Part shown: one piece after another, positions 1 through 64,000 of the stretch | How the letters are laid out: each line of letters opens with the position of its first letter | Numbering within the stretch: position 1 is the stretch's first letter | Notes under the pieces: model-generated | Databases searched by the model: none | Seen by the model: the letters and a program-made list of their open reading frames with translations, nothing else | What the model was told of the DNA's origin: nothing | Assembly (NCBI RefSeq): GCF_030065545.1 | Contig: NZ_JASJNC010000006.1 | Coordinates: 1 to 64,000 of the forward strand | Origin: Marinicella marina | GTDB lineage: Bacteria; Pseudomonadota; Gammaproteobacteria; Xanthomonadales; Marinicellaceae | Length of the DNA: 64,000 bases | Reading direction: 5' to 3' | Made by a program: the position numbers and the translations under genes

Positions 1-191
1 CCATTTCTTGTGGGTGTCTTTTGCCATGAAAAACAATATATTTCTTTATCCAATAAATGTAAGTTAATTCTGTATTTTCACTGTAATGTAAAAATTTTAT
101 TTTTAATGCAACACGATCTAATAATTTCATAAAATGCACGTTTACCCGGTAATCAGCGTAAATTAATGCATTCGTGCAAATATATCCGCCC
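1..191. other. Left edge, no confident gene
   Basis: This AT-rich stretch holds no gene I can support. Plus frame 1 is open from the window edge to a TAA at 130-132, so it could be the last 43 codons of a cassette gene cut by the window, but the composition makes this weak. A minus-strand ATG at 27 would start a protein running out of the window and lacks a convincing ribosome binding site. From about 150 the DNA becomes palindromic and leads into the first attC-like site. Confidence 0.3.
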
Positions 192-302
192 ATAACTGGA
201 TATATGTGCATACATTAAATCCCTACTTTGTAAGAAATCAATGACTTATGCTAAAATTCATGATTTCTAAGTGCATTAAAATACGCAAATATCGCGTTAT
301 AC
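192..302 (+). other. attC-like site with nested palindromes
   Basis: The left arm starts with CATAAC at 191 and the right arm ends in GCGTTATAC, core at 296-302. The arms pair imperfectly, and an inner hairpin pairs AGAAATCA near 232 with TGATTTCT near 270. A second right-arm copy runs on to 334 (TAATGCACATAT then GTTATGC), and an inverted copy lies at about 153-180. The site therefore sits in a cluster of three related palindromic arms. The boundary could be 302 or 334. Confidence 0.65.
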
Positions 303-350
303 AGCATTAATGCACATATATTAAATTGTTATGCAATACGGGAGAGTGCG

Positions 351-779
351 TTGAAATTAATACTTTCATTTCTATTGTTTATTGTTTCAAGTTCAACTTA
401 CGCAATAGGTTCAAGGGAAATCACCAGAGAAAACATTAATGAATTTGGTGCTAATTTGGAAATAAAGTATGTAAAGTTTAATGAGTGCTTTGATGTTTTG
501 GCCTCTTTTTCAAGCAAGATAACTTTTAAGGAACTAGGCCAGCGAGAGATTTGGGGAGCTTCATATGAAAGAACTAATAGTAATCTGGGGTGGCAATTAG
601 CTTCTAAAGGCACCCGAATTAAGGTGCCACTCATTGGGAAAGATGATCATCATGATCTTGGCTCTGTTTGTTTAAATCAGCAAGATCTCGAATCTGGCTA
701 CATTACAGTTGTCTATGGAGGCCCTCAAGGTTCTCCCCCTATGGTTCTAGTGTTCAAACTAAATGAATATAAGCAGTAA
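351..779 (+). CDS. Cassette protein, secreted, unknown function
   Basis: This 142-residue protein is unrecognised. It starts at a TTG preceded by GGGAGAG at 340-346 at good spacing, which decides the start. The first 18 residues form a signal peptide (MKLILSFLLFIVSSSTYA), so the product is probably periplasmic or surface-exposed. Only two cysteines are visible in the mature part (in NECFDV and GSVCLN), which could form a disulfide. The C-terminal half (SGYITVVYGGPQGSPP) reads like beta strands. It is the first complete cassette and is flanked by attC-like sites. No promoter of its own is obvious, so expression would depend on an upstream cassette promoter. Confidence 0.75.
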   Translation: MKLILSFLLFIVSSSTYAIGSREITRENINEFGANLEIKYVKFNECFDVLASFSSKITFKELGQREIWGASYERTNSNLGWQLASKGTRIKVPLIGKDDHHDLGSVCLNQQDLESGYITVVYGGPQGSPPMVLVFKLNEYKQ

Positions 780-783
780 AATG

Positions 784-899
784 CATAACAAAAGTGTCAT
801 GCCGAAGCCAAACCTTCGCTCCGTTTCGCCCCTGGCCTGCGGCCATTATAGGGGCTACACTGCGCTCCCGGTTTGGCTCGGCATACACTGGCGTTAGGG
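784..899 (+). other. attC site of cassette 1
   Basis: The left arm TAACAAAAGTGTCATGCCGA (from 785) and the right arm ending in TCGGCATACACTGGCGTTA are near-perfect reverse complements, giving a long stem with the unpaired bases typical of attC. The core GTTAGGG is at 893-899. The central part is GC-rich, in sharp contrast to the flanking coding DNA. This is one of the two clearest attC sites in the array. Confidence 0.88.
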
Positions 900-912
900 C
901 ACCACATAGAAA

Positions 913-1869
913 ATGAAAGACATTAACGAGACAATCCACGAAGCCCTATGGAGTGACCACGACAGCGAAGCTGAGTTTCCAAATCAAACTCCGCTACTCG
1001 CACACTATACATCTATCACCAACTTTGACTGCATAGTTAATGGTGATGAGCTGTGGTTTTCTAACCCGCTGAATATGAACGATTCAGATGAGCTGATTTT
1101 TGGAATGAGTCAGGGCTCTGCTGAGTTTAAAAAGAACGAGGCCTTGATCAGAGCTTGCGGAAGCGAAACGGTGTTTGCTCGGTTAATGGATATATTTGAT
1201 TATCACTTTAACCACTTCGATAAAAATCATGTTCTTGATACTTATATTTCGTGTTTTTCTCAGCATAGTGATGATGATTTCGATGGGTCTCTATCTATGT
1301 GGAGAGGGTACGGTGCTGACGGGAACGGGATTTCATTTGTTATAGATACAAAAAAAATAGAGCCTAATGAAGAATCACCAATAATTCTCGCGCCGGTAAA
1401 CTATGCCACGAATGAAGACCGTATTTCATGGATAAATCAACGAATAAACCAGCTGGCAGATTTGCTGAATGATATCGAAAAGTCGGAAGAAGTTCTAAAT
1501 TCCATAGCATGGAATTGGATTGAAAGACTTAAAGTATTTTCACTATTTACAAAACACAGAGGGTTTCAAGAAGAAAAGGAATGGAGGTTTGTATATCTTA
1601 GTGATCGAGATTCTAAGGCACACTATCCTCCAATGTTCGGCTACCATATATCGAATAAGGGGGTTGAACCAAAATTAAAATTGAAGCTAGGTCAAATACC
1701 CAGTAGTAATGTACCTCTCACACTTGAATCATTGATTGATAGGGTTATTTTGGGCCCTACTGCATCCTCTGTGCTTTCCATGAGATCTTTGGCTAGAATG
1801 CTAGAAATTAAGGGTAAGCATGGGTTAATCGAGAAAGTGCATGCATCATCAATCCCATACCGGCCCTAA
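913..1869 (+). CDS. DUF2971 family cassette protein
   Basis: This 318-residue cytoplasmic protein matches the DUF2971 family. It has an N-terminal LAHYTSI segment followed by LWFSNPLNMNDSDE (about residues 29-60), a central SMWRGYGADGNGISFVID block near 127-144, and an EEKEWRFVY block near 221. The family is widespread on mobile DNA and often found near defence genes, but its biochemistry is not established, so no function is assigned. No signal peptide or membrane segment is present. The gene starts 13 bases after the preceding attC core, and its stop codon is the TAA inside the next attC. It is the longest cassette gene in the array. Confidence 0.85.
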   Translation: MKDINETIHEALWSDHDSEAEFPNQTPLLAHYTSITNFDCIVNGDELWFSNPLNMNDSDELIFGMSQGSAEFKKNEALIRACGSETVFARLMDIFDYHFNHFDKNHVLDTYISCFSQHSDDDFDGSLSMWRGYGADGNGISFVIDTKKIEPNEESPIILAPVNYATNEDRISWINQRINQLADLLNDIEKSEEVLNSIAWNWIERLKVFSLFTKHRGFQEEKEWRFVYLSDRDSKAHYPPMFGYHISNKGVEPKLKLKLGQIPSSNVPLTLESLIDRVILGPTASSVLSMRSLARMLEIKGKHGLIEKVHASSIPYRP

Positions 1870-1924
1870 CAATGCAAATTCAACGGACGGCAAAAAGCAC
1901 CGCCGCTGATTTGCGGCGTTATGT
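1866..1924 (+). other. attC site of cassette 2 (short form)
   Basis: This compact site begins CTAACAATGCAAATT and ends TTGCGGCGTTATGT, with the core at 1918-1924. The arms pair as TAAC..GCAAAT..CGG with CCG..ATTTGC..GTTA. The stop codon of the DUF2971 gene lies inside the left box, so gene and recombination site are fused. It is about 59 bases long, near the lower size limit for attC. Confidence 0.85.
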
Positions 1925-1942
1925 TTTTAAGGAAGGGCCAAG

Positions 1943-2272
1943 TTGGAACTACTACCTTTACTCTTAAGATTTTTTGTTTTTATCTATTGTGTTAGACACT
2001 TACTAGATAATTGTAAGCCTAGAAAAACAGCACTTATTTATGCCTCTGTATACACAGTTATCAGCGTTTTATATACGGCATTTGTAGGTTCAATTTCTGC
2101 GTCTTCTTTTGTAATAATTACCGTAGGCTTCGTTTTCGATTTCTTATATTCGTATCTATGGTTTTGGTTAATGCATCGTTACAAAGTAAACAAACCTGCT
2201 TTCTATTCAATAATTGTTATTGGCATAATCATTAGCTCAGTACTCAAATTCTGGACGGTTAGTCTGCAGTAA
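1943..2272 (+). CDS. Cassette protein, small integral membrane protein
   Basis: This 109-residue protein is unrecognised. It starts at TTG, supported by AAGGAAGG at 1929-1936. Three to four hydrophobic helices are visible: residues 4-19, about 30-47, about 54-76 and about 86-103. Short basic loops (CKPRK, HRYKVNK) are consistent with an inner-membrane location. The last codons run directly into the next attC-like site. Small membrane proteins are common cassette cargo, but nothing here indicates a substrate or partner. It lacks the motifs of SMR-type or Qac-type efflux pumps. Confidence 0.72.
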   Translation: MELLPLLLRFFVFIYCVRHLLDNCKPRKTALIYASVYTVISVLYTAFVGSISASSFVIITVGFVFDFLYSYLWFWLMHRYKVNKPAFYSIIVIGIIISSVLKFWTVSLQ

Positions 2273-2284
2273 ATGTACAAAGTA

Positions 2285-2339
2285 AATAAACACACAAAAA
2301 CGCTCTCCGCAATATTTGCGGGTGGGCTTAACGTTATGT
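2285..2339 (+). other. attC-like site of cassette 3 (weak)
   Basis: The core GTTATGT at 2333-2339 is identical to the previous site's core and is preceded by a GC-rich hairpin (CCGCAATATTTGCGG at 2307-2321). The left box, AAATAAAC near 2284, is a poor match to the expected RYYYAAC, so the outer stem is weak. Its position between two unrelated genes makes it the expected site. Confidence 0.55.
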
Positions 2340-2362
2340 TTCAAAAAGGATTTTTGCACGGC

Positions 2363-2638
2363 ATGTATGCAGTCATATTTAGAGCAGAAATAAAAGAACT
2401 GGATTCGCAGTATTCAGCAATGGCTGAACGCATGAGGAATTTGGCTATAGATGAATATGGTTGTACGGAGTTTACAGCGTGCACAGAAGGAAATTATGAA
2501 ATAGCAATTTCTTATTGGCCATCTCAAGAGCATATTAAAGCTTGGCATAGTAATCCTGAGCATCAAGAAGCTCAGAAGTTGGGTAAAGAGAAATGGTATA
2601 AATCCTATCAGGTACAAGTTACGAAGGTACTTAGGTAA
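2363..2638 (+). CDS. ABM-fold (antibiotic biosynthesis monooxygenase-like) cassette protein
   Basis: This 91-residue protein resembles the ABM dimeric alpha-beta barrel family (MYAVIFRAEI at the start, then CTEFTACTEG, YEIAISYWPSQEHIKAW and HPEHQEAQ-like NPEHQEAQ). Members include cofactor-free oxygenases and haem-degrading enzymes, but many have no known substrate. The ATG at 2363 is chosen because AAAAAGGA at 2343-2350 precedes it and the family begins at MYAV. The longer frame from 2273 would read backwards through the attC-like site. It is soluble with no signal peptide. Confidence 0.85.
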   Translation: MYAVIFRAEIKELDSQYSAMAERMRNLAIDEYGCTEFTACTEGNYEIAISYWPSQEHIKAWHSNPEHQEAQKLGKEKWYKSYQVQVTKVLR

Positions 2639-2651
2639 TATGCATCATAAA

Positions 2652-2767
2652 CATAACAATTTGATCCAGTTGACGCAGCGGTCTACGCTCCTTTTTGTGC
2701 ATTCTCTGCGCTCATTGTTGCACAAAAACTCACTACAACCGCTGCGCAACTGAGCAAGGCGTTAGCT
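2652..2767 (+). other. attC site of cassette 4
   Basis: The left arm TAACAATTTGATCCAGTTGA (from 2654) continues into CGCAGCGGT. It pairs with the right arm ACCGCTGCGCAACTGAGCAA, which leads to GGCGTTAGCT with the core at 2761-2767. An inner hairpin pairs TTTTTGTGCA with TGCACAAAAA. This is a textbook attC layout and one of the two best sites in the array. Confidence 0.9.
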
Positions 2768-2777
2768 GAAGAAATAA

Positions 2778-3080
2778 ATGAATGAACATCAATACTCTAT
2801 TAAACATTTCAACCTGATGGTTGAATTAGCCTCTAAAATGGCCTCTATTCCAGCTTTAATTTTAGAGCACAGTTATACCTATGAAGCTTTTGGTTCTTGG
2901 TGGCTTACTTTAAAAAGATCAGGTAAAACTTTTCGTCTTGTATTCGATGGTAGAGATAACCGTTTATCCATAGAAGAAAGTGCAATAAACTGGCAAGAAA
3001 AAGCATCTAAGCAGCTATCCTCAAATAATGATGTTTTGGTTTTAGATACATGTTTTTCTTTAATTACAGGTTACACCTAA
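2778..3080 (+). CDS. Cassette protein, unknown function
   Basis: This 100-residue soluble protein is unrecognised. It has an alpha-helical start (HFNLMVELASKMASIP), a beta-rich centre (EAFGSWWLTLKRSGKTFRLVFDGRDNRLSIEES) and a short C-terminal segment with one cysteine. It starts at an ATG 11 bases after the attC core, with a weak GAAGAAA upstream. The stop codon TAA is the first part of the following attC-like box. The compact size and lack of transport signals suggest a cytosolic role. It is the last cassette before the conserved chromosome. Confidence 0.72.
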   Translation: MNEHQYSIKHFNLMVELASKMASIPALILEHSYTYEAFGSWWLTLKRSGKTFRLVFDGRDNRLSIEESAINWQEKASKQLSSNNDVLVLDTCFSLITGYT

Positions 3081-3160
3081 CAATTCATTGCAGTAGACTA
3101 GCGGTAAAAGTGCCCGCAACGGCTTTCCCGTCCATATAGGGGAAGCTGAATCCTAACGTC
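3077..3160 (+). other. Degenerate terminal attC
   Basis: The left box CTAACAATTC overlaps the preceding stop codon, and the right end reads AATCCTAACGTC, so the usual GTTRRRY core is altered to GTC. Inside, CTTTCCC and GGGGAAG form a local hairpin at about 3123-3145. It marks the right boundary of the array, 14 bases before the convergent prpE stop. The changed core suggests it may no longer recombine. Confidence 0.5.
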
Positions 3161-3173
3161 AAAAAAATTCACC

Positions 3174-5072
3174 TCAACCTTGAGGATACCCCAACACCGC
3201 AATCGCCTGACCAATCTCCTTTAAAATCTCTGGATCATCGATGGTGGCGGGGATGGTGTGTTCGGTGCCGTTGGCCATGGCGCGGATGGTGCCGCGGAGG
3301 ATTTTGCCGGAGCGGGTTTTCGGCAGGCGTTTGACCACTGCGACTTGTTTGAAGGCAGCCACTGGACCAATTTTTTGGCGCACGGCTTGGATCAGTTCAT
3401 ATGACAAGTCAGCTTGGCTGATGTCGGTGCCGTCTTTGGTCACCACCAAGCCCAAGGGCACTTCGCCTTTCAAAGCACAATTCACCCCCAAAACCGCACA
3501 TTCTGCAACGGCCTCATGGGCGGCCAACACTTCTTCCATGGCGCCGGTGGAGAGGCGGTGGCCAGCGACATTGATGACATCATCGATGCGACTCATGATG
3601 TACAAATAATCATCCTCGTCTTTGTAACCGGCATCGCCGGTGAGGTAATAACCCTCAAAGGCCGAGAGGTAGGAGGCGACAAAACGTTCATCGTCCTGCC
3701 ACAGGGTGGGCAGGGTGCCGGGTGGTAGGGGCAGTTTAATCACGATGTTACCCATTTCACCTGCAGCGACTTCCTGGCCTTTTGAATCAACCACTTGCAC
3801 TTTATAGCCTGGTACGGCCTTGGTCGGTGAGCCTGGCTTCACCGGAAAAGCTTCAATACCCAGACAGTTGGCCGCAATCGCCCAACCGGTTTCGGTTTGC
3901 CACCAGTGGTCAATCACCGGCACTTGGAGTTGTTGTTGGGCCCATTCAAGGGTGTCAGGGTCGCAACGCTCACCGGCCAAGAACAAGGCTTTGAAATGGC
4001 TCAAATCATGTTGGTGCAGCAGCGCAGCTTCAGGGTCTTCTTTGCGGATGGCACGAAAGGCGGTCGGGGCAGTGAACAGGGTTTTGACTTTATGTTCAGC
4101 AATGACCCGCCAAAAAGCGCCGGCATCAGGGGTACCAACGGGTTTGCCTTCGTAGATCAGGGTGGTAGAGCCGTTGATCAGGGGTGCATAACAAATGTAG
4201 GAGTGACCGACCACCCAACCAACATCAGAGGCGGCCCAAAACACTTCTCCGGGCTTAATGTCATAGATGTTTTGCATGCTCCATTGCATCGCCACAGCAT
4301 GTCCACCGTTGTCGCGCACCACGCCTTTGGGTTGGCCGGTGGTGCCAGAGGTGTACAATATATACAAAGGATCAGTGGCCGCCACCGGCACACAGGGCGA
4401 GGGCATGGCCGATTCCATGGCGGTTACCCAGTCCACGTCTCGACCTGGTTGTAGACCGGCAGTGGCTTGGGGACGCTGTAAAATCAGGCAGTGTCTGGGT
4501 TGGTGCGTGGCGATCGCAATGGCTTGATCTAACAGTGGTTTATAGGGAATCACTTTGGCCACTTCGATGCCACAAGAGGCGGATAAAATCGCTTTGGGTT
4601 TGGCATCATCAATGCGGGTGGCCAATTCTTTGGCAGCAAAACCACCGAACACCACCGAATGAATGGCGCCGATGCGAGCACAGGCCAGCATGGCGAATAT
4701 GGCTTCAGGCACCATTGGCATGTAAATGATCACGCGATCGCCTTGAAAGACACCCAAGTCATGCAATACCCCGGCCAAGCGCGAGACTTGGTCTAAGAGT
4801 TGTTTGTAGCTGTAGGTGGTTTTTACGCCAGTGACTGGGCTGTCATAGATCACTGCTGCTTGCTCACCGCGGCCTTGTTCGACGTGCCGATCAACGGCGT
4901 TGTAACAGGTGTTGAGCTCACCGCCGGTAAACCAGCGGTAGAATGGTTTGTTGCTGTCGTCCAGGACCTGCTGCCAGGGTTTATCCCAGTGAATGTGTTG
5001 GGCTGCATCGGCCCAAAATGCTGTTGGGTGGTTGGCGGCTTGTTGAAAAGTGGTGCGGTAGTTGTTACTCAT
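3174..5072 (-). CDS. prpE: Propionyl-CoA synthetase (acetyl-CoA synthetase family)
   Basis: This 632-residue AMP-forming acyl-CoA synthetase makes propionyl-CoA from propionate, ATP and CoA through an acyl-adenylate. Visible motifs are the phosphate-binding YTSGTTGQPKG near residues 240-250, DHWWQTETGW, the hinge SRIDDVINVAGHRLSTG, and the catalytic lysine in TRSGKILRGT near the C-terminus. The segment LSASCGIEVAKVIPYKPLLD is characteristic of PrpE/ACSS3 rather than Acs. The start at MSNNYRTTFQQA matches family N-termini; an upstream ATG at 5096 adds eight residues, and neither has a clear ribosome site. No prpBCD genes are nearby, so the fate of propionyl-CoA is not shown. It is convergent with the cassette array. 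Confidence 0.9.
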   Translation of the reverse strand: MSNNYRTTFQQAANHPTAFWADAAQHIHWDKPWQQVLDDSNKPFYRWFTGGELNTCYNAVDRHVEQGRGEQAAVIYDSPVTGVKTTYSYKQLLDQVSRLAGVLHDLGVFQGDRVIIYMPMVPEAIFAMLACARIGAIHSVVFGGFAAKELATRIDDAKPKAILSASCGIEVAKVIPYKPLLDQAIAIATHQPRHCLILQRPQATAGLQPGRDVDWVTAMESAMPSPCVPVAATDPLYILYTSGTTGQPKGVVRDNGGHAVAMQWSMQNIYDIKPGEVFWAASDVGWVVGHSYICYAPLINGSTTLIYEGKPVGTPDAGAFWRVIAEHKVKTLFTAPTAFRAIRKEDPEAALLHQHDLSHFKALFLAGERCDPDTLEWAQQQLQVPVIDHWWQTETGWAIAANCLGIEAFPVKPGSPTKAVPGYKVQVVDSKGQEVAAGEMGNIVIKLPLPPGTLPTLWQDDERFVASYLSAFEGYYLTGDAGYKDEDDYLYIMSRIDDVINVAGHRLSTGAMEEVLAAHEAVAECAVLGVNCALKGEVPLGLVVTKDGTDISQADLSYELIQAVRQKIGPVAAFKQVAVVKRLPKTRSGKILRGTIRAMANGTEHTIPATIDDPEILKEIGQAIAVLGYPQG

Positions 5073-5219
5073 GAGCGCGAAAAGTGTCTGATACATTCAT
5101 TATGAATGATGTTTTAGCAGCAGGCCATTAGACTTTAGGCGCAGTGATTTATTGCTTGATTCACGGTTTTTTGATGGATCAAACTTTATTCTACCTCAGA
5201 GAAACAAAGGTATAAGACC

Positions 5220-5504
5220 ATGAACACATCAGAATTATCCACAGATAATAATCAAGAAACCAACCAAGAAACGAAGCAAGCCAACCCAGAGAAAAGGCAT
5301 CAAGTCCTCAACTCGGCATTGGTCATTGTGACCATGACACTGGTATTTGGTGCCTTGAGTTATGCTTTGATCCAAATCAACAACGCCGTCTTTCAGTTGT
5401 CGGTTTCAGAAAGCCTGTGGTGTGGTTTAGCCATGGCCCTGGCCACCGGTTTTTATTTGATACAACGAGCCAGAAAGCAAACTGATAACAAGCTGAAAAG
5501 TTGA
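5220..5504 (+). CDS. Small membrane protein, unknown function
   Basis: This 94-residue protein is unrecognised. Residues 1-28 are polar and rich in Asn, Gln and Glu (NNQETNQETKQANPEK). Two hydrophobic helices follow at about 33-53 and 62-80, then a basic tail (QRARKQTDNKLK). It is probably an inner-membrane hairpin with both ends in the cytoplasm. AAAGG at 5208-5212 supports the ATG. It is divergent from prpE and ends just before a terminator shared with the convergent enoyl-CoA hydratase gene. Confidence 0.7.
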   Translation: MNTSELSTDNNQETNQETKQANPEKRHQVLNSALVIVTMTLVFGALSYALIQINNAVFQLSVSESLWCGLAMALATGFYLIQRARKQTDNKLKS

Positions 5505-5509
5505 AAAAC

Positions 5510-5536
5510 AAGGTGCCTGTGTGACACAAGCACCTT
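5510..5536 (-). terminator. Terminator between convergent genes
   Basis: AAGGTGC at 5510-5516 pairs with GCACCTT at 5530-5536. Read on the minus strand, the hairpin is followed by GTTTTT, so it ends the enoyl-CoA hydratase transcript. On the plus strand only AAAA follows, so its effect there is probably weaker. Confidence 0.75.
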
Positions 5537-5549
5537 AAAAGAAGGTCGT

Positions 5550-6326
5550 TTATTTGCCTTTAAACTCAGCTTGTCGTTTTTCCAAGAAAGCTGAAGTGCC
5601 TTCGTTTTTATCCTCAGAGGCACAGCATATGCCGAAAGCTTTCACTTCATAATCCAAAGCATCAGGCAGGGCGCATTCGAGCCCTTTATTAATGGCATCA
5701 ATGGTCATGCTGATGGCAATTGGAGCGGACTGAGCCAGTTGTTGTGCCACTTTTTCTACCGAAGGCATCAATTCACCTTGTGATACCACCCAGTTGGCCA
5801 AGCCAATTTGTTCGGCTTTGTGGGCTGAAACCATGTCGCCCAACAAGTTCATTTCCATTGATTTACCTTTGCCAACCAAACGCGTCAGTCTTTGGGTGCC
5901 ACCAAACCCAGGAATCACACCCAGTTTGATCTCTGGCTGACCGAATTTGGCGTTGTCTGAGGCGATTCTCAAATGACAAGCCATGGCCAATTCACAACCA
6001 CCGCCCAAAGCAAATCCATTGACCGCTGCAATCACTGGTTTGCCGCAGTTTTCAATGTTGTTGAATACCGATTGACCATAGCTGGCAAACTTCATGCCGG
6101 TCATGGCATCTGTGGTGGCCAGTTCTGATATATCGGCACCTGCAACAAAAGCTTTTTCACCGGCACCGGTGATGATGATCACGGCAGTCTCATCATCGTC
6201 TTTGGCGTGGTCGATGATGGCATTGAGTTCTTTCAAGGTGGCTTGATTCAGGGCGTTGAGTTTATCGGGTCGATTGATGGTGATGGTAAGGACTTTGTTG
6301 TTCAATTCAGATAATACGTTGGTCAT
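5550..6326 (-). CDS. Enoyl-CoA hydratase/isomerase (crotonase family)
   Basis: This 258-residue crotonase-fold enzyme probably hydrates short-chain trans-2-enoyl-CoA in fatty acid or amino acid oxidation. The oxyanion-hole and catalytic regions are intact: AFVAGADISEL near 60-70, FALGGGCELAMAC with one catalytic glutamate near 105, and FGQPEIKLGVIPGFGGTQRL with the second near 130. Two catalytic glutamates favour hydratase over isomerase. It is monocistronic, with a good sigma-70 promoter 29 bases upstream and a terminator behind. The exact substrate cannot be read from sequence. Confidence 0.88.
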   Translation of the reverse strand: MTNVLSELNNKVLTITINRPDKLNALNQATLKELNAIIDHAKDDDETAVIIITGAGEKAFVAGADISELATTDAMTGMKFASYGQSVFNNIENCGKPVIAAVNGFALGGGCELAMACHLRIASDNAKFGQPEIKLGVIPGFGGTQRLTRLVGKGKSMEMNLLGDMVSAHKAEQIGLANWVVSQGELMPSVEKVAQQLAQSAPIAISMTIDAINKGLECALPDALDYEVKAFGICCASEDKNEGTSAFLEKRQAEFKGK

Positions 6327-6354
6327 GATTCAGGTGTCGGTTTAAGGAGTGGAA

Positions 6355-6384
6355 ATTATAGCAACAAAACCCAACTGGTCTCAA
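6355..6384 (-). promoter_or_regulatory. Sigma-70 promoter of the enoyl-CoA hydratase gene
   Basis: On the minus strand TTGAGA (6384-6379) is followed after 18 bases by a perfect TATAAT (6360-6355). The -10 lies 28 bases before the ATG at 6326, leaving a short leader. Confidence 0.65.
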
Positions 6385-6463
6385 TCTATTAGGATAACGT
6401 TAAATCAATCAAATTGACGGCCAATCAGGGTGTTTTTTTGAACTTATTAATGCCTTGCGTGTC

Positions 6464-6492
6464 TTGTTTAACTCCGTATGCTGGCGTACAAT
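6464..6492 (+). promoter_or_regulatory. Possible promoter of the FKBP gene
   Basis: TTGTTT (6464-6469), a 17-base spacer and TACAAT (6487-6492) sit in the 306-base gap between the divergent genes. It would give an untranslated leader of about 130 bases. The rest of the gap (6385-6632) shows no gene; a minus-strand frame of 66 codons there has no family resemblance. Confidence 0.45.
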
Positions 6493-6632
6493 ACGCCGCT
6501 GCAAAGCGACTTGGTTGATTCGATCTGAGATTTTCAGGTGTACAAGCGCTATTTTTTTGGCAGTTGTGATTCGACTTATTGAGATGGACACTGACTGCTC
6601 ACAAAACACTTAAATTTGTTAAGAGGTTACGA

Positions 6633-7361
6633 ATGAAGAAATTATTTACATTGATGTTTTTGGCAACAGCTGTAACTGCCATGGCACAAAACCAACAAGA
6701 AGTTCCTAAAAGTGCCGACATTCAATTTGATAAAGCGGCTGCTTCCTATGCCATCGGTTACCGCATGGGTTTACAAGCTGCCGGTCGTGAAGGCAGTGAG
6801 TTTGAGTTAGACATCGAACAAGCAGTGAAAGGTTTGAGAGAGGCGGCCACCAAACAGGAGCCTTCAATCACTCGTGAAGCCATGAGCGAAGCTTACGGTA
6901 AATACCAACAAAAACTTCAGTTATTCCAACGCGAAGAATACCTTGAATTGGCCGATAAGAACCAAAAACGCAGTGATGAATTCTTGGCGCAAAACCGCAG
7001 CAAAACCGGCATCAAAGAATTGGCCTCTGGCATCCAGTACCGCGTCATTGAATCGGGCAGCGGCAGAAACGCCACCTTGGATGACACTGTACAAGTTCAC
7101 TACAGCGGCAAATTGATTGGTACTGAAGTGTTCGATAACTACCAAGAGTTTGACAGTACTTATAAAAACGGTCAACCTGTCGATATGGATATGACTAAAA
7201 TCGGTTTGGCTGGTTGGAGAGAAATTGTACCCATGATGAAAAAAGGTGACAAATGGCAAGTATTCCTGCCACCTGAAATGGGCTATGGCGTTCAAGGACA
7301 AGGTCCGATCGGTCCTAATGAAGTTTTGGTTTTTGATGTGCATTTACTTGAAATCAAATAA
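6633..7361 (+). CDS. FkpA-like periplasmic FKBP peptidyl-prolyl isomerase
   Basis: This 242-residue isomerase and chaperone acts on prolyl bonds of proteins folding in the periplasm. A signal peptide (MKKLFTLMFLATAVTAMA) is followed by the helical FKBP_N dimerisation domain (about 30-135) and an FKBP_C domain (about 145-242) with VQVHYSGKLIGTEVFD, LAGWREIVPMMKKGDKW and PPEMGYGVQG. The domain carries a short insertion (NYQEFDSTYKNG) around the usual FDSSY loop. The ATG at 6633 is chosen because AAGAGG precedes it and it begins the signal peptide; a longer frame from 6579 is not needed. A terminator follows. Confidence 0.92.
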   Translation: MKKLFTLMFLATAVTAMAQNQQEVPKSADIQFDKAAASYAIGYRMGLQAAGREGSEFELDIEQAVKGLREAATKQEPSITREAMSEAYGKYQQKLQLFQREEYLELADKNQKRSDEFLAQNRSKTGIKELASGIQYRVIESGSGRNATLDDTVQVHYSGKLIGTEVFDNYQEFDSTYKNGQPVDMDMTKIGLAGWREIVPMMKKGDKWQVFLPPEMGYGVQGQGPIGPNEVLVFDVHLLEIK

Positions 7362-7386
7362 GCCTTAACCCAGCATATAATGAAAG

Positions 7387-7412
7387 AGGCAAGTTAAAGA
7401 CTTGCCTTTTTT
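7387..7412 (+). terminator. Rho-independent terminator after the FKBP gene
   Basis: AGGCAAGT (7387-7394) and ACTTGCCT (7400-7407) form an 8-base-pair stem with a five-base loop, followed by a T run to 7412. Confidence 0.9.
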
Positions 7413-7423
7413 AGTTTGTAGCC

Positions 7424-8017
7424 ATGCAGAAATTCACTCAACAAATCAAACCACACCTCAATCAAAATCTGATTGATGAAGATTTGTGGTTGGGTGCATC
7501 GGGTGACATGGAGCGGGCTGCTGCGGTGTTTTTTCCGTTTTACTGGAAACATGAAGAGCCTTGGGTGTTGTTGACCAAACGCAATGAACAACTCAAGCAC
7601 CATTCAGGTCAAGTCAGCTTTCCTGGTGGTGCACATGAACCACAAGATAAAAACATCAAGCACACGGCCTTGCGAGAAACCTTTGAAGAAATTGGTGTGG
7701 CACGTCAGCACATTGAGCTGTGGGGTTTTTTGGATGGATTGCCTTCTATCAGTGGCTTTCACGTCACACCCTTTGTCGGTGAAATCAAAGACGTGAGTGA
7801 ATTGGTGATTGATCACAATGAGGTGGATAAAGCTTTTGGTGTGCCTTTTAGTTTTTTCCAAGACCATAAAAACCGTACCAAACACCATGTGAAGACCCCT
7901 TGGGGCAAAAAACATTATTATGTTTTTGAATATAAAAAAGACGTGATTTGGGGTTTAACAGCCCAAATCATTGTACAATTAGTAGACAGAATGAACGAAG
8001 AAAACTATGAGCGGTAA
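7424..8017 (+). CDS. nudL: NUDIX hydrolase, probable CoA pyrophosphatase
   Basis: This 197-residue NUDIX enzyme belongs to the NudL/YeaB-type CoA diphosphatases, which split CoA into 3',5'-ADP and phosphopantetheine. The CoA-specific block ([20 protein letters not shown], about 45-64) runs into the NUDIX box (GGAHEPQDK... RETFEEIGV), where the catalytic glutamates are present. The ATG at 7424 has no strong ribosome site. The last 11 bases overlap miaB in another frame, so the two genes are likely translationally coupled. It lies immediately behind the FKBP terminator and so probably begins the nudL-miaB-phoH-ybeY transcript. Confidence 0.88.
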
Positions 8018-9341
8018 AGTATTTATCAGAACCCACGGCTGTCAGATGAATGAGTATGATTCTGACAAAATGCAAGACGTACTTTTGAAGTCACACGGCT
8101 TGAGCATCACCGATGTTGAAGAAGAGGCCGATGTGATTTTAATCAACACCTGTTCGATTCGTGAGAAAGCCCAAGAAAAAGTGTTCTCACAGCTGGGCCG
8201 CTGGCGCAAAATCAAAGAAAATAACCCTGATGTGATCATTGGTGTGGGCGGTTGTGTGGCCTCACAAGAAGGTGATGCCATCATCAAACGCGCGCCATAT
8301 GTGGATTTGGTGTTCGGTCCACAGACCATCCACCGTTTGCCTGAATTACTGAACGCCAGAAACGAGCAACAACAACCTCAGGTGGACATCTCGTTTCCAG
8401 AAATTGAAAAATTTGATAACTTACCCGAACCTCGAAAAGAGGGCCCTTCGGCCTTTGTGTCAATCATGGAAGGGTGCAGTAAGTACTGTTCTTTCTGTGT
8501 GGTGCCCTACACCCGTGGTGAGGAAGTGTCACGTCCAATGGATGGCATTTTGGCTGAGATCATGAAACTGGCCGAACAAGGCGTCAAAGAAGTCAACCTA
8601 TTGGGCCAAAACGTCAATGCCTACCGCGGCTTATCGCACGAGGGTGAGGTTGTTGACTTGGCTTTGTTGATTCATTATGTGGCGGCGATTGATGGCATTG
8701 AGCGCATCCGCTTCACCACTTCACACCCGGTAGAATTCACTGACGGTTTAATCGAAGCTTACCGCGATGTGCCAGAATTGGCGAATTACCTGCATCTACC
8801 GGTGCAGAGTGGTTCAGATCGCATTTTATCGATGATGAAGCGTGGCCACACCGCACTGGAATACAAACAAACCATACGTAAATTACGTGAGGTCAGACCC
8901 GACATCAGCTTGTCATCAGATTTTATTGTTGGTTTTCCTGGTGAAACGAAAAAAGATTTCGAAGACACCATGAAGTTAATCACTGACATTGGTTTTGATC
9001 AGTGTTTCAGCTTCATTTACTCGGCACGTCCAGGCACACCGGCTTCATCCATGCCTGACTTGGTCTCGATGGATGAGAAAAAAGCCCGTCTACAACATTT
9101 ACAAAGTACCATCAATGACATGGCGGCAAAAATCAGCCAAGATATGGTGGGCAGCACGCAGAAAATTCTGGTTGAGGGCACATCAAAGTGGTCAGATGAA
9201 GAACTTTCTGGTAAAACAGAGAACAACCGGGTGGTCAATTTTGCTGGCCCCCAAAGATTGATCGGTGAAATGGTCGACGTGGTCATCACCGAAGCATTAA
9301 GAAACTCTTTAAGAGGTCGCGTACTGATTGATGAAAAATGA
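8007..9341 (+). CDS. miaB: tRNA-2-methylthio-N6-dimethylallyladenosine synthase
   Basis: This 444-residue radical-SAM methylthiotransferase adds a methylthio group to i6A37 of tRNAs reading UNN codons. Three cysteines for the auxiliary [4Fe-4S] cluster lie in the N-terminal domain ([29 protein letters not shown]). The radical-SAM cluster motif CSKYCSFC is at about 157-164. A C-terminal TRAM domain (about 378-441) would bind tRNA. The length is normal for MiaB. It overlaps nudL by 11 bases and the start of phoH by about 10, so this is a tightly packed operon. Confidence 0.96.
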
Positions 9342-10326
9342 AGCCAAGGCAGAAACAATGAACGCAACAGGAAAAGCAGCAGTTCGTAACATGGAATTTA
9401 CCGATGTCAACAACGGCAGTCTGGTTAACCTCTATGGACAACAAGACATTCACCTTAAATTACTGGCAGAACATACCGAGACTGACATCCATGCCCGCGG
9501 CCATAATTTTCAAATCAAAGGTGAAGAGGGTAACGTCAATCAGGCCGCAAAAATGCTGCATCTGCTGGTCAAAGAGGCACGCAAAGAAGCCCTGAATCCT
9601 GAGATTGTACATGTCATCTTGGCCGGTAATGCCAGCAAACCTGACTACGAACCGCAAGAAGTTGCAATCAAAACCAAAGCCGGTGTCATCACCGGGCGTT
9701 CTGATAACCAAAAAGAATACCTGCACAATATCGTCACCCATGACATTAATTTCGGTATTGGTCCAGCGGGAACAGGTAAAACCTATTTGGCGGTGGCTTG
9801 TGCTGTTGAAGCGTTTTTGACTGATCGAGTCAGGCGTTTGGTGTTGGTCAGACCTGCTGTGGAAGCGGGTGAACGTTTGGGTTTCCTTCCAGGTGATTTA
9901 AGTGAGAAGGTAGATCCTTATCTGCGTCCTTTGTACGATGCCTTGTATGACATGTTAGGGCACAACAAAGTCGAAAAGATGCTGGAAAAAAACGAAATTG
10001 AAGTGGCACCTTTGGCATTCATGCGCGGCCGGACGTTGAATGATGCTTATGTGATTTTAGATGAAGCTCAGAACACCACGGTTGAACAAATGAAGATGTT
10101 TTTGACTCGTACTGGCTTTAATACTACGGTGGTGGTCACAGGTGACATCACGCAGATTGATTTACGTCCCGGCGAAAAATCTGGTTTGAAACATGCCATG
10201 GAAATCTTGCAAGACATCAAAGGCATCAGTTTCAGTTGGTTCAAATCAAAAGACGTGGTCAGACATAACTTGGTGCAGAAAATTGTTGATGCTTATGACA
10301 AGCAAAAGCCCAAATCTCAGTCTTAA
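9331..10326 (+). CDS. ybeZ: PhoH-like ATPase (YbeZ)
   Basis: This P-loop ATPase of about 331 residues works with YbeY in rRNA and RNA maturation. An N-terminal KH-like part is followed by the Walker A motif [11 protein letters not shown] near residue 144, [13 protein letters not shown] and the Walker B motif [12 protein letters not shown]. The start is uncertain: ATG at 9331 overlaps miaB, while ATG at 9358 has AAGG at good spacing, and a third in-frame ATG precedes MEFTDVNNG. The neighbour ybeY supports the assignment. No separate regulatory site is visible. Confidence 0.93.
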
Positions 10327-10351
10327 TCATCGTGCTGAACCAGCGGACTGA

Positions 10352-10795
10352 ATGATCCAAATTGAGCTGATCAACGAAGGCCAATTAAATGCCCCCGCAG
10401 CAGCCGAATTCGAGCAATGGCTGGCGCCACTTTCAGCGAAACTACAAGCCACAGGTGAAGTCTGTATCAAAATCATTGATGCCGATGAAAGCCAGTACTT
10501 GAATCAAACCTACCGTGGTAAAGACCGGCCTACCAATGTGCTTTCTTTCCCCTCAGAAATTCCAGACTTTGTCGACTCCGATCACTTGGGAGACTTGGCC
10601 ATCTGTATGCCGATTGTCACAACTGAAGCAGAACAACAAAACAAACCTCTGAAACACCATTGGGCGCACATGATGATCCATGGCGTACTGCATTTATTGG
10701 GTTATGACCACATTGAAGAAGATGAGGCCGATGAGATGGAAGCGCTGGAGGTTGAGATATTGGCACATTTGGAGATTCCTAACCCCTATCAATAA
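10352..10795 (+). CDS. ybeY: Endoribonuclease YbeY (rRNA maturation)
   Basis: This 147-residue zinc-dependent single-strand endoribonuclease takes part in 16S rRNA 3' end processing and ribosome quality control. The zinc motif [11 protein letters not shown] is intact (about 110-120) and is preceded by the family block [14 protein letters not shown]. The length is normal. It follows phoH by 25 bases. In many gammaproteobacteria ybeX/corC and lnt come next; here the next gene is a small membrane protein instead. Confidence 0.95.
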
Positions 10796-10821
10796 CTGAA
10801 GCTTAAGAGGTTTATCAAAAT

Positions 10822-11187
10822 ATGTCTCATCCCAAAAAAGACAACCACCCGGAAACGGATAGGGTGAGGCTTCTTGAGCCCAGTTTTTCACTGTATCTAT
10901 GGGTGGGTGTGGTGGTGTTTATGGTTTGGGTGATTTTAATAGCAACTGTCATTCCATCTGGGTATGTCATTCCTGTTGTCATTGTTTTATCGGTAGCGCC
11001 CTCGGTAGCCGTCAAGCCAGTGGCACATTTGATTGCTAAAATTGCTGAGCAGAAAAAAGCCCGTCCTGGACTTTGGTTTAAAGCAGATGCAGAAAGGGAA
11101 AAAAGGCGTTATGGGCCCTTACGTGCACATCGTTTGTTTGGTCACAAAATTGGTACTAAGAAAAAGTGGACAGATAAGCCAAAATAA
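10822..11187 (+). CDS. Two-helix membrane protein, unknown function
   Basis: This 121-residue protein is unrecognised. A polar N-terminus is followed by two hydrophobic helices (about 24-46 and 48-70) and a long, strongly basic cytoplasmic tail (EKRRYGPLRAHRLFGHKIGTKKKW). The tail could bind nucleic acid, phospholipid or ribosome, but there is no direct evidence. AAGAGG at 10806-10811 supports the start. It is 26 bases behind ybeY and probably co-transcribed, in the place where corC often lies. Confidence 0.72.
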   Translation: MSHPKKDNHPETDRVRLLEPSFSLYLWVGVVVFMVWVILIATVIPSGYVIPVVIVLSVAPSVAVKPVAHLIAKIAEQKKARPGLWFKADAEREKRRYGPLRAHRLFGHKIGTKKKWTDKPK

Positions 11188-11320
11188 ACTTTTGAACTTG
11201 TAACTATGCTCCTGCAAGGAAATGCATGGCTTAAAACTTAGTTAACACAACCTAATGACGGCATCTAGATTGCTTTTAATGAACATTGATCGGTGGTGAT
11301 GAGCTAGCAAGATCATGTTA

Positions 11321-11351
11321 TTGAACCCATGGAAAAATCTGCTGCTACAAT
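11321..11351 (+). promoter_or_regulatory. Possible promoter of the Atm1-type ABC gene
   Basis: TTGAAC (11321-11326) and TACAAT (11346-11351) are separated by 19 bases, longer than ideal. They lie within the 191-base gap before the ABC transporter gene, 28 bases upstream of its start. Confidence 0.35.
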
Positions 11352-11378
11352 ACCCCATTATTCAATTCATTTTAAGCC

Positions 11379-13178
11379 ATGCGCGGAAATCCCATACCTG
11401 AATCTAACGAAGCCGAAAACTGGGGCGTCTTGAAGCGATTGGTACCTTACCTCACTGAATTCAAATGGCGGGTTATTCTGGCTTTGTTGTTCCTGGTGGG
11501 GGCGAAATTAGCCACCACGGGCATGCCCTTTATGGTCAAAGGCATTGTTGATCAATTAGGTGCAAAAGAAAACACCGACACCAGTGCGTGGTTATTGGCC
11601 CCGGTGGGCTTGGTTTTCGTCTATGGTGCGTTGCGTTTTGCCAATGTGCTGTTTGGAGAAATTCGAGATACTTTATTTGGCCGGGTGACTGAAAGGGCCA
11701 TGCGTCGGGTCGCGCATGAAGTGTTTGTGCATTTGCATCAATTGGATTTGGCTTATCATTTGAACCGCAAAACAGGTGCCGTTTCGCGCGACATTGAGCG
11801 CGGTGTCAGTGGTATCAGCTTTTTACTGCGATTTATGGTGTTCAGTATCTTACCGGCCTTGATAGAAATCCTGTTGGTGGTGGGAATTTTGTTGTTTCAG
11901 TATGGCTGGTCTTTCGGCTTGACCACTTTTGTTGCAATTGTTGTTTATATCTTTTACTCAATGAAAGTCACCAATTGGCGGCGGGCTTTTCTCAGGGAAG
12001 CCAACACCGCAGATTCAGCCAGTTCCTCTCGTGCGATTGACAGCCTGCTGAATTATGAGACGGTCAAGTACTACACCAACGAAAGTTTTGAGGCCGATCG
12101 CTATGATGTCAATCTGCAGCAATTAGAGCAAGCCAAACGAAAGAACCGCTTGTCACTATTTGTGCTCAATGGTGGCCAAGCCTTGATCATCAGTCTATCA
12201 ATGACAGCCATGATGCTGCTGGCGGTGTTGGGCGTGCAAGATGGACAGATGAGTGTCGGTGATTTTGTCCTGGTCAATGCCTTTATGATGCAATTATTCA
12301 TACCGCTGGGTTCACTCGGTTTTGTTTATCGTGAAATTAAGACTTCAATGATTAACATCGAGCAACTGTTCAATATCTTGGATGTCCCGCCTCAAATCAC
12401 CGATGTACCGGATGCTGCAGCATTGCAGATTAGCTCGGGTCAAATAACATTCAGTGATGTGTCGTTCCATTACCGCCAAGATCGCGAAATCATCAGCAAG
12501 CTGAACTTGAACATTGAAGCAGGACAAACTGTGGCCGTGGTTGGTCCCAGTGGCTCAGGAAAGTCGACATTGGTCAAATTGTTGTTTCGTTTTTATGACC
12601 CGACTTCAGGGGCCATCAGTATTGATGATCAGAACCTCAAGGCGGTGACTCAAAATTCGTTACGCAAAGCGATTGGTATTGTGCCGCAAGAAACGGTACT
12701 GTTTAATGACTCTATTTGGGAGAACATCCGTTACGGCTGTCCTGAAGCCAGTGATGAGGCCGTAGAGAAAGCCATCAGCATGGCGTACTTGGATGATTTT
12801 ATCAAGCAACTGCCTGATGGCACTGAGACCCAAGTCGGTGAACGCGGTTTGAAGTTATCAGGTGGTGAGAAACAACGCGTGGCCATTGCCAGAACTATTC
12901 TGAAAAAACCACCTATCATGGTCTTTGATGAGGCCACTTCATCGCTGGATAGCCACGCTGAAAGGATGATATTGGATGCCATTTCCGAACTCTCCAAAAA
13001 CACCACCAGCTTAGTCATAGCACACCGATTATCGACCGTTGTTAACGCCGATAAAATCTGCGTGTTGGTGCAAGGCGCATTGGCAGAACAGGGCACCCAT
13101 CAAGAGCTGCTCAAACTCGGTGGTGTTTATGCCAGTTTGTGGGCAGCACAACAAGAGGAAGAGGACACAAGCTTTTAA
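11379..13178 (+). CDS. Atm1/HMT1-type ABC exporter (fused membrane and ATPase)
   Basis: This 599-residue half-transporter resembles the bacterial Atm1/ABCB7 family, which exports glutathione-linked sulfur compounds or metal-thiol conjugates. Six transmembrane helices (about 28-310) precede the nucleotide-binding domain with Walker A GPSGSGKST near 387, signature LSGGEKQRVAIART near 492, Walker B IMVFDEATSSLD and the switch AHRLSTV. The segments FHYRQDREIISKLNL and FEADRYDVNLQ are typical of the family. It should act as a homodimer in the inner membrane. The actual substrate is unknown, since no metal or glutathione genes lie beside it. Confidence 0.9.
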   Translation: MRGNPIPESNEAENWGVLKRLVPYLTEFKWRVILALLFLVGAKLATTGMPFMVKGIVDQLGAKENTDTSAWLLAPVGLVFVYGALRFANVLFGEIRDTLFGRVTERAMRRVAHEVFVHLHQLDLAYHLNRKTGAVSRDIERGVSGISFLLRFMVFSILPALIEILLVVGILLFQYGWSFGLTTFVAIVVYIFYSMKVTNWRRAFLREANTADSASSSRAIDSLLNYETVKYYTNESFEADRYDVNLQQLEQAKRKNRLSLFVLNGGQALIISLSMTAMMLLAVLGVQDGQMSVGDFVLVNAFMMQLFIPLGSLGFVYREIKTSMINIEQLFNILDVPPQITDVPDAAALQISSGQITFSDVSFHYRQDREIISKLNLNIEAGQTVAVVGPSGSGKSTLVKLLFRFYDPTSGAISIDDQNLKAVTQNSLRKAIGIVPQETVLFNDSIWENIRYGCPEASDEAVEKAISMAYLDDFIKQLPDGTETQVGERGLKLSGGEKQRVAIARTILKKPPIMVFDEATSSLDSHAERMILDAISELSKNTTSLVIAHRLSTVVNADKICVLVQGALAEQGTHQELLKLGGVYASLWAAQQEEEDTSF

Positions 13179-13273
13179 AACCGCTGCTGCCAGAACACTT
13201 GGTTTTTTTCTTTGTGGGTAATTAAGGTGATACAATTTGTCATCAATTCTTTAAACATTTTGGGTGTTTTTTA

Positions 13274-14281
13274 ATGGACTTTTTGGCGGATTTTTTATTG
13301 CGTTTATTGGCTCAATTCCAGTCTCCGACTTTGGGTTTTTTGATTGGTGGTATGTTGTTGGTGGCTTGCGGCAGCAAATTAACCATTCCAGATGCCATTT
13401 ATAAGTTCATCGTTTTTATGCTGTTGATGAAGATCGGTCTGAAAGGTGGCATGGAAATCAGAGACGCCAATCTGGCTGAGATGTTTCTACCAGCTGTGAT
13501 TACCATCGTCATTGGGGTGGTCATTGTGTTGCTGGGCATTTTGTTCTTCTCATTCATATCGAGCATCAAAAAAGAGGATGGTTACGCCACGGCTGGCTTG
13601 TTCGGTGCCGTCAGTGCTTCCACTTTTGCCGCGGCCATGGTGTTGTTGGAAGAGGAGGCGATTGCTTATGAGGCTTGGGTGCCCGCTTTGTATCCTTTCA
13701 TGGACATACCGGCCTTGGTTTTGGCCATTGTTTTGGCCAATGTTTACATGAAAAAACAGCAGCAAGGCAACACAACTGAAGTGAATGTTTGGGGCATCAT
13801 CAAAGAAAGTTTACAAGGCTCGGCGTTATCGGCTTTGATATTAGGCTTGGCGCTGGGACTTTTCACCACCCCAGATAAAGTGTTTGGTAGTTTCTATGAA
13901 CCGCTGTTTCGTGGTTTCTTATCGATCTTGATGCTGATTATGGGCATGGAGGCTTATGCCAGAATCCATGAACTGAAGCGGGTTGCACAGTGGTATGCCG
14001 TGTATGCCTTTTTTGCGCCCATAATACATGGTTTGTTGGCTTTTGGATTGGGCACACTGGCACATTACTGGGTGGGTTTCAGTCCAGGTGGTGTGGTGTT
14101 GTTGGCGGTTATGGCTGCATCCAGTTCAGACATTTCAGGGCCGCCGACCTTACGCAGTGGCATTCCATCGGCCAATCCATCAGCTTACATTGGTGCATCC
14201 ACCAGTGTCGGTACACCAGTGGCAATCGCAGTATGTATTCCATTATTTATCGTGATGGCTCAAACAATTTTCGAGGTTTAA
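13274..14281 (+). CDS. sbtA: SbtA-type sodium-dependent bicarbonate transporter
   Basis: This 335-residue inner-membrane permease strongly resembles cyanobacterial SbtA, a high-affinity Na+/HCO3- symporter. Family blocks seen include LLAQFQSPTLGFLIGGM, YPFMDIPALVLAIVLANVY, RGFLSILMLIMGMEAYAR and the signature SSSDISGPPTLRSGIPSANP. About ten hydrophobic helices are visible. The hydrophilic loop in the middle is only about 15 residues (KKQQQGNTTEVNVWG), much shorter than in the Synechocystis protein. The ribosome site is weak. The PII-like gene follows seven bases later, matching the sbtA-sbtB pair. Confidence 0.92.
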   Translation: MDFLADFLLRLLAQFQSPTLGFLIGGMLLVACGSKLTIPDAIYKFIVFMLLMKIGLKGGMEIRDANLAEMFLPAVITIVIGVVIVLLGILFFSFISSIKKEDGYATAGLFGAVSASTFAAAMVLLEEEAIAYEAWVPALYPFMDIPALVLAIVLANVYMKKQQQGNTTEVNVWGIIKESLQGSALSALILGLALGLFTTPDKVFGSFYEPLFRGFLSILMLIMGMEAYARIHELKRVAQWYAVYAFFAPIIHGLLAFGLGTLAHYWVGFSPGGVVLLAVMAASSSDISGPPTLRSGIPSANPSAYIGASTSVGTPVAIAVCIPLFIVMAQTIFEV

Positions 14282-14288
14282 TTCAATC

Positions 14289-14612
14289 ATGACTCTACAT
14301 GTAGCAGAAAAGGTGGTTATCATCACCGAAAAAATAATCGCCAAAGGCGTTTGTCAGATCATTGATGGGTGTGGTGCAACTGGATACACCATCGTGCCCG
14401 CTGGCGGCAAGGGCAGTCGCAACATGAGATCCACCACCGAACGTGCTTCTGTGGTGGATGATTTTGCTAACATCAAAATAGAAATCATTGTCAATGATTA
14501 CGCCATGGCTGAGGCCATCATGGATCAAGTCAAAGATAAATACTTCAATAACTATTCAGGCATCACTTACTTAGAAGACATTAAGATATTGCGTCCTGAA
14601 AAGTTCTCATAA
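14289..14612 (+). CDS. sbtB: SbtB-like PII signalling protein
   Basis: This 107-residue trimeric PII-like protein is expected to bind adenine nucleotides (cAMP, AMP, ADP in cyanobacteria) and dock onto SbtA. It shares the opening VVIITEKIIAKGVCQIIDGCGA, the T-loop GGKGSRNMRST and the core KYFNNYSGITYLED. The C-terminal cysteine pair of many cyanobacterial SbtB proteins (a CGPxGC redox tail) is absent; the protein ends at LRPEKFS. The regulation may therefore be redox-independent, which is inference. It lies seven bases behind sbtA. Confidence 0.9.
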   Translation: MTLHVAEKVVIITEKIIAKGVCQIIDGCGATGYTIVPAGGKGSRNMRSTTERASVVDDFANIKIEIIVNDYAMAEAIMDQVKDKYFNNYSGITYLEDIKILRPEKFS

Positions 14613-14629
14613 AGTGGGTGGTTTGAAAG

Positions 14630-14932
14630 ATGTCAGCTGAAATTAATGTCATAGGCCTGAACTTGGTGGTGATGCTGTTATCCTATTTCTGGATATACCC
14701 CAAATTTTGTGGTGCAGACATCAAAAAAATCATCAACAATGACTTGATTGCCACCGCTTTGGTGCTGATGGTGGTTGGGTCGGTTTATTGGGGATCTGGT
14801 GTCGAATTCAGTTTGTTGTTTTTATCTGTAAACTGGTTTTGGTTTACACTTACTACCTATTTGTTATTGGAATTGCCTTTTATGCTTTGGTATTTCAATA
14901 AATATGATGTTTGGTCTGACTTAGATAATTAG
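14630..14932 (+). CDS. Small membrane protein behind sbtAB
   Basis: This 100-residue protein is unrecognised. Three hydrophobic segments are visible at about 6-23, 38-58 and 62-90, with an acidic C-terminus (KYDVWSDLDN). It follows sbtB by 17 bases and shares its direction, so it is probably in the same transcript. It could be an accessory subunit of the transporter or unrelated. A typical ribosome site is not obvious (GGTGGTTTGAAAG upstream). It has no motif for a known family. Confidence 0.7.
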   Translation: MSAEINVIGLNLVVMLLSYFWIYPKFCGADIKKIINNDLIATALVLMVVGSVYWGSGVEFSLLFLSVNWFWFTLTTYLLLELPFMLWYFNKYDVWSDLDN

Positions 14933-14943
14933 GAGGTTTTAAA

Positions 14944-15132
14944 ATGGATACAACTTTTTTAGCAGGTGTCAGCAATGAGTTTTATGCAGGTTGGGGCACA
15001 TTGGCATTGATCAACTGTGTGTTGGCTCAAGGTAAAAATCGCAGCGGCTTGTTGTGGTTGGTGCTTTCTTTGTTTATTGGACCCTTTGTGACACTGATTT
15101 TGGCATTTTTATCCAAGCCAAGTCACAAATAA
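14944..15132 (+). CDS. Tiny two-helix membrane protein behind sbtAB
   Basis: This 62-residue protein is unrecognised. Two short hydrophobic helices (about 14-29 and 36-56) are separated by a basic turn (QGKNRSGLLW). AGGAGG at 14931-14936 is the strongest ribosome site in this stretch, so the small gene is very likely translated. It lies 11 bases behind the previous gene and is the last member of the sbtA-sbtB cluster. Its glycine-rich second half (LFIGPFVTLILAFL) resembles many short membrane proteins with no assigned role. Confidence 0.72.
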   Translation: MDTTFLAGVSNEFYAGWGTLALINCVLAQGKNRSGLLWLVLSLFIGPFVTLILAFLSKPSHK

Positions 15133-15299
15133 CTGCCATAAATTTCAAGCATCAACCAGTCCCTGAAGGTCTGTTTCTTAGGCAGGCGATGCAGCCCTTG
15201 AAAAGTACCAACAAAGCAATAACTTACTGTGTTTATTTGTTCTGGTGAAGGATGTCAGCTAGAATGAGGCTCTCTGACAGCAGATCTATGAATTAAGGA

Positions 15300-16721
15300 A
15301 TGATTATAGTACCCACTGAAAAGCGCTTTGATTGGCAAAATGCACCGCTTGTGCTGTTTGCCATCGTGGTTATCAATGTTTTGGTTTTTTATGTTTACCA
15401 AACCGGCGATACCGATCATTTTGAAGAAGCCGTTAATCTGTATGTTTCAGATGGTATTTATGACAATGAGAAACAGCTTTATGAGGATTTCTTAGTCGCC
15501 AATGAATCACTGGAAGCATTGAACTTATTTCGCGAAGTTCAAGCCCACCCACAACCCACTTATGCGGCATTTATAATCCTCCAAGACCAAGCATTTTATG
15601 AGCACATGCTGGCCAACGCAGCCGAATTTTTTGCCGCAGATTATTACGTTTATTGGGAGTACCAAAGGCAATACATCCATGACATGATGTTTGAGGTCAG
15701 TTACCAAAAACACGGGCTGGTTGCAAAAGACATCAAAATAACATCACTGATAACCCATCAGTTTTTGCATGGCGGTACCATGCACCTGCTGGGTAACATG
15801 TTTTTTCTGATTATTTGTGGCTTTGCGGTTGAAGCCAGTTTAGGACATAAAAAGTTTTTGTTGTTCTACTTACTCACAGGCATTGGTGCTGGTCTCGCTC
15901 AAGCTGTTATGGATCTGGACAGCGATGTGCCGTTGATAGGTGCATCTGGCGCCGTGTCAGGTGTCATGGCGATGTATTTAGGTATATTCCGATTGAAGAA
16001 AATAGAGTTCTTTTATTGGTTCTTCGTTTTTGTGGGCTACTTTCGGGCACCGGCACTGTTTATTTTGCCGTTTTACATTGGCAATGAACTGTATTCCATG
16101 TGGTCTATGCCAGAAACCAACGTGGCTTTTATGGCCCATGTGGGTGGCTTTGTGACCGGTGCCATTTTGATTGGTTTATTGGTCTGGTTAAAACCAGAAA
16201 CTTTAAACCAACAATATATTGATGAGGACCAGGCCGCCAACCCGGAACAGGTCAGTCTCAATCAAATTTATCAAAGCCTAGAAAAATACCAGTTTGATAA
16301 AGCGCTCAAACAGGTTAACCAACACATTTCAGATTATGGCCCTGATTTCAATTTGAAAGTATTGAAGTACAAACTGCTGCAAGTGACAAAGCCCGAAATG
16401 GCTGCTGAATACTTCAGTTCATTGGTGAGCACAATCAAGCCCAATCACCAACAATTAGCCAAGATAGAAAAGATGTGGCAGGCATTGTCAAAAGATGAGC
16501 GGGTGATTGATGCCGAAGCACAATATAAGTTGGCATGGAACTTCATTACTGTCCCTGACTACATTGATGAGGCCATCAAAATCTTCCAACAAATGTACCA
16601 GGCAGATAACAAGCATCCTGCTTTGAATGTGTTGGCGAAAAAAATAGCTTTTGCTTATAAACGGCTGGAGAATCGGGCTGAAACTGATAAATACATGGCC
16701 TTAGCCCAGGAGCTCAGTTGA
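15300..16721 (+). CDS. Rhomboid intramembrane serine protease with C-terminal repeats
   Basis: This 473-residue rhomboid-family protease cleaves membrane-anchored proteins within the bilayer. The fold motifs are HGGTMHLLGNMFFL near 157, the catalytic serine in GASGAVSG near 216 and the catalytic histidine in AHVGGFVTGA near 280, giving the Ser-His dyad. A long acidic insert (about 35-135) between the first and second helices is predicted to face the periplasm. The C-terminal third (about 315-473) is helical and TPR-like. It shares a TGATG-type junction with the next gene, which suggests a joint function. Confidence 0.9.
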   Translation: MIIVPTEKRFDWQNAPLVLFAIVVINVLVFYVYQTGDTDHFEEAVNLYVSDGIYDNEKQLYEDFLVANESLEALNLFREVQAHPQPTYAAFIILQDQAFYEHMLANAAEFFAADYYVYWEYQRQYIHDMMFEVSYQKHGLVAKDIKITSLITHQFLHGGTMHLLGNMFFLIICGFAVEASLGHKKFLLFYLLTGIGAGLAQAVMDLDSDVPLIGASGAVSGVMAMYLGIFRLKKIEFFYWFFVFVGYFRAPALFILPFYIGNELYSMWSMPETNVAFMAHVGGFVTGAILIGLLVWLKPETLNQQYIDEDQAANPEQVSLNQIYQSLEKYQFDKALKQVNQHISDYGPDFNLKVLKYKLLQVTKPEMAAEYFSSLVSTIKPNHQQLAKIEKMWQALSKDERVIDAEAQYKLAWNFITVPDYIDEAIKIFQQMYQADNKHPALNVLAKKIAFAYKRLENRAETDKYMALAQELS

Positions 16722-18070
16722 TGGATCAGACTTGTAAATACCACCCGTTAGAAACCAGCACGTATTACTGCCCTGACTGTGAAACTAACTGTTGTGACCA
16801 TTGTGTTGACGATTCCAGGTACAACCCAGTGCCGCGTTGTTTCCAGTGTAATCATGAACTTGAAGCCAGTGGGCCTGGTAACATTGAACCTTTTTGGCGC
16901 CGATTGCAGCAAAGTTTTAAGTACCCACTAGCAACCCAATCATTGGTGTTTATTTTGGGGCTTTCGGTGTTGTGCTCAATTGCGCTGTATTTGCCTTTTG
17001 CTTTAGTCATATACTTGGCGTTGTTTGGCTCAGGCTTTAAATATTGTTTGAGTTGTTTGAGCCACACGGCTGATGGTTACATGACCCCACCAGAAATCAC
17101 AGAAGCTTATGTCGGTGGTTTCAAAAAGATGTTGGTGTTGATTTTAATGGTGTTTATCACCAGCACAGTGACTTATGCCGTGGATAAATACCTGGGTGCC
17201 GCCTTAGGTGGGGTGGTGGCCTTGCTGGTGACACTGTCGTTTCCTGCCATCATCATCAATTATGCCATCAGCGACAACATGTTTGAATCATTGAGCCCAG
17301 CTAATATATTGAATTTGATGAATTCAATCGGATTACCTTATGGCCTGATTCTGGCTTTTATATTGATCATGTCCGGTTCAATTGCAGTGGTTTACCAGCT
17401 GGTTGCTTGGGTACCCTCAAGTCTGGATTCAGTTTTTTTGTATGCGGTGACCTTTTATTATTTGATTGTGCTGCACCATTTGATGGGCTACATGGTGTTT
17501 CAATACCAAAGTGCATTGGGTTACAGTGCTCGGTTGCAAGGTGAATCAAACAAAAGACGTGGCTCTCATCAAATAGCCATGGCCAAGATTTCGGCATTAA
17601 TCAAAGAGGGAGAGTTCAATGCTGCCAACATCATATTCAAAGAACAAGTGAGTCTGAACAATGATCAGTTGGCTTTGAACATGCAGTATTTTGACTATTT
17701 GTTAGCGACCAGAAATGCCGATGAATTGGCCACATTTGTACCTAATTATTTTTTGCAATTGGAAAAGCAGGGCAGGTCTGATCTTATCAGTCGCAGTTAC
17801 AAGCGTTTGTTACATAAACTCCCTGATTTTGAGTTGATCGATCCTGCGTTGAAACTGTTGATCTCACAAGCCAGTTTTGATCAAAATGATGCTAAAACAG
17901 TGATTAAGTTGTTACATGGCATACACAAGAAGCACCCCGAATTTACTGCTATGATTCCAGCTTTAACCCTTTTGATTGATGCTTTAGGGGAATTTCCTCA
18001 ATACAACAAACACGCCCAGGCCTATAGAAAAATGATTCATCGCATGAATAAAGTTGATTCAAATCAATAG
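16721..18070 (+). CDS. B-box-like zinc-finger membrane protein with TPR-like tail
   Basis: This 449-residue protein has an N-terminal metal-binding motif: CKYH, then CPDC, CCDHC and CFQC within the first 45 residues, matching the B-box spacing found in bacterial rhomboid partners. Four or so hydrophobic helices follow (about 75-270), then a helical region to the end. The zinc finger would be cytoplasmic. ATG at 16721 overlaps the rhomboid stop by one base, so the two are translationally coupled; a TTG three bases earlier is an alternative. The function is unknown. It may recruit substrates to, or regulate, the protease, which is inference. Confidence 0.8.
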   Translation: MDQTCKYHPLETSTYYCPDCETNCCDHCVDDSRYNPVPRCFQCNHELEASGPGNIEPFWRRLQQSFKYPLATQSLVFILGLSVLCSIALYLPFALVIYLALFGSGFKYCLSCLSHTADGYMTPPEITEAYVGGFKKMLVLILMVFITSTVTYAVDKYLGAALGGVVALLVTLSFPAIIINYAISDNMFESLSPANILNLMNSIGLPYGLILAFILIMSGSIAVVYQLVAWVPSSLDSVFLYAVTFYYLIVLHHLMGYMVFQYQSALGYSARLQGESNKRRGSHQIAMAKISALIKEGEFNAANIIFKEQVSLNNDQLALNMQYFDYLLATRNADELATFVPNYFLQLEKQGRSDLISRSYKRLLHKLPDFELIDPALKLLISQASFDQNDAKTVIKLLHGIHKKHPEFTAMIPALTLLIDALGEFPQYNKHAQAYRKMIHRMNKVDSNQ

Positions 18071-18134
18071 AATTGAATTGCATCTTTGGCATAATAGAAA
18101 ACTGTTTAATGATTTTGATTTGATTAAGTTTTCT

Positions 18135-18686
18135 ATGAAAAAACCCAACCACCAAGTATGGATAAAGTTCTTGTTGCTGTGTTCGATTTTATTCGCCTAC
18201 TTTTTTTACCTGAGTTACCAGTATGATTTTTTGACAGGTGGAGTGGCTGCGCTGATTACGTGGAGCTTTTTTGTTTTGTGTACACCAATCGCTGATGCAG
18301 GTTTTATGCTGGACTTCCCAATTAGGCTGTTATTTGGTGTGCGTATGATTTGGTCTGAAGTTGTGGTCTGGGTGATTGCCATAGCAATCAATTTATTGGC
18401 ATTGAGTTATTTCAGTCAGTATTACCAAACCACTTTTGTCACTCAAACCATGCAGGTTATATTAACCACACCGAACCCATATTGGTTGGTTATCTTGCTT
18501 TCCGCATTAGGCACATTCTTATCGATTCGTTTTGGTGATGAGTTGATGGATGTTTTGCATCATAAAGAAAGGAAGTTTTACCTCAGCAACCATTTCAAGC
18601 ATGAAGTGATTTTATTTGTTTTCTTTTTGGTCGTTATATTCGGTTATTACAAAATCATTTCGAGTTTGGGGATTGAAGTGGCTTAA
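18135..18686 (+). CDS. Four-helix membrane protein, unknown function
   Basis: This 183-residue protein is unrecognised. Hydrophobic helices are visible at about 9-25, 33-48, 68-92, 110-135 and 155-178. The start MKKPNHQVWIKF at 18135 gives a sensible N-terminus before the first helix. The longer frame from 18054 overlaps the zinc-finger gene and adds polar residues. It follows the rhomboid pair by 64 bases in the same direction and may belong to the same operon. No ribosome site is strong. It converges with ubiB. Confidence 0.68.
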   Translation: MKKPNHQVWIKFLLLCSILFAYFFYLSYQYDFLTGGVAALITWSFFVLCTPIADAGFMLDFPIRLLFGVRMIWSEVVVWVIAIAINLLALSYFSQYYQTTFVTQTMQVILTTPNPYWLVILLSALGTFLSIRFGDELMDVLHHKERKFYLSNHFKHEVILFVFFLVVIFGYYKIISSLGIEVA

Positions 18687-18742
18687 AAAAACAAGTTGCT
18701 TCAGTCTTATATATGACCCTCAAATGTGGGGTTAAAGGCAGT

Positions 18743-18771
18743 CCAATTGGGTGCACGACCGTGCCAATTGG
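18743..18771. terminator. Hairpin between convergent genes
   Basis: Two copies of the self-complementary octamer CCAATTGG (18743-18750 and 18764-18771) can pair with each other around CAC/GTG, giving a long hairpin just before the ubiB stop. No long T run follows on either side, so termination is only possible. Confidence 0.4.
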
Positions 18772-18775
18772 GCTT

Positions 18776-20410
18776 CTATTTAATTGATTTCCAAAACATC
18801 CATGCAGTGAGACCAGCTGTGATGATGGCCGAGTTGGGGCTCCAGGCCACCCAAGTGCTTGATTGGTCCAGGCTGTACAGCAAGGCGGTTGTGATCAAAC
18901 CACCGACAGTTAACAAGGTGTAGCGGTTCTTCTTGGTTTCCTGCATCTGGGCTTGATGTTCCAGCTGTTGTTCGATTTTGATGTGTCTGGGCAATGGTTT
19001 AACTTGCAGACTCAACAACTGATGCACCAACATCGGTGTTTCTGCTGCTTGTTCGATCCACTTGGGTAGATTTTCTTTCAGTTTTTCCAAAGAGTGTTCA
19101 GGGCCATAATGTGTTTTCATGATGTCACGCAAAATGGGCTCTGACAGTTGCCATATATCCAATTGAGGATAGAGCTGTCGACCTAAACCTTCGATGTTTA
19201 GTAAAGTCTTCTGCAGTAAAATCAATTCTGGTTGGACAATTAACTTGAAACGTTTGGCCATTTGAAATGTTTTTAGCATCACTTCACCGAATGAAATTTC
19301 TTCAATCGGTCTGGACATGTACGGCTCACAAATAGTACGCGTGGCTGACTCTAAATCCTCTAGGTTGGTGTCTGCAGGAACCCAGCCTGACTCAATGTGT
19401 AACTCAGCCACGCGCCGGTAATCTTCTTTGAAGAAAGCCATGAAATTATTCGCTAAGTCAACACGATGACCTTTAGGTAAAGAGCCACAAATCCCAAAAT
19501 CCAAAAGCAGGATTTGAGGGTCCTCAGGGTTTTCCTTACTGATAAAAATGTTACCTGGGTGCATGTCGGCATGAAAGAAATTATCCCGAAAAACTTGGGT
19601 ATAAAAGATTTTAATGCCTTTCTCTGCCAGCTTTTCAAAGTTAATGCCCGCGGCTTTCAGTCCCGCAAAATCTTTGATTGAAATACCAAAAATGCGTTCC
19701 TGCACCATCACTTTCTCTTTGCAAAAGTCCCAATAAATATTGGGGATGTATAAATCTTTTGAGTCTTTGAAGTTTTTCTTTAATACCGAAGCATTGGCCG
19801 CTTCACGTTGTAAATCTAATTCATCGTAAATGGTTTTTTCAAACTCTGCGACTATTTCAGTGGGGTCTACCTGCACGCCTGGGTTTAAATTATTTTTTGC
19901 GAAAGAGGCCAGTGCTTGCATCAGAGTCACATCACGTTTGATGCGTTTACCAATACCTGGCCGCAATACCTTGATGACCACTTCATCGCCATTTTTTAAT
20001 TGGGCAGCATGAACCTGCGCAATTGATGCTGATGCCAGCGCTGTTTCATCTACAGAGGCGAATTGGTCCCTGATTTCAGCAGGCAGTTGCTCTTGAACCA
20101 CTGCCTTGGCTTCATCCCACGATATCGGTTCGACATCATCCTGAAGTTTTTCCAATGCTTGGGCTATTTCAACTGGGATCAAATCAGGCCGGGTTGAGAG
20201 GGTTTGGCCCAACTTGATGAAGATTGGGCCCAATGATTCAAGTGCCCCTCTGACGCGTTGTCCTTGGCTCATGTGCTTCAAACCTTTGACCCCAAAGGGT
20301 GAGAGCAGGTTGATGACAGCAAAAAAGTTGATGCCTCTGGCTGGCATCAGTCCGCTGATTCGGTAGGCGGCCAATGTGTGGGCAATTTTTAAAAGCCGGA
20401 ATAGTTTCAT
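18776..20410 (-). CDS. ubiB: UbiB, ADCK-family kinase-like ubiquinone biosynthesis protein
   Basis: This 544-residue atypical kinase-like ATPase is needed for aerobic ubiquinone synthesis and acts at the inner membrane. Visible motifs are FIKLGQTLSTRPDLIP (the KxGQ signature) near 66-80, the alanine-rich ATP loop ASASIAQVHAAQL, DMHPGNIF near 285 and LLDFGICG near 302. Two hydrophobic helices at the C-terminus (about 500-540) are the usual membrane anchor. The length is standard. It overlaps ubiJ by four bases, and the order ubiE-ubiJ-ubiB is conserved in gammaproteobacteria. Confidence 0.96.
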   Translation of the reverse strand: MKLFRLLKIAHTLAAYRISGLMPARGINFFAVINLLSPFGVKGLKHMSQGQRVRGALESLGPIFIKLGQTLSTRPDLIPVEIAQALEKLQDDVEPISWDEAKAVVQEQLPAEIRDQFASVDETALASASIAQVHAAQLKNGDEVVIKVLRPGIGKRIKRDVTLMQALASFAKNNLNPGVQVDPTEIVAEFEKTIYDELDLQREAANASVLKKNFKDSKDLYIPNIYWDFCKEKVMVQERIFGISIKDFAGLKAAGINFEKLAEKGIKIFYTQVFRDNFFHADMHPGNIFISKENPEDPQILLLDFGICGSLPKGHRVDLANNFMAFFKEDYRRVAELHIESGWVPADTNLEDLESATRTICEPYMSRPIEEISFGEVMLKTFQMAKRFKLIVQPELILLQKTLLNIEGLGRQLYPQLDIWQLSEPILRDIMKTHYGPEHSLEKLKENLPKWIEQAAETPMLVHQLLSLQVKPLPRHIKIEQQLEHQAQMQETKKNRYTLLTVGGLITTALLYSLDQSSTWVAWSPNSAIITAGLTAWMFWKSIK

Positions 20411-21039
20411 GGGTTGTCTGTTTGGGTTATTTGTTTTATTTTTCTTTCAATCCGATCGGTATCGGCGCGCAAGTCATCGACGTTGTCCAAAAAAGCTTCC
20501 ATTTCTCTGGGTGAAACCAATTCACGGTTTTCTTCAAGCAAATATTCCTTGCTGCTGGTTTGGAATGAATTGATTAAGTTGCTGCCCGCGGATTTGATGC
20601 TTTTTATGAATTGGTTGACGTGGTAGCCGGGTACCTCGCCCAATAAATCACACCAAGCCTCCTCCCAATCAGGTTCAAGCTGCTTTAAAAAGTCAGCCAT
20701 GAATTGTCCGGTGGTGGCATCGCCGTTGATACTGACACCATCCAGTCCAGGAATGTGTTGGTTGGTACTCATGGCGAATAGCGCAGTGGGTTTGCCACTG
20801 ATGGTGGTGTCTACTTCTATCGAGGTATCGGTTTCAACACTTAAAGTATCTTCATGGATACAGACCACCACTGATTGATTAATCGGTTGGATGGTGATTT
20901 TGACCTTCTTGTCAGCATGGTGGGTCAGTTTTTTGCTGGATTTCTGGTCGTACTTAAGTAGTTTTTGGATGGCATTTGAGAGTAATTTAGCCAACATCGT
21001 TGAGCCACTTTTTAGTTGCTGGTTGTCCGTTTCATTCAT
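20407..21039 (-). CDS. ubiJ: UbiJ, SCP2-domain ubiquinone biosynthesis accessory factor
   Basis: This 210-residue lipid-binding accessory protein of the soluble ubiquinone complex has an SCP2-type domain in its N-terminal two thirds (SGKPTALFAM, VSINGDATTGQFMADFLKQL). A helical segment follows with RELVSPREMEAFLDNVDDLRAD, which matches UbiJ. Its role is known from E. coli ubiJ mutants. The position between ubiE and ubiB, with four-base overlaps on both sides, confirms the call. No signal peptide is present. Confidence 0.94.
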   Translation of the reverse strand: MNETDNQQLKSGSTMLAKLLSNAIQKLLKYDQKSSKKLTHHADKKVKITIQPINQSVVVCIHEDTLSVETDTSIEVDTTISGKPTALFAMSTNQHIPGLDGVSINGDATTGQFMADFLKQLEPDWEEAWCDLLGEVPGYHVNQFIKSIKSAGSNLINSFQTSSKEYLLEENRELVSPREMEAFLDNVDDLRADTDRIERKIKQITQTDNP

Positions 21040-21782
21040 AATTTGTAGCCTTTGTGAATGGCCACGATGCCACCACTCAAGTTCTCATAGGAACACATCT
21101 CTAAACCTGCTGCTTCAAACATTTGCTGTAAGGTCTCTTGGTCAGGGTGTTGCTCAATCGATTCCACCAGGTATTGGTACGAATCACGGTCACCGGTGAC
21201 CATGTGACCTATTTCTGGCAGCAGTTTGAATGAGTATACGTTGTAGAGCTTTTTCAATAGGGCGTTGTTGACTTTTGAGAACTCTAAAACCATGGCTTTG
21301 CCACTGGGCTTCAGTACCCGGTACATCTCGTTCAAGGCCTGTTGTTTGTTGGTCACATTCCTTAAACCAAACGCCATGGTGATGGCGTCGATGGAATTGT
21401 CTTCAAAAGGCAATTTCTCAGCATTCATTTGGATGCATTCAAAGCGGCCATAAAAGCCGGCGTCAATCATGCGATCTTGACCGACATCCAGCATGGCTTG
21501 GTTGATGTCGCCGATGATGACTTTACCAGTTTTACCAATTTGCGGCATCATCAGTTTGGCCACATCACCCGTACCTCCGGCTAAATCCAGTACCAAGTCA
21601 CCTTCATGGATGCCGCTGCTGCCAACGAAATGGCGTTTCCACAAGCGGTGAATGCCACCGGACATCAAATCGTTCATCAGGTCGTATTTGCTGGCCACAG
21701 AGGTAAACACTTTACCTACTAAATTTTCTTTTTCATCGGCAGCCACTTGTTTGAAACCGAAGTGGGTGGTTTTATCATTCAT
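21036..21782 (-). CDS. ubiE: UbiE, demethyl-ubiquinone/menaquinone C-methyltransferase
   Basis: This 248-residue SAM-dependent methyltransferase methylates carbon 2 of the quinone ring in ubiquinone (and menaquinone) synthesis. The motifs LDLAGGTGDVAKL near 60-72 and AFGLRNVTNKQQAL near 125 are family-typical. The start MNDKTTHFGFKQV at 21782 matches the family N-terminus; it lies inside the end of the upstream dehydrogenase gene, so the two are coupled. A longer frame from 21806 is not supported. Confidence 0.95.
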   Translation of the reverse strand: MNDKTTHFGFKQVAADEKENLVGKVFTSVASKYDLMNDLMSGGIHRLWKRHFVGSSGIHEGDLVLDLAGGTGDVAKLMMPQIGKTGKVIIGDINQAMLDVGQDRMIDAGFYGRFECIQMNAEKLPFEDNSIDAITMAFGLRNVTNKQQALNEMYRVLKPSGKAMVLEFSKVNNALLKKLYNVYSFKLLPEIGHMVTGDRDSYQYLVESIEQHPDQETLQQMFEAAGLEMCSYENLSGGIVAIHKGYKL

Positions 21783-22680
21783 CGGCTTTATCCTCTTGCT
21801 TTTCAAACAGTTTTCTTTTTAAGCGAATCAAGGCGGAGATATCTTCATCGCCATGCCCCATTGCCATCAGTTGTGCATACGCCTCAATGCTGTCATTGAT
21901 CAAAGGTAACGTTGCGCCGGACTCCTGCACGGCGGACTGACAGATTTTTAAGTCTTTGTGGAGTAAACTGAGCTTAAAACCCACATTGAATTCATCGTTG
22001 ACCATGGTATTACCTCGGTTTTCTAAAAACCAGTTACCCGCGGCGCCAGCGCTGAGAACCTCGATGGTTTTTTTCATATCCAAATTACAATTTTCTGCCA
22101 TGGCCAAGGCAGAGCAAACTGCTTGAGCGACACCAGCTACCATCACTTGGTTGACTGCTTTGGTGGCTTGGCCTTGGCCGACTCGGCCCATGTGAGTGAT
22201 TTGACTGCCTATGGCTGCAAAAACATCAGACGCCCTTTTGTACTGTTCACGGTCTGCACCGACCATGATTGACAACGAGCCTTTCTTAGCGCCTTCCACG
22301 CCGCCTGATACGGGGGCATCAATGAAACTGATGCCTTGTGAAGCCAAATCGTCTGATAAAGTTCTGGCGGTGTTGGGGCTGACCGTTGAACAATCAATCA
22401 CCACAGCACCTGGTTGCAGGTGATCGATGAAACCATGTACCACTTGTTTTAAATCATCGTCTGCAGCCACGCAAGTCAGCACACAGTCGGCTTGAGAAAA
22501 CAGTTCTTCATCGTCCTCAAACTCGGGTAAATCCAGCTCATTACTGATCGCAATGGCTTTGCCTTCTGTGCGATTTTTTACGCCAATGAGTAATTCATTG
22601 TCTTTGAGGTTTCTGGCCATCGGACGGCCCATGGCGCCTAAGCCATACACCACCACTTTATTGAGTTTGTTTTCGCTCAT
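21775..22680 (-). CDS. NAD(P)-dependent beta-hydroxyacid dehydrogenase
   Basis: This 301-residue member of the 3-hydroxyisobutyrate/tartronate semialdehyde dehydrogenase family has a Rossmann start (VVVYGLGAMGRPMARNL) and the substrate-binding block DAPVSGGVEGAKKGSLSIMVGA. The conserved lysine is in GQATKAVNQ near 170. The exact substrate (3-hydroxyisobutyrate, glyoxylate or succinic semialdehyde) cannot be told. Its last eight bases overlap ubiE, an unusual partner for this family. An intergenic region of about 200 bases lies upstream. Confidence 0.85.
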   Translation of the reverse strand: MSENKLNKVVVYGLGAMGRPMARNLKDNELLIGVKNRTEGKAIAISNELDLPEFEDDEELFSQADCVLTCVAADDDLKQVVHGFIDHLQPGAVVIDCSTVSPNTARTLSDDLASQGISFIDAPVSGGVEGAKKGSLSIMVGADREQYKRASDVFAAIGSQITHMGRVGQGQATKAVNQVMVAGVAQAVCSALAMAENCNLDMKKTIEVLSAGAAGNWFLENRGNTMVNDEFNVGFKLSLLHKDLKICQSAVQESGATLPLINDSIEAYAQLMAMGHGDEDISALIRLKRKLFEKQEDKADE

Positions 22681-22824
22681 TTTCAGTTTTATCTTGGGTT
22701 CAATGGTGCAGCATTATAACCGATTGGTGTGAGGGTAAAATCAACAGAAGTAACTTTTCAAAGCACTGAACGTTTATTCACCAGAATTGGGTTTAACCAT
22801 TGTGGATTTATTGTGCGGTGTTGC

Positions 22825-22856
22825 TTGACTAATTGTTAAGACAACCCATGTATAAT
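22825..22856 (+). promoter_or_regulatory. Possible promoter of the M16 lipoprotein gene
   Basis: TTGACT (22825-22830) and a perfect TATAAT (22851-22856) are 20 bases apart, longer than ideal. They lie 33 bases before the ATG in the 208-base divergent gap. Confidence 0.45.
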
Positions 22857-22888
22857 CTCGATAATATATTATTCAGGAGTAGGTTTTA

Positions 22889-25765
22889 ATGAAAAGAACA
22901 ATCGTTTCAATGTTCGCAGTTGCGATGTTGGTGGCTTGTGCCCCGAATAAACAGCTGAAACAAAATGAGTCAGCTGCGGTTGATTCAGTAAAAAGTGAAG
23001 ACTCAAGGGTGTTTACCCAAGATTATGACATGCGTGAGTTGGATAATGGCCTGAAAGTCATTGTGGTAAAAACCGATTATCCAGGTGTGGTGTCTTTGCA
23101 AATTCCGGTACAAACAGGGTCGCGAAATGAAGTTGAGCCTGGCAAGTCTGGTTTTGCGCACTTTTTTGAGCACATGATGTTTCGCGGCACAGAGAATTTC
23201 TCGCAAGAACAATACGGTGCCATGTTAAAAGAAGTGGGGGCTGACCAAAATGCTTACACCACCGATGATTACACCAACTACCATGTGACATTCATCAATG
23301 AAGACTTGGAACGCATGTTGATGTTAGAGGCCGATCGTTTTCAAAATTTAAAGTATTCAGAGGCTCAATTCAGAACAGAGGCTTTGGCAGTCAAAGGTGA
23401 ATACCTGAAAAACAGCGCCAATCCTTTCAGTAAAATGTTTGAGACAGTCAGAAAGAACGCCTACTCAGAGCACACTTACCGTCACACCACCATGGGCTTC
23501 ATTGAAGACATTGAAGATATGCCCAACCAATTGGAATACTCGTATGAGTTTTTTGATCGTTGGTACCGCCCTGAAAAAGCCGCCGTGATTGTGGTGGGTG
23601 ATGTTGATGTTGAAAACACCCATGCTTTGGTTGAAAAGTACTTTGGCCCATGGGAGCGGGGTAATTATGAAGTGGAGATTCCTGTTGAACCAGCGGCTGA
23701 AGGGACTCAGTACCATCACATTGAGTGGGAATCACAAACCTTACCCATGCTGGGAATGGTTTTTCGAGGACCTGCTGCCGATCCTAATCAAATAGACAAA
23801 TCAGCTTTGGACATGTTGGGGCAAATCTATTTCGGCCAAAATTCAGATGTTTACCAGGATTTGGTGGTCAATCGCCAATTGGCTGATGCTTTGTTTTTCT
23901 ACTCACCAGATCGAAAAGATCCGGGCTTAATCTACATTTTGGCACGCTTGACCAGTGCGGATAATTATCCTGCTGTCAAACAAGCCATGCTGGATACGAT
24001 TGTCGCCGCCCGCACTGAAACGGCTGATGAAATGCAACTGAATGACATCAAGTCAGCTGCCAGATACAGTTTTGCTAATTCACTGGATAACTCTGAGGCC
24101 ATTGGTGACATGTTGGCATCAGTGGTGCAATACAACAGAGATCCAGAGCACATCAATAAACAATACGCGCAACTGGATGCGGTTACCGCAGCAGATGTGA
24201 AACAAATTGCTAATAAGTACTTGGTTGATGATGGTCGCACAATGGTGACTTTAGCTCAAGCGGAAGCTGTTGATGGCATTGATAATGATTTCCTTTTGGC
24301 AGAACTTGTGAACGCTGCCAAACAACCTAAAGAGGCGCGTTACCAAATCACAGACATGTCGAATTCCAGTGACATTGTTGATGTGAATTTTTTATTCAAT
24401 ACAGGCCCAGCACAAGATCCAATAGGTAAAAAAGGTTTGGCAGCATTGACGGCTTCTATGTTAACCAACGGCGGTTCAGCCAGTAAATCAATCAAAGAAA
24501 TTCAGAAAGCCATGCTACCAATGGCCGCCTACTTCAACTCTCAGGTCGATAAAGAAATGGTTTCTTTGAGTGGTCGGGTGCACCGCGAGAAAGCCGATGT
24601 TTGGTTGGATTTGGTGCTGGACAGTCTTTTAAAACCTGGCTTCCGTGAAGATGATTTCAAGCGTTTGAAAACACAGTTAATCAATTCAATTCAAACCGAC
24701 TTAAAACAGAATAATGACGAAGAGTTGGGTAAGGAAGTCCTGTACCAAAAACTCTACCCGGGACACCCCTATGAGTCTTTGAACTCAGGTCATGTCAGTG
24801 ATTTGGAAAGCATTACGTTGGATGATGTAAAAATGTTTTATCAACAGCAGTTGACTCAGGATAATTTAAATGTGGGAATCACAGGTAATTTATCGGCTGA
24901 GTTAAAACAAATGATGTTGGATCGCATCACCACTGAATTGAACGTCAAAGGCACCGAGAAAGTGGCCATTGATGCGGCACCAGAATTCACCGATCGTCAT
25001 GTAACAATCGTTGAGAAACAAACCATGCCAACAGCTGTTTCATTTGGATTCCCGATTGAAGTCAACCGCTCGCACCCAGACTGGGTGGCACTCTGGCTGG
25101 TGCGTTCGTTCTTGGGTGAGCACAGAAATTCCAATTCATTTTTGTACCAAAGAATCCGTGAAGCTCGGGGTATGAATTACGGCGACTATGCATACATTGA
25201 ATATTTCCCCAGAGGCATGTTCAGAACCCAGCCCAATGCCAATCTGGGTCGTTCAGAACAAATTTTCCAAGTCTGGCTGAGACCACTGCGCAACAACACA
25301 GACGCTCATTTTGCTACCAGAACAGCCATGTACGAGCTGGAGAAGTTGATTGAGAATGGTATGAGTGAAGAGCAATTCACTGCCACCAAAGCATTCTTAA
25401 GTAAGTATGCTGGGTTATTACTGAAAGGTCAGGATCGGGTGTTAGGTTATCAGATGGATGCAGATTTTTATGGCACCACTGACTTTGTCACTCTGGTCAA
25501 AGAGGGCTTGGACAAGCTGACAGTTGATGGTGTTAATCAAGTCATCAAGAAACACCTGCAGACTGATGACATCCAATTTGTATTCATTACCAGTGACGGC
25601 ACTGACATGAAAAACAGATTGGTTAACGACACCACTTCAGCCATGACTTACAACTCTGAAAAGCCAGCTGAGTTATTGGCAGAGGATGAAGTGATTCAGG
25701 ATTATCCGTTGAAGATTGAATCAGAAAATGTAGACATCGTACCAATAGATGACGTATTTAAGTAA
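22889..25765 (+). CDS. M16 family zinc metallopeptidase, lipoprotein
   Basis: This 958-residue inverzincin-type peptidase should sit on the periplasmic face of a membrane, since the start has a lipobox (MLVACAPN, lipidated Cys near 17). The first M16 repeat has the inverted zinc motif HFFEH near 91-95 with the downstream glutamate in VKGEYLKN. The second half lacks this motif and is the usual inactive clamshell partner. It resembles the pitrilysin-like proteins that degrade small peptides. GCAGGAGTAGG-like TCAGGAGTAGG precedes the ATG. A terminator follows. Confidence 0.92.
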   Translation: MKRTIVSMFAVAMLVACAPNKQLKQNESAAVDSVKSEDSRVFTQDYDMRELDNGLKVIVVKTDYPGVVSLQIPVQTGSRNEVEPGKSGFAHFFEHMMFRGTENFSQEQYGAMLKEVGADQNAYTTDDYTNYHVTFINEDLERMLMLEADRFQNLKYSEAQFRTEALAVKGEYLKNSANPFSKMFETVRKNAYSEHTYRHTTMGFIEDIEDMPNQLEYSYEFFDRWYRPEKAAVIVVGDVDVENTHALVEKYFGPWERGNYEVEIPVEPAAEGTQYHHIEWESQTLPMLGMVFRGPAADPNQIDKSALDMLGQIYFGQNSDVYQDLVVNRQLADALFFYSPDRKDPGLIYILARLTSADNYPAVKQAMLDTIVAARTETADEMQLNDIKSAARYSFANSLDNSEAIGDMLASVVQYNRDPEHINKQYAQLDAVTAADVKQIANKYLVDDGRTMVTLAQAEAVDGIDNDFLLAELVNAAKQPKEARYQITDMSNSSDIVDVNFLFNTGPAQDPIGKKGLAALTASMLTNGGSASKSIKEIQKAMLPMAAYFNSQVDKEMVSLSGRVHREKADVWLDLVLDSLLKPGFREDDFKRLKTQLINSIQTDLKQNNDEELGKEVLYQKLYPGHPYESLNSGHVSDLESITLDDVKMFYQQQLTQDNLNVGITGNLSAELKQMMLDRITTELNVKGTEKVAIDAAPEFTDRHVTIVEKQTMPTAVSFGFPIEVNRSHPDWVALWLVRSFLGEHRNSNSFLYQRIREARGMNYGDYAYIEYFPRGMFRTQPNANLGRSEQIFQVWLRPLRNNTDAHFATRTAMYELEKLIENGMSEEQFTATKAFLSKYAGLLLKGQDRVLGYQMDADFYGTTDFVTLVKEGLDKLTVDGVNQVIKKHLQTDDIQFVFITSDGTDMKNRLVNDTTSAMTYNSEKPAELLAEDEVIQDYPLKIESENVDIVPIDDVFK

Positions 25766-25791
25766 TTGATTTAACTTGAAGTGTAAGAAAT

Positions 25792-25820
25792 AGCCAAGGC
25801 CTCAAACCTTGGCTTTTTTT
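25792..25820 (+). terminator. Rho-independent terminator after the M16 gene
   Basis: AGCCAAGG (25792-25799) pairs with CCTTGGCT (25807-25814) around a seven-base loop and is followed by a T run to 25820. Confidence 0.9.
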
Positions 25821-25834
25821 ATGTGAATCGCTTA

Positions 25835-26473
25835 TTACTGTGGATCAGCGGTGATGTACAGTTCAACCCGGCGGTTTTGAGCTCGCCCATATTCGGTGTT
25901 GTTATCAGCGATGGGCTGTGACTCACCCAATCCCAAAGGGGACAGGCGGTTTCCGGGAACACCTTGAGCAGCCAAATAATCAGCAACACTGTAGGCGCGC
26001 TGATAAGATAGTTCGCGGTTGTATTCATCTTTACCAACTGAATCAGTGTGACCAATCACATCCAAGACCGTGTCCTTATATTTATACAGCACTTTAGCAA
26101 CAGCATTAAGACTGGGGTAAAAGCTGCTTTTGATGTTGTATTCAGCAGTGTTGAAAGTGATGTTGCTCGGCATAATGAGTTGAATTTGGTCACCATCTCT
26201 GCGCACCTGCACTCCGGTGCCTTGTAGTTCACGACGTAATTCGGCCTCTTGGTGATCCATGTAGGCACCCACCCCTGCACCAATGGCGGCACAACCTGCA
26301 GCTGCATTACGGGCACTCTTAGAGTCTCTGGTAGCGCCTATCAGGCCGCACACAATGGCACCTGCAGCGCCGTATTTGACACTTTTACGTACTTTTTGGT
26401 CACCGGTATAGGGATCATTGGTGTAACAGCCTGTCAGTAAGATAATGGCAATAAATATCGTTGTTGTTTTCAT
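25835..26473 (-). CDS. OmpA-family lipoprotein with glycine-zipper segment
   Basis: This 212-residue lipoprotein (lipobox LLTGC near 12-16) has a glycine/alanine-rich region (about 35-70: YGAAGAIVCGLIGA and NAAAGCAAIGAGVGAYMD) resembling glycine-zipper domains. A C-terminal OmpA domain (about 105-210) carries DVIGHTDSVGKDEYNRELSYQRA and NRRVELY, which bind peptidoglycan. The architecture matches the YiaD/YfiB group. It is likely in the outer membrane, tethered to the cell wall. It stands alone between two terminators and converges with the M16 gene. Confidence 0.9.
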   Translation of the reverse strand: MKTTTIFIAIILLTGCYTNDPYTGDQKVRKSVKYGAAGAIVCGLIGATRDSKSARNAAAGCAAIGAGVGAYMDHQEAELRRELQGTGVQVRRDGDQIQLIMPSNITFNTAEYNIKSSFYPSLNAVAKVLYKYKDTVLDVIGHTDSVGKDEYNRELSYQRAYSVADYLAAQGVPGNRLSPLGLGESQPIADNNTEYGRAQNRRVELYITADPQ

Positions 26474-26562
26474 TGAATAATTGTCATGTTTTTTTAAGTG
26501 TGCTCATAATAACTAGGTTTGGCTTAATAATTCGTGAACGAATCGTTGTTTTTGGGGAACAT

Positions 26563-26590
26563 AAAAAAAGGGGTCAATGACCCCTTTTTT
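26563..26590 (-). terminator. Bidirectional rho-independent terminator
   Basis: AAAAAAAGGGGT and ACCCCTTTTTT flank a five-base loop (CAATG), so a T run follows the stem on either strand. It ends the transcript of the 26608-27363 gene and shields the upstream region of the OmpA-like gene. Confidence 0.88.
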
Positions 26591-26607
26591 ATTACTTGTG
26601 GCTGAAA

Positions 26608-27363
26608 TTATTCTTTTTCATCATGGTGCATCGACAGTGATTTGTCATGCCTGTAGATGCCGTAACTTGAACCACTGAAAGAACCGTTAAAATTTTTGAA
26701 CATTTCTTTGACTTTTTTCTCTTTCATGTGACTCATGGCAAACTGGTAGAAGTTTTCTTCCATCGGTGCCATGTCAGCAAAGTTTTTAAATGGTGTGGCC
26801 AGCATCACCCTGTGATCGCCACCAACTGGATAGCTCCATGACCAGCTTCTTGGCCAATCATTCTCTTTCGCTAGGGTGCTCATTTGTTTGATGGCATCTG
26901 ATGCCTGACCACCTTTGCCTGGTTTAATATTCCAGTATGTGACGCCGACATAATTGGCCTCAACACCTTCACCCCAATTGCTGTTGTCCATATCAACTTC
27001 GCCAAAGTTATGCATGTATTTTTCAACATGAGGGTGAACATTTTCGTTGAAATGGTTGCCTAGGGTTTCGTTGGACCATTTGCGGTAACTGTCTTGCTCA
27101 GCCCATGGTTGGCAGCATGACCTGACAATGTAGCGATTCAGTGAATCACCAGTAACCGGCCTGTATGTGTCCCAATGACGTGTGTCGCCGTTGTCGTGGC
27201 GAAATTTAAGGTGTGCCTTCAGCGCTTCCTCAAATTTAGCCTCATGACCGGCTTTTGGAATCATGGTCCAAGCATCTGAGATGACTTGAGGTGGTTTGTC
27301 CTCTGCTACACACAAAGCAGGAACAGTTAATAATAAGAACAGAATTGAATAAACTTTATTCAT
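26608..27363 (-). CDS. Secreted protein, unknown function
   Basis: This 251-residue protein has a signal peptide (MNKVYSILFLLLTVPALCVA) and no lipobox. The mature part reads as two related halves, each with a block like PKAGHEAKFEEALKAHLKF or KPGKGGQASDAIKQMSTLAK. This spacing resembles a duplicated dimeric alpha-beta barrel of the NIPSNAP/ABM type (inference). A cysteine pair (RSCCQPW) is near residue 82. The histidine-rich C-terminus (MHHDEKE) is notable. The gene is monocistronic with a terminator behind. Confidence 0.75.
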   Translation of the reverse strand: MNKVYSILFLLLTVPALCVAEDKPPQVISDAWTMIPKAGHEAKFEEALKAHLKFRHDNGDTRHWDTYRPVTGDSLNRYIVRSCCQPWAEQDSYRKWSNETLGNHFNENVHPHVEKYMHNFGEVDMDNSNWGEGVEANYVGVTYWNIKPGKGGQASDAIKQMSTLAKENDWPRSWSWSYPVGGDHRVMLATPFKNFADMAPMEENFYQFAMSHMKEKKVKEMFKNFNGSFSGSSYGIYRHDKSLSMHHDEKE

Positions 27364-27576
27364 TGATTTTCCCCTATATTTTTTGCCAGTCAGAACTCAT
27401 CTTTCTGATCAGCTGTTTTAGGGTTGACGTTGTTAACATCATAGTACATAAATTCATGATTGTCTATGTTGTTGATTTTACTGTTAAATTATTGGGTGTG
27501 TTTGATTTTGCAGAATACATCAAAATTTCGTACAGTGTAAATTTCTAAAATGTGTGATTTATTGCTGCTCATTATT

Positions 27577-28103
27577 ATGAACAAATTTGCCTTAATTATT
27601 TTGCTTGGTTGTTGGTTCGTTCAGCCAGTATCGGCCATCTTTATGGCAGTTTTTTGAAAAACTTGACTTGCCTCTTATCCCCAAAGTCGATCAACCCTCA
27701 TCCAGTCGAATGACTCCGCGTGTTTTGGCTTCAACGGCTGCCACTCAAAGGTATAGTATGAATACCTATCACTGGGCAATGTTATGGGTGAGCAAACATT
27801 TCCGCTGTTGTTATATATTTGTGGTTTAAATGAAGAACTCGCTGCCATGGTGTCGATTGCTGGTGATGGCAGGGCCGCTTTCAATGCCGCAGGATGTGCA
27901 CTTGGTACGGTGCCATTATGGGCTTTTCATGGTGATGCCGATGGTGTGGTAGGAATGAATGGACCCGCACCCCAATCAATCAGATATTGGCTTGGGATGC
28001 ATCGGATCCTGATGATGTCAGTATGGTGATATATCCTGGTGTGGGTCATGATTCATGGACCAGGACCTACAATGGCAGTGCTGATTTTGATGTCTATCAG
28101 TAG
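27577..28103 (+). pseudogene. Decayed esterase (PHB depolymerase/dienelactone hydrolase-like)
   Basis: Remnants of a secreted alpha/beta hydrolase lie in successive frames. The first is a signal peptide at 27577 (MNKFALIILLGCWFVQPVSA) that stops at 27655-27657. A second piece around 27760-27980 reads EYLSLGNVMGEQTFPLLLYICG, then LAAMVSIAGDGRAAFNAAGC and PLWAFHGDADGVVG. The last, in a different frame to the TAG at 28101, reads AWDASDPDDVSMVIYPGVGH followed by DSWTRTYNG with the histidine of the triad. The central nucleophile-serine region is missing. At least one internal deletion and one frameshift are needed, so no active enzyme can be made. Confidence 0.8.
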
Positions 28104-28179
28104 TTACTGACTGACAAATAAAAGCTGATAACCTGTTTGTTCTTAAAAATGAATGCTGAAAACTGTGAGGTTATGGTTG

Positions 28180-28932
28180 TTACATTTGTTTGGAGCTGAT
28201 TCTGGGTTGGACTTTGAGGTTCATCAATTTTCTTATTTCGTAAATCATCACCCCTTGGGTGTAGTTCAGAAAGTAGTATTTTTGAAACGTGTCTTCATCT
28301 TCTTCAAGTGTCGACTGGTATTTCTGTTGGTGCGCTGCTCTGGCTAACCCAGTCCACTCGGTGGCATCAATCTGAGAGTGGGGGTCATTGAAATTCAAGG
28401 TTCTGATAGATTCAGGCGCCAAAGCAAAATCTATGTCCAGTGGATAGCGCAATGCGAACTCACCCGTGTCTGTTAACAACACTTGTAATTGACAATAAGG
28501 GTTAAATCCATGGTATTCGCCGTCGCTGTTGGCTGCTTTTAAAAACACCAAAAAGCGTTCGCCTTCACCGTCACGGTCTGGATAATAACAAACGTGATCG
28601 TCAAAACCTTTACTGCTGACAATCAAAAGCTCGTTGCGTTGTGTACCCTTGTATGGCACCAACACGTTCAAAAAGGCTTGTCCTTTGGTATTGATATCAC
28701 GGGTTTGTTCGTAATCAACATTAATCACTTGTGCCACAGCGACCACATCAGCCCATTCGGCTGCAGCCGCGAATGACTCGAACTTAATCGGCTGGATGTC
28801 TTGGTAATCAAAACTGAAGTCTCGGTTAGCCTCTGGCAATAAATCACTTTTGGTCGATTGACCCGAAGCTGATATAGCAATTATGAACATCACCATGAAC
28901 AGTAGGTATTTAATACGCGTTATGTTTTTCAT
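28180..28932 (-). CDS. Secreted protein, unknown function
   Basis: This 250-residue protein is unrecognised. It has a signal peptide (about residues 1-24, IAISASG before QSTKSD) and a mature part with beta-strand character (FLNVLVPYKGTQRNELLIVSS, GERFLVFLKA). This resembles secreted proteins that follow a CHRD-free alternation of strands and turns, but no family was recognised. Two cysteines (DHVCYYPD and NPYCQLQ) could pair. It starts 20 bases after the psd stop in the same direction and is probably the third gene of the sco-psd operon. Confidence 0.7.
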   Translation of the reverse strand: MKNITRIKYLLFMVMFIIAISASGQSTKSDLLPEANRDFSFDYQDIQPIKFESFAAAAEWADVVAVAQVINVDYEQTRDINTKGQAFLNVLVPYKGTQRNELLIVSSKGFDDHVCYYPDRDGEGERFLVFLKAANSDGEYHGFNPYCQLQVLLTDTGEFALRYPLDIDFALAPESIRTLNFNDPHSQIDATEWTGLARAAHQQKYQSTLEEDEDTFQKYYFLNYTQGVMIYEIRKLMNLKVQPRISSKQM

Positions 28933-28951
28933 GTACTTTCAGACCACATTT

Positions 28952-29803
28952 TTACTTGGAAATTCCATTTAATGAAGCAATTTTTTCACCCAGCTTAACA
29001 GCTGAACCAGCTTGCAGGCCAGTTTCAAATGTAACGGTATTTTTGGGAAATAAAAGAACCACTGTTGAACCCATGTTAAAACGGCCCATTTCTTCGCCTT
29101 TTTTATACTGACTTTGCCCTTGCACCAAAAGATCGGTCACTTGGGAAGCATACGGCGGTGTAATAACTCCATTACTGACGGTCTCAATGCTCGAGACCAA
29201 AATGGCGCCTACATAGACATAAGCCACATGTCCAATGGGGGTGTGCAAATGATTGATTAACCGTTCATTGCGAGCGAATAACCGTGGAATTTTCTGCGTG
29301 GTCCAGTCAGCCACACTGAATAAGCGCCCGGGTACATGGCGCATACTTTTGAGGTCACAATTTAAAGGTGCATGGAGGCGGTGGTAATCTTTGGGTGACA
29401 GATAGATGGTCATGAATTGGCCATCAATAAAATCTTCCGTCATTTCTGTGGCCAACAAGTCGCTGATGCTGTAATGGTGTCCTTTGGCTTGAAATATGGC
29501 GTCATGTTCAATCGCGCCCATCTGTGATATGACGCCATCAACGGGTGACACCAAACTGTCTTTGCTCTCATCGATTGGACGTGTGCCGTCTTTCAGTGCT
29601 CGGGTGAAAAAAGCATTGAAGTGTTCATAATCGTCATAGTTTTTTGATGCTGCTTCATCCAAATTGATGTTGAATTTGTTGATCATGAGATTCAAGGTCA
29701 TGTTTTTTATCGGCTTGAATCGAATGCGCATCAAATAATACATCAGCCTGGATAACAACCGATGCGGCAAGATGTATTGAAAAACCAAGGCCAATTGCTT
29801 CAT
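28952..29803 (-). CDS. psd: Phosphatidylserine decarboxylase proenzyme
   Basis: This 283-residue pyruvoyl enzyme makes phosphatidylethanolamine from phosphatidylserine at the inner membrane. The self-cleavage site is FNMGST near 250 (the family usually has LGST); its serine becomes the pyruvoyl group. The conserved VDGVISQ aspartate near 90 and YHRLHAP histidine near 145 complete the expected triad. The length is normal. Its start overlaps the sco stop by four bases, an uncommon pairing. Confidence 0.94.
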   Translation of the reverse strand: MKQLALVFQYILPHRLLSRLMYYLMRIRFKPIKNMTLNLMINKFNINLDEAASKNYDDYEHFNAFFTRALKDGTRPIDESKDSLVSPVDGVISQMGAIEHDAIFQAKGHHYSISDLLATEMTEDFIDGQFMTIYLSPKDYHRLHAPLNCDLKSMRHVPGRLFSVADWTTQKIPRLFARNERLINHLHTPIGHVAYVYVGAILVSSIETVSNGVITPPYASQVTDLLVQGQSQYKKGEEMGRFNMGSTVVLLFPKNTVTFETGLQAGSAVKLGEKIASLNGISK

Positions 29804-30426
29804 GCTGACTCCATTAATAAAGCCAAATCATGGGTGATTTCGTTGATGTCATGCGGTGCGGTAAAAATCCCAATGCGCTCGCCTTTTTCATCTAAAATAA
29901 AAAGGGCCGATGCATGATCAACATCATAAATTAAATCACCGGGTTGATGCTCAGCCACTTTATAAGCCACACCAATTTGTGAGGCAATTGATAGGATGTT
30001 TGGCGCATCTCCAGTTAAGGCATAAAACTCAGGATTGAAAAAATTGATGTAATCATTCAGTAGTTCTGGGGTATCACGATCGGGGTCAACCGAAATGAAC
30101 ACAAACCTTGGGCTTTCGATGTTTTGCTCGGTTAAGCTTTTATCTATTTTTTGCATGTCCAATAAAGTGGTGGGGCAGATGTCAGGGCAATTGGCAAAGC
30201 CAAAGAACAACACTGAAAAGTCACCCTTGAAATCTTCCGCTTGCCATGGCTGGTTTTTGTGGCTAACAAGCTCAAAGCCTGAGAAGGATTTTCCTTGAGG
30301 AAATAGCTTCAATGCTTTGAAAGGTAATTCATGGATGCTACCTGCATCATTTTGCTGACAACCAGAAAGCAAGCCACCCGTGATCAGCAACAACATAAGA
30401 CCAGTGATATTTTTTAACATAATCAT
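29800..30426 (-). CDS. SCO1/SenC-family copper chaperone, lipoprotein
   Basis: This protein of about 208 residues has a lipobox (LLSGCQQ) and a thioredoxin-like fold with the copper site CPDICP near 80 and the distal histidine in DVDHASALF near 168. SCO proteins help assemble the CuA centre of cytochrome c oxidase in the periplasm or reduce its thiols. The start is ATG at 30426 or the next ATG at 30420; the longer frame to 30501 adds non-signal residues. It is divergent from prmB and overlaps psd. No oxidase genes are in the window. Confidence 0.9.
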   Translation of the reverse strand: MIMLKNITGLMLLLITGGLLSGCQQNDAGSIHELPFKALKLFPQGKSFSGFELVSHKNQPWQAEDFKGDFSVLFFGFANCPDICPTTLLDMQKIDKSLTEQNIESPRFVFISVDPDRDTPELLNDYINFFNPEFYALTGDAPNILSIASQIGVAYKVAEHQPGDLIYDVDHASALFILDEKGERIGIFTAPHDINEITHDLALLMESA

Positions 30427-30493
30427 TAATTTGGGGATTGACCTAAATGACAAAAACAGGCATTGTATAACTTTTTTTGTGAAGGCGAAATAA

Positions 30494-31405
30494 GTGAGCA
30501 CAACACTCAGGGAATTATTTGACCAATCAGTGGGTTTTTTATCGAGCAGGAATTTATATTATGGTCATGGTGTAGAGACTGCAGAGGATGAAGTTCTGCT
30601 GTTATTGATGTTCGTTTTGGACATGGATTATGCCACATTCAACACCCAACCTGACTATGAAGTACATCCCGAACAAAAACTACAGGCCGAGAACCTGTTG
30701 AGAAAAAGGGTTGAACAGCGCATACCGATGGCATATGTGGTTGGTTTTTCTGTGTTTGCTGGTTTGCGTTTCAAGGTTGATCACCGTGTCCTCATACCAC
30801 GTTCGCCTTTCGCTGAATTGATTGACTTGGGATTCAATCCCTGGATAGGGTTTGAGACAGCAACCACCGTACTTGATTTATGCACTGGGTCAGGCTGTAT
30901 CGGATTGGCCATTGCTCATTACTTCGAACAAGCACAAGTTGATGTCTCTGACATCAGCAGTGATGCCTTGGAGTTGGCCAAGACCAACAAAAGACTGCTG
31001 GGTCTGGGGGCCAATGTCAGTGTGATTGAGTCTGATTTGTTTGCTGAGATTTCAGGTCAATACGATTTGATTGTCAGTAACCCACCGTATGTTGATGAAG
31101 AGGAGTTTGCAGCGTTACCGGATGAATACACTTATGAACCGAAACAAGCCTTGGTGAGTGATCGTTCAGGCATGGAAATTCCAGTGAAAATTCTATTCGA
31201 AGCGCCCAACCATTTGAGTGAACAAGGCTTTTTGTTTTTGGAAGTGGGATACAATGATGAGGTGCTGGAGGATTTTTTTCCTGACATCTCATTCGAATGG
31301 GTTCATTTAAGCATGGGTGGCCAAGGAATATGTGTTTTTAGCCGCGAGGATTTGTTAAAGTACAACCCTTTGTTTAAATCGTTTCTTCAAGACAATGTCA
31401 CATAA
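30494..31405 (+). CDS. prmB: Ribosomal protein uL3 N5-glutamine methyltransferase
   Basis: This 303-residue SAM-dependent enzyme methylates a glutamine of ribosomal protein L3. The SAM site [14 protein letters not shown] is near 129, and the active-site motif [10 protein letters not shown] near 192 is the NPPY signature. [11 protein letters not shown] follows, which is family-typical. It starts at GTG with GAAGGCG at 30481-30487 in front. It overlaps aroC by 11 bases, so the two are translationally coupled. The length is normal for PrmB. Confidence 0.93.
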
Positions 31406-32471
31406 TACATTTGGTAAAATCCTTCGTTTCACTTCTTTTGGAGAGTCCCATGGCAGCACCATTGGCTGCGTCCTTGACGGTTTTCCGCCAGGTATGTCAA
31501 TCACGGCCGAAGAAATCAAAAGCCAATTGGTTCGCCGTGCCAGTGGCCAGTCTCGGCACACTTCACAACGCAAAGAGAAAGACGATGTGCAAATCGTCTC
31601 AGGCGTGTTTGAGGGTGTCACCACAGGGCACCCAATTGCTTTGATCATTGAAAACACCGATGCCAGGAGTAAGGATTACACCAACATCGCCAAACAAATT
31701 CGTCCGGGACATGCTGATTACAGTTACTGGAAAAAGTATGGCGTGCGTGATTATCGCGGCGGTGGACGTTCATCCGCCCGTGAGACCACCATGCGTGTGG
31801 CGGCAGGTGCTTTGGCACGCAAATGGTTATTCGATAATTACAACATCACCATCACTGCTTGGTTGGCCCAATTGGGTGATATTGAACTGGAAGCAGGTGA
31901 TTTATCCCGAATTGATGAAAGTCCGTTTTTTACTGGCGTCATTGAGCGGGTGCCAGAGTTAGATGCTTACATGGATGCTTTACGAAAATCTGGTGATTCA
32001 GTTGGTGCCAGAATCAATGCCAAGGCGGTTAATGTGCCGGCCGGTTTGGGAGAACCTGTTTATGGCAAGCTGGATGCTGAGTTGGCATTGGCGATGATGA
32101 GCATCAACGCCACCAAAGGGGTCGAGATTGGTGCTGGTTTTGATGCGGTTGCGCAAAATGGCACAGTGCATCGAGATGAAATCATTGATGATGAATTCAC
32201 CAGCAATCATGCCGGTGGAATTTTAGCAGGTGTTTCAACCGGTCAAGACGTGACTTTGAGTGTGGCTTTTAAACCCACCTCTTCATTAAGGATACCAGGA
32301 AAAAGTATCGACATTGATGGCAATGCCATTGAAGTGGTCACCAAAGGCAGACATGATCCATGTGTTGGTATCCGTGCCACACCCATAGTTGAAGCCATGA
32401 TGGCCTTGGTGTTGATGGACCATATCATGCGGCATAATGCCCAAACCCAATCTGAAAAAATAGCAAAATAA
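31395..32471 (+). CDS. aroC: Chorismate synthase
   Basis: This 358-residue FMN-dependent enzyme converts EPSP to chorismate, the last step of the shikimate pathway. The family signatures [18 protein letters not shown] at the N-terminus, [20 protein letters not shown] near 100 and [18 protein letters not shown] near the end are all present. The start overlaps prmB. It precedes asd by one base, so the two are one transcript. The length is normal. Confidence 0.97.
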
Positions 32472-32472
32472 T

Positions 32473-33507
32473 ATGACTAAAAAATACAATGTAGCCGTCG
32501 TTGGGGCCACCGGTGCGGTGGGCAAAACAATGCTGGAGATTCTGCAAGAAAGGCAATTTCCAATAGCAAACCTTTACCCTTTGGCCAGTGAAAAAAGTGC
32601 TGGTGAATTGATTGATTTCAATAATAAGCAGGTGCGTGTGGGTAATTTAGCCGAATTTGATTTCAAACAAGCAGATTTGGCTTTGTTTTCTGCTGGTGGC
32701 AGTGTTTCGGCACATTATGCGCCGATTGCAGCCAATGCCAAATGTGTAGTGATTGATAATACCTCTTACTTTCGCAATGAAGAGGATGTGCCATTGGTGG
32801 TGACTGAAGTTAATGCCAATGCCATCGAGTCGTATCAAAACACCTACATCATTGCCAATCCGAATTGTTCCACCATGCAGATGTTGGTGGCGTTGGCTCC
32901 CATTCATAGTAAGGTCGGTATCGAGCGAATCAATGTGGCCACTTATCAGTCGGTATCAGGTGCTGGTAACAAAGGCATTGATGAATTATCAGAACAGACC
33001 AGATCTATATTGAATTTCAAGCCGCTGAAAACCCAAGCCTTTTCCCAGCAAATCGCTTTCAATGTGATTCCACAAATTGATCAATTTCAAGACAATGGTT
33101 ACACCCGAGAAGAAATGAAAATGGTTTGGGAAACTCAAAAGATTCTTGGTGACAGGAGCATTCAAGTCAATCCAACATGTGTTCGTGTACCAGTTTTTTA
33201 TGGTCATGCAGAGGCAGTACATATTGAGACACGCGAAAAGATAACCGCAGATGAAGTGAAGCATTTGATGCAGAATGCCCCAGGTGTTGAGTTGCTCGAT
33301 GATCCAGCTTCGTTGGGATTTCCAACTCCAGCAGTTCACAGTGCGGGCAATGATGCTGTGTATGTGGGTCGAATTCGTGAAGACATTTCCTATGAAAACG
33401 GCATCAATCTATGGATTGTGTCAGATAATATCCGCAAAGGTGCGGCCTTAAATAGCGTGCAAATTGCTGAGGAATTAATAAAAATACTGGATAAAAGAGT
33501 AAGTTAG
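32473..33507 (+). CDS. asd: Aspartate-semialdehyde dehydrogenase
   Basis: This 344-residue NADPH-dependent enzyme reduces aspartyl phosphate to aspartate semialdehyde for lysine, threonine, methionine and cell-wall DAP synthesis. The Rossmann motif VVGATGAVG lies at 9-17, the catalytic cysteine is in NPNCSTMQM near 133, and the histidine is in VPVFYGHAEAVHIE near 245. It starts one base after the aroC stop. A 95-base gap separates it from fimV. Confidence 0.96.
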   Translation: MTKKYNVAVVGATGAVGKTMLEILQERQFPIANLYPLASEKSAGELIDFNNKQVRVGNLAEFDFKQADLALFSAGGSVSAHYAPIAANAKCVVIDNTSYFRNEEDVPLVVTEVNANAIESYQNTYIIANPNCSTMQMLVALAPIHSKVGIERINVATYQSVSGAGNKGIDELSEQTRSILNFKPLKTQAFSQQIAFNVIPQIDQFQDNGYTREEMKMVWETQKILGDRSIQVNPTCVRVPVFYGHAEAVHIETREKITADEVKHLMQNAPGVELLDDPASLGFPTPAVHSAGNDAVYVGRIREDISYENGINLWIVSDNIRKGAALNSVQIAEELIKILDKRVS

Positions 33508-33602
33508 CACACTTTTTTTAGATAAATTCTTGGATTTTTATTGTAGAATTAGTTACCATCAATAACGATATCCTTATAAAACAGAGAAGCATTGGGTAAA
33601 TT

Positions 33603-36230
33603 ATGAAGCAAAAATTGATTTTATTGGCCTTGGTTATAGGCTTAACCATCGTCTCACAGTCATCATTGTCGCTTGGAATGGGCAAAATACAGGTGTATTC
33701 TGCCTTAAACGAACCACTGAGATCTAGCATAGACTTGATCACCAATGCCGAAGAAGAGCTGGGTGAACTTCAAGTCCAATTGGCCAGCAGTGCAGACTAC
33801 CAGAAAGTTGGATTAGATAAATCGTTTGTGCCAGCAAATATCATGGTTGCTTTCGATGAGGAAAATCCCTATCAAATCAATGTGACTTCCAATGGTCCTG
33901 TCACTGAACCCATTGTGAGTTTGCTGTTAGATGTGAATTGGAGTAACGGCCGAATTTTACGAGAATTTACCATATTGCTCGATCCACCGGTATATGAGTC
34001 GAGTAACGTCACCGCTGCATTGAATAATGATGTTGTGGTTGAACCCATAGTTGAATCGGAAGTCATTGAGCCTGTGGCTGAAGAAGAGGCGACTCCTGCT
34101 GAAGAAATTGCAACAGAGACTGTCACCTATACCAATGAAGATGTGGCTGAATATGAGCGCCCATCTGAGCAAGTCACAACAACTGAAATGTTGGCTACAA
34201 CCAACCCCGATTCAATAACGGTTCAAACCGGTGATACCTTATGGAGCATAGCCAATAACAATAAGGCCGGGGATTTAACCACCCATCAAATGGTTATGGC
34301 TATTTACAACGCCAACCCCAGTGCTTTCATCGACAACAACATCAACCAATTAATCAAGGGCAGCGAATTGAACTTGCCCGATGCGGATGATGCCAGAAAC
34401 ATTGCCTATTCTGAGGCACTGGAGCAGGTCAAGTCACACAACCAGTCATGGGCACCATCGAGCCAAGACTATAGTTCCATTCAAACTGAAACAGCAACAC
34501 AAGACAGTTATCAAGAGCCTGCCTCAAGCTTAGACTATGGCGTGCAATTATCAGGCAGTGACGCTGGTGATTCCGACAATGGTCAAAGCAATGCAGATGA
34601 AACTTCTGCTGAAGCTGCGATGGCAGCTGAAGAGGACTTGTTGACCACTGAATCAGAAAACAGTGAATTGAAAGAGCGTATTTCAGAGCTGGAAGAAATT
34701 GTTGATCAACAACAGGAAGTTTTAGAAATTGCAGATGATGGCTTGGCCAATTTGGAAAACCAATTGGAGCAAGCAGGTGAAGAAGTTGACGAAAATATAA
34801 ATGATAACTTAACCGTTGATAATGGTTCTGATGCAGCTGCCACAGCCGATGATGTTTGGGATACAGTTAATGATGACTCAGCCACCGAGGGTGAATTGAG
34901 TTTGGCAGTTGATGGTATCGATGATACCGCAGCTGAGCCAAACATTGAGGCCGATGATGCAGAGCAAGCCAGCACTGACAAACCAGTGACATCTTCCTCA
35001 ATTCCTGTGGTAAAACGCAAACCAGAACCTTCGTTTGTTGAAAAAGCCATGGGCTTTGTCATGGACAACCTGATGTGGTTATTGATTGGTCTGGTGGCAT
35101 TAATTGCGCTCTTGTTTGTACCAAAAATGTTGGGTGGCTCTGGCGACGATGAGGAAGAAGGAGGAAGTTTCCTTGATGACATCAAAGGCCGTGATAAACC
35201 AGAATCTGATGGCAGTGAAGATTCAGCTGACACTAAAATGAATCAACCGTTGATGGATGATACCAACCAAGCCGATGAATTTGAGTCAGATGAAGATGAT
35301 GTTTTGGCAGAATTGGACAGCAGTATTGACTTCGATGGGGATGATGGTGACACAAGCGATGAGGGTGACGAGTTCTCCAGTGACCTTGATGAAGAGATAG
35401 AAACAACCAAGGTTAAAGAAGATGATGGCTTTGATTTGGACGGCTTTTTGAATGACGATGATGACTTTGACAGTAACATGTCTGACACAGTTGATCATTC
35501 TGAAACTTTGGCTGGTGTGAACTTTGATGATGACGAGGACGCCAAAGTGGATGACGCTGAGGTCGAGTCTATGACAGAAGATCCTTCAGATGATGAAGCT
35601 GAGGACGATGCGGTTGAAGTCAAAGCAGATGACTTAGATGATTTTGATTTGGATGATTTTGAACTTGATGAAGCAGAAACCAATGATGCTGATGAAGACT
35701 CAACAGATGAAGCCGATGAAGTTTTGGCTGATTTAGAAAATGAGTTGGATGACATCATGTCTGACGGAGAAGATGATTCTAAAGACTCAAGTGATGAAGA
35801 TGCAGATGATTTCAGTTTTGATGATGAAGCCTTTGATTTTGATTTAGACGAGGAACTGGAAGAATTAGAGCAAGCAGATGACATCGAAACCAGTTTGGCA
35901 GATGAGGCTGTTGAAGCAGTCGCAGATGCTGTGAACGATACTTCAGAAGCAGCAGAAGATGAATTTAACAATATGCTGGATATTTCTGAAGAAGACAGTC
36001 AAGATAGTTTTGAGGATGATGATATGGAGTCTGGAGTGGATGATGAAATTGACCTGGGTCTAGAAGATCTGATGGAAGACGCTGATGCCATCAGCACCAA
36101 ATTAGATTTAGCCAAAGCCTACATAGAGATGGGTGATGCAGAAGGTGCTAAGAATTTGTTAGACGAAGTTTTTGCAGAGGGCAGTGAAGAACAGATTGCA
36201 GAAGCCAAAAACTTAATGGATAACATGTGA
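33603..36230 (+). CDS. fimV: FimV-like peptidoglycan-binding membrane protein with acidic region
   Basis: This 875-residue FimV/HubP-type inner-membrane protein organises cell poles and type IV pili. It starts with a signal peptide and the FimV N-terminal domain (GKIQVYSALNEPLRSSIDL). A LysM domain lies at about 204-258 (ITVQTGDTLWSIANN), then a coiled coil (ERISELEEIVDQQQEVLEI) and one transmembrane helix near 485-508. The cytoplasmic part (about 520-810) is an extreme Asp/Glu/Ser tract. The C-terminal FimV domain (about 820-875, LDLAKAYIEMGDAEGAKNLL) is intact. The pilM and pilN genes lie 27 kb away. A terminator follows. Confidence 0.93.
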   Translation: MKQKLILLALVIGLTIVSQSSLSLGMGKIQVYSALNEPLRSSIDLITNAEEELGELQVQLASSADYQKVGLDKSFVPANIMVAFDEENPYQINVTSNGPVTEPIVSLLLDVNWSNGRILREFTILLDPPVYESSNVTAALNNDVVVEPIVESEVIEPVAEEEATPAEEIATETVTYTNEDVAEYERPSEQVTTTEMLATTNPDSITVQTGDTLWSIANNNKAGDLTTHQMVMAIYNANPSAFIDNNINQLIKGSELNLPDADDARNIAYSEALEQVKSHNQSWAPSSQDYSSIQTETATQDSYQEPASSLDYGVQLSGSDAGDSDNGQSNADETSAEAAMAAEEDLLTTESENSELKERISELEEIVDQQQEVLEIADDGLANLENQLEQAGEEVDENINDNLTVDNGSDAAATADDVWDTVNDDSATEGELSLAVDGIDDTAAEPNIEADDAEQASTDKPVTSSSIPVVKRKPEPSFVEKAMGFVMDNLMWLLIGLVALIALLFVPKMLGGSGDDEEEGGSFLDDIKGRDKPESDGSEDSADTKMNQPLMDDTNQADEFESDEDDVLAELDSSIDFDGDDGDTSDEGDEFSSDLDEEIETTKVKEDDGFDLDGFLNDDDDFDSNMSDTVDHSETLAGVNFDDDEDAKVDDAEVESMTEDPSDDEAEDDAVEVKADDLDDFDLDDFELDEAETNDADEDSTDEADEVLADLENELDDIMSDGEDDSKDSSDEDADDFSFDDEAFDFDLDEELEELEQADDIETSLADEAVEAVADAVNDTSEAAEDEFNNMLDISEEDSQDSFEDDDMESGVDDEIDLGLEDLMEDADAISTKLDLAKAYIEMGDAEGAKNLLDEVFAEGSEEQIAEAKNLMDNM

Positions 36231-36282
36231 TGCAATGCAAGCGTTAAATTGAATGAAGCATTGACGACATTCATTTATAATA

Positions 36283-36310
36283 AGCCGGATTTTTTAATTC
36301 GGCTTTTTTT
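36283..36310 (+). terminator. Rho-independent terminator abutting the truA start
   Basis: AGCCG (36283-36287) pairs with CGGCT (36300-36304) and a T run follows to 36310. The next base is the first of the truA ATG, so the hairpin covers the place where a ribosome site would lie. Confidence 0.75.
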
Positions 36311-37078
36311 ATGCGCATAGCCTTTGGTGTTGAATATGATGGCCAACCTTTTTATGGCTTTCAAACTCAGAAACAAGAACCCACTGTTCAGTCATGTTTA
36401 GAAAAAGCAGTCAGCAAGGTGGCAAACCATCCAGTCAGGGTCATCTGTGCTGGACGCACCGACACTGGTGTCAGTGCCACCCAACAAATCATCCATTTTG
36501 AAACCACGGCAGTTCGCACTCCCAGACAATGGGTGCTGGGTGTCAACACCGCCATCCATGAGGGCGTATCGGTACTTTGGGCAAAACAGGTTGATGATAC
36601 ATTCCACGCTCGGTTTTCTGCCACCAGTCGCAGTTACCAATACCGTATTTTATGCCGCAAAGTGCGTCCGGCCATTAATCGTCATCAACTGACTTGGGTG
36701 TTGCCACCGCTGGATCATAAAAAAATGCATGAAGCCGCTCAGTATTTACTTGGTGAACATGATTTCAATGCCTTCCGTTCCAGTAAATGTCAGGCCAATA
36801 ATCCAGTGAGAACCATGCATGAAGCGCGTGTTTATCAGGTTGGGGATCATATCATTTGTGAATTCAGGGCCAACGCTTTTTTGCACCATATGATCAGAAA
36901 TATTGTTGGCACATTGCTTAAAGTAGGTAAAGCAGAGCGGCCTGTACAATGGGTTGAAGAGGTGTTGCTAGGTAAGGATCGCACCAAAGCAGGGATGACT
37001 GCACCACCTAATGGACTGATGTTTACTGGTGTCACGTATCCCCATTCCTATAGAGTCCCTCCAAATGAAACAGATTAA
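36311..37078 (+). CDS. truA: tRNA pseudouridine(38-40) synthase
   Basis: This 255-residue enzyme converts uridines 38-40 of tRNA anticodon stems to pseudouridine. The catalytic aspartate is in CAGRTDTGVSAT near 52 (usually RTDAGVHA, so two neighbours are changed), and the fold blocks RSYQYRI and FRANAFLHHMIRNIVGTLL are present. The start is unusual: no in-frame alternative lies upstream of ATG 36311, yet the bases before it are the T run of the fimV terminator, so no Shine-Dalgarno site exists. Translation may be leaderless or rely on read-through. Its 3' end overlaps trpF. Confidence 0.94.
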   Translation: MRIAFGVEYDGQPFYGFQTQKQEPTVQSCLEKAVSKVANHPVRVICAGRTDTGVSATQQIIHFETTAVRTPRQWVLGVNTAIHEGVSVLWAKQVDDTFHARFSATSRSYQYRILCRKVRPAINRHQLTWVLPPLDHKKMHEAAQYLLGEHDFNAFRSSKCQANNPVRTMHEARVYQVGDHIICEFRANAFLHHMIRNIVGTLLKVGKAERPVQWVEEVLLGKDRTKAGMTAPPNGLMFTGVTYPHSYRVPPNETD

Positions 37079-37697
37079 AGTTAAATTCTGTGGCTTAAAA
37101 AAGCACCATGAACTTCATTGGGCAGCAGAATCGGGTGCTGATGCAGTCGGTTTTGTATTGGTTGAAAAAAGTCCTCGTTATGTTGATATGGAGTTGGCCA
37201 AAGAACTTATTGATGCCGCCAAAAAAATGCAATTAATCACAGTGGTCTTATTTGCTGATCACCCAGCAGAATATGTCAATAAAGTGATTGATTCTTGTTA
37301 TCCAGATGTCTTACAGTTTCATGGTTTTGAGACGGCTGGGTTTTGTGAGCAGTTCAAACACCGTTATTGGAAGGCCATACCCATGCTCAGCACAGCTGAT
37401 TATCTCAGCTATTTTGACCAATACCCCAACGCCGAAGCTTTTTTGTTGGATACTTTTGGTAAACAGCAGTCGGGAGGTTCTGGACACGCTTTCGAGTGGT
37501 TCCAATTTCCTGAACAACACAAAGAAAAAATGATTTTAGCTGGTGGTTTACATGAAAACAACGTCGCCGATGCGATACTCTCAACTGGTGCCGAATTTAT
37601 TGATATCAGCAGTGGAATTGAAGAAATGAAAGGCGTAAAATCGGCCAATAAAATGATGTCTTTTATGCAACAAGTAAAAGCCATTGAAATAACATAA
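37065..37697 (+). CDS. trpF: Phosphoribosylanthranilate isomerase
   Basis: This 210-residue TIM-barrel enzyme catalyses the Amadori rearrangement of the tryptophan pathway. The catalytic cysteine is in VKFCGLKK near 8, the aspartate is in LDTFGKQQSGGSGHAFEW near 127, and the phosphate loop LAGGLHENNV is near 165. The start at 37065 overlaps the truA stop by 14 bases; a longer frame from 37029 is not needed. trpB follows 42 bases later. Confidence 0.94.
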   Translation: MKQIKVKFCGLKKHHELHWAAESGADAVGFVLVEKSPRYVDMELAKELIDAAKKMQLITVVLFADHPAEYVNKVIDSCYPDVLQFHGFETAGFCEQFKHRYWKAIPMLSTADYLSYFDQYPNAEAFLLDTFGKQQSGGSGHAFEWFQFPEQHKEKMILAGGLHENNVADAILSTGAEFIDISSGIEEMKGVKSANKMMSFMQQVKAIEIT

Positions 37698-37739
37698 AAA
37701 ACCACAATCATTATTAACATTAACAGAACTCACAGACCT

Positions 37740-38945
37740 ATGACCATAAAATACTCAGAATACCCAGATAGCAAAGGCCATTTTGGCCAATTTGGCGGCG
37801 TGTTTGCCAGTGAAACACTGATGCACTGTTTAGAGGAGCTCAACCAAGCCTATGCCCGTTTAAAACATGATCCTGAGTTTTTGGCTCAGTTCAATCAAGA
37901 TTTGGCTGATTATGTGGGACGCCCGTCTCCTTTGTATTTGGCCGAACGTTTAACCAAACATTCCGGTGGTGCCAATATATGGCTCAAACGTGAAGACTTA
38001 AACCACACTGGGGCGCATAAGATTAACAACACCGTAGGGCAGATTTTGCTGGCCAAGGCGATGGGCAAGAAACGCATCATTGCTGAAACCGGTGCTGGAC
38101 AGCATGGTGTTGCCACGGCAACAGTTTGTGCCCGTATGGGCTTGGAATGTGTGGTTTACATGGGCGAAGTTGATATCGAACGCCAAGCCATCAACGTTTA
38201 TCGGATGAAACTGATGGGTGCCGAGGTTCGCAGTGTCGATTCAGGCTCCAAAACATTGAAGGATGCATTGAACGAAGCGATGCGTGATTGGGTGACCAAC
38301 GTAGATGATACTTTTTATATCATAGGCACCGTGGCTGGACCTGATCCTTATCCGCAAATGGTTAGGGACTTCAATTCAGTCATCGGTAAAGAAACCAAGA
38401 AGCAATTTGCTGAAAAAGTTGGCGGCCTACCAGATGCTTTGGTGGCTTGTGTGGGCGGTGGTTCAAACGCCATTGGTTTATTTCACCCCTTTTTAGATGA
38501 TGAGTCAGTCGCTATTTATGGCGTTGAGGCTGGTGGATTGGGGCCTGAAACCAAAGAGCACGCTGCATCTATCACCGCAGGTAAAGTGGGTGTGTTGCAT
38601 GGCAACCGCACTTATGTCATGTCAGATAGCCAAGGACAAATCATAGAAACTCATTCTGTATCAGCGGGTTTGGATTATCCAGGCGTTGGTCCTGAGCATG
38701 CTTTCCTCAATGAAACAGGTCGAGCCAAGTACGTTACTATAAACGATGATGAAGCTTTGAAGGGTTTTCATGATTTAACCAGAATTGAGGGTATTCTGCC
38801 AGCATTAGAAACCGCGCATGCTGTGGCCTATGCGCAAAAGTTAGCTGCAACCATGCAACCCGGTCAAAATATCATCGTGAATTTATCTGGACGTGGCGAC
38901 AAAGACGTCCACACCATTGCTGCAATTGAAGGGGTGATGGTATGA
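37740..38945 (+). CDS. trpB: Tryptophan synthase beta chain
   Basis: This 401-residue PLP enzyme joins indole to serine to form tryptophan. The lysine that binds PLP is in [11 protein letters not shown] near 94, and the phosphate-binding GGGSNAIG lies near 240. All major TrpB blocks are intact ([27 protein letters not shown]). The length is standard. It ends four bases inside trpA (ATGA overlap), the usual arrangement for a stoichiometric complex. Confidence 0.97.
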
Positions 38946-39739
38946 GCCGTTTGTTACAGACATTCAGAGATTTGGATAATAAAAAAGCGCTGATCCCTTT
39001 TGTGACTGCTGGCTATCCACATCCTCACTTGACAGTTGATATCATGCACGAGTTGGTACGCCAAGGCGCCGACGTGATTGAACTGGGAATGCCTTTTTCA
39101 GACCCTATGGCCGATGGACCAGTGATTCAAAAATCATCTGAATCAGCCATTAAACAAGGCATAGGTATTGAAAAAACCATAGATTTGGTCAAACAATTCC
39201 GCCAACAAAACAACAGCACGCCAGTGGTGTTGATGGGTTACCTCAATCCAGTGGAATGTATGGGCCACGATCATTTTGTCTCAGCAGCCAAATCAGCGGG
39301 TGTTGATGCGCTTTTATTGGTTGATAGTCCACCTGAAGAGTCTTCAGATATCCTGCAGCAATTGAAAACCAATCAGTTAGAGCAAATATTTTTAATCGCT
39401 CCAACCACCACTGAAAAGCGCATGACGATGATTTGTGAACATGCCTCAGGTTTTGTTTATTACGTTGCTTTGAAGGGCGTTACAGGTTCCGCTGACTTGG
39501 ATGCTGATTCAGTTAATGCAGACATCAAAAAGATCAAACAACACACGGATTTACCTGTAGCTGTGGGCTTTGGTGTCAAAGACGCGGCATCTGCTGTTGC
39601 GGTGGCAGAAGTGGCAGATGCGGTGGTGATAGGCAGCGCGTTGGTCTCTGCTTTAGGTGATTGTGATGATGCTGCAACTGCAGCTAAAGTCATTGCTGAT
39701 TTCATCAAACCTATCAGAACGGCATTAGATTCGTTATAA
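38942..39739 (+). CDS. trpA: Tryptophan synthase alpha chain
   Basis: This 265-residue TIM-barrel enzyme splits indole-3-glycerol phosphate and passes indole to TrpB. The signature [20 protein letters not shown] contains the two catalytic acids (Glu near 48, Asp near 59), and [11 protein letters not shown] and FGVKDAASA are conserved. It overlaps trpB by four bases. The gap to accD is 36 bases, so the tryptophan and lipid genes are likely one transcript. Confidence 0.97.
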
Positions 39740-39775
39740 TCAACGGCCAAATTAGAAAAACTTTGTGGGGTTTCA

Positions 39776-40714
39776 ATGAGCTGGTTCCAAAAAATAATGT
39801 CATCGCGTATTCGCACCGAAGGCGGTAACAAGAAAAAGAACATACCGGAAGGTTTGTGGGGAAAGTGCAAATCTTGTGAGGCTGTTTTGTACCAACCAGA
39901 ATCATTAAAACAAGGTAAGGTTTGCCCCAAATGTGGCCACCATGATTCTCTGTCAGGTCGTGATCGAATTGAGTTTTTTCTTGATGATGCGCCAATAGAA
40001 GAAATTGCAGCCAACGTCAAGCCAGAAGACCCATTAAAGTTCAAAGACAGTAAGAAATACAAAGACCGCATTGTGGCCACGCAAAAAAGCACTGGCGAAA
40101 ATGACGCTTTGGTGGCGGTAAAAGGCCAGCTTAAGGGGCGTGATGTGGTAGTCACAGCCTTTGATTTTAAATACATGGGTGGATCCATGGGATCAGTGGT
40201 GGGTGAGAAATTTGTCCGTGCCGCACATCTGGCCCTGGAACAAGGTTTGCCTTTGATAAATTTTGCAGCATCTGGTGGCGCCAGAATGCAAGAGTCTCTG
40301 TTTTCGCTGATGCAAATGTCGAAAACTGCTGCGGCCCTTAAACGCATGAAAATGGCGGGTTTGCCATATATTTCGGTGTTAACTAACCCAACCACAGGTG
40401 GCGTATCGGCTTCGTTGGCGATGTTGGGTGACATCAACATTGCAGAGCCCAATGCCTTGATTTGTTTTGCTGGACCTCGGGTGATTGAACAAACTGTTCG
40501 TGAGACCCTCCCAGAGGGTTTCCAACGCAGTGAGTTTTTATTAGAAAAAGGGGCAATTGATATGATAGTGACTCGCCATGATTTGAGCGATCGCATTGCT
40601 CAGATACTGGATTTATTGAAGCCATTGCCTCAAGCAGCTGTTCTGACCGATGAATCAGCCGTTGAACCAGATGAAATCATTGTGGCCGATGACCACCCCA
40701 AAGGGACAGAATAA
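39776..40714 (+). CDS. accD: Acetyl-CoA carboxylase carboxyltransferase beta subunit
   Basis: This 312-residue subunit of the carboxyltransferase makes malonyl-CoA together with AccA. The zinc ribbon (CKSC ... CPKCGHH, about 32-54) and the carboxyltransferase blocks [15 protein letters not shown] and [16 protein letters not shown] are intact. The C-terminus overlaps the folC start by 26 bases. The accD-folC pair is conserved in gammaproteobacteria. The start ATG at 39776 is preceded by a weak GGGGTTTC. Confidence 0.96.
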
Positions 40715-41960
40715 AACGTCTGCGAAATCAGCCCTAGCAATCAAACTAGACGAGCTGAATCAATATAAGATTGATTTGGGCCTGGACCGTTTGCAGCTGG
40801 TCATTGAGCAATTAGCCATAGCCTCTGAGCTACCACAAATCATCACTGTGGGGGGTACCAATGGCAAAGGTTCTACTGTTGCCGCAATCTGCTCCTTACT
40901 GAAAACCCAGAACAAAACATACGGTGCTTTCACTTCTCCACACTTGTTTAAATTCAATGAGCGCATTGAGGTCAATGATACCCTGGCAACAGATGATGAA
41001 ATCCTCAAAGCATTCAACACAATAGATGAGGCCAAGGGAACCATCAATTTATCTTATTTCGAGTATGCTTTTTTAGCTGCTCTGTTGGTGTTTATTGAGC
41101 ATCGAGTGGAAGTGATGGTGCTTGAAGTTGGGCTGGGTGGCAGACTGGACGCCACCAACGTTCTGGATGCCGACGCTTGCGTTATCACCACTGTGGACTT
41201 AGACCACACACAATGGTTGGGTGATACCATCGAGGCCATTGCCATGGAGAAGGCCGGTATCATGCGTGCTGAAAAGCCGATTATTTTTGGTGCAAGTAAC
41301 ACCCCAACAGCGATCATTGAACAAGCCGAAAGCATTGGAGCCAGACTCTATCAACAGGGTATTGATTATCAGCTGGCAATGACAGATGTGGGTTTTGATT
41401 ATGTTCAGTCTGACCGGCGTTTTACTGGTCTAAATAAACCCCAGTTGTTGGGTGATTACCAAATCCAAAATTTTGCCTCGGCTTTGACTGTATTGATCAC
41501 TTTGGGTTATGAGTTCAATACCAAGCAGTTGAACCATGCGCTGTCATCATGGCATATCAATGGCAGACTGCAAATCATGAACAATAAGCCACTGGTGGTG
41601 GCTGACGTGGCGCATAACCGACAATCTGCGCAACAATTGGCCAAATATTTACATGATCATCCCGTTGCGGGACAGACCCGGGCTGTTTTTTCAGTATTGG
41701 CTGATAAAAACTTGGCATCATGGCTGGGTGAGTTGGTAGGTGAATTCAGTCATTGGTTGATTTTTCCATTAAACAACCAAAGAGCCATGCCAATCGATGA
41801 ATTGAAGATTACTCTAGCAGATGATGTGGGGGTGTTGTCACAGTTTGAAGATGGTGAAACGGCACTGCAGGCAGCCAAGTCGCTGTCAGATGTCAATGAT
41901 AGGATTGTCGTATTTGGTTCTTTCCACGTTCTGGAGGAAGTTTTTTCCAGCGACCTGTAA
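40689..41960 (+). CDS. folC: Dihydrofolate/folylpolyglutamate synthase
   Basis: This 423-residue Mur-ligase-type enzyme adds glutamate to dihydropteroate and folates. The P-loop [15 protein letters not shown] is near 53. [17 protein letters not shown] and the ATP-binding histidine region [14 protein letters not shown] follow near 145-175. The start at [15 protein letters not shown] (40689) lies inside accD; a longer frame from 40650 is less likely. It is followed by a shared terminator. Confidence 0.93.
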
Positions 41961-42058
41961 CTGGCAGATGAATTAACTTTGTCCCTGATTCCATAATAAG
42001 AGCTCTGCTCGAACCATGATTCCAACCCTGTTGTGGTTTTATTGACCGGAAATAAAAA

Positions 42059-42084
42059 AACCGCTGACTTTACAGACAGCGGTT
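42059..42084. terminator. Terminator shared by folC and the subtilase gene
   Basis: AACCGCTG (42059-42066) pairs with CAGCGGTT (42077-42084). On the minus strand a run of seven T follows directly, and on the plus strand a shorter TT. It ends the subtilase transcript and probably that of folC. Confidence 0.85.
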
Positions 42085-42112
42085 TTGTAAACACAGATCT
42101 TCAACTCAAAAA

Positions 42113-45100
42113 TCAGTTACAGCTACCGTATGTGATGACATCATTGTAGTTGATTTGATCAATATAAAAGCCTTCCTCTTCATAACCGGGATCAGTTGAA
42201 AAGCTCCATCTGATTAATACCGACTCGCCTGAGTATGCTGATAAGTCATGAGCAAATGGATCGAAGCCTGAAGAAGCGCCACCAAAGGCGCCTTGGGAGG
42301 CTGGGTAGCCACAGGCGTTGATGGGTGGGTTCAATGTTTCGCTGAAGTCACTGGGGTAACCGCCGACAGGTGGTAAGTCACTCCAGTTGTTGCCGCCATC
42401 AGTTGATATTTCAACCACCACACCATCCCATTCTGCCTCAATCTGGTACCAAGCTTGGTAATCAATACTGGGTGAGCCAGAGGCGGGTATTTCAATCAAT
42501 GGTGAAACCATACGCGCGCAGGTGTTTGATGTATAAGTTGATGCGCCTTCAAAGGTGCTGCGATAACTCAGTGTGCCATTGCTGGCACGGTCATTGGATA
42601 CCGACCAAGTGCCTGATAAGTTCATTAGTAAGCTGTTATCAACATCGTCGCTGAAAGTGCCAACACTGCCGGTTGGTGTTCCCAGTGCGGTTGCAGCCAG
42701 TTCTGGCGATAAATCAGCAGCGTTGCCGTTGTTGACTGCCTCAATGCGATAGAAGTAGGGCACATCGGCATCCGCTGATGAGTCACTGTAACTGGTGGCA
42801 TTGGTAACAGTGTCAAGTAAGCTGGTGGCATCAGCCACAAAATTATGATTTGTGGAGCGATAGATGTTGTAGCTGACATCAGAGACGGTCGGACAATTGC
42901 TCACAGCACTGGGCCAAGTGAGTCCAATGCTGCAACTGGCATTGACATTGTTGTCTATGGCTGATGCGTTGGCGTTGAATGCTGGAGGCAGCAGACAGGC
43001 CTGATCAGATGTGATATCAACACAGTTAGAGTAGGGACTGACAAAACCGCTGTTTACGGCACGAACTTGATAGGCGTACTCGTAACCACCGGTGGTCTCA
43101 CTGTCGATAAATGCAGTTCCTATTTCGCTGCCAATGTAACGCATGGTTCCTGGCTCCATCGAAGCACAGGTGCCGTTACTGCGATAGATTTCATAACTGC
43201 TGGCATTGTTGAGGCTGTCCCAATTCAAGCCGATTCCAGTGGTGCCCAGGTCCGTGGCAATCAGGTTTGTTGGCAGGTCTGAATCAAACCCGTTGCTGAA
43301 AATTAAATCAGCCGCATTCAACTCTGGCGTATCTAAATCACCCGAAACCACCAATGCAAATCCTTGTTGATCAGAACCTAAGGTGCCATCACCTGGGATG
43401 TTGGTGGCATCCACTGTGATTTGATAAGCACCTCCAGTGGGGCTGGTGAAACGCACTTGCTCGACATTGTTGATGGCATCAGCAGAGCCGCCTGTGGTTG
43501 ATTCTGAGCCACTGAAGCGATTACCTAGATAGGTGCCATCTGGTGTGGTCACACTCAAGTCCAGGTTGTTAACCAAGGTCACGCCTGAACCCGTTGGACC
43601 AGATAAATCATACCAAGCCAATGTGGCTCGAAATTCCTCGCCAGGATTTACCACAACCTCAAAATCGAGACTGTCACCCGTGTTTAAACCACTGTCATGG
43701 GTTACATCCCAGAACCTAAAGAATCTCTGATCACCGGCAAAATGCAAGGTGTTTTCTAACCAAACTTTACCCCAACCGGCTCGGTTGGAGAAAAAGCCAA
43801 CATCGGTGTTGGTTCCGTTGAGTAGCATGGCTTTCATCAATTGACCGCTGGGAGTGTAGCTGTCATTGCTGTTTTTGATGCCAGTTGGATAAAAACCATC
43901 CGTAAAATATTGGCGTAATAAGGCTGTAGCACCTGCGGTAATGGGTGTGGCCATTGAGGTGCCGCTGGTGGAACGTCGAGAGGGTGCATCTATGGCGTTT
44001 GAATTATTGCTGTCGCCAGCTGCCGAACCAATTGAAGTTCCTGTGGCAGAAATGTCTGGTTTTAAGCGACCATCATCTGTGGGTCCGCCATTTGAATAAC
44101 TGGCCACGGCGTCGCTGTCACCATGGTTCAAAGCGCCAACAGTTAAGCCGTTCTTTGAGTTGCCAGGTGAGCTGGTGGTACCACTGAATCCATCATCATT
44201 GCCTGCCGCAAACAGGATAATCATGTTATCCAAATCACGCAATGAGTCATCCAGGTTTTTATCAGATGAGACGTATTCACCAAAAGTTGAGGCACCGTAG
44301 CTGTTGGAATGGATTTTGGCCCCAGCATCATAAGCTTGTTGCCACATCGGCGATGATCCAGAACCGGTTAAACCAGCATTGCTACCTATGTCTTGGAATA
44401 ATATTTGTGCATTGGGTGCCATACCATCATCATTGTCATAACCAGAGGAGGTGGGGGATGAGGTGCTTGGCGCCGGAGATTCACAGCTGCCAACACAGTC
44501 CTCTCTGTCTCCAGCAACTGAACCAGCAACGTGGGTGCCATGATAGGTGCCGTTGTCATAGGCGGTGGCGCCTGGCATGGTCCAATATGCGATGACTTTG
44601 TTGTTGGGGTATAAGGTGCCTAACAAGGGTGGAAACACACCTTCGGCATCGGTGATTGCGGTATTGACGCCACTGCCGTTATCATAATTAACAAACCAAT
44701 CTTCATTCCGGTCTAATCCAGAATCAGCCACACCAACAATTTGGCCTGTGCCGAAAATGCCTTGATCGAATATAGGTGTATTTGTCGGTCGATACAGGCT
44801 GCCTGAACCGCCAGAGGGGCCTGCCGCTTGCACCGCAGAGACGGCCTCGGTGTTGAGGAATTTTTCAGCACGATAAATATTGATCCATTGAATGCCCTCA
44901 GCAGCTGCCAGTACATCAAGTGCCTGATTCAATTCAGTGGCTGCAACATCAAGTGCAATTTCGCCGCTGTTATCAGGGGCATTGGTGTTAATGAAGCTGG
45001 CATTGGGCAGTGATTTTCTGACCAAATTTTTTAATTGACTGGCATCGTAATCTTTGAACGCCCTGACCGTAATAGGGTAACTGCTGAGTGCTACTCTTTG

Positions 45101-45535
45101 GTTTTGCCACAGGTTGGGAGACACTTTATAGCCGGATTGGTAGGCGCCGTACCAGCGGATGTTGCTGTTGTTGTTGAGTTTTGTTGAATCAGCTTGACTC
45201 CAATTAACCACATAAGCATTGTTTGAGAATGATTGTAGCACTGTAAAGCCATTCTGTTGTAACCAGCTCGTGTCACTCTTGCCTGATTCAAATTGCACAA
45301 TGCCGTAATGAGCTGAAGCCTTGTTGTTGATGCCGTTGGCTGCAAAACTCAGTGCTTGCTCTTTCGGGTCAAAGATGCCGGTAGCTAAGATCAGTGCATT
45401 GCTGTTGACGGCCTGTTTAATTTCATTGACTTCAGGTTGAGCGGAACTGAGTACCTGCTGGTTGGCGTAGGCGCAACTTAGTGAGCCTATCATCAGTGCT
45501 GCCACCAATGGTTTTAGGGTAAGTTTTTGTTTCAT
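42113..45535 (-). CDS. Large secreted subtilisin-like serine protease (S8)
   Basis: This 1,140-residue secreted protease has a signal peptide (residues 1-24) and a prodomain of about 200 residues. Its catalytic triad is intact: Asp271 (VADSGLD), His332 (YHGTHVAG) and Ser527 (SGTSMATP), with the oxyanion Asn near 446. A galactose-binding-like or P-type domain follows (about 600-740), ending in DLIFSNGFDSD near 742. Two fibronectin-III-like repeats come next (TGIGLNWDSLNNASSYEIYR and a second near 870-960), then a C-terminal jelly-roll-like domain (about 980-1140). AGAGGAAAC precedes the ATG. It is probably an extracellular or cell-surface degradative enzyme. Confidence 0.94.
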   Translation of the reverse strand: MKQKLTLKPLVAALMIGSLSCAYANQQVLSSAQPEVNEIKQAVNSNALILATGIFDPKEQALSFAANGINNKASAHYGIVQFESGKSDTSWLQQNGFTVLQSFSNNAYVVNWSQADSTKLNNNSNIRWYGAYQSGYKVSPNLWQNQRVALSSYPITVRAFKDYDASQLKNLVRKSLPNASFINTNAPDNSGEIALDVAATELNQALDVLAAAEGIQWINIYRAEKFLNTEAVSAVQAAGPSGGSGSLYRPTNTPIFDQGIFGTGQIVGVADSGLDRNEDWFVNYDNGSGVNTAITDAEGVFPPLLGTLYPNNKVIAYWTMPGATAYDNGTYHGTHVAGSVAGDREDCVGSCESPAPSTSSPTSSGYDNDDGMAPNAQILFQDIGSNAGLTGSGSSPMWQQAYDAGAKIHSNSYGASTFGEYVSSDKNLDDSLRDLDNMIILFAAGNDDGFSGTTSSPGNSKNGLTVGALNHGDSDAVASYSNGGPTDDGRLKPDISATGTSIGSAAGDSNNSNAIDAPSRRSTSGTSMATPITAGATALLRQYFTDGFYPTGIKNSNDSYTPSGQLMKAMLLNGTNTDVGFFSNRAGWGKVWLENTLHFAGDQRFFRFWDVTHDSGLNTGDSLDFEVVVNPGEEFRATLAWYDLSGPTGSGVTLVNNLDLSVTTPDGTYLGNRFSGSESTTGGSADAINNVEQVRFTSPTGGAYQITVDATNIPGDGTLGSDQQGFALVVSGDLDTPELNAADLIFSNGFDSDLPTNLIATDLGTTGIGLNWDSLNNASSYEIYRSNGTCASMEPGTMRYIGSEIGTAFIDSETTGGYEYAYQVRAVNSGFVSPYSNCVDITSDQACLLPPAFNANASAIDNNVNASCSIGLTWPSAVSNCPTVSDVSYNIYRSTNHNFVADATSLLDTVTNATSYSDSSADADVPYFYRIEAVNNGNAADLSPELAATALGTPTGSVGTFSDDVDNSLLMNLSGTWSVSNDRASNGTLSYRSTFEGASTYTSNTCARMVSPLIEIPASGSPSIDYQAWYQIEAEWDGVVVEISTDGGNNWSDLPPVGGYPSDFSETLNPPINACGYPASQGAFGGASSGFDPFAHDLSAYSGESVLIRWSFSTDPGYEEEGFYIDQINYNDVITYGSCN

Positions 45536-45615
45536 GTTTCCTCTTTTTTTATATAATTATTTGGTGATGAAACTTGTTTTAGTTTCAATCAAATGGCGCT
45601 CCACACAAGCACCTC

Positions 45616-47967
45616 TTACTTGGCTAATTTAAGCCAAGTTTCTACAACGGTGTCTGGGTTCAATGACACGCTTTCTATGCCATGTTCCATTAACCATTGG
45701 GCTAAATCTGGGTGATCTGATGGGCCTTGGCCGCAGATGCCTATGTATTTGCCGCGTTTTTTACAAGCTGTGATGGCCATCGCCAGCATTTTTTTCACCG
45801 CCGGGTCTCTTTCGTCAAAAAGATCAGCAATGATGCCGGAGTCTCGGTCCAGTCCCAGGGTTAGCTGTGTCATGTCGTTTGAACCAATAGAGAATCCATC
45901 AAAGATATCTAAGAATTCATCTGCCATCAAAGCATTGGATGGCAGTTCACACATCATGATGATTTTCAGGTCATTCTCACCTTGTTTCAGGCCATTTTTT
46001 GCCATCAGGTCAATCACGCCTTGGCCTTCTGCCAAAGTCCTGACAAAAGGCACCATGGCCCAAACATTGGTCAGTCCCATCTCATCTCGGATGTACTTCA
46101 GTGCTTCGCATTCCATTTCAAAACAGTCAACAAATGAGTCATCCAAATAGCGAGATGCACCACGGAATCCCAGCATGGGATTTTCTTCATGAGGTTCGTA
46201 TTGTTTGCCGCCAATGAGGTTGGCATATTCGTTGGATTTAAAGTCAGACAGCCTGACTATCACTGGTTCTGGGCTGAAGGCAGCAGCCAAAGTTGAAATG
46301 CCTTCTGCCAAGCGTTTAACAAAATACTCCCGCGGAGAAGCATAAGCGGCAATCATCGGATCAGTGATGGCAGTCACCGCCTCAGGTTGTTGGTCGTAAT
46401 TTAATAACACTTTGGGGTGAATACCTATCATGCGATTGATGATGAATTCGAGACGCGCCAAGCCGATACCAAAATGCGGCAGGTTTTGGAAATCAAACGC
46501 GCGATCTGGGTTGCCCACATTCATCATGATTTTCAATGGCGCCTCAGGCATGTTTTCTAAATCTGTGGTGTGGATATCAAAACCCAATTTTCCATCATAA
46601 ACATAGCCGGTATCGCCTTCACAACATGATACGGTCACTTCTTGGTCGTGTGAGATTGTGCTGGTCGCATCGCCACAACCAACAATTGCTGGAATACCTA
46701 ATTCACGTGCAATGATGGCAGCGTGACATGTTCTGCCGCCACGGTTGGTAACTATGGCAGCGGCTTTTTTCATGATCGGTTCCCAGTCAGGATCAGTCAT
46801 GTCGGTAACCAGTACATCACCGCTGTTGATTTGATCCATTTGGGCGATGCTTTTGATGACTTTGGCGGTGCCTTGGCCTACTTTTTGTCCGATGCTGCGG
46901 CCTTCGCATACCACGGCGCCCTTGTTTTTCAGCGCATAACGTTCAATTTTCTGTCCTTGGTTTTCTCTGGATTTAACCGTTTCAGGCCTGGCTTGTACAA
47001 TATATAACTCACCAGTGAGGCCGTCTTTGGCCCATTCGATGTCCATTGGACGACCATAATGTTGCTCGATGATCATGGCCTGTTTGGCTAATTGTTGAAC
47101 TTCATCATCATTGATGGAAAATCGGGTGCTGCGATCACTTTCAATGTTTTGGGTTTGTACGCCTGATTCGCCATAAGTCATTTCAATCGCTTTTGAACCC
47201 AAGTTTCTGCGCAGTACCGCGGGTCTATCGGCTTTCAATGCAGGTTTGTAAACGTAAAATTCATCAGGGTTTACAGCACCTTGTACTACCATTTCACCCA
47301 GACCGTAAGATGAGGTGATGAACACCACATCATTGAAACCAGATTCGGTGTCCATGGTGAACATCACGCCACTGGCAGCAATGTCTGACCTGACCATCTG
47401 TTGAATTCCAGCTGATAGATAAACATCATCGTGTTCGAAACCATGATGAACTCGGTAGGATATGGCTCGATCGTTGTACAAAGAGGCGAAAACTTCATGG
47501 GCTTTGCTGAGGATTTCATCGGCGCCATGCACATTAAGAAAGGTTTCTTGTTGTCCAGCAAAAGAGGCATCAGGTAAATCTTCTGCGGTTGCTGAGGACC
47601 TTACAGCAACAGTAAAGTCATCACCTAAGTCGCCTTTCATTTCATCATAAGCAGTTCTCACCGCTGCTTCCAGTGGTGCTTGAAAAGGAGTTTCCAAGAC
47701 CCAGTTTCTGATTTTTTCACCACTGCTCCGTAAATCATCAATGTTATCTGTATCAAGATTTTTTAATTCCTTACTGATCCTTTCGTTCAATCCAGAGGTT
47801 TGTAAAAACTCTTTGAAGGCATAAGCAGTGGTGGCAAAACCACCGGGAACTTTTACACCCAAGGCATTGAGGTGTGTGATCATTTCTCCCAATGAGGCAT
47901 TTTTTCCGCCCACTTGGTCTAAGTCTTGCATGGTCAACTGGTCAAGTTTGATGATGTAATCTGACAT
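45616..47967 (-). CDS. ppsA: Phosphoenolpyruvate synthase
   Basis: This 783-residue enzyme makes PEP from pyruvate with ATP to AMP and phosphate, for gluconeogenesis. The ATP-grasp domain (GGKNASLGEMI, AVRSSATAEDLPDASFAGQQ) is followed by the phosphohistidine domain with GGRTCHAAIIARELGIPAIV near 420 and the PEP-binding barrel ending in SIGSNDMTQLTLGLDRDSG. The ATG at 47967 is preceded by TTAGGAAAT; a longer frame adds seven residues. It diverges from ppsR, which encodes its regulator. Confidence 0.96.
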   Translation of the reverse strand: MSDYIIKLDQLTMQDLDQVGGKNASLGEMITHLNALGVKVPGGFATTAYAFKEFLQTSGLNERISKELKNLDTDNIDDLRSSGEKIRNWVLETPFQAPLEAAVRTAYDEMKGDLGDDFTVAVRSSATAEDLPDASFAGQQETFLNVHGADEILSKAHEVFASLYNDRAISYRVHHGFEHDDVYLSAGIQQMVRSDIAASGVMFTMDTESGFNDVVFITSSYGLGEMVVQGAVNPDEFYVYKPALKADRPAVLRRNLGSKAIEMTYGESGVQTQNIESDRSTRFSINDDEVQQLAKQAMIIEQHYGRPMDIEWAKDGLTGELYIVQARPETVKSRENQGQKIERYALKNKGAVVCEGRSIGQKVGQGTAKVIKSIAQMDQINSGDVLVTDMTDPDWEPIMKKAAAIVTNRGGRTCHAAIIARELGIPAIVGCGDATSTISHDQEVTVSCCEGDTGYVYDGKLGFDIHTTDLENMPEAPLKIMMNVGNPDRAFDFQNLPHFGIGLARLEFIINRMIGIHPKVLLNYDQQPEAVTAITDPMIAAYASPREYFVKRLAEGISTLAAAFSPEPVIVRLSDFKSNEYANLIGGKQYEPHEENPMLGFRGASRYLDDSFVDCFEMECEALKYIRDEMGLTNVWAMVPFVRTLAEGQGVIDLMAKNGLKQGENDLKIIMMCELPSNALMADEFLDIFDGFSIGSNDMTQLTLGLDRDSGIIADLFDERDPAVKKMLAMAITACKKRGKYIGICGQGPSDHPDLAQWLMEHGIESVSLNPDTVVETWLKLAK

Positions 47968-48074
47968 GGATTTCCTAAGAATCGACAAAAGTGTTATATT
48001 CTATCGTCAACAGGCGGCTGCATAAACCGCAAAATCTGATTAATTATAAAAAATAACGTAAAAGTGGTTCCTTA

Positions 48075-48896
48075 ATGAGTGAAGAAAAAAAATGTGCAAT
48101 TTTCTATGTGTCTGACGGCACCGCCATCACGGCTGAAACTGTTGGTCGTTCTTTGATCAGTCAATTTAAAGGCATCGAGTTCGTTGAAAAACGTTTGGCT
48201 TTCATCAATGATGAGGCGGGGGCGCAAATTGCTGCTGATATCATCGCTAAAACACCAACAGACTTTCAGCCTTTGGTCATTAACACCGTGGTGGATATTA
48301 AATTACGTAAAATCATTCATTCGGCAGGTGGGTTAAAGTTAGACCCTTTTAATCGATTGCTCAGGCGGATTGAAAAAAACCTCAACATCAAAAGTGATCC
48401 TGGTGTAGGTCGCGCCCATGGCATGGTAGACAGTGCCTCTTATAATGACCGCATTGAAGCAACCAACTTTGCACTGTCTCATGACGATGGTGTGAACCTG
48501 AACTTGCACCAAGCTGATTTAATACTGTTGGGCGTATCAAGAAGCGGTAAAACGCCGACGTGCTTGTATTTGGCTTTGCACTATGGGCTCAAAGCAGCCA
48601 ATTATCCCATCACCGATGAGGATTTAGAGCGCATGCGATTACCTGATGATGTGATTCAACACAAAGAAAAATTGTTTGGTTTGACCATTGATCCCTTTCG
48701 CTTATCGCAAATTCGCAGTGAACGCAGGCCCAACTCCAGGTATGCTGAATTGCGCAAGTGTCAAATGGAAGTCAGCGACGCTGAACTCATCTACCACCGC
48801 AATCAAATTCCATTTTTAAGTACAACACATACCTCAATTGAAGAAATTTCAGGTAAGATAATGATAGCTTTAGATTTAAATAAAAGACTTTATTAA
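48075..48896 (+). CDS. ppsR: PEP synthase regulatory protein (bifunctional kinase/phosphorylase)
   Basis: This 273-residue DUF299 protein phosphorylates and dephosphorylates a threonine of PEP synthase, switching it off and on according to ADP and pyruvate. The P-loop-like motif GVSRSGKTPTCLYLA near 152-166 and the N-terminal block YVSDGTAITAETVGRS are conserved. The closing block RYAELRKCQMEVSDAE matches the family. It is divergent from ppsA across 107 bases. The next gene starts directly after its stop. Confidence 0.95.
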   Translation: MSEEKKCAIFYVSDGTAITAETVGRSLISQFKGIEFVEKRLAFINDEAGAQIAADIIAKTPTDFQPLVINTVVDIKLRKIIHSAGGLKLDPFNRLLRRIEKNLNIKSDPGVGRAHGMVDSASYNDRIEATNFALSHDDGVNLNLHQADLILLGVSRSGKTPTCLYLALHYGLKAANYPITDEDLERMRLPDDVIQHKEKLFGLTIDPFRLSQIRSERRPNSRYAELRKCQMEVSDAELIYHRNQIPFLSTTHTSIEEISGKIMIALDLNKRLY

Positions 48897-49352
48897 ATGT
48901 TGCTCACTGAACAATACTTAACCCATAGACAATACATCAGTCGACACAACATATCGCTGATGCAGTTACATGAGTTCAACCACAAATTGTTGAATCATTT
49001 ATTGCCAGCACAATTAAGTGAGGCCAGCACTTATGTATCCAATGTTGATGACAAGCCAACGCTACAAGTTACCATCAGAGAACGTTTCAAGTTCACCACT
49101 GAACTGTCTATGTGTATGGTTTTTGACCAAGCAGTTTCCGATGCTTTGGTGATCAGGATCTACCACGATGCCCAGCTGGCTGAGCTGATTTATTCCAATG
49201 AATTTGAAAAGCAATACCGCCAAATGGGTGGGCAAGTGGATATAAAAAACCAGGCCAGCTTGCGCTTCAGTCAAAATTGTTTCCTCAATAAATGGTTGAT
49301 ATACCTGTTGCAAAATGGCTTCTGTCAATCAAATTGGGTAAAAACAGAATAG
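48897..49352 (+). CDS. DUF1249 (YqiB-like) protein
   Basis: This 151-residue protein matches the YqiB/DUF1249 family of gammaproteobacteria, whose function is not established. The blocks FNHKLLNHLLP, QVTIRERFKFTTEL, VIRIYHDAQLAELI and a C-terminal LNKWLIYLLQNG resemble E. coli YqiB. It is cytoplasmic with no membrane segment. Its ATG immediately follows the ppsR stop codon, so the two genes are coupled. That partnership is unusual, since yqiB is normally near cpdA and nudF. Confidence 0.82.
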   Translation: MLLTEQYLTHRQYISRHNISLMQLHEFNHKLLNHLLPAQLSEASTYVSNVDDKPTLQVTIRERFKFTTELSMCMVFDQAVSDALVIRIYHDAQLAELIYSNEFEKQYRQMGGQVDIKNQASLRFSQNCFLNKWLIYLLQNGFCQSNWVKTE

Positions 49353-49407
49353 ACACCAATAAAAATTAAATATACACAGCAAAAATAACAAAAAAAGAGA
49401 GAAAACC

Positions 49408-51180
49408 ATGAAGCCTACTGACACTACTAAACCAGAGTATTTTCATAAAGTGGTTGATTGTCAATACGCCTGTCCGGCACACACACCTGTACCTGAATAC
49501 ATACGCTTAATTGCTGCCGGCAGGTATGATGATGCCTATATGATTAATTGGCAGTCCAATGTTTTTCCTGGTGTGTTGGGTCGAACTTGCGATCGACCTT
49601 GTGAACCAGCTTGTCGACGGGGGCGGATCGAAGAGGAGCCAGTGGCGATTTGTCGTTTGAAGCGGGTTGCTGCTGATAACAAATCTGACATCACACATAG
49701 GTTGCCAGCCATTCCAAAAGAAAAAAATGGTAAACGGGTGGCTCTTATCGGTGGTGGTCCGGCCTCATTGACAGTGGCCAGAGATTTGATGCCATTGGGC
49801 TACAGCATAGATTTGTATGATGACCAAAACAAGGGGGGTGGTTTTATGCGCTCTCAAATTCCATCTTTTCGTTTGCCAGAAGCAGTGCTTGATGAAGAAG
49901 TTAACTACATCTTGGATATGGGTGTGGTGACCCACTTTAATCAAGAAGTAACCAGTATGGCTGCTGTGTTGAGCAAACAATATGATGCAGTTTTTGTTGG
50001 CACTGGTGCACCCAGAGGCAGAGACCTGCCTGACCTGCCGGGCAGAAACTCAGGTGATGCCAATATTCATATTGGCATTGATTGGTTGGCCAGTGTGGCA
50101 TTTGAACACATCGATAAAATTGGTAAGAAAGTGTTGGTACTTGGCGGCGGTAATACTGCGATGGATTGTTGCCGCACAGCGATTCGTTTAGGCGGTGAAG
50201 ATGTGCGGGTGGTGGTTCGCAGTCCAAAGTCTGATATGAAAGCATCCCCATGGGAAATTGAAGATGCTGAACATGAAGACATCCCGATGTATGAAAACCA
50301 CAACCCCAAAGCTTTTGTGACCGAAAATGGTCGATTGGTTGGCATGGTATTTGAACGTGTTGAGCCGGTTTTTGATGAACAGGGCAAAAGATCACTGGTG
50401 CCGACTGGTGAAGAGGTGATGATGCCATGTGACGATGTGTTGATGGCCATTGGTCAGTTGAATTCTTTTCCGTGGATTGAGCGCAACTTGGGCATTGAAT
50501 TCAATGACTGGGATATGCCAGAGGTTGATAAAACCACATTTCAGACTTCATTGCCGCATGTTTTTATTGGAGGTGATGCTGCTTGGGGCCCTGAGAATGT
50601 CATCACAGCGGTGGCACATGGTCATCAGGCTGCCATTTCCATACACCACTATTGTCACGGCAAGTCGACCACAGATAGGCCTGCCCCCGAAGTTAACTTA
50701 ACCAGTCAGAAGATGGGTTTTCATGACTGGTTGTATGATGCTCACATATCAGACGATCAGAGGCATGTTGTGGCCTTGATTGATAAACAAAAAGCAGTGG
50801 GTGATCGCAAGCTGGAGGTAGAAAAAGGTTTTGATTTATCTCAGGGCTACGAAGAAGCCATGCGTTGCCTGAATTGTGACGTGCAAACGGTGTTTGAAAC
50901 TGATCGTTGTATCGAGTGTGATGCCTGTGAGGATATCTGTCCGGTGGATTGCATCAACTTCACTGACAATGCACCTGAGGATCTTTTGCGTGAGCAACTT
51001 AAGGTAAAGGCAACGAATAAAGACCAGGACCTTTATGTTTCTGATGAATTGAAAACCAAAAGGGTGATGGTCAAAGATGAAAATGTCTGTTTGCATTGTG
51101 GGCTTTGTGCTGAGCGCTGTCCGACTGGCGCATGGGACATGCAAAAGTTTTTATTACATGAAGCCACAGCTGGTAAGTAA
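49408..51180 (+). CDS. GltD-like NAD(P)H flavoprotein fused to a 2x[4Fe-4S] ferredoxin domain
   Basis: This 590-residue protein combines a GltD-type N-terminal Fe-S segment (CQYACPAHTPVPEYI, then TCDRPCEPACRRG), an FAD site (VALIGGGPASLTVARDL near 115), an NAD(P) site (VLVLGGGNTAMDCCRTA near 245) and a C-terminal ferredoxin with two clusters (CIECDACEDICP near 500 and CLHCGLCAERCP near 560). It should move electrons between NAD(P)H and the 2-oxoacid oxidoreductase encoded directly after it. AAAGAGAGA precedes the ATG. It is a redox adaptor by inference; the acceptor is not shown. Confidence 0.87.
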   Translation: MKPTDTTKPEYFHKVVDCQYACPAHTPVPEYIRLIAAGRYDDAYMINWQSNVFPGVLGRTCDRPCEPACRRGRIEEEPVAICRLKRVAADNKSDITHRLPAIPKEKNGKRVALIGGGPASLTVARDLMPLGYSIDLYDDQNKGGGFMRSQIPSFRLPEAVLDEEVNYILDMGVVTHFNQEVTSMAAVLSKQYDAVFVGTGAPRGRDLPDLPGRNSGDANIHIGIDWLASVAFEHIDKIGKKVLVLGGGNTAMDCCRTAIRLGGEDVRVVVRSPKSDMKASPWEIEDAEHEDIPMYENHNPKAFVTENGRLVGMVFERVEPVFDEQGKRSLVPTGEEVMMPCDDVLMAIGQLNSFPWIERNLGIEFNDWDMPEVDKTTFQTSLPHVFIGGDAAWGPENVITAVAHGHQAAISIHHYCHGKSTTDRPAPEVNLTSQKMGFHDWLYDAHISDDQRHVVALIDKQKAVGDRKLEVEKGFDLSQGYEEAMRCLNCDVQTVFETDRCIECDACEDICPVDCINFTDNAPEDLLREQLKVKATNKDQDLYVSDELKTKRVMVKDENVCLHCGLCAERCPTGAWDMQKFLLHEATAGK

Positions 51181-51193
51181 AGGAGAGTCATGA

Positions 51194-53032
51194 ATGAATG
51201 AAGTCAATACAATCAAAGCGACCAATGACTTTGTGATCAGGTTTGCCAATGTCAATGGGTCAGGTTCGGCTTCAGCCAACAACCTGTTCAGTAAGGCAGT
51301 TTTTCGTTTGGGTGTACCAGTTTCATCCAAAAACATATTTCCATCTAATATTCAGGGTTTGCCAACATGGTTCGAGGTGAGAATCAATGAGCAAGGCTAC
51401 TTAGGGCGCCGCGGTGGCTATGACTTCATCGTCGCCGTTAATGGCCAGACCATGCTTAAGGATTACCATGATTTGTTACCGGGAGGTTATTTTTTTTATG
51501 ACTCCTCGAAGCGACTGCCAGATACTTTCACGCGAGATGATGTAATTGAAATCGGCATTCCACTGACTGCTATTTGTAATGCCAACTACACTGAACCGAG
51601 GCTTAGGCAGATATTTAAAAACATCATTTATGTGGGCGCCTTGGCTTACCTTTTTGATATGGATTTCACGGTTTTTGAAGACTCTATCAAATCGCAATTT
51701 GCCAAGAAAGAAAAGCTCATCGCCCCTAACATACAAGCTTTGAGGTTGGGTTATGATTATGCGCAGCAACACTTCAGTAACAGTTGTGGCTTGAATATCC
51801 ACAGGCGTGATTTGAACGGTGAACAAATACTGTTAGAGGGTAATGCGGCTGCTGGTTTAGGCGCGGTATATGCCGGAGCCACTGTTGCCGGATGGTATCC
51901 CATTACGCCTTCAACATCAGTGGTGGAAGCATTTGAAAAGTATTGTCATGCTTATCGGGTCGACGCCGAATCAGGAAAAAATAAATTCGCCATTGTGCAG
52001 GCCGAAGACGAACTGGCAGCCATTGGTATCGTTATTGGCGCCAGTTGGAATGGTGCCAGGGCATTTACAGCCACTTCTGGCCCGGGCGTTTCATTAATGA
52101 GTGAGTTTTTAGGCTTGGCTTATTTTTCTGAAATTCCGGTTATGTTGATGGACATACAGCGAACAGGTCCTTCTACCGGTATGCCCACCAGGACTCAGCA
52201 GTCAGATATTTTATCTGCCGCGTATGCCTCACATGGGGATACTAAGAATGTGTTGTTATTTCCGGCTAATCCCAAAGAGTGCTTTGAATTAACCGTGGCT
52301 GGTTTTGATTTGGCAGAACGGTTACAAACGCCAGTTATATTAATGAGTGATTTGGACCTGGGGATGAACGTCCATCAGTGTGATCCAATCACTTGGGACG
52401 ATGACCAGGTTTATGACCGTGGCAAGGTGCTCAACGAAAAGCAGTTGGATGAAATGGCTGAAAAGTGGGGCCGATATTTAGACGTGGATGGCGATGGTGT
52501 CCCTTATCGAACCATTCCAGGCACTCACCCTGTTAAAGGCGCTTATTTCACCCGTGGTTCATCACATGATGAATACGCAGCTTACACCGAAGACGGCGAA
52601 GTTTATGCCAGAGGCATGCAGCGGCTGCTGGTCAAATGGAATACGGCCAAAAAACTCGTACCAAAGGCGCAAATCGATGGTGAAGGTAAGAGCATAGGCG
52701 TCATTTATTATGGCACCAGTGATTATGCCACGCAGGAGGCAATGGATATTTTGCGAGTTGACCAAGACATTGATTCTATGCGCATTAAGGCTTTCCCGTT
52801 TGGCGCTGAGGTGGCAAAGTTTGTCCGCAAGCATGATGTTATTTTTGTGATAGAGCAGAACAGAGATGCTCAAATGAAGACATTGTTAGTTAATGAACTG
52901 GCGGTTTCACCTAATAAGTTTGTGGAAGTCTTGAACATTGATGGTATGCCAATCACTGCGGCGTTTTTGGTTGGTGAAATTCGGCATCGCCTCGAACAAT
53001 CCACAACCTCTATCAAACAACAGGAGGCATGA
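51194..53032 (+). CDS. 2-oxoacid:acceptor oxidoreductase, fused gamma-alpha subunit
   Basis: This 612-residue subunit carries a gamma domain first (about 10-190, FANVNGSGSASANNLFSKAV) and then the alpha pyrimidine-binding domain (about 215-600, GAVYAGATVAGWYPITPSTS). The enzyme class converts 2-oxoacids such as pyruvate or 2-oxoglutarate to acyl-CoA, CO2 and reduced acceptor, or the reverse. The specificity cannot be read. AGGAGAG follows the previous stop and the ATG at 51194 fits; the ATG at 51190 stops after three codons. It lies two bases before the beta gene. Confidence 0.88.
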   Translation: MNEVNTIKATNDFVIRFANVNGSGSASANNLFSKAVFRLGVPVSSKNIFPSNIQGLPTWFEVRINEQGYLGRRGGYDFIVAVNGQTMLKDYHDLLPGGYFFYDSSKRLPDTFTRDDVIEIGIPLTAICNANYTEPRLRQIFKNIIYVGALAYLFDMDFTVFEDSIKSQFAKKEKLIAPNIQALRLGYDYAQQHFSNSCGLNIHRRDLNGEQILLEGNAAAGLGAVYAGATVAGWYPITPSTSVVEAFEKYCHAYRVDAESGKNKFAIVQAEDELAAIGIVIGASWNGARAFTATSGPGVSLMSEFLGLAYFSEIPVMLMDIQRTGPSTGMPTRTQQSDILSAAYASHGDTKNVLLFPANPKECFELTVAGFDLAERLQTPVILMSDLDLGMNVHQCDPITWDDDQVYDRGKVLNEKQLDEMAEKWGRYLDVDGDGVPYRTIPGTHPVKGAYFTRGSSHDEYAAYTEDGEVYARGMQRLLVKWNTAKKLVPKAQIDGEGKSIGVIYYGTSDYATQEAMDILRVDQDIDSMRIKAFPFGAEVAKFVRKHDVIFVIEQNRDAQMKTLLVNELAVSPNKFVEVLNIDGMPITAAFLVGEIRHRLEQSTTSIKQQEA

Positions 53033-53033
53033 C

Positions 53034-54086
53034 ATGACTTTTGTACGACCCAATTTTAGACACCCCGAAAACCACACCAATCAGCGCGGCTACTCAATTA
53101 AAAATTACGAAGGGGCTTTATCGACCCTTTGCGCTGGCTGTGGTCACGATTCAATCAGTGCATCAATCATAAAATCCTGTTTTGATTTGAATTTAGAGCC
53201 ACATAAGATTGCTAAAATTTCGGGAATAGGCTGCTCCTCCAAGACCCCAACATACTTCTTGGGCAAGGCACATGGGTTTAACTCTGTTCATGGGCGCATG
53301 CCTTCAGTTACCACAGGTGCTAACTTGGCCAATCGAGATTTACTATACATTGGTGTTTCTGGTGACGGTGACACGGCATCAATTGGTATGGGGCAATTTG
53401 CCCACGTGGTGAGAAGAAATCTAAATATGGTTTATATTGTTATGAACAATGGGTGCTATGGCCTGACAAAGGGCCAAGATTCAGCCACTGCTGATAAGGG
53501 TTCTGCCAGTAAAAAAGGTGTGCCTAGCGTGTTTGACTCAATTGATTTGTGTCAACTTGCCTTGCAGTTGGGTGCGGGTTATGTTGCCAGAAGTTTTTCT
53601 GGTGACAAAAAACAACTGACACCATTGATTAAGGCAGCAATAAAACACCAGGGTTTTGCTTTCATTGATGTGGTTTCGCCTTGTGTGACTTTCAATAACA
53701 CGCCAACATCGACCAAAGGTTATGAATGGGTTCGTGATCATCTGGAAGCAACAGGAACAGTCGATTTTATTCCCTCAAAATCAGAAATCACGGTGGATTA
53801 TCCTGAAGGCACCACCCGCAAGCTTGCTTTACATGATGGCAGTGAGTTGTTGCTGCACAAAAATGCTCATGATTATGATTTAAGCAGTCTCAAAGCTGCC
53901 ATGGATCGGATTGAATCAACCAAGGAATTAGATAAAATTTTAACAGGGTTGATTTACCATAATCAATCAGTGCAAGATACCCATGAACTGATTCAAACAG
54001 TTGAACAACCATTGAATGAACTCTCACAACAACAGCTGTGTCCAGGATCCAAGGTTTTGGAAAAACTGAACGCCAGCTTAAGGTAG
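53034..54086 (+). CDS. 2-oxoacid:acceptor oxidoreductase, beta subunit
   Basis: This 350-residue subunit binds thiamine diphosphate. The blocks LCAGCGHDSISASIIKSC, SGIGCSSKTPTYF and GDGDTASIGMGQFAHVVRRN followed by NNGCYGLTKGQ are those of KorB/PorB proteins, and the metal/TPP motif GDG..NN is intact. Cysteines for an [Fe-S] cluster are present (CAGC, GC near 62). The ATG at 53034 is placed by AGGAGG just before it. Its substrate could be pyruvate or 2-oxoglutarate. Confidence 0.9.
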   Translation: MTFVRPNFRHPENHTNQRGYSIKNYEGALSTLCAGCGHDSISASIIKSCFDLNLEPHKIAKISGIGCSSKTPTYFLGKAHGFNSVHGRMPSVTTGANLANRDLLYIGVSGDGDTASIGMGQFAHVVRRNLNMVYIVMNNGCYGLTKGQDSATADKGSASKKGVPSVFDSIDLCQLALQLGAGYVARSFSGDKKQLTPLIKAAIKHQGFAFIDVVSPCVTFNNTPTSTKGYEWVRDHLEATGTVDFIPSKSEITVDYPEGTTRKLALHDGSELLLHKNAHDYDLSSLKAAMDRIESTKELDKILTGLIYHNQSVQDTHELIQTVEQPLNELSQQQLCPGSKVLEKLNASLR

Positions 54087-54093
54087 AACACCA

Positions 54094-54870
54094 TTGGATA
54101 AACATTATTATTACCAGAACTCAGTGCAATGCGTTGAAGCTGAAATTGATTTCGTCGAAAGTACATACCAGTTGATTAAAGGCCATCCGGCACGAAGCTT
54201 GCGAGAGGATTTTTGTGGAACCGCTCAAACAGCTTGTGAGTGGGTGCAGCGGCATCCAAGTAACACGGCCATTGGCGTTGATTTAGATCCTTTGGTATTA
54301 CAGTGGGGCGAAAATAACAACTTGGCTGCGTTGGCGCCTGATCAACTGCAACGCATAGAATTATTGAATGATGATGTGATAACAGCATCAACCCAACAAC
54401 TGGACGTGGTATTGGCGATGAATTTCAGTTATTTTATTTTTATGCAACGCAGTCAAATGATTGCTTATTTTTCCAGTGTACTTGAGGCCCTGAACACGGA
54501 TGGTGTGCTTTTTCTGGACGCATTTGGTGGTTATGAGGCAGCCAAAGAGTTGCGTGAGGAACGTGAGTGTGATGGCTTCATCTATATCTGGGAACAAGCC
54601 AGTTTTAATCCCATAAATTCACAAATGCAATGCTACATCCATTTTGTTCTGGATGATGGAACCAGAATGGACAAGGCTTTTGATTATTATTGGCGGTTGT
54701 GGACCTTACCTGAAATCACCGAAATGCTGATTGAGGCGGGATTCAGTTCGGCAGAGGTTTATTGGGAAGGCACCGACGCTGAAACCGGTGAAGGTGATGG
54801 AATATACTCAAAATCAGAAGTAGGTACGGCTGATGCAGGCTGGGTATGCTATGTTGTGGCTGAAAAGTAA
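54094..54870 (+). CDS. Class I SAM-dependent methyltransferase
   Basis: This 258-residue methyltransferase starts at TTG, with AAGG inside the end of the beta gene as ribosome site. The SAM motif is REDFCGTAQTACEWVQRH near 37-54, then IGVDLDP near 58, and DVVLAMNFSYFIF near 106. The substrate is unknown. Seven bases separate it from the beta gene, so it is probably co-transcribed with the oxidoreductase. It converges with the PilZ gene. Confidence 0.82.
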   Translation: MDKHYYYQNSVQCVEAEIDFVESTYQLIKGHPARSLREDFCGTAQTACEWVQRHPSNTAIGVDLDPLVLQWGENNNLAALAPDQLQRIELLNDDVITASTQQLDVVLAMNFSYFIFMQRSQMIAYFSSVLEALNTDGVLFLDAFGGYEAAKELREERECDGFIYIWEQASFNPINSQMQCYIHFVLDDGTRMDKAFDYYWRLWTLPEITEMLIEAGFSSAEVYWEGTDAETGEGDGIYSKSEVGTADAGWVCYVVAEK

Positions 54871-54874
54871 GGAG

Positions 54875-55243
54875 TTATTCAGAAAGTTTTTTGATGTCGT
54901 CTCTTAACAGCTCTTTTTCTTCAATGTTGAGCTCAATCGTGCGTTTTAAACTGGCAAAGCTGTCCATATCGATTTGCGTCCATTCTGCGCCAAAAACAGC
55001 TTCATTGGCATGCACCACTTGAATGTTCATTATGATGGCTGGTGAGTTCTCTAAGGGAATGCTCAAGCGGTACAAGTCACCTGGGTTTGCTTTGTGATTG
55101 TCTGGGTTCTCCAGCAACACCCCTTTTAAGGAAATATCTAAGATTTGGGCGTTGTGGGCTTCCATACCTGAATACAAAGTAACTTCCTTACGCCAGGGTA
55201 TTCGAGTATACCGGCGCCGCTCTTCTGTGTGGTTTTTTTTCAT
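54875..55243 (-). CDS. PilZ-domain protein (c-di-GMP receptor)
   Basis: This 122-residue protein is a single PilZ domain. The c-di-GMP motifs are RRRYTRIPW near residue 10 (RxxxR) and DISLKGVLLE near 43 (DxSxxG), both intact. It probably controls motility or surface behaviour. The ATG at 55243 starts MKKNHTEERRR; a GTG 18 bases upstream is an alternative, and neither has a clear ribosome site. No partner domain is fused. Confidence 0.88.
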   Translation of the reverse strand: MKKNHTEERRRYTRIPWRKEVTLYSGMEAHNAQILDISLKGVLLENPDNHKANPGDLYRLSIPLENSPAIIMNIQVVHANEAVFGAEWTQIDMDSFASLKRTIELNIEEKELLRDDIKKLSE

Positions 55244-55331
55244 ACGGTAGATTTTACCCACGTTCGCTCTCAGTACAAGTAAACATTTCAGGCTATTGAG
55301 CCTACCTCATGATCAGAAGTGAAACTGTGAC

Positions 55332-56126
55332 TCAGTACAACATTTTGGTTAATAAATCAGCCAGTCCCTCATAATCTGCCATGTCAACCTCTACAAAGCC
55401 ATCGGCATTCAGCTCAATCAAGATATCAAAAGACTCATCGTCATCACCAATAGACAGCAAGGCATTGCGAACAATTTCTCTGATACCTGGATCCACAGTT
55501 GAGGATGCAGTGAATGTCATGCCAGGAATTTTTTCACTTTCTTTCAAAGATAAAAAGTTTGGGTACAGTTCGAACAGTGAATTCGGAATGATGGCAGCGT
55601 TGGCTGATTGTGCAAATACCTGTTCTATGACATCTTCCCATGAAAGCGCAGTTACAATTTTGTTGGGTTGCAGAAATAAATCAGTAAACCATTGGTCAAA
55701 ATAAATTGAACCCATATTTGGGTTTGGCAGAGTCACAACTCCTTCACCAACCAAGAATTCACCAATGTCTTGTCCCTCAGCTGGCTCAAAGTTAGAGATT
55801 AGATGGAAACTGGCATCTTGTTCGAATCGAGCCAATGGCACATAGTTTTTTTCCTGCACTCGGTAGGCAGCTATGTGGGATGCATCCAAAGTGAAGTCAG
55901 GTTCCTCGTTTCTGGCCGAACGCCAGTAAAAGTAATAATTGTCGGATATGACTAAATCGATTGTTAATCCAGTTTTTTTCTCCAGCCATTCTTGTAAGGG
56001 TTGGAAAACCAATTCAGCTTGATCTTTGGGATAAATGGCCTCGACAGCTAATGTGAAATTTTGCCCCAATGATGTTTGTGCTGAAAGCAAGAAAAATAAC
56101 AGCCATACCAGTTTTTTTAGTTTCAT
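55332..56126 (-). CDS. PhnD-like periplasmic substrate-binding protein (orphan)
   Basis: This 264-residue protein has a signal peptide (MKLKKLVWLLFFLLSAQTSLG) and the fold of phosphate/phosphonate ABC binding proteins (YPKDQAELVFQPLQEWLEKK, DFTLDASHIAAYR, VTLPNPNMGSIYFDQWF). No permease or ATPase gene lies nearby, so it is an orphan. Such orphans may act as sensors or feed a distant transporter. It lies on the minus strand upstream of the pilZ gene with a 88-base gap. Confidence 0.82.
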   Translation of the reverse strand: MKLKKLVWLLFFLLSAQTSLGQNFTLAVEAIYPKDQAELVFQPLQEWLEKKTGLTIDLVISDNYYFYWRSARNEEPDFTLDASHIAAYRVQEKNYVPLARFEQDASFHLISNFEPAEGQDIGEFLVGEGVVTLPNPNMGSIYFDQWFTDLFLQPNKIVTALSWEDVIEQVFAQSANAAIIPNSLFELYPNFLSLKESEKIPGMTFTASSTVDPGIREIVRNALLSIGDDDESFDILIELNADGFVEVDMADYEGLADLLTKMLY

Positions 56127-56272
56127 GTTTTATGTCCCACCATAAATTATTTAATCTACTATAGATAATAACATGGCAACATGGCTAAGTACATACGCTG
56201 ATGACTGATTATAAGATTATCCAATTTCACACAATGTGGTTGGAAGTGACTGATTAACTGCACTAAATATCG

Positions 56273-56977
56273 TCAATTTGCTGGTGCAATAACCTGTGTC
56301 AACCAATCATCACCAAGCCTGATAGAAGGCGCACAAACTTCTACTTTTTTAGCAAACCCGGTTAAATCTGCCATTTGTCCGTTCACGACATCGCTTGGAT
56401 TTTTATGACTTACGGCAATCATTCTTTTTTTAACTTTGCCAAGGAAGTGAAGCCTGGCAACGATTTCCTGTCCAGGGTAACAGCCTTTATTAAAATCTAT
56501 GACTCCAATCTGGTCGAGGTTAAGATGCTGAGGTATGAACATTTCACTGGTTTCTTTGGTTATCCAAGGCAGGCCGACATCAAACATGTGCAGCCAAAAT
56601 TGATCATGGTTGGGTGTGATTTGGGTTGATGTTTCTGCTTCGATAATATCGACGCCATAATCATTTGTTAAGTTTTGTGTCAAAACCAGTTGTGCTGTTG
56701 ATTGATTGATGTTTACGTCCATTCGAAACTTGCGCATTTGCACGTATTGCAAAAAAGTGTCACTTAAATCTGAATTTATCGCGACATAGGTTGTTTTCTC
56801 AGTGTTTTTCAGAAAGAAGCTGAATATGATTCTGCCTTTAGGGTTGCAAATAGCTGTGTAAACAACTGCTTCATTCTTGTCGTTGAGCTCACTGACTACT
56901 TGGTTGTTTAAGAAAGCCATGACATCCTTGCCACTTAATTCAAGAACGTCAATGTGGTTATTGTTATTTTCAGACAT
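56273..56977 (-). CDS. ygfZ: YgfZ-like folate-binding Fe-S maturation protein
   Basis: This 234-residue protein belongs to the YgfZ/GcvT family, which helps mature Fe-S enzymes with tetrahydrofolate. The motif NKGCYPGQEIVARLHFLGKV near 162 contains the conserved cysteine. The rest is shorter than in E. coli YgfZ (about 326 residues), a short form of the family. It is divergent from the SDH cluster, whose enzyme contains Fe-S clusters, as is common in gammaproteobacteria. Confidence 0.9.
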   Translation of the reverse strand: MSENNNNHIDVLELSGKDVMAFLNNQVVSELNDKNEAVVYTAICNPKGRIIFSFFLKNTEKTTYVAINSDLSDTFLQYVQMRKFRMDVNINQSTAQLVLTQNLTNDYGVDIIEAETSTQITPNHDQFWLHMFDVGLPWITKETSEMFIPQHLNLDQIGVIDFNKGCYPGQEIVARLHFLGKVKKRMIAVSHKNPSDVVNGQMADLTGFAKKVEVCAPSIRLGDDWLTQVIAPAN

Positions 56978-56987
56978 AAGTTTGGTG

Positions 56988-57016
56988 TTTAATTGGTGTT
57001 AGTTAGGTGTTATAAT
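56988..57016 (+). promoter_or_regulatory. Possible promoter of the sdh cluster
   Basis: TTTAAT (56988-56993), a 17-base spacer and a perfect TATAAT (57011-57016) lie in the divergent ygfZ-sdh region. The leader to the first ATG would be about 120 bases. The -35 is weak. Confidence 0.4.
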
Positions 57017-57140
57017 TTGGATTATTAAATTTGTACAGCTTTGACGTGAAATTCAAGTACATGTTGCTATCATCCTCGCTTGAAAATAGACAGCAAAATA
57101 CCATATAAATAATTAATTACCCACTGAAGACTGAGGATAT

Positions 57141-57296
57141 ATGAATCAAATCAAAGAAGACAACAAAAAGCCACAAAAAAACAAAGATGATGCAAAAACC
57201 GCTGAAAAAAAGAAAGAATACGGCGGGCGCAAAGATGGTTTGGACCCCACTCGTTATGGAGATTGGGAGAAGAACGGCAGATGCATCGATTTCTGA
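57141..57296 (+). CDS. SDHAF4-like succinate dehydrogenase assembly factor (DUF1674)
   Basis: This 51-residue protein is a lysine-rich chain ending in GGRKDGLDPTRYGDWEKNGR, then CIDF, the conserved C-terminal signature of DUF1674/SDHAF4. SDHAF4 protects the flavinated SdhA subunit during assembly in mitochondria; the bacterial role is inferred. GAGGATAT precedes the ATG at 57141. It lies 32 bases before sdhC and is easy to miss because it is so short. Confidence 0.88.
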   Translation: MNQIKEDNKKPQKNKDDAKTAEKKKEYGGRKDGLDPTRYGDWEKNGRCIDF

Positions 57297-57328
57297 CTAT
57301 CACAACCTCAAAAAAAACAGGATTATAA

Positions 57329-57706
57329 ATGAATAACACACAAAGGCCATTATCGCCTCACTTGCAGGTATACAAACCTCAGCTGACGTCAATGCTGTCC
57401 ATATTACATCGCATCACTGGATTGCTGTTGTCCTTGGGTATGCTGGTTTTTATTTACTGGTTGTTCCAACTGGTCAATAACCCAGTTCAAGCAGACGCCA
57501 TTATTGGTTTTTTCAAATCTGGTTTTGGTCAGTTTCTGACTTTTGCATGGGTTTTTACTTTCTTTTATCATTTGTGTAATGGCATCAGGCATTTGTTTTG
57601 GGATATTGGCAAGGGCATCTCGATTCCAGCAGTTTATCGCTCTGGATACTTGGTGTTATTCATGGCGGTTGTTTTGACAGCCTTGATTTTTTTACTGGCC
57701 AGATAG
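57329..57706 (+). CDS. sdhC: Succinate dehydrogenase cytochrome b556 subunit
   Basis: This 125-residue membrane anchor has three helices (about 25-48, 65-88, 104-124). RPLSPHLQVYKPQLTSMLSI and LHRITG near 20-32 hold the quinone-site Ser and Arg, and FYHLCNGIRHLFWD near 77-90 holds the haem-ligand histidine. It anchors SDH in the inner membrane with SdhD. sdhD follows after ten bases. Confidence 0.95.
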   Translation: MNNTQRPLSPHLQVYKPQLTSMLSILHRITGLLLSLGMLVFIYWLFQLVNNPVQADAIIGFFKSGFGQFLTFAWVFTFFYHLCNGIRHLFWDIGKGISIPAVYRSGYLVLFMAVVLTALIFLLAR

Positions 57707-57716
57707 GAGATAAAAG

Positions 57717-58094
57717 ATGAGTTACGAAACTGATTTAGGTAAGGTGAAAGGATTGGGTTCATCAAAACACGGCTTTGGTCATTGGTGGATGCAAAGGATG
57801 TCTGCGATATTGCTTGTTCCCACTGGCCTGTACGTGTTATTCAGTCTGGCACAGCTAGATGTTTTTAATGCGGCCGCAGTGGTTGCATGGCTTAGCAGTC
57901 CGCTCAATGCAGCCATCACATTATTATTTGCTGTGACAGGTAGTTACCACGGCGCTCTGGGTATTCAGGTGGTGTTAGAAGATTATGTCCACAACCACGC
58001 CATTAACCTGATATTACAATATTTGACCAAAATTCTTATGATTGTGATGATTATGGCAACTGTTTACGCCATAGCCTCAATCTTATTAGGATAA
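57717..58094 (+). CDS. sdhD: Succinate dehydrogenase membrane anchor subunit D
   Basis: This 125-residue anchor subunit has an N-terminal block [19 protein letters not shown] and the haem and quinone region [18 protein letters not shown] near 80-97, where the histidine and Asp-Tyr pair are conserved. Three membrane helices are visible. TAGGAGAT lies before the ATG. The gap to sdhA is four bases. Confidence 0.95.
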
Positions 58095-58098
58095 TTAC

Positions 58099-59886
58099 AT
58101 GAATGATAAATACAAAATAACAGAACATAAATTCGATGCAATTGTAGTGGGTGCTGGCGGTGCTGGTCTCAGGGCTACAATGGGTCTTGCAACCAAGGGC
58201 TTATCAACTGCTTGTATCTCAAAAGTTTTTCCAACCCGCTCACACACGGTGGCAGCTCAAGGCGGCATGTCGGCTTCATTAGGTAACATGGGTGAGGACG
58301 ATTGGCGTTGGCACATGTATGACACCATCAAAGGATCTGACTGGCTGGGCGATCAAGACGCGATTGAATACATGTGTCGCGAAGCAGTGCCATCAGTGAT
58401 TGAATTGGAACACTATGGCGTGCCTTTTTCACGCACTGAAGAAGGTAAAATTTATCAACGTCCTTTCGGTGGCATGACCACCAACTACGGCGAAGGTACC
58501 GCACAAAGAACCTGTGCTGCGGCTGACCGTACCGGTCATGCCATCTTGCATACTCTTTATCAACAGTCGCTTAAGCACGATGCTTCTTTTTTCATTGAAT
58601 ACTTTGCCATTGACTTGGTGATGGAAGACGGTGAATGCAAAGGTGTGTTGGCTTGGAATTTAGCTGATGGCACGCTGCACTTATTCCGTGGTCATGCGGT
58701 TATTTTAGCAACTGGTGGATACGGTAGGGCCTATTTCTCAGCCACCTCTGCGCATACGTGTACAGGCGATGGCAATGCCATGGTGCTGCGTGCGGGTTTA
58801 CCACTGCAAGATATGGAGTTTGTTCAGTTTCATCCAACAGGTATTTATGGCGCTGGTTGCCTCATCACCGAGGGCGTCAGGGGAGAGGGCGGTTTCTTGA
58901 CTAACTCCAAAGGCGAGCGCTTCATGGAAAGGTATGCACCCAATGCCAAAGATTTGGCTTCAAGAGATGTCGTATCAAGATCAATGACCATTGAGATCAG
59001 AGAAGGCAGAGGAGTTGGCGAAGAGGGTGATCATATTCATTTGAATCTGCAACATTTAGGCGCAGATGTTATCAACAAACGTTTGCCGGGCATTGCTGAA
59101 TCAGCTGAAATTTTCGCTGGTGTGGACGTGGCCAAGGAGCCCATTCCAGTGTTGCCCACTGTGCACTACAACATGGGGGGTATCCCAACAAATTACCATG
59201 GCGAAGTGGTGAATAAAGTGGGTGATGATCCAGACCAAGTTGTTCCTGGGTTGTTTGCCATTGGTGAGGCAGCTTGTGTGTCAGTTCATGGTGCCAACCG
59301 ATTGGGTTCAAATTCGTTACTTGACTTGATTGTATTTGGCAGAGCGGTAGCTAATCGTTGTGCAGAAATCATCAAGCCCAACACCAATCACAGAGAGTTG
59401 TCAGCAGGGGTTCTGGATAAGTCTTTGGATAACTTAGACAAAACCAGACATGCAGATGGTGACGTCAGAACTGCTGATTTGCGCTTGGAGATGCAAAAAA
59501 TCATGCAAAGCAATGCAGCTGTTTTTAGGTCTGGAGAGGTATTGCAAGAAGGTTGTGACAAAATCACGGCTACTGCTGCCAAAATGGATAATCTTAAAGT
59601 CGCAGACAAATCAATGATTTGGAATACAGATTTAGTGGAAACCTTGGAATTGCAAAATTTGATGTTGCAAGCCAAAGCAACCATTTTCTCCGCCGCCAAT
59701 CGGAAAGAATCCAGAGGCGCCCATGCCCGAGAAGATTTTCCTGAAAGGAATGATGAAGAGTGGATGAAACACACCTTGTCTTATATCAATGAGCAGGGTG
59801 AAGTGACTTTTGAGTACAGACCAGTCCACATGAATACTTTGACTGACGAGTGTGAAGTTATTCCACCCAAACAGCGCGTTTACTGA
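58099..59886 (+). CDS. sdhA: Succinate dehydrogenase flavoprotein subunit
   Basis: This 595-residue subunit oxidises succinate to fumarate. The FAD motif [16 protein letters not shown] is near 15, the covalent-FAD histidine is in [17 protein letters not shown] near 46, and substrate-binding [21 protein letters not shown] is near 250. [14 protein letters not shown] closes the capping region. The length is normal. It relies on the SdhE and SDHAF4-like factors encoded on either side. Confidence 0.97.
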
Positions 59887-59894
59887 GAAATAAT

Positions 59895-60683
59895 ATGGCA
59901 GAATTTAGATTACCCAAAAATTCAAAAGTACAAAAAGGCAACCACCACAAAGCAAATGGTTCGGCTTCAAACACCACCACATTTAAAATATATAGGTGGT
60001 CGCCAGATGATTCGGAAAATCCGAGAACCGACACTTACGAAGTTGATTTAGACAGCTGTGGTCCAATGGTATTAGATGCCCTGATTAAAATCAAAGACGA
60101 AATTGATTCTACGGTCACATTCAGGCGGTCGTGCAGAGAGGGCATTTGTGGTTCCTGTGCGATGAATATCAACGGCACAAATACACTGGCATGTACCACT
60201 TCAATCAAACAATTCAAAGGTAAAGACATTGCCATTTATCCTTTGCCCCATATGGAAGTGATCAAAGATTTGGTGCCTGATTTAACGCACTTCTATGCAC
60301 AGTACGCATCAATAAAGCCGTGGATGCAGACCGATTCAGTACCATTGCCGGATAAAGAGCGTTTACAATCAATTGAAGACCGTGAAAAACTTGATGGATT
60401 GTATGAGTGCATTTTGTGTGCATGTTGTCAAACTTCTTGTCCCAGTTATTGGTGGAATGGTGACCGTTATTTAGGACCTGCAGTGTTGCTTCAATCTTAT
60501 CGCTGGTTGGCTGATTCTCGTGATGAATATACTGGTGAAAGACTGGAGGATTTAGAAGATCCGTTTAAAGTCTACCGCTGTCACACCATCATGAATTGTG
60601 CTAACACATGTCCCAAAGGTTTAAACCCTGGTAAAGCGATTGGCGAGATTAAGAAAATGATAGCCAAGAGGCATGCCTTATAA
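59895..60683 (+). CDS. sdhB: Succinate dehydrogenase iron-sulfur subunit
   Basis: This 262-residue subunit carries three Fe-S clusters that pass electrons from FAD to ubiquinone. The [2Fe-2S] motif CREGICGSC is near 80, the [4Fe-4S] motif [12 protein letters not shown] is near 175 and the [3Fe-4S] motif [15 protein letters not shown] is near 240. It has an N-terminal polar extension of about 25 residues ([16 protein letters not shown]). Its stop overlaps the sdhE start by one base. Confidence 0.96.
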
Positions 60684-60955
60684 TGTCTGATGATTCAGTC
60701 AATCATTTGACTGAAGGGTATTTTAAATGGCGATGCCGCCGTGGCATGAAAGAGCTTGATTTTATTCTTAATCGGTTCGTTGATGCTGAATATACGGTGC
60801 TTACAGCTGTAGATTTGACCTTGTTTGACCAGCTGTTGGACGAGGAAGATATGTTGCTTTGGTATTGGCTCAGTGGTAAGCAAAAACCTCAAAACGAGCA
60901 TCGTGACTATGCAAATTTGGTGGAGCGAATATGTGCAGCCGGTTATCATAAATAA
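60683..60955 (+). CDS. sdhE: SdhE, succinate dehydrogenase flavinylation factor
   Basis: This 90-residue protein helps attach FAD to SdhA. The signature RRGMKELDFILNRF near 18-31 includes the conserved RGxxE, and DEEDMLLWYWLSG near 52-64 completes the fold. The length is typical. It starts on the last base of the sdhB stop and its end overlaps the next gene, so all three are tightly coupled. SdhE is the mitochondrial SDHAF2 homologue. Confidence 0.95.
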   Translation: MSDDSVNHLTEGYFKWRCRRGMKELDFILNRFVDAEYTVLTAVDLTLFDQLLDEEDMLLWYWLSGKQKPQNEHRDYANLVERICAAGYHK

Positions 60956-61373
60956 AACTCAATTGATTCAGCCCATTTCGATGGTGGTTGTGGTGACATT
61001 TATTTTTATTGCGTCGCTCATACCAGTTGTTTCAATCAGCCAATCACATGCGTTTGTTTTTGTTTTGTTGATTGTGACTTTGGTTTGGTATTTGAAAAGT
61101 CTTGTTAATGATGAGTACGGCTACATTAATGTTTCAGAAAATGGCGTTTATTTGCATCAAGTCAATTCTGAGATTCAGCAAAATCAACCAATCCAGTTAT
61201 TGATAATTGCGTGCTGGCAACTGCCGTGGGTACTGTTTGTAAAATTCAAGCAGCATAACGCTTCGAAAGTTTTATATTTGTGTTTTTCCCGTAACAAAAT
61301 TGGTGCAGAAAATTATTCAATGCTAATCGCAACATTTGTCCAGCAAAATCAACAGGAATCGTGTCATGAATAA
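60933..61373 (+). CDS. YgfX-like membrane protein
   Basis: This protein of about 146 residues has two hydrophobic helices (about 10-50) and a soluble tail, matching the YgfX (CptA) layout, and YgfX normally follows sdhE. GTG at 60933 is preceded by GGAGCG, while an ATG at 60909 adds eight residues and lies deeper in sdhE. E. coli YgfX has been described as a toxin opposed by YgfY/SdhE, although SdhE's flavinylation role is the better established one. Sequence identity is low, so this rests largely on context. Its stop overlaps ispG by eight bases. Confidence 0.65.
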
Positions 61374-62574
61374 TCGTTTATCAGTCAATGTTGGCGGTGT
61401 AACCGTTGGCGAGGATCAACCAGGTAAAAGACATGTTGTGATTCAGTCTATGACCAACACCGATACAGCAGACGCCAAAGGTACTGCGCAACAGATATAT
61501 GAGTTGCACCAAGCGGGTTCTGAACTGGTTCGCATTACGGTAAACAATGAAGAGTCAGCTGCGGCAGTACCTGAAATCATAGACAGGCTGCGTGCGGCCT
61601 ATTGCCATGTTCCAGTGATTGGTGATTTTCATTACAACGGTCACCGCTTGTTGAACGATTATCCTCAATGTGCAGAAAAGTTGGCAAAATATAGGATCAA
61701 CCCAGGGAACGTTGGTTTTGGCAAAAAAAGAGATCAGCAATTTGAATCCATCATCGCAGTGGCTAAAGATTTGGACAAACCAGTGAGAATAGGTGGTAAT
61801 TGGGGTAGTTTAGACCAAAAGCTGATGGCAAAAATGATGGATGAGAACGCCAAGGCTCAACAACCATTATCCAGTGGCGCTTTGATTGAAAAGGCGTTGA
61901 TAGACTCTGTGCTCAATAGTGCAGAGCAAGCCGAATCATTCGGCTTGGGCGCTGATAAAATAATCGTTAGCTGTAAAGTCAGCGGCGTGCAGTCATTGGT
62001 GAGGATTTATCAGGAGTTGTATCGCTCATGTCAGTACGCGCTGCATTTAGGTTTGACAGAAGCTGGTATGGGTAATAAGGGTATAGTGGCTTCAACAGCA
62101 GCTTTGTCAATTTTGCTGCAACAAGGCATAGGTGACACCATCAGGGTTTCATTGACGCCAGAACCTAACCAGGCCAGAACTGCTGAAGTCAAAGTGGCCC
62201 AACAAATATTGCAAAGTTTAGAGTTACAATCTTTTAAACCAGAAGTTACGGCTTGTCCTGGTTGTGGCAGAACCACCAGTGAGTTTTTTCAGGTTTTGGC
62301 CAAACAAGTAACCGAGCATATGGATGCCAAAATGCCTGAATGGCGCGTCTCCCATCCCGGTGTAAAAGAGATGAACGTGGCAGTTATGGGCTGTATTGTT
62401 AATGGTCCTGGTGAATCTAAACATGCTGACATAGGTATCTCATTACCTGGCACCGGTGAGGCGCCATCTGCCCCCATCTTCATTAAAGGCGAGAAAACTC
62501 ACACTTTAAGGGGTGATGACATCGCCCAACAATTTATCAAAATATTGGATGATTTTGTAACCACTAATTACTGA
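61366..62574 (+). CDS. ispG: 4-hydroxy-3-methylbut-2-enyl-diphosphate synthase
   Basis: This 402-residue [4Fe-4S] enzyme of the MEP isoprenoid pathway has the N-terminal TIM barrel ([18 protein letters not shown]) and the cluster-binding C-terminal domain (CPGCGRTT near 300 and [21 protein letters not shown] near 345). The ATG at 61366 is preceded by CAGGAA and overlaps the YgfX-like gene. A longer frame from 61336 is not supported. A 329-base gap follows. Confidence 0.95.
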
Positions 62575-62903
62575 TCTTGCTCCCACTTGCTGGTTTTGTT
62601 TGTGGTTTAAATCATTATTATTTTCTTAATAACAACTTAATAGCGGATTGTGAAACAGCTCTAACTTGCGCAGATAAGGTGAGTAGATGTGGACAATTAT
62701 GGCTGTTTGCTTAAAACCACTCAAGACACAATAAAATTCAAATATATCTTGATTATTCAGTGATTTAAAGGTTATTCTTGCATTGTCTTCTTAAAAAAAG
62801 TAAAGTATTGACATAATTTGTGATTAGAGACACAGAAATAACTATATTTAATGATGTTTAATGGTCGCAAGTAGTTTTTGCAATTAATAAAGAGAGAAAT
62901 GTT
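62575..62903. other. Intergenic region before pilM
   Basis: This AT-rich gap has no gene or clear terminator. A good -35 (TTGACA at 62808-62813) lies 96 bases before pilM, but no matching -10 sits at 16-18 bases (CACAGA is found). The pil operon promoter could be here in a non-consensus form. No long inverted repeat was found. Confidence 0.5.
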
Positions 62904-63962
62904 TTGCAGTTGTTAGGTCGTAAAAAAGTTCAATTAATTGGGGTTGATGTCAGTTCATCTGCAGTCAAAATATTACAACTTTCTGGTAGTTTGGATAACA
63001 TGAAAGTTGAAAGGTATGCGGTTGAACCCTTATCTGTCAATGCAGTTGTCGATAATAACATTGCCGAAGTTGACCTGGTGTCAGCTGCGATCAGTAAGGC
63101 AGTGAATAAAGCAGGCATTAAAGTCAAAGGCGCCGCAACAGCCATATCTGGCTCAGCAGTCATTACTAAAATCATCCAAATGCCCAGTGAGCTGTCTGAA
63201 GATGAGCTGGAAGTTCAGCTTGAAATGGATGCCACTCAATATATCCCGTATCCCATTGATGAAGTGAGTTTGGATTTCTGCGTCTTAGGGCCAGTAGAGG
63301 GTAATGAGGAAGTAAATAATGTACTGATTGCCAGTTCTCGTTCTGAAAATGTTGATGTATTCATTGAAGCTTTTGAAGGAGCCGGACTTGATTTGAAAGT
63401 GGTTGATGTTGAAGCGTTCGCCATTGAGCGGTGTTTTAATTTGGTGCGAAAACAATACGACATCAATGATGAAGAAGTAGTGGCTTTGTTTGATATTGGT
63501 GCCAACACAATGACCATGCATGCCATGCACAAACGCACAGGTATATACAGCCGTGAACAATCTTTTGGTGGCAAACAACTGACTGAAGAAATTATGCAGC
63601 GGTACGGACTTTCTTATGAAGAGGCCGGATTGGCCAAGAGGCAGGGTGGTTTGCCTGAAAGTTATGAGTCAGAAGTATTGCAGTCCTTTAAAGACACTTT
63701 GGTACAACAAGTCAGCAGAGCGCTACAGTTTTTCTTTTCAGCAACAGAGTTTGGAAATGTTGACCGGATATTGTTGGGTGGTGGTTGTGCTGCTATACCC
63801 GAAATAGATGTTTTGGTTGAAGACCAAGTTGGTGTGCCTACTGAAGTAATTAATCCAGTCGAAAATTTCCGAACGTCATCTAAAGTCAGTGCAGATGCAC
63901 TTGAGGCAGATGCGCCAGCAATGATGTCGGTGGTTGGATTAGCAATGAGGAATTTTGATTAA
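62904..63962 (+). CDS. pilM: PilM, type IV pilus inner-membrane assembly protein
   Basis: This 352-residue actin-like ATPase is a cytoplasmic member of the pilus alignment complex and binds PilN. The blocks GVDVSSSAVKILQLS near 11-25, ALFDIGANTMTMHAMHK near 195-211 and RILLGGGCAAIPEI near 292 are conserved. It starts at TTG with GAGAGA in front; the nearby ATG at 62899 is in another frame. Type IV pili drive twitching and DNA uptake. It begins a pilMN run cut by the window. Confidence 0.94.
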   Translation: MQLLGRKKVQLIGVDVSSSAVKILQLSGSLDNMKVERYAVEPLSVNAVVDNNIAEVDLVSAAISKAVNKAGIKVKGAATAISGSAVITKIIQMPSELSEDELEVQLEMDATQYIPYPIDEVSLDFCVLGPVEGNEEVNNVLIASSRSENVDVFIEAFEGAGLDLKVVDVEAFAIERCFNLVRKQYDINDEEVVALFDIGANTMTMHAMHKRTGIYSREQSFGGKQLTEEIMQRYGLSYEEAGLAKRQGGLPESYESEVLQSFKDTLVQQVSRALQFFFSATEFGNVDRILLGGGCAAIPEIDVLVEDQVGVPTEVINPVENFRTSSKVSADALEADAPAMMSVVGLAMRNFD

Positions 63963-63963
63963 G

Positions 63964-64000
63964 ATGGCTAAGATTAATTTATTACCGTGGCGTGAAGAAA
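63964..64000 (+). CDS. pilN: PilN, type IV pilus assembly protein (partial)
   Basis: The first 12 codons, starting one base after the pilM stop, read MAKINLLPWREE, the usual PilN N-terminus that binds the PilM groove. The rest lies beyond the window. Confidence 0.85.
   Translation, partial: MAKINLLPWREE

Follow-up and report, generated by a model that had tools for sequence, protein, structure and literature searches.

How is an array of gene cassettes to be understood when no complete integrase gene lies beside it? Integrons are normally described as one attI site next to one intI gene, and the locus studied here departs from this layout. The window, that is, the whole stretch of DNA analysed, comprises the first 64 kb of contig C20 in the draft genome of Marinicella marina (code G000). 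It carries, near its start, five small ORFs on the plus strand (351-779, 913-1869, 1943-2272, 2273/2336-2638, and 2778-3080), which run up to a core gene for propionate/acetate--CoA ligase (acs/prpE; an acyl-CoA synthetase). The latter is located on the minus strand at 3174-5096, faces the array, and has uvrA as a neighbour in two relatives. An earlier note on this DNA had described five consecutive small genes on one strand that stop against a conserved gene, with a content other than an antibiotic-resistance set, and our analysis confirms these points. We favour, with a probability of roughly two thirds (about 0.68), a reading drawn from sequence comparison in which the genome holds one integron with several attI/Pc platforms: the integrase encoded on contig C2 would serve them in trans, and the window array would be an attI-headed satellite with a truncated intI.

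The array begins at its own attI

The true left boundary of the array lies at about position 131, and both the attI site found there and the adjacent remnant of intI were overlooked in the earlier note. The attI module (131-328, plus strand) spans the whole intI-attI intergenic region, from just past the intI start codon to the crossover, written G|TT, in the core GTTATGC at 328-334. Up to this core it is 99.4% identical to the attI of contig C2. It directly adjoins the first cassette, and its core matches the R'' box of the first attC at 7/7 positions. On the other side, the minus strand at 1-193 encodes residues 1-64 of an IntI, a TIGR02249 fragment that is 100% identical to the C2 IntI; the true start of this gene is probably M22 at 128-130. 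In the overlapping contig C19, intI continues to residue 91 and there runs into a REP/BIME-like repeat. Looking for intI to the left, as the earlier note had advised, yields a 5' stump at the window edge and in C19 and no complete gene at either place. An attI of its own heads the array, and the 5' end of intI adjoins this site; we therefore see a head rather than a "tail", as the earlier note had called it, and the array is present in full.

A Pc-like promoter candidate (TTGTAA-18-TAAAAT with an extended -10; 228-257, plus strand) is located within a conserved stretch of the module and may be active; the promoter scan as a whole gave no excess over shuffled background. An Rfam search of the first 6 kb of the window returned no match above gathering.

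The last 207 bases of C19 are 100% identical to window positions 1-207, and uvrA, at the end of C19, is a close neighbour of acs in two relatives (G017 and G003). Based on this overlap and adjacency, we conclude that C19 and C20 are joined in the chromosome. The resulting order is uvrA, an ORF of 177 aa, an older attI (C19:272.9k), two cassette genes, repeats, the intI stump, attI, five cassettes, and acs. In G017 and G003, other genes are present between uvrA and acs and no cassette array was found, so that the array is an insertion relative to these two genomes and not, as the earlier note had allowed for, a gene run conserved in related chromosomes. The end of contig C1 and the start of contig C12, compared for a similar join, showed no overlap.

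Three well-formed attC sites among five cassettes

To gather candidate attC sites, other loci were searched for R''/R' boxes and hairpins; the long and short sets were aligned separately. The seeds, chosen from neighbouring loci by our own fold-based selection, show the classical attC fold in both alignments, with 11-13 compensated pairs, and the two covariance models were built without any window sequence. Applied to the 64-kb window, these held-out models identified exactly three strong sites and otherwise one weak match (bit scores are the better of the two models; E-values are rough, with short calibration, and the gap to the next match, at 16.5 bits, is large). The three sites fit the models in their R''/R' and L''/L' pairing, extrahelical base, and variable middle. 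Searches with the pattern TAACAA...GCGTTA were used only as a cross-check. A bare palindrome pattern for attC was dropped, as its reversed control gave more matches than the forward search. The earlier note had seen an attC-like palindrome behind each of the five genes and had named scores below threshold at all sites as the outcome that would count against an integron; three sites pass, behind cassettes 1, 2, and 4, and only a remnant and a degraded site are found behind cassettes 3 and 5.

All cassettes lie on the plus strand. Cassette 1 (329-893; ORF 351-779) encodes a protein of 142 aa with an apparent signal peptide and no family, and its 5' core GTTATGC complements the R'' GCATAAC of its attC at 783-899 (54.6 bits, E 1.5e-11). 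Cassette 2 (894-1918; ORF 913-1869) encodes a DUF2971 protein of 318 aa (PF11185; Pfam 4.6e-11) and ends in an attC at 1864-1924 (45.7 bits, E 5.7e-9), whose R'' CCCTAAC complements the core GTTAGGG. The same protein shows weak similarity to the PADLOC candidate PDC-S31 (5.2e-6), making a role as a phage-defence cassette possible. Cassette 3 (1919-2333; ORF 1943-2272) encodes a hydrophobic protein of 109 aa and, as judged from model scores and sequence comparison, is without a working attC. Even in unfiltered searches, the scores at the ends of these two incomplete cassettes, 3 and 5, were at most 9.3 and 5.5 bits, respectively. At the end of cassette 3, an attC 3' half persists (~2290-2339), which aligns with the 3' half of an attC at locus L122 over ~48 columns with a score of 29 (shuffled maximum 20.5). 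Cassette 4 (2334-2761; ORF 2336-2638) encodes an ABM-like protein (PF03992, 4.3e-5, just over the curated cut-off) and carries an attC at 2651-2767 (65.6 bits, E 2.4e-14). Cassettes 3 and 4 have the same core, GTTATGT, and the R'' of this site, ACATAAC, fits it. As cassette 3 has no working attC, the two are probably fused and would move as one unit ending in the attC of cassette 4. The terminal cassette 5 (2762-3158; ORF 2778-3080) encodes a protein of 100 aa with no family and ends in a degraded attC (~3077-3160) that retains a 6/7 R'' box, ACCTAAC, and has neither the GTT nor an R'. Two of the five products can be named by domain (DUF2971 and ABM-like), each on a weak or domain-level match, and the others are nameless.

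A single complete integrase on another contig

The only complete intI in the M. marina genome is found 79 kb into contig C2, together with its own array. The C2 IntI scores 389.6 bits against TIGR02249 (cut-off 265), aligns to the solved integron integrase 2A3V, and contains the tyrosine-recombinase motifs; judging by these features, it is intact. The earlier view that no complete integrase lies next to the window array is borne out, and its classification as a CALIN is formally right, as the array is an attC cluster without a complete integrase nearby. Window positions 1-333 match the intI-attI start of the C2 integron with 99.4% identity (two mismatches); the match ends at the attI core, and past the crossover the cassettes of C2 and C20 are unrelated.

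The C2 integron (L014 7002-10304) is located beside radA, and at the same gene M. litoralis contig C12 (L117 6692-7248) has an attI with cassettes and no intI. Besides unknowns, the C2 array (L014 10787-13890) encodes a signal peptidase S26 and a LysE-type translocator. A degenerate intI stump is found at C1:582k of M. marina, and a second intI in M. litoralis (L116 7680-8642) has two in-frame stops over the matched stretch.

attI modules recur across the genus

A 334-bp attI query identified nine attI-like stretches in the M. marina genome and eight in M. litoralis (G012). A profile of 19 copies added two in M. marina, where the copies number about ten, and others within the genus; applied to 13 less closely related genomes, from the family and the order, the profile found no attI copies. 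Beyond the window, the sequence was read in the stretches around candidate loci. Most copies in M. marina and M. litoralis are without intI, and intI-less copies also occur in other members of the genus. In all five intI-bearing cases, the start codon of intI and the crossover lie 196-199 bp apart, giving a module of ~198 bp. Across the 19 copies in the alignment, conservation sets in at a common TGCAC motif, and the intI-less copies differ in their left flank. Two copies (G012:507k and G019:C4) are 91-100% identical to an intI-bearing module inside this edge and match it at background level outside. We also considered whether the attI copies begin at a G|TT crossover; their left junctions, where examined, do not bear this out.

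At well-preserved loci, the cassettes that follow these modules obey a simple core rule. All 17 such loci examined, which come from five genomes, have a first attC whose R'' is exactly the reverse complement of the core of attI (7/7; shuffled mean 2), with the qualification that for one locus, lit_79, the attC was placed by a motif search and does not count as independent. Twelve of these loci have no complete intI. Such matching is the trace to be expected if an integron integrase had inserted cassettes at those attI sites. Within the M. marina genome, 11 of the 12 genome-wide attC matches fall inside attI-headed loci. The eight weaker attI-like copies behave differently: an exact fit of core and R'' is found at one and a near fit (5/7) at another, and the remaining six lack a nearby attC with a matching R''; the two in M. 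marina are each followed by one small gene and no attC. Given these failures, the older attI copies are mostly relics. For the M. litoralis arrays, the absence of the array at the compared sites is clear, and the exact empty sites cannot be aligned, the intergenic regions being too diverged.

Clusters or single attC sites with no detectable attI are also present, at the start of contig C12 in M. marina (L148 528-631) and at L149 6250-8527 and L150 3505-5458; two of the M. litoralis attC matches are of this kind.

A proposed single integrase for several platforms

A single intact integrase and about ten docking sites in one genome suggest that one enzyme feeds several platforms. At the window locus, intI has been cut down to its 5' end, with attI and the probable Pc staying in place. 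The C2 IntI would then recombine circular cassettes, through their attC, into any attI module at G|TT, and we infer that it uses these sites in trans. At each module, the cassette acquired last would come to lie first and be driven by the promoter of that module, such as the candidate at 228-257, and one enzyme would create several "first positions" in one chromosome. As a bolder and more tentative proposal, to which we assign somewhat less than even odds, the attI/Pc region as a whole would form a discrete unit of ~198 bp, copies of which would have reached many sites in the chromosomes of Marinicella and its close relatives, so that several cassettes at once could hold an expressed first position. 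In the favoured reading, the modules would owe their spread to a process at the DNA level and not to many separate integrons decaying by vertical descent. The near identity (99.4%) of the attI sites in C2 and C20 could also stem from gene conversion.

Among the other explanations, the best placed, if in our view an unlikely one, is that attI is carried as the 3' end of delta-attI-type cassettes, with IntI excising a circle that ends in attI in place of attC and inserting it into a different array or genomic site to seed a platform. Laboratory work shows such movement by IntI1 (PMC12901181), and tandem attI sites within one array are found in C19/C20, at 1041k/1046k and 1181k/1183k of G012, and at C1:464k-466k of M. 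marina, where three partial sites are each followed by a gene. In M. litoralis, moreover, a 322-bp segment consisting of the ppc 3' end and attI is repeated with 92% identity at the ppc locus and in the array of the second intI (L116 9876-10197; L120 6337-6658), and it ends at the attI core. The examined left junctions, however, do not coincide with the G|TT crossover, including that of C19/C20, where the layout is otherwise delta-attI-like, and several abut REP/RAYT-like repeats.

These repeats point to a second, slightly less probable account, in which IntI had no role in spreading the attI segments and the copying was due to REP/RAYT-type elements or to ordinary homologous recombination. 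REP/BIME-like palindromes (GATGGGCGGAGCCCATCCTAC) adjoin several attI copies (L008 ~960-1550, L114, and L151). REP-like palindromes are found at the C19 junction, C1:272k, C1:464k, and C20:131k, and a RAYT-like sequence is present at G012 1046k. Yet such repeats are common between genes in these genomes, and not every attI copy has one.

Less credible again is the view that these loci are ordinary degraded integrons, that is, several complete integrons were acquired or duplicated, intI was lost in each, and the arrays are dead remnants. CALINs have indeed been proposed to be degraded integrons (PMC9024848). The intI stumps are of unequal length (91 aa in C20/C19, degenerate at C1:582k), the second intI of G012 contains stops, two of the five window attC sites are broken, and the older attI copies are relics. 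On this view, however, it is hard to explain why about ten copies with differing flanks have a left edge in common, just upstream of the start codon of intI; this argues against independent deletions, as these would not end at the same base. The two copies that resemble an intI-bearing module inside this edge only are equally difficult to accommodate, as is the C20 attI, which is nearly identical to that of C2 and yet followed by other, well-formed cassettes. Finally, an assembly artefact, in which the window attI belongs to the C2 integron and contigs were misjoined, is very improbable: the window does start at a contig end inside a repeat, but two positions ahead of the cassettes distinguish C20 from C2, the cassettes that follow are different, and the uvrA-acs neighbourhood in two relatives backs the C19-C20 join.

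Relation to known integron systems

With sedentary chromosomal integrons, the window array shares attI, attC structure, one-strand cassettes of unknown function, and a likely Pc, and C2 provides a complete example of the same lineage; it differs in that intI is a 5' stump, several attI platforms occur per chromosome, and the arrays are short. Multi-locus CALINs are known in Xanthomonas (PMC12444791), and like these and those defined by IntegronFinder (PMC9024848), the Marinicella arrays are attC clusters without an integrase at several chromosomal loci. Unlike them, they start with a conserved attI module that can be recognised as such. Outside class 1, attI sites escape detection by IntegronFinder (PMC9024848), and the distinction between attI-headed and plain CALINs would therefore be missed. 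Cassettes inserted at attG sites likewise lie away from the main integron (Loot et al. 2024, as cited in PMC11023631); going by that citing account, attG sites are not attI, whereas the Marinicella sites each have a whole attI region. In the open-access literature, to which our search was confined, we came across no account of whole attI modules in scattered positions, and a text search there returned no paper pairing Marinicella with integrons.

If the platform reading is true, CALINs of this kind would be live satellites and not dead remnants, and the expression of several fresh cassettes at once in one genome would be explained. The about ten natural attI variants would also help to define a non-class-1 attI.

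Movement of delta-attI-type cassettes is known for class 1 and class 2 integrons (PMC12901181), and the repetition of attI inside an array beside genes is common to those and to the Marinicella loci; here, by contrast, it is mostly the whole ~198-bp region that recurs, at scattered sites and at the head of arrays with canonical attC. At C1:464-466k of M. marina (L113 6593-8331), the three successive partial attI sites are 60-95 bp long, each followed by a small gene and only the last by a matching attC, and they look like natural delta-attI-type cassettes.
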